From a virus, in the IMG/VR virus record IMGVR_UViG_3300031851_004359, positions 1 to 29,164 of that record: 29,164 nucleotides of DNA; one strand, written 5' to 3'. A program made the translations under genes and the position numbers. This document shows positions 1-29,164 of this stretch, one piece after another. The number at the start of each line of letters is the position of its first letter. Position 1 is the first letter of the stretch. Under the pieces are notes generated by a model. The model ran no database searches. It saw only the letters and a list, made by a program, of their open reading frames with translations, and had not been told where the DNA came from.

Positions 1-366
1 GATACAGTTGCTATAAACAACTTAGGCCGGGTTGCATTTATACCTGAATTTGTAAAACGTGACAAACACGAAACAGGACTTACAAAAGAGATTCGTGTAG
101 AGTATCGTGACAGTCAATACCTAGGCAAAGAAAAAGATGTTGTTGAAGGTGTTATTAAAATACTAGACAAGCGTTACAGCACACAGTGGGAGAGCTATAA
201 CTATACAGCAGTTATGGATAATAACCTTGTTTCTTTTATGAACAAGTTCGAACATAATGTAGGCGATATGAAACGTATCAAAGCCAAAGTAAAATCACAA
301 ACACAAAATAAACTATTCAGCGCAAACGAAACACGTCTTAATTACGTAAAACTATACAAGGTATAG
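1..366 (+). CDS. 3' end of an unidentified phage gene (partial)
   Basis: The reading frame is open from base 1 to a TAG at 364-366, giving the last 121 residues of a protein whose start lies outside the window. The fragment is rich in charged residues (many K, E, R and N), soluble in character, and has no membrane segment. I recognise no family motif. It ends two bases before the tilS start, so the two genes are probably co-transcribed. Codon use (AGT, GTA, CTA, ACA) matches the following genes. Coding status is well supported by frame and context; function is unknown. Confidence 0.75.
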   Translation, partial: DTVAINNLGRVAFIPEFVKRDKHETGLTKEIRVEYRDSQYLGKEKDVVEGVIKILDKRYSTQWESYNYTAVMDNNLVSFMNKFEHNVGDMKRIKAKVKSQTQNKLFSANETRLNYVKLYKV

Positions 367-367
367 T

Positions 368-970
368 ATGATTAAACTACAAGGTAAATTACCATACAGA
401 ATTAATGTGGCTGTTAGTGGAGGTGTTGACAGTATGGTTGCACTTGACTTTCTTAAGCGCAAACATCTAGTAAAAGTACTTCATTATAATCATAAAACAG
501 GACATTCGGACGAAGCTGAAGCGTTTGTAACTAGATACTGTGGAGATAATAATATTTCGCTTTTAACAGACAAGTGTAAAGTAACAGCACCGCTTGGACG
601 AAGCAGAGAATGTTTTTGGAGAGAACAACGATATAATTTTTTCGACAAACATAATGACTGTCCTTTAGTTACTGCTCACACATTAGATGATTGTGTTGAA
701 ACTTGGATCTTTAGTAGTCTTAACGGAACAGGAAAGATTGTACCTTATCGTAGAAATCATATTGTACGACCTTTAAGAAAAACACGTAAACGTGACTTAG
801 AGCTTTGGGCCAATCTTAATAATGTTCCTTACGTTACTGATCCTAGTAATAACGACATATCATTTAGAAGAAACTATATTAGACATAACCTTATGCCACA
901 CGCTTTAGAAGTCAATCCTGGATTATTTAAAGTAATTGGTAAAAAGGTTCAAGAAGACGAACAACGGTAA
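368..970 (+). CDS. tilS: tRNA(Ile)-lysidine synthase, compact N-terminal-domain form
   Basis: TilS uses ATP to join lysine to C34 of tRNA-Ile(CAU), which changes both decoding (AUG to AUA) and charging (Met to Ile). The 200-residue protein has the PP-loop SGGVDS (17-22), the HTLDDCVET motif (104-112) that in TilS is H-x-x-D-D-x-x-E-T, the DPSNND segment (158-163) and the RRNYIRHNLMP segment (167-177). These are the hallmarks of the TilS catalytic domain. Escherichia coli TilS is about 430 residues, so the C-terminal tRNA-binding domains are missing; this is a catalytic-domain-only form. No tRNA-Ile(CAU) gene is in the window, so the target is either a host tRNA or a phage tRNA elsewhere. The start is two bases after the previous stop, with AAGG just upstream. 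Confidence 0.9.
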   Translation: MIKLQGKLPYRINVAVSGGVDSMVALDFLKRKHLVKVLHYNHKTGHSDEAEAFVTRYCGDNNISLLTDKCKVTAPLGRSRECFWREQRYNFFDKHNDCPLVTAHTLDDCVETWIFSSLNGTGKIVPYRRNHIVRPLRKTRKRDLELWANLNNVPYVTDPSNNDISFRRNYIRHNLMPHALEVNPGLFKVIGKKVQEDEQR

Positions 971-1014
971 ATACAATATCACACTATACAATTTACAACA
1001 CAAGGAGAAAGACT

Positions 1015-1224
1015 ATGAGTAAAAAAATTACTTTTGAAGAATCCTTAGGCGATAGCGATTGGGGATTAATTATAGACAGTAAGGGACAATTAAAAGGACT
1101 GTTTATTCCAGACGGGGCATCCGAAGACGATGTACCAGAAACTATTGTTAACATGTGTATTACACAATTTAATATTAATCCTGATGAATTTTATAGCGAA
1201 GAACGACCGTCGCTTTTACATTGA
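1015..1224 (+). CDS. Hypothetical acidic protein, 69 aa
   Basis: A 69-residue acidic soluble protein. A good ribosome-binding site (AAGGAGA) lies upstream of the ATG. The middle holds a GLFIPDGASEDDVPETIV stretch, which suggests a small alpha/beta fold, but I recognise no named domain. It lies between tilS and another small gene in the same direction, in the kind of small-gene run that marine T4-like phages use for host takeover. Function unknown. Confidence 0.75.
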   Translation: MSKKITFEESLGDSDWGLIIDSKGQLKGLFIPDGASEDDVPETIVNMCITQFNINPDEFYSEERPSLLH

Positions 1225-1234
1225 ATAATACAAT

Positions 1235-1465
1235 ATGACACCTATAGAAATATTTGAATACAAGAATCGTTGGAAGCCTGGCTATAGTGTCAGGCTTCAC
1301 AGCGACTTAGTTAACGAAGGCAAGACCTGGTGTAGACGTAACTGTGAAAGACACCAATGGAGTATGACTGACTGGACAGACAACTATGAACATACTTTCC
1401 ATTTCGAACATCAAGATGACAGTTTAATATTTGAAACACTTTGGCCTAAATTTATTAACCAATAA
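1235..1465 (+). CDS. Hypothetical protein, 76 aa
   Basis: A 76-residue protein rich in aromatic residues and histidine (several W, H and F), with two cysteines in the CRRNC segment near residue 36. There is no transmembrane segment or signal peptide. The start lies 10 bases after the previous stop, without a strong Shine-Dalgarno sequence, so translation may be coupled. The next feature downstream is a consensus promoter, so this is probably the last gene of its transcription unit. Function unknown. Confidence 0.7.
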   Translation: MTPIEIFEYKNRWKPGYSVRLHSDLVNEGKTWCRRNCERHQWSMTDWTDNYEHTFHFEHQDDSLIFETLWPKFINQ

Positions 1466-1468
1466 TAC

Positions 1469-1497
1469 TTGACACACAGTTAATTTGAGCGTATACT
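1469..1497 (+). promoter_or_regulatory. Sigma70-type promoter for the metallophosphoesterase-clpP operon
   Basis: TTGACA at 1469-1474, a 17-base spacer, and TATACT at 1492-1497. It lies 30 bases upstream of the ATG at 1527 and fits the same pattern as six other promoters in the window. Host RNA polymerase should use it early or mid infection. Confidence 0.8.
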
Positions 1498-1526
1498 TAA
1501 TGTATATTCAAACATAGGACACGGTC

Positions 1527-2051
1527 ATGGCAAAAACTTTCGTAATTAGTGATACCCACTTTAACCATGCCGGTATCCTTGAATTCAAAGATTACATCGG
1601 TAAGCCTGTTAGAGGTTTTGATTCTATTGAACAGATGAACCAGTGTATGTTAGACAATTGGAACGATACAGTTGGTCCTAAAGATACCGTTATCCACTGT
1701 GGTGACGTATTGTTTGGTCTCGACAAAGTTGATTGGTTAACTGCAAACTTTGCAAAGTTACCTGGTAAGAAAAGACTTGTTCTTGGAAACCATGATAACC
1801 CAAAGCATCTTGCACCGTTCTTCAAAGACATTCAAATGTGGATAGACATGAGCGACAAAGGCTTTTTGTTTAGTCACACCCCACAGCATGCGAGTACACT
1901 TGCTGAAAGTCATAGATTTGGAACAGGTAAAGTTTTAAACGTTCATGGACATATCCACACTAATCCTTCTCCGGAAGGACCATACAAGTGTGTTTGTGTT
2001 GAGCAAACTAACTTTACTCCTGTAGATATCGAGACTTTACATGCAGGGTGA
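1527..2051 (+). CDS. Calcineurin-like metallophosphoesterase
   Basis: A 174-residue member of the calcineurin-like phosphoesterase superfamily, which hydrolyses phosphomono- or diesters with a dinuclear metal centre. The metal-binding motifs appear in order: SDTHF (8-12), GD (59-60), GNHD (87-90), SHTP (116-119) and VHGHIH (139-144). The length is that of the minimal catalytic fold, without accessory domains. Similar proteins are common in marine T4-like phages, where the substrate is unknown; nucleotide, RNA or nucleic-acid ends are all possible. It is the first gene after the promoter at 1469, and its 3' end overlaps the next start by 11 bases. Confidence 0.9.
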   Translation: MAKTFVISDTHFNHAGILEFKDYIGKPVRGFDSIEQMNQCMLDNWNDTVGPKDTVIHCGDVLFGLDKVDWLTANFAKLPGKKRLVLGNHDNPKHLAPFFKDIQMWIDMSDKGFLFSHTPQHASTLAESHRFGTGKVLNVHGHIHTNPSPEGPYKCVCVEQTNFTPVDIETLHAG

Positions 2052-2262
2052 ATGGAAGATACTAAAAGAACTTGCTCTTGAAGCAGACACAGTTGACCCT
2101 ATTGATTGGGGTCAACTGAACATATCTGAAGATGAAGCATTTAATCTTATGGCGATGCATGTACAAGAAATGGAAAATAATCACTTGACATTGAAAGCAG
2201 TATGTGTTAAACTAATGGTAGAGAACTTTGTATTAAACTTAAAACTTATGGGGAAGCAATGA
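2041..2262 (+). CDS. Hypothetical helical protein, 73 aa
   Basis: A 73-residue, mainly alpha-helical acidic protein (many E, L and M). The start lies inside the end of the metallophosphoesterase gene (11-base overlap) and the end overlaps the next start in an ATGA arrangement, so translation is probably coupled in both directions. No motif is recognised. Confidence 0.75.
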   Translation: MQGEWKILKELALEADTVDPIDWGQLNISEDEAFNLMAMHVQEMENNHLTLKAVCVKLMVENFVLNLKLMGKQ

Positions 2263-2489
2263 AAGAAGTATTTGATGATAAATGTACAGTTACTTGTACT
2301 AATAACGATAAAGTAGCAGAAGCAGAAGTCGATCAATTTAGAGATAAAGAATCTATGAATGTTTATATGGCCACAAACAAAATTCATATGAAATATAACG
2401 GCCGTGTGTATGTAGGCAGTGCGTTTGGATTTGAATTTACAACCCCAGGGCCAGGATCATACAAAGTAAAAGACGGAGGACTACGATGA
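2259..2489 (+). CDS. Hypothetical protein, 76 aa
   Basis: A 76-residue protein with an N-terminal CTVTC pair of cysteines and a C-terminal half rich in G, Y and F, consistent with a small beta fold. The start is ATGA-coupled to the preceding gene, and its stop overlaps the following ATG by four bases. I recognise no family. Its place in an unbroken coupled operon supports coding. Confidence 0.75.
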   Translation: MKEVFDDKCTVTCTNNDKVAEAEVDQFRDKESMNVYMATNKIHMKYNGRVYVGSAFGFEFTTPGPGSYKVKDGGLR

Positions 2490-2680
2490 ATAACAAATAT
2501 GATGGACCACTTGTAAGTGCGTTTAATACTGATCCAGAAGGTGTTATTAAACAAGAACTAATTACATATCGAATCAAAGATGGTATGCTACGTAAAGAAA
2601 CAACGTCACGTAGATTTAATAAAGATCAAACTGACTGGCACGATTCACAATCAACAGATCCTATGATGGAGGTCAAATAA
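2486..2680 (+). CDS. Hypothetical protein, 64 aa
   Basis: A 64-residue hydrophilic protein with many charged residues in its second half ([16 protein letters not shown]). It is coupled by a four-base overlap with the upstream gene and a one-base overlap with clpP, with a GGAGG-type ribosome site for clpP inside its last codons. No recognisable domain. Confidence 0.75.
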
Positions 2681-3297
2681 TGCCCTTAGTACCTATGGTA
2701 GTTGAGCAAGAAGCTCGCGGAGAACGTTCATACGATATTTACAGTCGTTTGATGAAAGACAGAATCATTATGCTTAATGGTCCTGTAGAAGATAATATGG
2801 CAAACTTGATTGTAGCACAAATGCTATACTTAGAAAGCGAAAATCCTGACAAGGACATTAACTTGTATATTAACTCGCCAGGTGGCGCTGTAACAGCAGG
2901 GTTGGCTATCTATGACACCATGCAGTACATCAAGTCGCCAGTACGTACTATTGTAATGGGGCAAGCATGTTCAATGGGATCGTTCTTAGCAATGTCAGGA
3001 ACAGCAGGCAAGCGTGTAGTACTACCAGAGTCGCGTACAATGATTCATAGAGTAAGCTCAGGCACACGAGGCACTTCAGGAAGTGTACATGTACAAGAGC
3101 TACAGTTTGAAGATGCACAACGAGCGTTCGAAGAGTCCAAGAAAGTAAACAAGCGTCTTACAGAGCTTTATGTTAAGCATAACACAGCTGGTAAGAAATA
3201 TGACGAACTGTTTGAAACTATGAAGTTTGATACATTCTTAACAGCACAAGAAGCCGTTGAGCATGGACTTGCTGATATGGTTGTGGAGAAACGATAA
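2680..3297 (+). CDS. clpP: ClpP-family serine protease
   Basis: A 205-residue ATP-dependent Clp protease proteolytic subunit. The catalytic triad appears to be complete: Ser98 in GQACSMGSF, His123 in TMIHR, and Asp184 in [10 protein letters not shown]. The INSPGG oxyanion segment (64-69) is present. The distance between the catalytic His and Asp is about 12 residues longer than in Escherichia coli ClpP, because of a Ser/Gly-rich insertion just after the His (about 126-136). Phage ClpP homologues are known in marine phages. The role may be host-protein turnover with host ClpX/ClpA, or capsid maturation; the sequence does not decide. It is embedded in a coupled operon with one-base overlaps on both sides. 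Confidence 0.93.
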
Positions 3298-3518
3298 TGG
3301 CTGAACCAGTAGATGTAAGCAAGAAACATTTTTATATTAGTCTTGTAAAAAGTGCAGTACGTATTGTAGCAGGCGGGTTACTTGCGTATGCAGGTTACGA
3401 GTTTTGGGCTGCAAACGATTATACCGATATTATAATTGCCTACTCAGGATACTTAATGATGTTTTCAGGAGCTGCATTTATAATGGCAGAAGTATTAGGA
3501 ATTGCGGAGGAGTTGTAA
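3297..3518 (+). CDS. Small membrane protein, two TM segments
   Basis: A 73-residue protein with two hydrophobic segments (about residues 14-31 and 44-66) and short polar ends, so probably a hairpin in the inner membrane. The start overlaps the clpP stop by one base, and its own stop overlaps the next ATG by one base. The function is unknown. A role beside ClpP at the membrane is possible, but only context suggests it. Confidence 0.75.
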   Translation: MAEPVDVSKKHFYISLVKSAVRIVAGGLLAYAGYEFWAANDYTDIIIAYSGYLMMFSGAAFIMAEVLGIAEEL

Positions 3519-3874
3519 TGAATCAAGTAGAAGACACAGTAGCGCATCTTAAAGGTATTCCAACAAAAGTTGAACTAATGGAAACTTTACAAAAAGAAGT
3601 AGCAGTAGTTACATTTAAGAAACTGAATGGTGACGAGCGTGTAATGCCTTGTACACTAATTCCACAGTTTCTTCCTCCTGCTAAAAAAGATGATGCAATC
3701 ACACAAAAGAAAGTGCGTGAAATATCAGACAAGGTATGTGCAGTGTGGGCAGTTGAAGCAAAAGGATTTCGTAGTTTTCGTTACGATCGTGTAACAAATG
3801 TAGAAATTATTGCCAAAGAAGACTACAAAGTACGACTAGGAGAATTTTGGAAAAAAGGAGAAGACGATGAATAA
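3518..3874 (+). CDS. SH3-like beta-barrel protein (DUF2693-like)
   Basis: A 118-residue protein. I choose the ATG at 3518, which overlaps the preceding stop by one base and has GGAGGAG upstream; the frame is open further upstream but only inside the preceding gene. The pattern F-K-K-x-N-G-D-E-R-V-M-P-C-T-L, followed by VWAVEAKGFRSFRYDRV, matches the small SH3-barrel DUF2693 proteins that are common in marine T4-like phages. These are probably nucleic-acid or protein binding, with no known reaction. Its 3' end overlaps the next gene by eight bases. Confidence 0.8.
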   Translation: MNQVEDTVAHLKGIPTKVELMETLQKEVAVVTFKKLNGDERVMPCTLIPQFLPPAKKDDAITQKKVREISDKVCAVWAVEAKGFRSFRYDRVTNVEIIAKEDYKVRLGEFWKKGEDDE

Positions 3875-4304
3875 AATTTTAGCAACAGTAGCAATGTTTG
3901 GATTTATGTCAACCAGTGCAGTAGCAGAAACAGTACAAGATCATTATAAAACTATTACTAATCGTGTACCTTATACTGAACAAGTATGTAATTGGGTTGA
4001 TGTACCTATTTACGGACAAAGCAGTGGCAACGCAGGTGAAGGTGCATTGCTAGGAATGATCCTAGGTGGAGTAACTGGTAAAGTACTTGGTGGTAACGAC
4101 AAAGGTGCGGCAGCTGGTGCAGTTATTGGAGGCATCATTGGTGCTGATAAATCGCAAAGTAAAAAAGGTATCATTGGTTACAAACAAGAACGTAGGTGTA
4201 CAGACTACACACGTTATAATGAACAACAACAACAAGTTTACAGTCATTCAACTGTAACTTTTAACAGTGACGGAAAAACTTATACACTAAGTTTTAAGAA
4301 ATAA
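3867..4304 (+). CDS. Secreted glycine-zipper protein (17 kDa antigen-like)
   Basis: A 145-residue exported protein. An N-terminal signal peptide (K3, hydrophobic core, AVA-E cleavage near residue 20) is followed by about 30 residues with one Cys. A glycine zipper then spans about residues 50-92, with alternating GxxxG spacing (GALLGMILGGVTGKVLGG and GAVIGGIIGADK). A Gln-rich stretch and a short beta-like tail end the protein. Glycine-zipper 2TM proteins of this type (for example the rickettsial 17 kDa antigen and SlyB-like proteins) lie in the Gram-negative envelope. No lipobox Cys follows the signal sequence, so it is probably periplasmic or membrane-inserted rather than a lipoprotein. It is the last gene of the clpP operon, two genes before a TonB-dependent receptor. 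It may alter the host envelope or block superinfection (inference). Confidence 0.8.
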   Translation: MNKILATVAMFGFMSTSAVAETVQDHYKTITNRVPYTEQVCNWVDVPIYGQSSGNAGEGALLGMILGGVTGKVLGGNDKGAAAGAVIGGIIGADKSQSKKGIIGYKQERRCTDYTRYNEQQQQVYSHSTVTFNSDGKTYTLSFKK

Positions 4305-4307
4305 ATA
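4300..4307 (+). promoter_or_regulatory. Possible late-promoter box AATAAATA
   Basis: AATAAATA overlaps the stop codon of the glycine-zipper gene, eight bases before tRNA-Ser. It fits the T4-type late box, but the short distance and AT-rich context make it uncertain. Confidence 0.3.
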
Positions 4308-4314
4308 TAGAATA

Positions 4315-4404
4315 GGAAGATTGGCTGAGTGGTCGAAAGCACCGGTTTACTAAACCGACGAAGGGGTAACTCTTCCTAGGGTTCGAATCCCTAATCTTCC
4401 GCCA
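4315..4404 (+). tRNA. tRNA-Ser, anticodon ACT
   Basis: A full class II cloverleaf. The acceptor GGAAGAT pairs with ATCTTCC, the D arm is GCT/AGC, the T arm is TAGGG-TTCGAAT-CCCTA, and the long variable arm has GAAG/CTTC. Discriminator G73 and an encoded CCA follow. The anticodon loop is TTACTAA, giving anticodon ACT, which reads AGT (Ser). The top pair of the anticodon stem is a C27-A43 mismatch. Bacteria normally use GCT for the AGY box, so A34 is unusual. AGT is visibly frequent in the phage structural genes. Confidence 0.92.
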
Positions 4405-4414
4405 ATTACGGCAA

Positions 4415-4489
4415 TGGAACGTAGCATAATGGTAATGCATCGCTTTTTGGTAGCGCAGAGTATAGGTTCGAGTCCTATCGTTCCAGCCA
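4415..4489 (+). tRNA. tRNA-Gln, anticodon TTG
   Basis: Acceptor TGGAACG pairs with CGTTCCA, the D stem is GCAT/ATGC, the anticodon loop is TTTTGGT, and the T arm is ATAGG-TTCGAGT-CCTAT. Discriminator G and an encoded CCA follow. The 5' U1 is typical of tRNA-Gln. The first anticodon-stem pair (T27-C43) is mismatched. It reads CAA. Confidence 0.93.
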
Positions 4490-4497
4490 AATAAACT

Positions 4498-4571
4498 GCG
4501 GGTGTTGTGTAATGGTAAGACCTTAGCCTTCCAAGCTAATGATAGGGGTTCGATTCCCCTCACCCGCTCCA
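4498..4571 (+). tRNA. tRNA-Gly, anticodon TCC
   Basis: Acceptor GCGGGTG pairs with CACCCGC, the anticodon arm is TTAGC-CTTCCAA-GCTAA, and the T arm is AGGGG-TTCGATT-CCCCT. U73 is the expected Gly discriminator, and CCA is encoded. It reads GGA and GGG; GGA is common in these genes. Confidence 0.95.
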
Positions 4572-4593
4572 ACTTACTTGAAAGGTAAAAATA

Positions 4594-4839
4594 TTGGGAA
4601 GAGTCTTTATTGAAGAAGCAATGGATGCCACTGGCATTAATAGAACGAACTTAGTTGGAGTATGTACTCATCTAGTTCGAACAAAACAAGCAAGTAGTGC
4701 CGGAGATGCACTAAGAAGGCTCGAAGCAGGAGAATTTGATCGTTTAGATCTAGAAGAACAAATGATTGAATACTATCAAATTGAAAAACCAAAACCTGAA
4801 GTTGTCGTTTTAGACGAAGACGAAGGAGATCATGACTAA
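4594..4839 (+). CDS. Hypothetical acidic protein between tRNA genes, 81 aa
   Basis: An 81-residue protein with a helical N-terminal half (FIEEAMDATGINRTNLVGVC) and a strongly acidic tail (EVVVLDEDEGDHD). The best start is the TTG at 4594, with AAAGG about 10 bases upstream; an internal ATG at 4621 would give a protein nine residues shorter. It lies between tRNA-Gly and tRNA-Thr, so its mRNA probably comes from the same processed transcript. The N-terminal half could be a small helix-turn-helix-like fold, but I see no clear family signature. Confidence 0.65.
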   Translation: MGRVFIEEAMDATGINRTNLVGVCTHLVRTKQASSAGDALRRLEAGEFDRLDLEEQMIEYYQIEKPKPEVVVLDEDEGDHD

Positions 4840-4849
4840 GTAATTTGTT

Positions 4850-4925
4850 GCCCCTATAGCTCAGCTGGTAGAGCAACGCATTTGTAATGCGTAGGTCCGC
4901 GGTTCGAGTCCGTGTGGGGGCACCA
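4850..4925 (+). tRNA. tRNA-Thr, anticodon TGT
   Basis: Acceptor GCCCCTA pairs with TGGGGGC (one G-U pair), the D arm is GCTC/GAGC, the anticodon arm is ACGCA-TTTGTAA-TGCGT, and the T loop is TTCGAGT. Discriminator A73 and an encoded CCA follow. It reads ACA, a frequent codon in the fibre genes. Confidence 0.95.
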
Positions 4926-4940
4926 GTTCTTATAAAATAC

Positions 4941-4969
4941 TTGACATACTAAAATAAGTATGTTATTAT
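4941..4969 (+). promoter_or_regulatory. Sigma70-type promoter for the TonB-dependent receptor gene
   Basis: TTGACA at 4941-4946, a 17-base spacer, and TATTAT at 4964-4969. The receptor ATG is only seven bases after the -10 box, so a transcript starting at the normal place would have almost no leader. This predicts either leaderless translation or use of a longer transcript from upstream. Confidence 0.75.
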
Positions 4970-4975
4970 ACAATT

Positions 4976-6637
4976 ATGAAAACATATCTATTATTATTCA
5001 CAGCTCTTGCTGTGTTTTTTTGTGGCCGTGTTTCTGCTGAAGACCCAATGTATGTACATGTGCCATGGGATTGTAAATGGACAGACAATCCTCCTTGCAT
5101 AGTTATACCTGTAAGCAATTCGAATAAACTTAACGATCAAATTAGCCCTACATACAAGATATCTAAAGCCGAAATGCAAAAATATAACCTAATTGATTTG
5201 CCTAGTGTAATGAACTTTGTTCAAGGCGCAGATATAGCACAGTCAGGTCCAATAGGACAACAGGCAAGTATATTTGTTAGAGGTACAAATTCAAATCATA
5301 CACTTGTATTGTTAAACGGTATTCCAATTAATGACGCTAGTACACCAACAGGCGCACACGACTTTGGACAAGACTTTATGTTCAATGTGCATCAAATTGA
5401 AGTGTACAAAGGCAGTGCAGGCGCTCACTATGGCGCAGACGCAATAGGAGGTGCTGTAAACTTTGTAACAACAGTTAACTACCAAAAGAAAATTAGTGCT
5501 GATGCAAATACCATTGACGGCAATTATTATTGGAACACATCAAATGATTGGGACATTAGCGTATCAGGTGGAATGCATGAAAGCGAAACGCAGTCTGCTC
5601 TAGCAGGTGCTGACGAAACTGATGGTGTGAAAAATAAAACACTTGGTATAAACGTAAGTAAGTGGCTAGATTATAATTTAAATTTCACAAGCAGTCTATT
5701 TACAAGAAACACACTTACTGAAATTGACGGACACAGTCTTAGCATACAAGAAGACAAGTGGAGCGACAATACTTTTTATGCTTTCCAAACTGGACTTACA
5801 TCTTACAATACATATGGCACAAGCTCATTAGTAATGCACACACACGAATATGATAGGAAGTATGATGACGCAGACTACAGTAGTAATTCTGTTGCAATCA
5901 AAGGAGAACATAAAAAAGATAATTGGGGAGTTGGGTTTGATTGGAAACATGACATCTCAAGTGCTAACAGTCTATGGGACACGTCTGACACTAATTGGCA
6001 CAACTTAGGATTTTTTGCAAACTATAGTTATGACATATTTTCATATCATTATAGAATAGACGAAGAGTATGATAGTTATAAAATAGGATTCTTACAGCCT
6101 ATTACAGATAACTTTACCCTTAGAGGAAATCATTCAACAGGATATAAAAACTCAACTCGATATACTGATGTTGAACATTCTAACACACAAGAATTAAGTT
6201 TTGACTATAAACAGTTTACAACTACATTGTTTCAAAGTGACATTGGAGATTTAAACACGCAAGGAATTGAACTAGGATATATAAAAGATAATTTTAGATT
6301 TTTTGCAAGCCATTTAGATAGTAAGGTAGGTAGTACTCAACAACTTAGACGTCCTAACTTAACTGTAGGATTTTTACATAGTGTTGATTTAGAAGAAGAT
6401 ATGACTTTAAATACAAACTACAAATACAAAGGCAATCATCTTGATATACACAATAGTAACTGGAGTACAATCTCAATGCCTGAAGTACATTTGTTAGATG
6501 TTGGAATTACAAAACATTGGAACGGAATTGGATTTAGTGCAATGTTTAATAATGTACTAGACTATAACTATGAATCACCGCACGGATTTAGCCAAGAAGG
6601 TAGAACATTCAACTTATCACTAAGCACTAACTTCTAA
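4976..6637 (+). CDS. TonB-dependent outer-membrane receptor (BtuB-like, compact)
   Basis: A 553-residue receptor of the family that imports cobalamin, haem or siderophores across the outer membrane using TonB energy. It has a signal peptide (residues 1-21, ending VSA-E), and a possible TonB-box-like stretch CIVIPVS near 41-47. A plug domain spans about 55-168, with IFVRGTNSNHTLVLLNGIP and the IEVYKGSAGAHYGADAIGGAVNF signature. The long remainder is rich in aromatic and alternating residues and ends in the typical closing strand GRTFNLSLSTNF with terminal Phe, the outer-membrane assembly signal. It looks intact, not a remnant. BtuB is about 614 residues, so some loops are short. The ligand cannot be read from sequence. 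The downstream genes are a zinc-ribbon protein and IscU. Codon use matches the phage, so it is not a recent host insert. Confidence 0.92.
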   Translation: MKTYLLLFTALAVFFCGRVSAEDPMYVHVPWDCKWTDNPPCIVIPVSNSNKLNDQISPTYKISKAEMQKYNLIDLPSVMNFVQGADIAQSGPIGQQASIFVRGTNSNHTLVLLNGIPINDASTPTGAHDFGQDFMFNVHQIEVYKGSAGAHYGADAIGGAVNFVTTVNYQKKISADANTIDGNYYWNTSNDWDISVSGGMHESETQSALAGADETDGVKNKTLGINVSKWLDYNLNFTSSLFTRNTLTEIDGHSLSIQEDKWSDNTFYAFQTGLTSYNTYGTSSLVMHTHEYDRKYDDADYSSNSVAIKGEHKKDNWGVGFDWKHDISSANSLWDTSDTNWHNLGFFANYSYDIFSYHYRIDEEYDSYKIGFLQPITDNFTLRGNHSTGYKNSTRYTDVEHSNTQELSFDYKQFTTTLFQSDIGDLNTQGIELGYIKDNFRFFASHLDSKVGSTQQLRRPNLTVGFLHSVDLEEDMTLNTNYKYKGNHLDIHNSNWSTISMPEVHLLDVGITKHWNGIGFSAMFNNVLDYNYESPHGFSQEGRTFNLSLSTNF

Positions 6638-6649
6638 ACTAAATACAGT

Positions 6650-6811
6650 ATGTTCAATGCAGTGAAAGAAATCATATGGCATTTAACCTGCACTCAATGC
6701 AAGGGCTGGTTTACATTCGCTACTATGGAAGACACGTATTGCATTGAACGAACAACATTTCATTGTCCACATTGCGGAAAAAAAGGCAGAGCCGACAATA
6801 GTTATAAATAA
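6650..6811 (+). CDS. Small zinc-ribbon protein, 53 aa
   Basis: A 53-residue protein with two CxxC knuckles, CTQC (14-17) and CPHC (39-42), spaced as in a zinc ribbon. The first half holds WHLTCTQCKGWFTFATMED and the second TTFHCPHCGKKG. The start at 6650 lies 12 bases after the receptor stop, with no strong ribosome site, and the stop lies in the TATAAATA box upstream of iscU. Similar short zinc-ribbon proteins are frequent in marine T4-like phages. It may bind nucleic acid or another protein; function unknown. Confidence 0.8.
   Translation: MFNAVKEIIWHLTCTQCKGWFTFATMEDTYCIERTTFHCPHCGKKGRADNSYK
6803..6810 (+). promoter_or_regulatory. T4-type late-promoter box upstream of iscU
   Basis: TATAAATA is an exact match to the T4 late box. 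It lies 32 bases before the iscU ATG, the right distance for a short leader, and overlaps the stop of the zinc-ribbon gene. This predicts late expression of iscU. Confidence 0.6.
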
Positions 6812-6842
6812 ATATATTACAACTACACGAGAATAGAATATT

Positions 6843-7223
6843 ATGGCATACTCCGAAAAGGTACTTGACCATTACGAAAACCCACGCAACGTTGGAACAT
6901 TTGATCCCAAGAAAGATAACATAGGAACTGGGATGGTAGGTGCACCAGCATGTGGTGACGTTATGCGACTACAGATAGAAGTAGAAGATGGAATTATTAA
7001 AGACGCAAAGTTTAAAACTTACGGTTGCGGAAGTGCAATAGCAAGTTCAAGTTTATTAACTACAATGGTTAAAGGCATGACACTTGATAGAGCAGGTGAA
7101 ATAAAGAATATGGATCTTGCAGAAGAACTTGCATTACCTCCAGTTAAGATACATTGTAGTGTATTAGCCGAAGATGCAATTAAATCTGCGATAAAAGATT
7201 ATAAATCTAAAATAAAAGGTTGA
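6843..7223 (+). CDS. iscU: IscU Fe-S cluster scaffold protein
   Basis: A 126-residue IscU, almost the same length as the bacterial protein (about 128). IscU receives sulfur from IscS and iron, builds a [2Fe-2S] cluster and hands it to carriers. The three ligand cysteines are present: Cys37 in GAPACGDVM, Cys62 in YGCGSAIASS, and Cys105 in KIHCSVLAEDAI, with Asp39 and His104 next to them. The conserved N-terminal SEKVLDHYENPRNVG is intact. No IscS, HscA or HscB is in the window, so host partners would be needed. The LPPVK chaperone-binding motif of bacterial IscU is kept (LPPVK, 98-102), which suggests it can dock with host HscA. A late box lies upstream, and a sigma70 promoter overlaps its stop. 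Confidence 0.95.
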   Translation: MAYSEKVLDHYENPRNVGTFDPKKDNIGTGMVGAPACGDVMRLQIEVEDGIIKDAKFKTYGCGSAIASSSLLTTMVKGMTLDRAGEIKNMDLAEELALPPVKIHCSVLAEDAIKSAIKDYKSKIKG

Positions 7224-7248
7224 CACAACACAATAAAGAATGTATTAT
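7220..7248 (+). promoter_or_regulatory. Sigma70-type promoter for the leader RNA and tRNA-Trp/Cys region
   Basis: TTGACA at 7220-7225 overlaps the iscU stop. A 17-base spacer and TATTAT at 7243-7248 follow. A T4-type late box, TATAAATA, occupies 7246-7253, so the same site could be read by early and late polymerase forms. Confidence 0.75.
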
Positions 7249-7253
7249 AAATA
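7246..7253 (+). promoter_or_regulatory. T4-type late box overlapping the early -10
   Basis: An exact TATAAATA that shares three bases with the TATTAT -10 box. It would start a transcript near 7260, just before the leader peptide. Confidence 0.45.
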
Positions 7254-7279
7254 CATAATAAGAAATAAGGAATACTAAC

Positions 7280-7339
7280 ATGTCACAGACTAATACAACA
7301 TATATTACTTGTTGGCCACCTTCCGGGGGTATGTTTTGA
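7280..7339 (+). CDS. Putative 19-aa leader peptide with adjacent Cys-Trp codons
   Basis: A 19-codon ORF with AAGG about 10 bases before its ATG, in a short transcript between a consensus promoter (7220) and an intrinsic terminator (7371). Codons 11 and 12 are TGT TGG (Cys-Trp), and the peptide ends CWPPSGGMF. Downstream of the terminator are exactly tRNA-Trp and tRNA-Cys. The layout is like an amino-acid attenuator: slow decoding of Cys-Trp could change folding and allow read-through. Seen: the ORF, the codons, the terminator and the tRNA identities. Inferred: translation and the regulatory role. It could also be a chance ORF in a small RNA. Confidence 0.45.
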   Translation: MSQTNTTYITCWPPSGGMF

Positions 7340-7407
7340 CATGACTTTGTAACCAAAAGTTATTTTAAGCAAGCCCCTAGTAATTAATTTTATTAGGGGC
7401 TTTTTTT
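7318..7407 (+). promoter_or_regulatory. Candidate attenuator with alternative RNA pairings
   Basis: Four segments can pair in a 1:2, 2:3, 3:4 pattern. ACCTT (7318-7322) pairs with GGGGT (7326-7330) including two G-U pairs. GGGGGT (7325-7330) pairs with GCCCCT (7373-7378), with G-U at both ends. GCCCCTA pairs with TAGGGGC in the terminator. A ribosome paused on the Cys-Trp codons would cover the first segment and favour the antiterminator. The helices before the terminator are weak, so this is a hypothesis. Confidence 0.35.
7371..7407 (+). terminator. Strong rho-independent terminator before the tRNA-Trp/Cys genes
   Basis: A nine-base-pair perfect stem, AAGCCCCTA (7371-7379) with TAGGGGCTT, 14-base AT-rich loop, followed directly by seven T (7401-7407). 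It is the clearest terminator in the window and separates a short leader transcript from the tRNA genes. Confidence 0.88.
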
Positions 7408-7410
7408 ATG

Positions 7411-7487
7411 ACTACACTACACCTTACTGCAATAAGGTGTCTTTGCAGGGACAGAGGCCTCGAAAGGGTCAAAGTTAGTGTAGTTTT
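7411..7487 (+). ncRNA. Predicted three-way-junction RNA of unknown class
   Basis: The outer stem P1 pairs ACTACACTA (7411-7419) with TAGTGTAGT (7476-7484), nine perfect pairs. Inside, P2 pairs CACCTTA (7420-7426) with TAAGGTG (7433-7439) around a CTGCAA loop, and P3 closes with CTTTG (7441-7445) and CAAAG (7470-7474) around a purine-rich 24-base interior that holds CCT-CGAA-AGG. TTTT follows P1. It starts three bases after the terminator and ends 13 bases before tRNA-Trp. I compared it by eye with purine, preQ1, TPP, glutamine and hammerhead consensus forms and found no match. It could be a riboswitch, a tRNA-processing element or a free small RNA. Confidence 0.55.
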
Positions 7488-7499
7488 AAAAAAAGTTAT

Positions 7500-7573
7500 G
7501 TCGGTGAAGTGTTACGGTAGCACGTCAGTCTCCAAAACTGAAAGCCGGGGTTCGACTCCCTGCACCGATGCCA
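7500..7573 (+). tRNA. tRNA-Trp, anticodon CCA
   Basis: Acceptor GTCGGTG pairs with CACCGAT (G1-U72 wobble), the D arm is GTGT/GCAC, the anticodon arm is TCAGT-CTCCAAA-ACTGA, and the T arm is CGGGG-TTCGACT-CCCTG. Discriminator G73, as in bacterial tRNA-Trp, and an encoded CCA follow. It reads TGG. Confidence 0.93.
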
Positions 7574-7574
7574 A

Positions 7575-7648
7575 CACTAAGTGGCAGAGTGGTTATGCAA
7601 CGGACTGCAACTCCGTGTACGCCGGTTCGATTCCGGCCTTAGTGTCCA
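7575..7648 (+). tRNA. tRNA-Cys, anticodon GCA
   Basis: Acceptor CACTAAG pairs with CTTAGTG, the anticodon arm is ACGGA-CTGCAAC-TCCGT, and the T arm is GCCGG-TTCGATT-CCGGC. U73, the key Cys identity base, and an encoded CCA follow. C1-G72 replaces the usual G1-C72. One base separates it from tRNA-Trp, so both come from one precursor. Confidence 0.93.
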
Positions 7649-7655
7649 TTTCCGA

Positions 7656-7684
7656 TTGACAAATATGTTTAACGATGTTATTAT
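7656..7684 (+). promoter_or_regulatory. Sigma70-type promoter for the DNA ligase gene
   Basis: TTGACA at 7656-7661, a 17-base spacer, and TATTAT at 7679-7684, followed by AAAGAGG before the ATG at 7713. It starts eight bases after tRNA-Cys. Confidence 0.8.
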
Positions 7685-7712
7685 GTATATATAATTAATT
7701 AAAGAGGCACAC

Positions 7713-9053
7713 ATGAGAACACAACCACAAGATATTATTGCAAAACTAGAAGCACACAATAGTCGTTTAGACAAAGAGTCAATACTGTTTGGTGCTATGG
7801 GCGAAGGACTAGATGAATTTTTTGAAGGTGTCACAATGGCACTTGATCCACTTGTTACATTTGGTGTAAAACAAGTACCAGAGCGTGTAGAAACACCTCA
7901 GCGTGGACAAGGTCTTATTTGGAGAGATTTCAAAGTACTTGCTAACCAACTTATCAATAGAGAGCTTACAGGCCATGCGGCACGTGATGCTATTGAATTG
8001 GTAATGAGTGTTGCTACTGTTGAACAGTGGAATGGCTTCTACAGACGTATCTTAATCAAAGACTTGCGTTGTGGTGTGAGTGAAAAGACTGTAAACAAAG
8101 TTGCTAAGAAGTTTAATCCTATGAGCGAATCAAAGTATATGATTCCTGTGTTTGCTTGTAGTCTAGCACATGACTCAGCTAATCACGAAAAGAAGATGAC
8201 TGGCAAGAAACAAATTGAAGTTAAACTAGATGGCGTTCGTGTACTAGCAGTATGCAAAGGTGGCAAAGTAGAATTGTTCTCACGTAACGGAAAACAGTTT
8301 CATAACTTCCCACACATTATTAAAGAGATCGAAAATGTATTAAGTTGCACACCTGCTCCTTATGATTGTGTACTAGACGGCGAAGTAATGAGCAAAGACT
8401 TTCAAGACCTTATGAAGCAAGTGCATCGTAAAGACGGTAAAGCTGCAACTGACTCAGTTCTACACTTGTTTGACTTTATTCCACTAGCAGACTTTCTTAA
8501 AGGTGGCTGGGATAAACCACAAACATATCGTAGTAATTTAGTTAAGTATTGGGTACTAGAAAACAATGATATCTTAGAGCATGTTACAGCGTGTGAATGG
8601 GAAGAGGTAGACCTTAGTACACCCGAAGGCAATAAACGCTTTGTAGAGCTTAATAAGACAGCCGTAGACGGTGGATATGAAGGTGTAATGATTAAAGACA
8701 TTGATGCACCCTACGAATGCAAACGTACACATGCTTGGTTAAAAGCAAAACCATTTATTGAAATTACACTAAAAGTCGTTGATGTTGAAGAAGGCACTGG
8801 ACGTAATGAAGGCCGACTTGGTGCCGTAATAGTAGAAGGAGAAGACGATGGATACAATTATCGCCTTAACTGTGGGAGCGGTTTCACTGACTCTCAACGT
8901 GATGAGTACTGGGCTGAACGTGATAATGTCATTGGTCAGCTAATAGAAATTAGAGCTGACGCAAGAACTAAGTCACAAGATTCAGATACTTACAGTTTGC
9001 GTTTTCCACGCTTTAAAACATTTAGAGGTTTTGAAGCTGGTGAAAAGATTTAA
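7713..9053 (+). CDS. ATP-dependent DNA ligase
   Basis: A 446-residue ligase that seals nicks through a lysyl-AMP intermediate. Motif I is EVKLDGVR, with Lys171 as the adenylated residue. The motif III-like VLDGEV follows, then motif IV YEGVMIKD and motif V WLKAKPF. A helical N-terminal region of about 165 residues and a C-terminal OB-fold (from about 345) complete the enzyme. The size and helical N-terminal domain resemble the T4 gene 30 ligase group (487 residues). It is first in its unit after the promoter at 7656 and is followed by hemE. Role: Okazaki-fragment joining, repair and recombination of phage DNA. Confidence 0.95.
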   Translation: MRTQPQDIIAKLEAHNSRLDKESILFGAMGEGLDEFFEGVTMALDPLVTFGVKQVPERVETPQRGQGLIWRDFKVLANQLINRELTGHAARDAIELVMSVATVEQWNGFYRRILIKDLRCGVSEKTVNKVAKKFNPMSESKYMIPVFACSLAHDSANHEKKMTGKKQIEVKLDGVRVLAVCKGGKVELFSRNGKQFHNFPHIIKEIENVLSCTPAPYDCVLDGEVMSKDFQDLMKQVHRKDGKAATDSVLHLFDFIPLADFLKGGWDKPQTYRSNLVKYWVLENNDILEHVTACEWEEVDLSTPEGNKRFVELNKTAVDGGYEGVMIKDIDAPYECKRTHAWLKAKPFIEITLKVVDVEEGTGRNEGRLGAVIVEGEDDGYNYRLNCGSGFTDSQRDEYWAERDNVIGQLIEIRADARTKSQDSDTYSLRFPRFKTFRGFEAGEKI

Positions 9054-9060
9054 TTTAGTG

Positions 9061-9068
9061 CATAAATA
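9061..9068 (+). promoter_or_regulatory. Possible late-promoter box CATAAATA before hemE
   Basis: CATAAATA lies only seven bases before the hemE ATG. If used, it would give a leaderless or nearly leaderless mRNA; no Shine-Dalgarno sequence is visible here. Confidence 0.3.
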
Positions 9069-9075
9069 ATTCGTT

Positions 9076-10056
9076 ATGAATAAATTATTTGAAAATGCCC
9101 TAACCAGGGCAGACCAATCTTGTCCTCCGATTTGGATGATGAGACAGGCAGGACGCTATCAACCATCTTACATGTTAATGAAAGAACAATGGACATTTGA
9201 ACAAATGTGTAAACTTCCTCGTGTAGCAGCACAAGTTGCTATGTTACCTATAGAGGAATTTGACTTTGATGTTGCTATATTGTTTAGTGACATACTTTGG
9301 CACATAGAAGGATTAGGATTACCTTTAAAGTTTGATCCTGGTCCAAAGTTTGAATGGCATCTTACAGAAGAAAATTACCAAGACCATTGTGACATCGGTA
9401 AAGCAATGACACATCTTAAATTCCAAGAATATGCGATAGAATCAACTAGAGAGTTATTACCACACAAGAAAAGTCTAGTAGGCTTTGTTGGTGGACCATG
9501 GACATTGTTAAACTATGCACTAGGCGAAAACAAAGATAAAGTAAGTGACGACTTTAAGTGTATGTATCTTACAGATGTAATTATACCATTACTACAATCA
9601 AGTATAAGACATCAAAAAGCAGCAGGTGCTGATGCTGTAATGATATTCGATAGTGGACTTGCTAATATACACAAAAAGTTTTTTGATGAAAAATACTTAC
9701 CAATGTTAAAACTAATTTCTGAAATAGAAAATACAGCATACTATGCTCGAACGCTACCTTACAATAGTTTAAATAAAGTCATTGATATTGGATTTGCAGG
9801 CATTGGCATTGATAGTACAGTTGATCTTAACAAGACTCTTAACAAAGTCGAACACGGATTTGTACAAGGTAACTTTGACGAAACACTTTTGTTACAAGAT
9901 TCAGAAATGATTTTACGATACGAAATAAAAAAATGGTTAGACACTGTTGAAGATCCTCGAGGGTGGGTATGCGGACTAGGACATGGCATACTAAAAGAAA
10001 CGCCTACAAAAAATGTAAAGATATTTGTAGAAATGGTTCGAAACCACTATAGTTAA
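9076..10056 (+). CDS. hemE: Uroporphyrinogen decarboxylase
   Basis: HemE converts uroporphyrinogen III to coproporphyrinogen III, committing tetrapyrrole flux to haem (or chlorophyll) rather than sirohaem and cobalamin. The 326-residue protein keeps the substrate-pocket residues of the family: Arg23 and Arg27 in WMMRQAGRY, Asp72 in ILFSDIL, Tyr147 in GGPWTLLNY, Ser193 in MIFDSG, and His303 in GLGHGILKETP. The length is about 25-30 residues below the usual 350, mainly because of a shorter region between about 210 and 260. It uses phage-like codons and sits in line with the ligase. No other haem gene is in the window. An intact cytoplasmic enzyme is very likely; the benefit to the phage is unknown. 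Confidence 0.95.
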   Translation: MNKLFENALTRADQSCPPIWMMRQAGRYQPSYMLMKEQWTFEQMCKLPRVAAQVAMLPIEEFDFDVAILFSDILWHIEGLGLPLKFDPGPKFEWHLTEENYQDHCDIGKAMTHLKFQEYAIESTRELLPHKKSLVGFVGGPWTLLNYALGENKDKVSDDFKCMYLTDVIIPLLQSSIRHQKAAGADAVMIFDSGLANIHKKFFDEKYLPMLKLISEIENTAYYARTLPYNSLNKVIDIGFAGIGIDSTVDLNKTLNKVEHGFVQGNFDETLLLQDSEMILRYEIKKWLDTVEDPRGWVCGLGHGILKETPTKNVKIFVEMVRNHYS

Positions 10057-10068
10057 CCATTTCTTCTT
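10031..10068 (+). terminator. Possible weak terminator at the end of hemE
   Basis: AAATGGTT (10031-10038) pairs perfectly with AACCATTT (10055-10062) over a 16-base loop, followed by CTTCTT. The stem overlaps the hemE stop. The U tract is poor, and part of it is the -35 region of the next promoter. Confidence 0.35.
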
Positions 10069-10095
10069 GACATAATACAACCTAGACTATATACT
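10067..10095 (+). promoter_or_regulatory. Sigma70-type promoter for the 434-aa gene
   Basis: TTGACA at 10067-10072, a 17-base spacer, and TATACT at 10090-10095, 26 bases before the GTG start. Confidence 0.78.
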
Positions 10096-10121
10096 AATAG
10101 AAACATTAGGAGATTTATGAC

Positions 10122-11426
10122 GTGGCTACTGCAAGATCAATTACAAAAAAACCAAAGAAGAAAGTTGTACGTGGAGCGCCACGCATCAAACGTGGTAATA
10201 AACTTACTGAACCTAGTTGGGAAGGTTGGGAAGAATGGACAGGCGAACAGTTCCATCGTGCCGCCCAACATGCAAGAGCTTGGTATTACGAAAACTACAA
10301 GCCCGCAGATTTGTATCCAGCTGTATGGCAATGGATGGGGCAAAATGATTACACCAAAGAACAACTTAAACAAGCAAAAGCAGCTCCTAGTTTTGAACTA
10401 AGCATTACAGCCGGCATTACAGCAAAACTGTTGATGAACGGCATGCCTGACTATAACGAAAAGCATGACAAGTATTGGGAAAGTCTACCCGGAACAATGG
10501 GTAATACTGCTCCTGTAACAAAATTTTTGAAAGCTCGTATTGAACGTGCTATAGAAGCAGGCACAAGTGTAGTTGAAGAAAAGCAAGAAGTTGAAAAAGA
10601 AAAAGCAAACGTATATACACCTACTATCCAAGAACGTATTCGAGATCAAGCTAGGCTACAAGCAGAAGCACTTGAAGAATGGTTAGACGGATTTATTAGC
10701 GACAAGAAAACTTTTGATCCAAAGGGCTTTGACTTTAAAACACATTTTCAAAAGACTGGTGTTACACAGGCACATGCACGTAAACTTAAAGGCTTTTATG
10801 AAAACGAACTAGTTGACTTTAAAGAACTAGAACGATTCCCAACAGCAGGCCAGCTGAAGAAAATGGACGAGCATACACAAGATCAGTGGGCTCAACTTAA
10901 AGAAGGTTATGCACATCTTAAGAAAGCAGATATTAAAGCATTTACTACAGCAATTGAAGAACTAATGACAGCATTAGACTTTGTTATTGATACAGCTAAA
11001 GCAACTAGAGCACCACGCAAGGCTAAACCTAAGAGTGCAACTAAACTTGTAGAAAAATTGAAGTTTCTTAAAGTAGATGAAAAGTTTAAATTAGCAAGTA
11101 TAAGTCCAGATCAGATTATAGGTGCAAGCGAACTTTGGGTGTTTAATGTTAAGACACGTAAACTAGGAAAATATGTTGCTAAAAATCCTGACCCAACTGG
11201 AATGGGCAGAGACGGAAGTGGACTACAAGTTAAAGGTACTACTATACTTGCTTATGACGAAGCACAAAGTATTCAAAAGACACTACGTAAGCCAGCAGAT
11301 CAACTTAAAGAGTTTAAGGGCGCAGGAAAAGTTAAATTACGCAAGTTCTTAGAAGATATTGCTACTACAGATACAAAACTTAACGGGCGTTGTAATCCTG
11401 AAACCATCCTACTTAAGGTTTCTTGA
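10122..11426 (+). CDS. Conserved phage protein of unknown function, 434 aa
   Basis: A 434-residue basic protein. The GTG start at 10122 has AGGAG nine bases upstream; the ATG at 10117 is in another frame and too close to AGGAG. The N-terminus is Lys/Arg-rich (KKPKKK), followed by a Trp-rich segment (WEGWEEWTGEQF) and a long helical, probably coiled, middle (about 150-300). The C-terminal domain has SELWVFNVKTRKLGKYVA and ends NGRCNPETILLKVS. I recall this C-terminal pattern from marine T4-like phages, where it has no assigned function. It could be DNA-associated or structural. The late box downstream overlaps its stop. Confidence 0.8.
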   Translation: MATARSITKKPKKKVVRGAPRIKRGNKLTEPSWEGWEEWTGEQFHRAAQHARAWYYENYKPADLYPAVWQWMGQNDYTKEQLKQAKAAPSFELSITAGITAKLLMNGMPDYNEKHDKYWESLPGTMGNTAPVTKFLKARIERAIEAGTSVVEEKQEVEKEKANVYTPTIQERIRDQARLQAEALEEWLDGFISDKKTFDPKGFDFKTHFQKTGVTQAHARKLKGFYENELVDFKELERFPTAGQLKKMDEHTQDQWAQLKEGYAHLKKADIKAFTTAIEELMTALDFVIDTAKATRAPRKAKPKSATKLVEKLKFLKVDEKFKLASISPDQIIGASELWVFNVKTRKLGKYVAKNPDPTGMGRDGSGLQVKGTTILAYDEAQSIQKTLRKPADQLKEFKGAGKVKLRKFLEDIATTDTKLNGRCNPETILLKVS

Positions 11427-11432
11427 TAAATA
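11425..11432 (+). promoter_or_regulatory. Late-promoter box GATAAATA
   Basis: GATAAATAC overlaps the TGA of the preceding gene and lies five bases before the ATG at 11438. It fits the late-box family, although the leader would be extremely short. Confidence 0.4.
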
Positions 11433-11437
11433 CTTGT

Positions 11438-12544
11438 ATGAGCAATATAGACCAAAAACTTACCGAAATGAGAAACGGCTTTAATGCTGTTAGCGAAGCT
11501 GTTGAAGCATTGGCTGCAAAGCCTGCACCACAAGCACAAATACTAAAAAGAGGACTTAGTGGCGACCATATTAATGGTGGCAAGATTACTAACTTTTCAA
11601 GTGTAGGAATAACAGACACAGCAACAGATACACAAATTAGAGTTTCAGATAACGGAGTAACTATTGTTGCATTAAGTGTAAACACTATTAACAATCCGTT
11701 AACAGTTGAAGGTCAACTTACTGTAAATGGCGCTATAAGAGCTACACGTTTAGATGTAGATGAAATTAGTGCAGATGTAAGAAATGAAAGAACTAGTAAC
11801 TTAGAGTTCAGAGCTGAAAACGGTTCGATACTAAACAAAGGTTTTGTATGGAGTGGACAAGGTAATACACGCTCATTAACTTTCCAAGGTGGACCAGATA
11901 GATTTTTTAGCAGTGAAACTGTAGATATCTTTAGAGATAAAGAATACAGAATAGGTAATGTACCTGTATTAAGTGCAACAAATTTAGGACAAGGAGTTAC
12001 TCAAAGTAACTTACAAACAGTTGGTACACTCCAAAGTTTAGCAGTTGCAGGTAGAGTTAATATAGATGAACACATCATATATGATCCTGATAGCATGCGT
12101 TTAGGGATTGGTACAAGCGAACCTAATGGTGCTGTAAGTATACAAAGTTTAGATCATGAATTTGTAATTGATCCAACAGATGACTTTAGATTTAAATTTG
12201 GAACTTGGACTACAAGTGGACTAGATGTTATTACTGACGATACAAAAAGATTGTCAATTGAATCATCAGGTACAATAACAGTTCATTCTAAAACTATATA
12301 TAATGATAAGATAGGCGTAGGAGTTAACAACTTTGCATCTGATGCTGATATTACTACAGCAGGACCAGTACGTTTCCAAGGTAAAAAACAGCAAGTAGGA
12401 AATGATATCCCCAATTCAGGATCTTATGTAAAAGGCGATATTGTATGGAATAGCGATCCAAGACCAACAGGCTATGTTGGCTGGATTTGTGTACGTGAAG
12501 GTACACCGGGTGACTGGAAACCATTTGGTCAGATATCTGCATAA
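11438..12544 (+). CDS. Tail-fibre-like structural protein, 368 aa
   Basis: I choose the ATG at 11438 rather than the in-frame TTG at 11423. A short helical N-terminus (IDQKLTEMRNGFNAVSEAVEAL) is followed by long runs of beta-type, T/N/G/S-rich sequence (ITNFSSVGITDTATDTQIR, LTVEGQLTVNGAIRATRLDV), typical of trimeric phage fibres. A compact C-terminal end follows (GDIVWNSDPRPTGYVGWICV then WKPFGQI), seen in many marine phage tail proteins as a terminal knob. It probably forms a fibre or tail-tip part that contacts the host. A late box lies just upstream. Confidence 0.8.
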   Translation: MSNIDQKLTEMRNGFNAVSEAVEALAAKPAPQAQILKRGLSGDHINGGKITNFSSVGITDTATDTQIRVSDNGVTIVALSVNTINNPLTVEGQLTVNGAIRATRLDVDEISADVRNERTSNLEFRAENGSILNKGFVWSGQGNTRSLTFQGGPDRFFSSETVDIFRDKEYRIGNVPVLSATNLGQGVTQSNLQTVGTLQSLAVAGRVNIDEHIIYDPDSMRLGIGTSEPNGAVSIQSLDHEFVIDPTDDFRFKFGTWTTSGLDVITDDTKRLSIESSGTITVHSKTIYNDKIGVGVNNFASDADITTAGPVRFQGKKQQVGNDIPNSGSYVKGDIVWNSDPRPTGYVGWICVREGTPGDWKPFGQISA

Positions 12545-12584
12545 AGCTCATATTTAATTAAATTTCAAGAATATTTAAATACAC

Positions 12585-12622
12585 TGTACTAAACAGTACA
12601 CGGAGTTTGTCACGAGCCTCCG
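12585..12622 (+). repeat. Two abutting hairpins in the leader of the 107-aa gene
   Basis: TGTACT (12585-12590) pairs with AGTACA (12595-12600) around AAAC. Directly after it, CGGAG (12601-12605) pairs with CTCCG (12618-12622). No T tract follows, so these are not terminators. The second hairpin resembles the one in the queD leader. Confidence 0.5.
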
Positions 12623-12647
12623 TTAACAAAAGGCAGGAAATAAATAA

Positions 12648-12971
12648 ATGAACAATAAAAAAATAGAAAACATAAACAACATAGAGGCGCAGGTTGAGCG
12701 TTGGGATCTGTTTGCACGACTGGTGCCAACAGCATTTTTGATAATCAATCTAATATTAGTAACTGTAGGCATAATAAACTTTGAACAGGCATTTTGGGTG
12801 GGACTCGGATTGTTTGCAATCACTGCCGTGACGTGGTGGTTCTGGACAATATATACCATAAGACATTTGGTAAAAACACTTAACAGGGCAAGTAAAAACT
12901 TAGCCCAGGTACGTGACGAATTTAAATCAGTAAGTCGCGACTTGGAGAAAATTAAAAATGACGAAAGATAA
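12648..12971 (+). CDS. Membrane protein with two TM segments and a coiled tail, 107 aa
   Basis: A 107-residue protein. Residues about 26-45 and 50-72 are strongly hydrophobic (the second holds WWFWTIYTI), followed by a charged heptad-like tail (about 75-107) that could form a coiled coil. It overlaps the next gene by 14 bases and the pair is probably co-translated. A hairpin-rich leader precedes it. The two products might form an envelope complex, but no family is recognised. Confidence 0.75.
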   Translation: MNNKKIENINNIEAQVERWDLFARLVPTAFLIINLILVTVGIINFEQAFWVGLGLFAITAVTWWFWTIYTIRHLVKTLNRASKNLAQVRDEFKSVSRDLEKIKNDER

Positions 12972-13437
12972 GAAATTTATTTTAGTAAAGGCAATGACTA
13001 ACATAATAAGCGGACTAAGCATGGTAACAATTATATCATTAGGCATAATGTACATGAGCTTTGACAACGCATTTGTGTTTACAGATACAAAAATTAGCGT
13101 AGTAAACAATCCGATTGAACAAGATCAAGACATAGAGTTCTATATGGTAGGATCAAAGAAGTATCAGTGCAACAGCACAGCCGCATATGGCGTAGCACAC
13201 GCAACAGATGGCTCACATACACATGATTTAAACACATTTACAAAACGTTACATACAAGCAACAGCACCAGGGGAAGCTGTAGAAAACGGCTGGCATATGA
13301 AAGTACCAGACGATATGAAACACGGTGGCGAATATCGTGTTAGTATGACAGGCGAGTTTACATGTGTGCATATGATATTCAAAACGCACAAAAAGCAGGT
13401 GTTCGATAACATATATTTAAAAGTTGATCCACGCTAA
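12958..13437 (+). CDS. Membrane-anchored extracytoplasmic protein, 159 aa
   Basis: A 159-residue protein with a basic start (KDKKFILVK), one transmembrane helix (about 12-36), and a soluble domain of about 120 residues. The domain is beta-rich (YRVSMTGEFTCVHMIF) and holds two cysteines that could form a disulfide in the periplasm. The topology resembles a type II signal anchor. It overlaps the preceding small membrane protein gene. The function is unknown; an envelope-acting role such as lysis control or exclusion is possible. Confidence 0.75.
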   Translation: MTKDKKFILVKAMTNIISGLSMVTIISLGIMYMSFDNAFVFTDTKISVVNNPIEQDQDIEFYMVGSKKYQCNSTAAYGVAHATDGSHTHDLNTFTKRYIQATAPGEAVENGWHMKVPDDMKHGGEYRVSMTGEFTCVHMIFKTHKKQVFDNIYLKVDPR

Positions 13438-13445
13438 ATATTTTA

Positions 13446-14024
13446 ATGTTAGTAATTGGCAATGGCGAAAGCCGTAAAGATATTGATTTAGATAAACACA
13501 TCGACACAAAGATCGGATGTAATGCGATACATCGTGACTATCGAGTTGATCATCTAATATGTGTAGATAGAAGAATGGTAAAAGAAGCAGTCGAACAAGG
13601 CGCAAACGAACATGCGTTAGTTTATACTAGAGAAGACTGGTTTGGAAATTACAAACAATACAAAAGAATTAGAACAGTTCCAGTCTTACCATATATTGGA
13701 AGTGATAGGTGGGACGAACCTTTTCAATGGGGAAGTGGACCATATGCAGTACTACTCGGAGCAAAACTATCATCTGATGTAAAGCTATTAGGATTTGATC
13801 TGCATAGTGAAACTACTAAAGTTAATAACGTATATAAAGATACTTCGGGATATGATGCTGGTACAAAACATGCAGTAGATCCTAGATATTGGATACACCA
13901 AATAGGCAAAGTATTTGAATTATATAATAAACGTAAGTTTACAATTTATCAAACAAGCAATTGGAAGTTACCAAAATGCTGGAATTATTCTAATGTTTCA
14001 CTTGACACCTTAGATAATTTATAG
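13446..14024 (+). CDS. Rossmann-like protein, possibly DUF115/MptE-like
   Basis: A 192-residue protein that starts with VIGNGESRKDIDLD, a glycine-rich nucleotide-binding-type turn. It is followed by IGCNAIHRDYRVDHLICVD and GSGPYAVLLGAKL with KLLGFDLHS. This order (GNG-S, GCNAI, D-x-x-x-x-D, GxxA, LxGxD) resembles the DUF115 / MptE-like group and sugar-transfer proteins that share the fold, but the match is by eye. No Shine-Dalgarno is visible; a TAAATA sequence overlaps the preceding stop. The -35 of the queD promoter lies inside its last codons. Confidence 0.7.
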   Translation: MLVIGNGESRKDIDLDKHIDTKIGCNAIHRDYRVDHLICVDRRMVKEAVEQGANEHALVYTREDWFGNYKQYKRIRTVPVLPYIGSDRWDEPFQWGSGPYAVLLGAKLSSDVKLLGFDLHSETTKVNNVYKDTSGYDAGTKHAVDPRYWIHQIGKVFELYNKRKFTIYQTSNWKLPKCWNYSNVSLDTLDNL

Positions 14025-14030
14025 TATAAT
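14002..14030 (+). promoter_or_regulatory. Consensus sigma70 promoter for the queD operon
   Basis: TTGACA at 14002-14007, a 17-base spacer, and TATAAT at 14025-14030: a perfect consensus on both boxes. It lies 73 bases before queD, leaving a structured leader of about 65 bases. Confidence 0.88.
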
Positions 14031-14043
14031 AAGTACATTACAC

Positions 14044-14096
14044 AGAGGACTTTATACGTCGACCCTCTTTAAACACTCCGCCGTTTAAAATAGGAG
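14044..14096 (+). promoter_or_regulatory. Structured leader of queD
   Basis: AGAGG (14044-14048) pairs with CCTCT (14064-14068), and TTTAAAC (14068-14074) pairs perfectly with GTTTAAA (14083-14089) around ACTCCGCC. The second hairpin ends two bases before the TAGGAG ribosome site (14091-14096). A regulatory function on queD translation is possible. It lacks the A-rich tail and loop of the preQ1-I riboswitch. Confidence 0.5.
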
Positions 14097-14103
14097 AATA
14101 CAT

Positions 14104-14580
14104 ATGGCTTATTATAGCACAAAAACATACGGACACAACATCGGACTTTCAGCGGTGTTCCGTCAACCTAATGCAGATCATTCACACTGTCATTTGCTAC
14201 ATGGTTATAGTTTACAATTTAAATTTACATTTGGTTGTAAAAATTTAGACAACAAAAACTGGGCAGTAGACTTTGGCGGTTTGAAACAAGTTAAAGCATG
14301 GCTTGAAGATAACTTCGATCATAAACTTTGTATTGACAAAGATGATCCTATGAAGGATGATCTGTTGTTGCTTGAAACAAAAGGACTTGCAGAGATTAGA
14401 CAGTTTGATGGTGTTGGTGCAGAGAAGTTTGCATACCACGCATTTAACTTTGCAGACAAACTAATCCGCGAAGCAAGTATTGATCGTTGCTGGGTTGAAA
14501 GTGTAGAGTGTGCTGAGCATGGAGCAAATAGTGCTATCTATACTCCATTCGAATCTCAGAAAATTAGATTTAATGGCTAA
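14104..14580 (+). CDS. queD: 6-carboxytetrahydropterin synthase-like protein (QueD family variant)
   Basis: QueD turns dihydroneopterin triphosphate into 6-carboxytetrahydropterin, the first dedicated step to preQ0 and 7-deazaguanine. The 158-residue protein has the family layout: CHLLHGY (29-35, equivalent to C-x3-H-G-H), VDFGGLKQVKAWLEDNFDHKL (about 55-75) and an SVECAEHGANSAIY end. The catalytic-type Cys29 and the FDHKL pair are kept, but the second His of HGH is Tyr35, and the upstream FSAAH His is Phe19. Nearby HSHCH may supply metal ligands. I recall alphaproteobacterial proteins with the same CxxLHGYxL pattern, so this is probably a real subfamily. Phage queD often serves modified guanine in DNA; the partner genes would be outside this window. 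Confidence 0.82.
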   Translation: MAYYSTKTYGHNIGLSAVFRQPNADHSHCHLLHGYSLQFKFTFGCKNLDNKNWAVDFGGLKQVKAWLEDNFDHKLCIDKDDPMKDDLLLLETKGLAEIRQFDGVGAEKFAYHAFNFADKLIREASIDRCWVESVECAEHGANSAIYTPFESQKIRFNG

Positions 14581-15397
14581 GATAGACAAAAGTCAGTACA
14601 CTAAACAAGAATGGTTAAAAGTTAAAGAGCAACGCCGACTAGAGAAACACGGCTCTGCTCAAAAAACTAACTTTAATTCCAAAGACGATTATAGTCAAAT
14701 TTATATTCTATGTTTAAAACATGGAACAAAGTATGATGCTGACTACGTTAACCGCTTATACAATATGTGTAAGCGGTGGTGTACTTTAGATTTTAAATTT
14801 GTATGTCTTACTGATGATACAGGATATCTTAATCCTGAAATTGAAACACTAGAAATACCTAAAGGATTAGAAGGCTGGTGGTGCAAGCCGTATATGTTTT
14901 CTGCAGACTTACCTATAAAAGGTACAATACTTTATATGGATTTAGATGTTGTACTGTCAGCAAACATTGATAAATTAATTACATACCAAAACGACCATTG
15001 GTGTACTATAAGAGACTTTACAAGGGCAATGCGTCCTAAGTGGCACAAATATAACAGTAGTATTGTTCGTTTCAAAACAGGTCAATTACATTTTGTATGG
15101 GACGAATATATTAAAGATCCTAAAGCGATGCAATCAAGACACTTTGGTGATCAAGATTATCTATATGAAGCAACACTAAAGATGAAGCCAATGTTGTATC
15201 CAGACAGTTGGATACAGAGTTGGAAGTGGGAAGTCCGCAAATCTAAACAACTAACAATAGGAGGTACAAAAGGCACACGTACCTTTACTACAATTGAAAA
15301 TGTAAAACCTAGGATAGAATGTTGTGTATGTGTTTTCCACGGAGATCCAAATCCGCATAATTGTGAAGATCCTTGGGTCAAAGAGAATTGGGTATGA
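14573..15397 (+). CDS. Glycosyltransferase-like protein with DxD motif
   Basis: A 274-residue protein. I choose the ATG at 14573, which overlaps the queD stop by eight bases; longer starts lie inside queD. After a basic N-terminus, YSQIYILCLKHGTKYDADYV begins a nucleotide-sugar-type Rossmann fold. GTILYMDLDVVL carries the DxD motif (DLD, 123-125) of metal-dependent GT-A enzymes, and WWCKPYMFS lies before it, as in GT8-like proteins. The C-terminal half has H and W clusters (FHGDPNPHN) that could close the site. The sugar and acceptor are unknown: phage DNA bases, host surface glycans or virion proteins are all possible. It sits in one coupled operon with queD and a reductase. Confidence 0.75.
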   Translation: MAKIDKSQYTKQEWLKVKEQRRLEKHGSAQKTNFNSKDDYSQIYILCLKHGTKYDADYVNRLYNMCKRWCTLDFKFVCLTDDTGYLNPEIETLEIPKGLEGWWCKPYMFSADLPIKGTILYMDLDVVLSANIDKLITYQNDHWCTIRDFTRAMRPKWHKYNSSIVRFKTGQLHFVWDEYIKDPKAMQSRHFGDQDYLYEATLKMKPMLYPDSWIQSWKWEVRKSKQLTIGGTKGTRTFTTIENVKPRIECCVCVFHGDPNPHNCEDPWVKENWV

Positions 15398-16125
15398 ATT
15401 TAAAAGTAATTGAAGTAGAACATTATACAGAAACATTGTTTCGAATACGCACAGAACGTCCTCGCACATTTAGATTTATAGCAGGAGAGTTTGTAATGAT
15501 CGGTCTTAACAACTGGTCTGAAAAACTACAAAAGAACAAACCTATAATGAGAGCATACAGTCTTACTAGTGGACCTTATGATGAATACTTAGAGTTTTAC
15601 AGTATTAAAGTACAAGACGGTCCGCTTACGAGCAAACTACAGCATATCAAAGTAGGCGATGAGATAATAGTAAATGAAAAGCCTACAGGCACTCTTACAC
15701 TTAATAATTTAGCACTAGGCGGTAACTTATGGTTGTTAGCTACAGGTACCGGCATAGCACCTTTTATTTCGCTTCTAAGAGACCCTACAACGTACGATCA
15801 CTTTGATCAGATACATGTGTATTGGAGTGTGCGTAAAGCAGAAGAACTACAAGCATGGGATAGTTTCTTACAAGAACAAGGGATTAAGTATACAGCAACA
15901 GTTACACAAGACTCAACTTGGACTGGACATAACAAACGTATTACACAGTTTATAAGAGCAGGACAAATAGTGCCTAATTTAGAACCAAGTGAACATAAGA
16001 TTATGATTTGTGGTAATTTAGACTTCAATAAAGAAGTAGCAACTATGTTTGATGGTTGGGGATTTAAAGAAGGTTCTAACAAACAAGCAGGGACCTTTGT
16101 ACAAGAGAAGGCATTTGTAGGTTGA
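15394..16125 (+). CDS. fpr: Ferredoxin/flavodoxin-NADP+ reductase
   Basis: A 243-residue FAD enzyme that moves electrons between NADPH and ferredoxin or flavodoxin. The ATG at 15394 overlaps the preceding stop (ATGA). FAD binding is shown by RAYSLTSGP (53-61), and NADP binding by LLATGTGIAPFISLL (114-128). The C-terminal FVQEKAFVG is typical of the bacterial subclass, in which a short tail replaces the plant-type Tyr; the EKAFV form is common in alphaproteobacteria. The length matches the host enzyme. It could supply reductant for Fe-S assembly, for ribonucleotide reduction, or for a host ferredoxin. Confidence 0.92.
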   Translation: MNLKVIEVEHYTETLFRIRTERPRTFRFIAGEFVMIGLNNWSEKLQKNKPIMRAYSLTSGPYDEYLEFYSIKVQDGPLTSKLQHIKVGDEIIVNEKPTGTLTLNNLALGGNLWLLATGTGIAPFISLLRDPTTYDHFDQIHVYWSVRKAEELQAWDSFLQEQGIKYTATVTQDSTWTGHNKRITQFIRAGQIVPNLEPSEHKIMICGNLDFNKEVATMFDGWGFKEGSNKQAGTFVQEKAFVG

Positions 16126-16150
16126 CAAACTTTAAGAAACGTGTTATACT
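16122..16150 (+). promoter_or_regulatory. Sigma70-type promoter upstream of the UV endonuclease
   Basis: TTGACA at 16122-16127 overlaps the reductase stop. A 17-base spacer and TATACT at 16145-16150 follow. The coding start at 16268 is 117 bases downstream. Confidence 0.75.
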
Positions 16151-16274
16151 TGCTATACAATGGTACAAACAACTAAGGCAACATCCTGCGCACTATGCAT
16201 GGTACAACTGTATAGCGTGGGCAATTTACAATTCAGGCACACACGAACTCGATGGACAGTATAGAAAATGGTAA
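16122..16274 (+). CDS. Possible 50-aa ORF with TTG start
   Basis: A frame open from a TTG that overlaps the reductase stop to a TAA at 16272-16274, giving 50 residues rich in W and Y (HYAWYNCIAWAIYNSG). It would fill the gap between two genes by stop-start coupling and overlaps the UV endonuclease start by seven bases. No ribosome site is visible, and the same bases hold the promoter, so it may be chance. Confidence 0.3.
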   Translation: MTNFKKRVILAIQWYKQLRQHPAHYAWYNCIAWAIYNSGTHELDGQYRKW

Positions 16275-17371
16275 CTAAACGTATAGGCTTTGCATGCAAG
16301 TACATGCATCCAGATCAAACACAGAAGAAGAAAGTGCTTGAAGAAATTCAACGCCCGCTAAATACTCGTAGCACAACTGTACAGTGGCTCAATAGGCAGA
16401 CACGTGAAGTTGCTGAAGAACGCTTGTGGGAACTTATGGTTCACAACATTGCGTCATACAAAAGGTTAATTGAATATGTTGGAAGTCTTCCAATTGAACT
16501 ACGGATGGTACGGCTCGGTTCTGATGTACTTCCTGTTTATACCCAGCGCGATTGGTGCTATTATTGGCGTAAGCCTGACGTTGTGGCATATTGTGAGAGA
16601 GCGTTTGCAGAAGTCGGTGCCACGGCAAGAGCCCTTGATGTCAGACTTTCCATGCACCCTGGTCAGTTTACCGTCCTCGCCAGTGATAACCCGGACATCG
16701 TCGAACGATCAATAGAGGAGTTTGAATATCATGTTAATTGCATCAGATGGATGGGCTATGGCCAATCGTTCCAAGATTTCAAGTGCAACGTCCATATATC
16801 AGGCAGACAAGGTCCAGCCGGTATCAAACACGCAGTTGACAACAGACTATCTCCAGAAGCGAGAAACACGATCACGATCGAGAACGACGAGAACAAATGG
16901 GGCATACAAGACAGCCTCGAACTTGTCGACACATGCGCATTGGTACTCGACATACACCATCACTGGTGCCGTGAAGGTGAATATATACGTCCCACCGACG
17001 ATAGATTTGCTCGCGTAATAGATAGCTGGCGTGGTGTGCGACCTGCAATACATTATTCGTACAGCAGAGACACAGCACTACCCGAAGGCTTTACACATAA
17101 CACAATGCCTAATTTTCCTGCACTATTAGAAGCAGGACACAAGAAAGGCAAACTACGAGCGCACAGTGATTACTATCCTAACAATGCAGTCAACGACTAT
17201 GCACTATCATTCTTGCCATATGCAGATATCATGTGCGAATCCAAATGTAAGAACCTTGCTAGTATTGCTCTATATAAATACAATGAAGGAAAACAATATG
17301 AGTTATCTAAACAAAATGTACAGCAACAAGAGCTTGAACTCAGCACCCCAGAATTCAGCGGCTTCGGATAA
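16268..17371 (+). CDS. uvdE: UV damage endonuclease (UvdE/UVSE family)
   Basis: A 367-residue TIM-barrel endonuclease that nicks DNA 5' to cyclobutane dimers and 6-4 photoproducts, starting alternative excision repair. Family motifs: RIGFACKY (5-12), MHPGQF (129-134), TIENDE (203-208), VLDIHHHW (226-233), HYSYSR and AHSDYY. The metal-binding His, Glu and Asp residues are present. The last 30 or so residues (from about YKYNEGKQ) read through the start of the next gene in another frame and are probably not part of the fold. Bases about 16600-17000 have visibly more G/C-ending codons than all neighbours, which suggests acquisition from another source. Confidence 0.93.
   Translation: MVTKRIGFACKYMHPDQTQKKKVLEEIQRPLNTRSTTVQWLNRQTREVAEERLWELMVHNIASYKRLIEYVGSLPIELRMVRLGSDVLPVYTQRDWCYYWRKPDVVAYCERAFAEVGATARALDVRLSMHPGQFTVLASDNPDIVERSIEEFEYHVNCIRWMGYGQSFQDFKCNVHISGRQGPAGIKHAVDNRLSPEARNTITIENDENKWGIQDSLELVDTCALVLDIHHHWCREGEYIRPTDDRFARVIDSWRGVRPAIHYSYSRDTALPEGFTHNTMPNFPALLEAGHKKGKLRAHSDYYPNNAVNDYALSFLPYADIMCESKCKNLASIALYKYNEGKQYELSKQNVQQQELELSTPEFSGFG
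17273..17280 (+). promoter_or_regulatory. T4-type late box inside the end of the UV endonuclease gene
   Basis: Exact TATAAATA, 17 bases before the ATG at 17298, with AAGGA between. The spacing equals that of the boxes at 17593 and 27443. Confidence 0.55.
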
Positions 17372-17597
17372 GAATCCTAATAGGGTTGCAGGTGGGTTAA
17401 AAGCACAAGGTGTTGACACCTTTGAAATGCTCGGTGAAGATGGAGCAATACAAAGAATTCCAACACACGCATATGTACAAAGTCTAGAAGAACAAATTAG
17501 AAAACAACGAGCCGCTATGACAGTGCTTGAGCGTAAACTAGCAAGACACACAAAATCTTTAGAAAGTTTAGAAACGTTCATTCGCACAGCAAGATAA
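17298..17597 (+). CDS. Coiled-coil phage protein, 99 aa
   Basis: A 99-residue protein starting at the ATG at 17298, with AAGGA eight bases upstream; an in-frame ATG at 17283 is less well placed. A polar N-terminus is followed by VDTFEMLGEDGAIQRIPTHA and a C-terminal helix with heptad spacing (about 60-97). The first 74 bases overlap the end of the UV endonuclease gene in another frame. I recall similar short proteins from marine T4-like phages, with no function. A late box precedes it, which suggests a structural or assembly role. Confidence 0.8.
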   Translation: MSYLNKMYSNKSLNSAPQNSAASDKNPNRVAGGLKAQGVDTFEMLGEDGAIQRIPTHAYVQSLEEQIRKQRAAMTVLERKLARHTKSLESLETFIRTAR

Positions 17598-17600
17598 ATA
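17593..17600 (+). promoter_or_regulatory. Late-promoter box GATAAATA
   Basis: GATAAATACTG overlaps the TAA of the preceding gene, 17 bases before the ATG at 17618, with TAGGAG in between. Confidence 0.5.
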
Positions 17601-17617
17601 CTGTATAGGAGTAATAT

Positions 17618-17770
17618 ATGCAAGATTTAAAATTAGATAAAATTATTAGTCCAAGGCCTGATAAAGGACCTGGATTTACTAATGTAAAGTTAAAACCATC
17701 AACTAAACTTCCTGAAGTTAAAAAATCACAAAAAGAAGTAACAAACGAAAAGAAGGGCTGGAAATACTAA
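17618..17770 (+). CDS. Small basic protein, 50 aa
   Basis: A 50-residue Lys- and Pro-rich protein (KIISPRPDKGPGFTNVKL), probably disordered. AGGAG lies eight bases before the ATG, and its stop overlaps the next ATG by one base. It is too short to classify. Placement after a late box suggests late expression. Confidence 0.65.
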   Translation: MQDLKLDKIISPRPDKGPGFTNVKLKPSTKLPEVKKSQKEVTNEKKGWKY

Positions 17771-17937
17771 TGATTAAAAAATGGATAAACGCTCGTCTAA
17801 GCGAAAGAACTACACTTGACGGTGCTATATTAATTGGTGCAGGTATTGCATTTTTAATTTTTAAACCAATTGCAAGTATAGTAGCATACGGTGCTATTGC
17901 ATACGGTGCTTGGACTATCTGGAAAAGAGAAGACTAA
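17770..17937 (+). CDS. Small membrane protein, 55 aa
   Basis: A 55-residue protein: a basic N-terminus (MIKKWINARLSER), then a Gly/Ala-rich hydrophobic region about 17-50 (LIGAGIAFLIF and IVAYGAIAYGAW), enough for one long or two short membrane helices, and a charged end. The ATG overlaps the preceding stop by one base. Function unknown; size and form fit a holin-like or envelope protein, but nothing specific supports that. Confidence 0.65.
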   Translation: MIKKWINARLSERTTLDGAILIGAGIAFLIFKPIASIVAYGAIAYGAWTIWKRED

Positions 17938-17940
17938 GCA

Positions 17941-18192
17941 ATGGCGAGAGAGTACACACTAACAGCCGAAACGTCTGATAACACTAGAGAAGTATCTGAA
18001 GGTGTTACTAAAGACCAATATAATGTAACAATTACAAAAGTAGAAACTGGCCAAGTTATTCAAATACTTGATGTTGTAAGTTACTATGACAGAGACCAGT
18101 GGTGCAAATCTGTATTTGAAAATGCAAAAGTAGGATTAGATCATGAAGACGGTCCTAGTTGTTGCTATGTTAATGCAAGTTACGTAACCTAA
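17941..18192 (+). CDS. Hypothetical protein, 83 aa
   Basis: An 83-residue protein rich in T, V, D and E with a beta-type pattern (YNVTITKVETGQVIQILDVV) and a CC pair near the end. It begins three bases after the preceding stop. Its 3' end overlaps the 3' end of the minus-strand gene by four bases. No family is recognised. Confidence 0.7.
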   Translation: MAREYTLTAETSDNTREVSEGVTKDQYNVTITKVETGQVIQILDVVSYYDRDQWCKSVFENAKVGLDHEDGPSCCYVNASYVT

Positions 18193-18476
18193 AGTTTACT
18201 AATATCTAAATCACTACTAGCAGGCATATCCCATATATGCTTTCTTTCAACGCCTTTACGTTGAGCAAAACTTTTTACATCACATTGTGAGCAAACATGA
18301 AAGTAATTGTTATTCAATCGCTTGGGATCCATGCTACCTCTTGCTCTTATAAACTCCTCATCACAACTATCACACCTAAGGCTAACATATGTACGCTCTC
18401 TAGTATACATATGTTTACTACCTAATTTAGACTTACGAGTGTGCCGGGTTCGTTTCTTAAATTCTTTAATGAACAT
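18189..18476 (-). CDS. Zinc-ribbon protein on the opposite strand, 95 aa
   Basis: A 95-residue basic protein with CDSC and CSQC knuckles about 29 residues apart, a zinc ribbon, and conserved-looking RGSMDPKRLNNNYFHVC between them. I choose the ATG at 18476 (MFIKEFKK); a longer frame to 18626 would run into hydrophobic, unlikely sequence and the IscA gene. A TATAAT lies upstream on the minus strand (18501-18496) with a poor -35. It is the only clearly coding minus-strand gene in the window. I recall similar proteins in marine T4-like phages. Nucleic-acid binding is plausible. Confidence 0.7.
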   Translation of the reverse strand: MFIKEFKKRTRHTRKSKLGSKHMYTRERTYVSLRCDSCDEEFIRARGSMDPKRLNNNYFHVCSQCDVKSFAQRKGVERKHIWDMPASSDLDISKL

Positions 18477-18510
18477 AACTATATTTAACATTAAGATTAT
18501 AAAACGATAC

Positions 18511-18518
18511 GATAAATA
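18511..18518 (+). promoter_or_regulatory. Late-promoter box GATAAATA upstream of iscA
   Basis: GATAAATAACTG, 19 bases before the ATG at 18538, with AAGGAG between. It would drive iscA and the giant fibre gene as one late unit. Confidence 0.55.
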
Positions 18519-18537
18519 ACTGTAATAAGGAGATCCG

Positions 18538-18912
18538 ATGTCAATTTGTACACTAACAGACGCAGCTAAACAACAAATCGATACTATTTGTAAAGAAAAT
18601 AATGTATTTGGAGTTACTTTAAACATGAAGGGCGGCGGTTGTGCTGGCTTTGAATATGATTGGGGAACAATTAATGATGCCCGTGATATTGAAGAAGGTA
18701 GTGAACTTGTAGTAACTGAGCAGGGTAATAATTTTATTATTGGTCAGCATAGTATAATGTTTATGGTAGGAACTGTTGTAGATTACAAAAAAGATATTAT
18801 GGGATCAATGTTCGATATACAAAATCCAAATGCCCAATCAAGTTGTGGATGCGGAGTAAGTGTAAACTTTGATATGGACAAATTAGCAATACCACTTGAG
18901 ATGGAGCAATAA
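18538..18912 (+). CDS. iscA: A-type Fe-S carrier (IscA/HesB family)
   Basis: A 124-residue A-type carrier that takes Fe-S clusters from a scaffold to target proteins. The three conserved cysteines are present: Cys35 in GGGCAGF, and Cys103 and Cys105 in SSCGCGVS. A strong ribosome site (AAGGAG) precedes the ATG. The length is a little above the usual 107, with a short C-terminal tail. HesB-like genes are known in marine phages and are often beside structural genes; here its stop abuts the fibre-gene start, so both are probably co-expressed late. Together with the phage IscU it forms a scaffold-carrier pair. Confidence 0.93.
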   Translation: MSICTLTDAAKQQIDTICKENNVFGVTLNMKGGGCAGFEYDWGTINDARDIEEGSELVVTEQGNNFIIGQHSIMFMVGTVVDYKKDIMGSMFDIQNPNAQSSCGCGVSVNFDMDKLAIPLEMEQ

Positions 18913-21900
18913 ATGGCAAAACAAGATGTAAATATTGGTGTAGAAGGTAACGACGGCACTGGTGATAGTATTAGAGAATCGTTTCGTAAAGTAAACGAAA
19001 ACTTCCAAGAACTTTATGCAGTATTTGGAGTAGGTGGGCAAATATCATTTACTACACTAGGTGATACTCCAGAGACTCTTGAAGCAGGAAAACTTATTAC
19101 AACTAATAGTGCAGGCAATGCAATTAGGTATAGTACAATTGGAAGTGACTCAGATTTAGATGCTGCAACAGATGATAGTATTACTGTAGATGTTGTTAGT
19201 GTTCCAGGTAAGATTATTTTATCAACATCATTTAGTGCCTTAGTAGACGACAATGTTAATCCTACACTAGGTAGTCACTTAGATGCAGCTAACTTTGGTA
19301 TTGCAGGTGTGCAGATTAGTGACAGTGCGGCAACAGCTATTAACTCACAGCCAGGTAGATCAACTTCATACACAATTGATGATTTAGTAATTACAAAAGG
19401 CTATGGTGACAGACGTTATATTACAAGCGGGTTACCTATTAGAATTGCAGCTGAACCTGCAACAAGAACACAATTTACAAAAACAATTACAAATTATGTA
19501 GATGGTAACTTGTTTATCTCAGGCCACGGATATGATAGTGGTGCTAATGGTACAGCATTTATTTTCCAAGCAGAAGATACTGATCCAACTGGAATTACAA
19601 GTGGAACAACATATTATATTAGATACATAAACGACGACCAAATTGGATTGTATGCTACAGCGTCACAAGCACAAACAGAAAGTGCAACTGAAGCAGCTAA
19701 CAATAAAATTAGTGTAAGCGGAACTATTGCAGACGACGATTCTCATACAATAACTGATTCTGGTTTTGATAGTACACTAGAAGGTAACTTCTTAAAAGAC
19801 GTAGGTATGCCACGTGATGCAATTGTAAGACGTCAAGGCGATACTATGGAAGGTGCTCTAACATTATTTGACCATCCAGGTGATCTTGCTGGTGATGGAA
19901 CACCTAATGGTGACGCAGATTTACAAGCCGCAACAAAATATTATGTTGACAACACAGCGTATAGTTCACCTGAAGTTTTATTTGTAAGCACAGCAGGCAA
20001 TGATAGCATGGCAGGTGTGCCACCAGGTAAAGAAGGAACTGCCAACGTTTATGCATACGCAACAATTAATGCAGCCGCTAGACGTGCAGCAGAATTAATT
20101 AAAACAGCTCCTGAAGAACCAGGACCATACTTCCAAACATTACAACACAGTTCGAATGTTGACAGTACAGTTATTACAGCAGGAGTAGAAAATCCTGTAA
20201 ACTCAATTACAAGTGCTACGCTACGATTAAACAAAGCATATATTGTTGCAGAAGTTTCTAATTATATTAGATACACATATCCAACTTTTACTTACAATGT
20301 AGCAACATGCGAACGTGACCTAGGATTAATTGTTGATAGTTTAAGATTAGATGCAGAACGAGGAAACAATGCTAACTATCTTTCAAGAACAGCCGGTGAA
20401 CGATATTACTCAAGTGTAAGTGGACGTATTGCAATTACATCACAAAAATTGCAAACAGATGATAGTTTTAGATTCTTAAGCGAAATTATAACAAATGCAA
20501 TTTTACAAAATAAATTATTAAACGAAAAAGCAATACAAAGTATTGTTAGGAAGTCTGGAGACACACCGTCACTTGTTACAACTACTACAACACACGGTTT
20601 GAAAAACGGAAACATTGTAGAGTTTGATACTATTGCAGGTATGACTGAGATAGAAGGTCAGTTTGCATTTGTAAAAGTAATTGATACAACTAGTTTTGAA
20701 TTATTCACCGATGAAGCACTAACTACAGCATTTGATAACAGTGCTTACACTCCTTTTGTAAGTGGTGACATTGGGTTACGTTACCAAACTAAATTCCAAC
20801 AGGATACAACACAATCTGCTGTATGGGATGGCGGATCAGGTGGTGCTGAACCTAATGGTGCAAGCTCTGTAAGCAATAATGTTAGTTTAATAAGAACTAT
20901 TATTTCGAATGGTATTGAAGCAGGTGCAGATATAGCATTTGGTAACAGATATGAAATTACAATGGTTAATGGTACTAACGGACAGTTAAATCAAACAGAT
21001 CCAGATAACGTTGATGCAATTCCTGGTAAAGTACTACGTGGTAAACGTTCAGGTGCTATTGGTAGAATTATTACATCAGTACAAGACACAAACTCAACTG
21101 ACTTTTACTTACAACTTTTAGAACCTAAAAACTTTGAATCAGGTGAAGAAATTGAAATGGGTAACTTTGTTAAGAAAAAACAAATTACTATTAAAGTTGA
21201 GTCAGGACAATATGAAGAAGACTATCCAATTAAACTTACTAAAAACGTTTCATTAAAAGGAGACGAATTTAGACGAGTAATTATACGTCCTAAAGAACGT
21301 ATATCACAAAGTGTATACGCTAACACATATTTTTATAGAGATAAAGAATTTGACGGCTTAACGCTTACTACAACCGGTACTCCGTTTATAAATCAAACTG
21401 GTGTTGAACAAGGGTTCTTTGGTTATCATTATTTGAAAGATAATACAAAGGAATCAAATGTAGGTGGAGCAGTAACTAACTTAGGAAAATATTCAACAGC
21501 AGCATCTATTGTTGACGAGAACAAAGAATTTATACAAGACGAAGTAATATATTTTATTAATACAACATATCCATCATTAGTTTACAATGAAACAAAGTGT
21601 CGTAGAGATACAGGAATAATTGTTGACGGTATTGTAAAAGATTTAAAAAATGGCGGAAAAGAATTTGCTTTAGAAAACCAGGGCGAGTATTATACTGGCG
21701 CAGTAAGCGGACAAGAAACAGAAACAGCTGCGGCAATTAATTATATTAGTACACTAACAGCACAATTACTTGTAGCAACGGCACCTACTAAAAATCCAGG
21801 CACTAACTTTGATCCAGATATTTCGCAAGGAAAAGCTGAACCAGATTGGGCAACTGGTGTTACGTACAAACAAGGTGACTTTGTTAAAAAAGGAACTTTA

Positions 21901-24900
21901 TATTATAGAGCATTAAAAAATCATGTATCTGCAGCAAGTGATGAAGATACTGATGTACTATCAGCAACGTACCAACAGCTTACTGACACAACACAATGGA
22001 TACAAGTAACAAGCAGTGTTACAGTAGTTGGACAACTTGTTGATGTAGTAGCGTTTGCATTTGATTCAGACTATAATCCACCTAAACGCAATGACGAGAT
22101 GGATGTGTTTATGATGGACGATGCAACTATTGTTCGTAACGTGACTGTACAAGGACACGGCGGCTTTATGTGTGTGCTTGATCCAACAGGACAAATTTTA
22201 ACTAAATCACCTTACATTCAAACTGCTTCAAGTTTTTCAAAGAGTGAAAACAAAAAAGCGTTTAGAGGTGGTATGTTTGTTGATGCGTTTGCAGGTAACA
22301 TTCCAATGCGAGTACAAGGCAACAGTGGTAACTATACTGATGCTAACGGAAGTGTTGCTCTAAATGCATTTACACTTTATGTAGAATCACAAGACGTTGG
22401 TGGTGAAGGTCAAGGACTAAAATTAAGATTACCAGAACTTCCAGCACCATTCTATTACAAAGGTCAGCGTTTTCAAGTTAATGCTATTTCAAATTATGAT
22501 AGCGGATTAGGTAGAGCAATAATTTACTTAGATCCAGGTTCAAACGGTAGTAATGGTTGGAACTTTGCTGGAACTGATTTAATTGGAGCAGTTGGTCATG
22601 ATGAAAATGATTACAACCAAGATATATTCTTACAAACTGCTGGTAATAGATCAATACTAGGAAACGACTTTACACAAATTAACGACTTAGGATACGGACT
22701 TGTAACTACAAACGGTGCGTTCTCTGAAATGGTTAGTATGTTTACATACTACACACATGCGGCATACTATGCAGCAAACGGTTCAGAGATTAGATCACTT
22801 AACGGTTCAAACGGTTATGGTAACTTTGGTTTAGTTGCTGAAGGTGCTGATCCAAACGAAATTCCAGATCAGGTTACTACACTAAGAAACATGACACAAC
22901 CTGTAAAAGCATTTACACACGGTGGGTTAACAAACGCATCTGGTGATACTGTATTAACGTTGTACGACTTTAAACAAGAGCCAATGAAAAATGCTTATGT
23001 TACAATTAACCACGGCGGTGCAACAGGTTCACTTAATTATAAAATTACAAATATCCAAAACTTATCAGACTCAGATGCAGACGGTGTTGACGGAGATACA
23101 GGATCGATTGTAGCAACAGGTATTGAAACTATTGATAATTCTAGTATAACTGGAACTCCAGGTAGTGACGGTGTTTATGCTGCCGTTGCACAAAAATCAA
23201 CAACTGGCAGTGGTGTAGGTGCTACATTTACAATTACTGTTGTATCAGGTGCGGCTACAGCAGTTGTATCAAATGTTGGTAACGGATATGCCGTAGGAAA
23301 TACTGTTACTGTAGATGGTGGAGATATAGGCGGTGTAGCTAGTACTAATGATATAACTATTCCAATAACAGCAGTTTATCAAACTACAGCCGGTACATTC
23401 AGTAACAGAGTCTATCGTTTAAGTATTCAAGAAGCAGGATCTAATACAGACTTCTTCCCAGACTTACAAGGCAACGTAGCACATGATACATTAGTAGAAT
23501 ACAGACAAGGTGAAAACTTTATCTTTGATAATGTTGATACTCCGGATATTAGTGAACGTCCAAGTACTGCTATTAACTTTGATGAAAGTGATACTACAAC
23601 ATATAGAAGTACAGGCTTTACACAAAAAGATGATCAAAACCAAGACTTACAAGCTGACGAAACTAAAGTAACATTTGATGCAGACTTTAATTATGTAACT
23701 CCAACTATTGATTACTTGAACATAGGAACAAGTGCTCCAAGTGGTGGTGGAACATTAGGTAATGCAGTAACTGATACATTCTTAGCAATTAAAAAATTAG
23801 ATAGTATTAGTGCAACTAGAATTGTACAAGATTCAACAAATGCAGTAACACAAGTAATACGTAACCCTGGTGATGCAGGCTATGCCGGAGGTATGGTTTT
23901 CGCATACGGAGGAAGAGTATTACAAGTTATTGATTACGATGCAATTACTAAAGGCAATATTACTGCAATAACAGCAGCTAATCCTGTAGTAGTTACTAGT
24001 GCAAGTCACAACCTGTCAAACGGTGATAGAGTAGAGTTTGAAAACGTAGGTGGAATGACAGAACTTAACGGTAAAAATTATTACGTTAATAATGTTACTA
24101 CAAACACTTATGAATTATATACAGACTCAGCATTAACTGGGACACTAGACGGTACTACATTTACAACTTACACTAGCGGAGGTCGTTGGGCTGACTTCTC
24201 AAGTGTTTGGTATATTGAAACACAAACTGTTGCAAGTACAGATGTAAATGGATCAGGTGCAGCAGGAATTAGATTAGTACCAACAGCAGAGCGTGAGATA
24301 TTCTGCGGATTACCTGCAGGAGCAACAGCTGAAATTACGGTTGCAATATCGTTACTTAGAGCAACAGGACACGACTTTACAGAAATTGGTACAGGCGGAT
24401 TTAATACAAGTAACTATCCAAATGTATTGCTTGGTGAACCAATTGGTGGATCAAATGCTAAAGCACCAGCATATCAAGATGCTGACACAGCAAGTAAAGC
24501 ACAAGTATGGGAACGTAGAAAAGGTAGAGTATTCTTTATCAGTAGTGACAATGATGGATTCTTCCGTGTAGGTAAGTATTTTGTTGTTGATCAATCAACT
24601 GGTAGTATTACATTTGCAGGTGACGTTGGTATTTCAAGAGCAGCATCATTAGGATTTAAAGATGGTGTTACTATTGATGAATTCTCAAATGATGAATTAT
24701 TTACTGACTTGTCTGATACCGCAGTGCCAACTGAAAAAGCAGTTGCAAGTTATGTAAGTAGACGTTTAGGACATGACGGTACAGCACAACTAACTGGTAC
24801 AGCTAGATTTGCTCCGGGCTTTTTAGCATTAGATGGGTCAACACCTTTAGAAGCTAACTTAAATGCAAATAGTAAGCAAATTAAAAACTTACTAGATCCA

Positions 24901-27315
24901 ACAGATGACAACGATGCAACAACAAAAGATTTTGTTAGTCAAGCAGTTAGTAATTACGATGAATTAGATGATTTAAGAAACGTAACAATACACACAGTTA
25001 CAACTCCAAATAAGAGTAAACAAATACTTGCTCCTACAGGATCTCAGCGTTTAGTAGTTGAGCCAGAATCGCCAGGACTGTTTACAATTGGAGGAACTAT
25101 TACTGACGGTACAGCACAAGGTACTGTTGTAGCACTTGAATCTAGATTTGATAAAGTTCTTAATCAGAACATAAGAATTGTTACTTACAACCTAACAACA
25201 GTAGGTGACTTTAGTACTACAGCAAGTCCAATTAATAACGGAGTTGTAGGATCACCAGGTGCAACAACAGCCAATGTACTTGAGAATCCAGTAGACGAAG
25301 TTACAAACGCAGTTGAAGCAACAACAAGTGATGTCAATATTACAGTAAACAGACTAGCATCAAGTACTGAAATTGATTTACAACTTGAAGCACAATCTAT
25401 TATTAACAGCGATGTAAATGACGATGCTAACATTGCACAAAATAAAATAATGATGAATCGTGCAGGTACATTAGCTGACAGTACAGGATTACTAGGAGTT
25501 GATGGTGACGGCACAAACGGTAGAACAGGACAAACATCAAGAGGCTTAGCAGCATTTGAAGATGAAAGTTTTGCAGAAGATATTGAAATAACTGTTCAAG
25601 GTGGAACACTTACATTAATTACAGGTGATACACTTACTCAAGGAACAAACACAGGTGTTGTTGTAAATGATGTTACAAATAGCACAACTGCTCTTATTAG
25701 AACAGGTGATACTTGGGTAGCTGATGCAACTATACTTTCAAGATCAACATTTAACAATACAACTGGTGTTACAGCATCTCCGGCAAGTTTAGCTACTGTA
25801 TTTGTACAAAGTATTAAACGTACAGGTTATATAAGTTTACGAGATCGTGGAGTTGATTATGCAAAACTTCCAGAGCTTACAACTGACACAGTAATTGGTA
25901 GACAACAACCAAGCACAGGTAGAGCAGAAAGTGTAACATTTGCACAAGTTATTGATCAAGGATTAGGACTAGCAGACGGAGATTTTGCTGCTGTACTACC
26001 TTACTTCTCAAGTGGAAGTATTGTAGGTGACCCAGGGCAAATATTAGTTAAAACTGGTACTGGTGCATATAGCACAAGTGAAATAAGTTACGAAAATGAA
26101 AACACAAGTATTGCAAAACGCAGAAACGATGGAAGTTTACAAGCGACATCATTTATTGTAGGTGGTACAGCAAGTAACGTAGTACTAAGTGAAAACTTAG
26201 GCACACTATCATTTAAGACACCAGGACAAGGAACTATCCTAACAGCAAGTGGCGCAAGTAAACCAACTATTAACACAGGCGGAAATATTAAAGTTGGTGA
26301 GATGAGTGTTGCACCAACTGAAAGTACATTCCATGCTAACAGTGCTTATGGTTCAGTAGGTGGTGCAGGCACAACAGAAGAAACTAGTGCTATAGCAACA
26401 CGCTGGTTATATACTTCATTCATTGAAGCACCAAACGAAAAAGACTCAAGTGGTGCAGGTATTGGATTAGGAACAAATACAGGATTTAGTGAAGGTGGTG
26501 CTGATGTTATTACTTTTGTTACAGGCGGAACTGTAGAAGCAAAAGTTACTGGAACAGGTATTGAAACTGATGCTATTACAAGTATTAGTGACAACACTGA
26601 TTTAAATTTATCAGCAAACGGAACAGGAAGTGTTTATGTAAACGATACACTTAAACTAAGTGGCAATATTACAAAAGGCACAGGCACAATAACAGTACCT
26701 AATAATACTACAGGTACTATGGTGCTAAGTGTAAGTGATACTACAGGACAAACAGGTGTAAATCAAACCTTAAGTGCAGCTGGTAATATCAGTGCAACTG
26801 TTGACGGATTAGGTACAGCAAGTAATGTTGAATTTGGTCAAGTAACAACTACTACTATCACAACAGGTGCAGCAGCAACAGCAGGTAGCTTTACAGGTAA
26901 CTGGAGTTTAACAGCTGGATCACGTATGCAAGCAACATACGCTGACTTAGCTGAGTACTATGAAGGTGATGTAGAATACGCAGTTGGAACAGTACTTGTA
27001 TTTGGTGGCGACAAAGATGTTACACAAAGTACAGAACATCGTACAACAAGAGTAGCTGGTGTAGTAAGTGATCAAAGTGCTTATACTATGAACGAAGGAT
27101 GTCCAGGTATAAAAACACTTACAGCACTACAAGGTAAAGTTCCTGTAAATGTAATTGGAAAAGTTGCCAAAGGTGATATGTTGGTTGCAAGTGCAATACC
27201 AGGATATGCTATTGTTGACAATGATCCTAAAGTAGGAAGTGTAATTGGTAAAGCAATTGGTACTAAAGATACAACAGAAAAAGGAACAGTTGAAGTAGTA
27301 GTAGGTAGAGTATAA
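18913..27315 (+). CDS. Giant tail-fibre/structural protein, 2800 aa
   Basis: A 2800-residue virion protein, probably a long fibre. Residues 1-40 hold an anchor motif, NIGVEGNDGTGDSIRESF then KVNENFQEL, shared with the gene at 29067. FCCH-like modules (HGLxNGxxVEFxxIxGMTE...) occur at about 552-621 and 1692-1757, with a related one at about 194-256. Two helical segments, GLIVDSLRLD (about 466) and GIIVDGIVKD (about 897), are repeats of one module. A DATIVRNVTVQGHGGFM stretch near 1070 suggests beta-helix folding. Residues about 2673-2800 (YADLAEYYEGDVEYAVGTVL ... GKVAKGDMLVASAIPGYAI) resemble the self-cleaving peptidase-G2 / intramolecular-chaperone domain of other fibres. Late box at 18511. 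It begins directly after iscA. Confidence 0.88.
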   Translation: MAKQDVNIGVEGNDGTGDSIRESFRKVNENFQELYAVFGVGGQISFTTLGDTPETLEAGKLITTNSAGNAIRYSTIGSDSDLDAATDDSITVDVVSVPGKIILSTSFSALVDDNVNPTLGSHLDAANFGIAGVQISDSAATAINSQPGRSTSYTIDDLVITKGYGDRRYITSGLPIRIAAEPATRTQFTKTITNYVDGNLFISGHGYDSGANGTAFIFQAEDTDPTGITSGTTYYIRYINDDQIGLYATASQAQTESATEAANNKISVSGTIADDDSHTITDSGFDSTLEGNFLKDVGMPRDAIVRRQGDTMEGALTLFDHPGDLAGDGTPNGDADLQAATKYYVDNTAYSSPEVLFVSTAGNDSMAGVPPGKEGTANVYAYATINAAARRAAELIKTAPEEPGPYFQTLQHSSNVDSTVITAGVENPVNSITSATLRLNKAYIVAEVSNYIRYTYPTFTYNVATCERDLGLIVDSLRLDAERGNNANYLSRTAGERYYSSVSGRIAITSQKLQTDDSFRFLSEIITNAILQNKLLNEKAIQSIVRKSGDTPSLVTTTTTHGLKNGNIVEFDTIAGMTEIEGQFAFVKVIDTTSFELFTDEALTTAFDNSAYTPFVSGDIGLRYQTKFQQDTTQSAVWDGGSGGAEPNGASSVSNNVSLIRTIISNGIEAGADIAFGNRYEITMVNGTNGQLNQTDPDNVDAIPGKVLRGKRSGAIGRIITSVQDTNSTDFYLQLLEPKNFESGEEIEMGNFVKKKQITIKVESGQYEEDYPIKLTKNVSLKGDEFRRVIIRPKERISQSVYANTYFYRDKEFDGLTLTTTGTPFINQTGVEQGFFGYHYLKDNTKESNVGGAVTNLGKYSTAASIVDENKEFIQDEVIYFINTTYPSLVYNETKCRRDTGIIVDGIVKDLKNGGKEFALENQGEYYTGAVSGQETETAAAINYISTLTAQLLVATAPTKNPGTNFDPDISQGKAEPDWATGVTYKQGDFVKKGTLYYRALKNHVSAASDEDTDVLSATYQQLTDTTQWIQVTSSVTVVGQLVDVVAFAFDSDYNPPKRNDEMDVFMMDDATIVRNVTVQGHGGFMCVLDPTGQILTKSPYIQTASSFSKSENKKAFRGGMFVDAFAGNIPMRVQGNSGNYTDANGSVALNAFTLYVESQDVGGEGQGLKLRLPELPAPFYYKGQRFQVNAISNYDSGLGRAIIYLDPGSNGSNGWNFAGTDLIGAVGHDENDYNQDIFLQTAGNRSILGNDFTQINDLGYGLVTTNGAFSEMVSMFTYYTHAAYYAANGSEIRSLNGSNGYGNFGLVAEGADPNEIPDQVTTLRNMTQPVKAFTHGGLTNASGDTVLTLYDFKQEPMKNAYVTINHGGATGSLNYKITNIQNLSDSDADGVDGDTGSIVATGIETIDNSSITGTPGSDGVYAAVAQKSTTGSGVGATFTITVVSGAATAVVSNVGNGYAVGNTVTVDGGDIGGVASTNDITIPITAVYQTTAGTFSNRVYRLSIQEAGSNTDFFPDLQGNVAHDTLVEYRQGENFIFDNVDTPDISERPSTAINFDESDTTTYRSTGFTQKDDQNQDLQADETKVTFDADFNYVTPTIDYLNIGTSAPSGGGTLGNAVTDTFLAIKKLDSISATRIVQDSTNAVTQVIRNPGDAGYAGGMVFAYGGRVLQVIDYDAITKGNITAITAANPVVVTSASHNLSNGDRVEFENVGGMTELNGKNYYVNNVTTNTYELYTDSALTGTLDGTTFTTYTSGGRWADFSSVWYIETQTVASTDVNGSGAAGIRLVPTAEREIFCGLPAGATAEITVAISLLRATGHDFTEIGTGGFNTSNYPNVLLGEPIGGSNAKAPAYQDADTASKAQVWERRKGRVFFISSDNDGFFRVGKYFVVDQSTGSITFAGDVGISRAASLGFKDGVTIDEFSNDELFTDLSDTAVPTEKAVASYVSRRLGHDGTAQLTGTARFAPGFLALDGSTPLEANLNANSKQIKNLLDPTDDNDATTKDFVSQAVSNYDELDDLRNVTIHTVTTPNKSKQILAPTGSQRLVVEPESPGLFTIGGTITDGTAQGTVVALESRFDKVLNQNIRIVTYNLTTVGDFSTTASPINNGVVGSPGATTANVLENPVDEVTNAVEATTSDVNITVNRLASSTEIDLQLEAQSIINSDVNDDANIAQNKIMMNRAGTLADSTGLLGVDGDGTNGRTGQTSRGLAAFEDESFAEDIEITVQGGTLTLITGDTLTQGTNTGVVVNDVTNSTTALIRTGDTWVADATILSRSTFNNTTGVTASPASLATVFVQSIKRTGYISLRDRGVDYAKLPELTTDTVIGRQQPSTGRAESVTFAQVIDQGLGLADGDFAAVLPYFSSGSIVGDPGQILVKTGTGAYSTSEISYENENTSIAKRRNDGSLQATSFIVGGTASNVVLSENLGTLSFKTPGQGTILTASGASKPTINTGGNIKVGEMSVAPTESTFHANSAYGSVGGAGTTEETSAIATRWLYTSFIEAPNEKDSSGAGIGLGTNTGFSEGGADVITFVTGGTVEAKVTGTGIETDAITSISDNTDLNLSANGTGSVYVNDTLKLSGNITKGTGTITVPNNTTGTMVLSVSDTTGQTGVNQTLSAAGNISATVDGLGTASNVEFGQVTTTTITTGAAATAGSFTGNWSLTAGSRMQATYADLAEYYEGDVEYAVGTVLVFGGDKDVTQSTEHRTTRVAGVVSDQSAYTMNEGCPGIKTLTALQGKVPVNVIGKVAKGDMLVASAIPGYAIVDNDPKVGSVIGKAIGTKDTTEKGTVEVVVGRV

Positions 27316-27479
27316 TGTCTGACAATAACATAAACAACATTAAAAATAAACCAGTTGTTCAAACTGATGATCGCACAGGACAAACTTTTACGTTTTATCC
27401 GAACGGAAACGGAGCACCGATGATAAGCATGGAACCAAAGCAAATAAATACAGTAAGCGAGGAAAACAATGGCAAATAG
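27315..27479 (+). CDS. Small protein between fibre genes, 54 aa
   Basis: A 54-residue polar protein (NINNIKNKPVVQTDDRTGQ, then FYPNGNGAPMISM). The ATG overlaps the fibre stop by one base, and its last 11 bases overlap the next fibre gene. It holds a late box near its end. Function unknown; a fibre chaperone or small virion part is possible by position only. Confidence 0.65.
   Translation: MSDNNINNIKNKPVVQTDDRTGQTFTFYPNGNGAPMISMEPKQINTVSEENNGK
27443..27450 (+). promoter_or_regulatory. Late-promoter box AATAAATA
   Basis: AATAAATACAG, 18 bases before the fibre ATG at 27469, with GCGAGGAAA between as ribosome site. Confidence 0.5.
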
Positions 27480-29049
27480 ATATCCATTAGTTGTTGACAC
27501 AACAAACGGCAACAAAATTAGAGAAATTCCAAATGGCGATAATCTACAACTTACTGGTAACAGTGTTATTGGTGTTGTAGATGTAACAGCAAGTGGCACA
27601 GTAAGCGCAAACGAAATTAATGCAACTAGTATTAAAAAGGGCGGAACTGAATTAGCAACTGTAGCAGTTACAGGTGCATTTTCAGATATTACAGGTGGTC
27701 CAACTCAATTAAGTGACTTAACTGATGATTTGAATGTATTAGTTCCAGGCGATAATGTTGGTACACTTACAAATAATGTAGGTTACTTAACTACAGTAGC
27801 ATTTGCAGATTTAACAGCAACTCCAACAACACTAGCAGGATACGGAATCACAGATGCCGCAACAACAGCACAAGGCGGATTGGCTGCAACAGCAGTACAA
27901 CCAGGAGCAAGTGTAAGTGTACTTGTAAACGATGCAGGCTATTTAACATTAGCAGATATACAAAATGGAGCAGTTACAATAGACGTAAACAACACTGGTG
28001 ATTTAGTTGGTAGTGTTTTTGCAGATGATTCAACTATACTTATAGATAGTATATTAGCGGCGGTAAATTTAGACGGAACAATAAGAGGACATGTTAGACC
28101 TAATGCTAACCAACATAACCTTTGGGACTTAGGTACAGACGCAGTAAGATTTAAAAATGCATACTTTGCAGGTACAATTAACGGAGCTCACGTAGGTACA
28201 CTTGACGGTGACGTTGAAGGTAGTGTATTTGGAGATGATTCAACTTTACTTGTAGATGGTAACAACAACAAGATCGTTGGTGTAGTAGATACAACAAGTA
28301 TAAGAACAAGTGAAGATAAAATTGCACTTGGTGAAAACACAGGTGTAACTAACCAAGCATATGGTGGAATAGCAATTGGACCATACGCTGGCACAACAGA
28401 TCAAGGTTCACAGGCTACAGCAGTTGGTACTTCTGCTGGTAGAGAAAGACAAGGCGCACAGGCTACAGCACTTGGACGTTACGCTGGACAAAATGATCAA
28501 GGTGTATCCGCAGTAGCAATTGGTCACTCAGCAGGTAGAGAAACTCAAGGTACTGTTGCAATAGCAATTGGAAAATTAGCAGGTGAAACTAACCAAGCCG
28601 CAAACTCAATTGTAATCAACGCAACAGGTAGTGCAGTAGAAAATACTACAGCAAGTAGTTTAGTAATTAAACCAATTAGAAGTGGTAGTGGTACAACTAC
28701 ATTGATGTATGATGCTTCAACAGGCGAAGTAACACATACAGCAACACCAGCACAACAAACTATGATAGGAAGTGTGCAACAAATTAGTGGCCCTGGAGCA
28801 ATTGACGTAACATCATACATTACTGAAATTACAACAACTGGCGCAGATGACTACACACTTGCAGATGGTGTAGCAGGACAAATAAAAATAATTAGTATGA
28901 TAGTAGATGGCGGTGACGCAACAATTACTCCGACTACACTTGCTACTGGAACAACAATTACAATGGCTGATGTAAACGATAATATAACATTACTATATGG
29001 TACAAATGGTTGGGTGAATACTGCAAACCAAGGCTCAATTATAGCGTAA
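27469..29049 (+). CDS. Tail-fibre protein with YadA-like repeats, 526 aa
   Basis: A 526-residue beta-rich fibre protein. The N-terminal part has T/N/G repeats and two GYLT turns (NNVGYLTT and NDAGYLTL). GHVRPNANQHNLWDLGTDAVRFKNAYF is a segment often found in phage fibre shafts. From about 295 to 375, repeats of the form AIG-x-x-AG-x-x-x-QG (GGIAIGPYAGTTDQG, TAVGTSAGRERQG, TALGRYAGQNDQG, VAIGHSAGRETQG, IAIGKLAGETNQA) match the left-handed YadA-head-like trimer fold. The final 100 residues are a beta domain ending NQGSIIA. It probably touches the host surface. Confidence 0.87.
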   Translation: MANRYPLVVDTTNGNKIREIPNGDNLQLTGNSVIGVVDVTASGTVSANEINATSIKKGGTELATVAVTGAFSDITGGPTQLSDLTDDLNVLVPGDNVGTLTNNVGYLTTVAFADLTATPTTLAGYGITDAATTAQGGLAATAVQPGASVSVLVNDAGYLTLADIQNGAVTIDVNNTGDLVGSVFADDSTILIDSILAAVNLDGTIRGHVRPNANQHNLWDLGTDAVRFKNAYFAGTINGAHVGTLDGDVEGSVFGDDSTLLVDGNNNKIVGVVDTTSIRTSEDKIALGENTGVTNQAYGGIAIGPYAGTTDQGSQATAVGTSAGRERQGAQATALGRYAGQNDQGVSAVAIGHSAGRETQGTVAIAIGKLAGETNQAANSIVINATGSAVENTTASSLVIKPIRSGSGTTTLMYDASTGEVTHTATPAQQTMIGSVQQISGPGAIDVTSYITEITTTGADDYTLADGVAGQIKIISMIVDGGDATITPTTLATGTTITMADVNDNITLLYGTNGWVNTANQGSIIA

Positions 29050-29066
29050 TAACTTAGGAAAGAAAA

Positions 29067-29164
29067 ATGGCAATAAGTAGAATAAATGTAGGAACACTAG
29101 CAAACGATGGAACAGGTGATGACCTAAGACAAGCGTTCGTAAAAGTCAACAACAACTTTGACGA
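29067..29164 (+). CDS. Start of a further fibre-type gene (partial)
   Basis: The ATG at 29067 has TAGGAAAG upstream. The 32 complete codons in the window read ISRINVGTLANDGTGDDLRQ and then AFVKVNNNFD, the same anchor motif as the 2800-residue protein. The gene runs off the end of the window. Confidence 0.8.
   Translation, partial: MAISRINVGTLANDGTGDDLRQAFVKVNNNFD

Follow-up and report, generated by a model that had tools for sequence, protein, structure and literature searches.

The window analysed here, meaning the whole stretch of DNA, is an IMG/VR virus record of 29,164 bases. Analysis of its genes revealed a BtuB-like TonB-dependent outer-membrane receptor located between a group of tRNA genes and the genes for IscU and a DNA ligase. 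The features of the region are as follows.

2680-3297, plus strand: ClpP-like protease, a backbone gene (64.5% identity to jumbo phage PA5oct)
3867-4304, plus strand: exported glycine-zipper protein, a backbone gene, 5' of the tRNA genes
4315-4925, plus strand: tRNA-Ser, -Gln, -Gly and -Thr genes, left border of the cargo site
4594-4839: open reading frame of 81 amino acids among the tRNA genes
4941-4969, plus strand: sigma-70-type promoter, TTGACA-17-TATTAT (promoter scan; equivalents in contigs L001, L002 and L004)
4976-6637, plus strand: BtuB-like TonB-dependent outer-membrane receptor, 553 amino acids (open reading frame, PF07715, TIGR01779, BtuB profile 3e-46, Foldseek)
4976-5038, plus strand: signal peptide, residues 1-21 as read by eye, MKTYLLLFTALAVFFCGRVSA, modelled with a hydrophobic helix at residues 2-16
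5132-5455, plus strand: plug domain, residues 53-160 (PF07715, 1.9e-19), the best-conserved domain in the phage clade
5615-5728, plus strand: stretch with Glu214, Asp216 and Asp251, aligned to BtuB Asp193, Asp195 and Asp230 (63-receptor alignment; invariant columns)
6843-7223, plus strand: IscU Fe-S scaffold, right border of the cargo site (TIGR01999 above cut-off)
7713-9053, plus strand: ATP-dependent DNA ligase, a backbone gene with more than 400 viral relatives
9076-10056, plus strand: HemE-like uroporphyrinogen decarboxylase (PF01208, 8e-64; TIGR01464, 5e-60, below cut-off)
18538-18912, plus strand: IscA/SufA-type Fe-S carrier

Two further open reading frames are probably not genes: 4294-4572 on the minus strand overlaps tRNA genes, and 7408-7659 on the plus strand, conserved in relatives (up to 100%), overlaps the tRNA-Trp and tRNA-Cys genes, so that its conservation is probably that of the tRNAs. 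A UvdE-like UV endonuclease gene (16268-17371) is unlike the remaining window in composition (GC 0.45, codon z 9.1), although relatives have it as part of their backbone.

The receptor open reading frame spans exactly 4976-6637 on the plus strand, begins with ATG, has no internal stops and ends in phenylalanine. An earlier sequence-only reading had described an intact receptor with signal peptide, plug and terminal phenylalanine, and the open reading frame, the Pfam match and the sequence agree with that description and with the coordinates given. The N-terminal plug by which TonB-dependent receptors are recognized was found by Pfam (PF07715, E 1.9e-19), while no match to the Pfam barrel model was reported for this protein. 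The AlphaFold2 model (pLDDT 76, pTM 0.77) consists of a plug and a large barrel and resembles BtuB along its full length (TMq 0.76-0.80), the mark of the class being a barrel of 22 strands closed by the plug. Codon usage in the gene is that of the remaining window (z 1.1), as had been noticed from the sequence. Comparison with its 87%-identical relatives gave dN/dS values of 0.058-0.073, and the gene is thus under purifying selection (dN/dS about 0.06). In the phage clade, conservation is higher in the plug (0.75) than in the barrel (0.61).

The backbone of the window is nearer to jumbo phage PA5oct than to T4, and a T4-like identity was therefore rejected; a second backbone protein also found its best matches in PA5oct-type phages, and one contig related to the window measures 267,783 bases. 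The IscU, HemE-like and IscA/SufA-type genes are among the backbone genes of this PA5oct-related marine phage family, which is abundant but little described. Contigs from metagenomes other than that of the window (L001, L002/L003 and, in part, L009) show the same order of glycine-zipper protein, receptor, other cargo where present, iscU or tRNA region, and ligase, with ClpP upstream of the glycine-zipper protein wherever the contig extends that far. The receptor is missing in at least 15 relatives that contain both flanks, the site being occupied in some by different cargo (a ring-hydroxylating oxygenase, for example), and a profile search of 30 records related to the window found none. Since relatives retain both flanks without it, the receptor is optional cargo in the window's PA5oct-related family, inserted between the tRNA genes and iscU-ligase. 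Recurrent synteny in other metagenomes and viral contigs with relatives bear out the claim that it is phage-encoded, and it is truly phage-borne. As is expected of a virus-encoded auxiliary metabolic gene, an intact gene of host type that a viral backbone carries but that neither virion nor replication requires, it is optional cargo on a conserved backbone, is under purifying selection and has a cellular sister clade.

Relatives of the receptor (27-91% identity) occur in more than 70 IMG/VR contigs with several phage backbones. The protein query retrieved 10 viral loci and the alignment 70, with more from a second, more distant clade, and the full-length viral copies are open reading frames. 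T4-type capsid genes were found in only three receptor-bearing contigs; others have genes for ribonucleotide reductase or late genes of unrelated kinds, and confinement of the receptor to T4-like phages is thus not supported. Among 50,697 phage records no full-length relative was found, only plug-level matches, and these seem to be bacterial sequences misplaced among the phages (Salmonella and Acinetobacter scaffolds, for example). The window receptor matches phrog_5687, a PHROG without assigned function. In a tree of 63 receptors, phage clade A (17 rows, including the window) is sister to BtuB of SAR11 with 100/100 support, and phage clade B falls just outside this pair; the tree is limited by its long branches and by sampling through sequence patterns. 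The window is nested in a clade whose members have B12 riboswitches. A haem oxygenase gene (PF01126, 5.5e-16) lies near a clade B receptor at L010:12145-12678 on the minus strand. Fe-S assembly genes near receptors comprise a SufE-like gene (L008:7097-7507, by eye), a SufT-like gene (L008:9609-10007) and a SufC-like gene (L042:8045-8782, by eye); these would suit radical-SAM enzymes.

Among TonB receptors with a known structure, BtuB is the nearest to the window receptor both by profile and by fold. A profile of the phage relatives searched against PDB ranked BtuB first over its full length (6e-31; 3e-46 in another run, in which the colicin I receptor followed as the next family at 1e-23). All top six Foldseek matches of the window model were E. 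coli BtuB (2gsk, 6.6e-26), with TMq 0.78 for 1nqh, BtuB with bound B12. The best NCBIfam match was a B12 receptor family, TIGR01779 or NF007926, in six of six receptors tested. The TIGR01779 score of the window receptor (102 bits) is far under the curated cut-off of 599.7, and the protein is therefore filed as BtuB-like, outside that equivalog. The positions corresponding to BtuB 179, 193, 195, 230 and 241, which we take to be the calcium-binding aspartate cluster ordering the cobalamin loops, were compared in the alignment of 63 receptors. Positions 195 and 230 are aspartic acid in all phage and SAR11 receptors; position 193 is glutamic or aspartic acid (glutamic acid in the window); position 241 is aspartic acid in 16 of the 17 clade A receptors, the window included; and Asp179 is replaced by serine in all phage receptors. 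Clade A receptors have a conserved segment, PC-[LIV]-x-I, with no match to the DTLVV TonB box of BtuB.

Upstream of the window gene, six nucleotides separate the end of the TTGACA-17-TATTAT promoter from the ATG (shuffle p 0.002). Because a general promoter scan of the region showed no excess (10 such sites against 9.6 expected), the case for this promoter is built on its position and conservation: L001, L002 and L004 have equivalents 6-9 nucleotides upstream of their receptor ATGs. The receptor mRNA is accordingly predicted to be leaderless or nearly so. The gene does have a promoter of its own, as had been proposed; that it is an early one is suggested by its sigma-70 form. No AdoCbl-II riboswitch was found upstream of 4976, the best score within the window being 13 bits at 27135, and scanning with the riboswitch model showed it to be absent from the nearest relatives as well. 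Since the promoter leaves no space for a leader, the window lineage has apparently lost repression by B12.

Among the relatives, an AdoCbl-II riboswitch was identified with a model built in this study upstream of the receptor, or of a DUF6580-receptor pair, at 30 of 72 loci; the 1.04 Mb of sequence gave no further match. Where Rfam itself reports the riboswitch, RF01689 scores 71.7-85 bits against a gathering threshold of 36.5. Covariation is strong, with compensatory changes in 14 of 23 pairs; the folding energy of single sequences is not unusual (z about -1). In the converse test, 2.9 million viral contigs were scanned for a DNA pattern of the riboswitch; this returned 30 contigs (24 already known, six checked by hand), and all 30 have this receptor downstream. 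In the main group the riboswitch ends 17-20 nucleotides before the ATG and a GGAGAC-type ribosome-binding site lies in a small hairpin loop, as expected if translation were repressed. Kissing-loop control of this kind has been described for two riboswitches, that of E. coli btuB and env8 (PMC10653944). A sequence taken to be that of the env8 hydroxocobalamin riboswitch (class II) has exact matches at L021:9824-9925 and L307:1680-1781, upstream of phage btuB, and this riboswitch may be a phage btuB leader.

Genes of a single B12-type radical-SAM cluster are found no more than three genes away from the receptor in 39 of 40 cases, where chance would give 14.6; these counts come from kindred loci and hence not from independent events. 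Such genes accompany the receptor in 11 of 17 dereplicated lineages, in varying orders and orientations. The best NCBIfam matches of these neighbours are B12-dependent radical-SAM families (KedN5, 2.5e-75, for that of L053), and several match the B12-binding domain weakly or not at all (L008, L016). No B12 enzyme, radical SAM included, was found across the 29 kb of the window. DUF6580 (PF20221) adjoins btuB in phages (L063, L064, L065, L010 and other clade B members) and in SAR11 (L073-L147), and the pair often lies within a B12-riboswitch operon. It is modelled as a small helical membrane protein (pLDDT 91). The fold search gave no significant structural match, and an assignment as an ECF S-component was set aside for that reason, the two highest TM-scores listed (0.56 and 0.45, not significant) being to such components; DUF6580 is a candidate component of an inner-membrane B12 transporter.

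The nearest cellular relatives found are Pelagibacteraceae (SAR11) loci in which the riboswitch, btuB, DUF6580 and radical-SAM genes are adjacent or near one another and which sit inside bacterial chromosomes. The scans of genome contigs were limited by their patterns: those of clade A found nothing, and those of clade B found SAR11 and others. The relationship suggests that the phage receptor was acquired from SAR11-like bacteria; this would not fix the host, least of all for the PA5oct-like family of the window. No MetH was found in 12 SAR11 genomes. A B12-dependent ribonucleotide reductase was rejected as B12 user, as the score of the SAR11 gene does not reach the NrdJ cut-off; in one locus it is followed by a gene that reads as NrdB-like, and the enzyme looks like class I. 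With MetH absent and the reductase class I-like, radical-SAM proteins seem to be the B12 users of SAR11. Of 12 partial SAR11 genomes, eight have ExbD, whereas a search of 12 viral records found no copy.

Overall, our analysis suggests that the window encodes a phage-borne, bacterium-derived BtuB-type receptor that imports B12 for the infected cell, an explanation we consider probable as a whole. After injection the receptor would be transcribed from its own sigma-70 promoter and its product exported to the outer membrane of the infected cell, where it would bind extracellular cobalamin, whose passage to the periplasm would be driven by the host's TonB-ExbB-ExbD. More B12 would then be available during infection for B12-dependent radical-SAM enzymes and possibly for other host or phage enzymes, to the presumed benefit of the phage. 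In many relatives the AdoCbl-II riboswitch would turn the receptor off when B12 is plentiful; in the window, with a start-proximal promoter and no riboswitch leader, it would be made regardless of B12. Cobalamin is most likely the substrate of the receptor. The riboswitch-bearing relatives are very probably B12 receptors and that of the window is probably one, an assignment that draws on kinship, conserved positions and fold; as the window has neither riboswitch nor radical SAM, we infer its substrate from kinship. We also propose tentatively, at rather less than even odds, that phages borrowed a B12 module of riboswitch, receptor, in some cases DUF6580, and radical-SAM users, and that the window lineage exchanged the riboswitch for a leaderless promoter and continues to import B12 when the host would stop.

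The sequence-only reading had offered cobalamin, haem or iron as the imported nutrient, and of these cobalamin is favoured by profile, fold and riboswitch. It might nevertheless be that in the window lineage the BtuB scaffold has come to import haem, one of its precursors or a siderophore, in supply of hemE, iscU and iscA. With iscU only 200 nucleotides downstream, hemE, iscA and an FNR-like reductase in the same window, a haem oxygenase near the receptor in L010 and no B12 riboswitch in the window lineage, such a change of substrate has something to recommend it. However, iscU and the ligase, and in many cases hemE and iscA, belong to the backbone and are present also without the receptor, so that their closeness to it is unspecific; haem and siderophore receptors rank under BtuB by profile and by fold, and the window is nested inside the clade with B12 riboswitches. 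Retargeting is accordingly unlikely in our judgement.

We give still less credence to a receptor that imports nothing and serves as a decoy or replacement, blocking superinfection by phages, or attack by colicin-like toxins, for which the host BtuB is the way in. Phages commonly dock on TonB receptors, some phage proteins are known to block such receptors, and the gene is optional cargo, but its best-conserved domain is the plug, which transport requires and a surface decoy does not. Riboswitch control by B12 and linkage to B12-type enzymes in the relatives fit B12 supply and not exclusion, and additional copies of the receptor might even increase superinfection; the suggestion of a superinfection block found no positive evidence. 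BtuB-type receptors are normally bacterial, and a bacterial gene might have been fused to phage DNA by mis-assembly or captured by chance without being maintained. This is exceedingly improbable: the junctions recur unchanged in contigs from further metagenomes (L001, L002, L003 and L009), the more than 70 viral relatives form clades separate from cellular genes, dN/dS is 0.06 and codon use is that of the phage. A join of two genomes, or relatives in bacteria only, had been named as what would overturn a phage origin; the recurring gene order and the viral relatives argue against both.

If B12 import by the infected cell is accepted, a widespread viral B12 receptor would turn infected cells into B12 sinks, and vitamin uptake would join the processes under phage control; riboswitch and B12-user linkage in many relatives suggests that viruses feed B12 to infected cells. 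Scavenging is the only source of B12 for many ocean bacteria, which are unable to make the vitamin themselves (PMC9296465). The riboswitch makes the prediction of the substrate unusually specific and directly testable, the unnamed viral family phrog_5687 gains a likely function, and a phage origin is offered for some marine AdoCbl-II riboswitches. The usual idea is reversed, in that a type of outer-membrane receptor typically attacked by phages is here made by one. The open-access literature yielded no description of BtuB in a phage, of a phage B12 riboswitch or of both together. A survey of pelagimyophages gave no riboswitches (PMC7029224), a viral curli channel was speculated to import cobalamin (PMC9599517), and a 'TonB-dependent receptor protein' in Polarivirus skadi was taken as a hint to the receptor of that phage (PMC10504331).

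Comparison with known systems is as follows. The SusC-like receptor of the marine megaphage Mar_Mega_1, mentioned briefly and without further study in PMC9723777, is likewise a TonB-dependent receptor annotated in a marine phage; it differs in its 805 residues, its carbohydrate (SusC) type and its 10% identity to the window receptor in structural alignment. It is probably the entry A0A8D9FQQ5 ('TonB-dependent receptor SusC [uncultured marine phage]'), which gave the only strong structural match in BFVD (2.2e-15). The AdoCbl-II (AdoCbl-variant) riboswitch RF01689, listed as 'Marine' only in PMC2864571 and with no statement on phage occurrence found in the open-access literature, is present in 30 of the 72 relatives and absent from the window. 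The SAR11 riboswitch-btuB-DUF6580 locus (L073, L074, L083, L102 and others), sister to phage clade A, shares with the phage relatives the riboswitch class and the N-terminal CxW...PC signature, and in several cases has a radical-SAM gene nearby. Its btuB is about 30% identical to the query from clade B and is chromosomal, among core and surface-polysaccharide genes, whereas the window has neither riboswitch nor DUF6580. With E. coli BtuB (TIGR01779/NF007926; 1nqh, 2gsk), the best match by profile and fold, the window receptor shares the plug and the predicted barrel at 18-19% identity in structural alignment. It is about 60 residues shorter; the phage receptors lack Asp179 together with its loop, have no recognisable DTLVV TonB box and, in clade A, carry the CxW...PC signature at the N-terminus.
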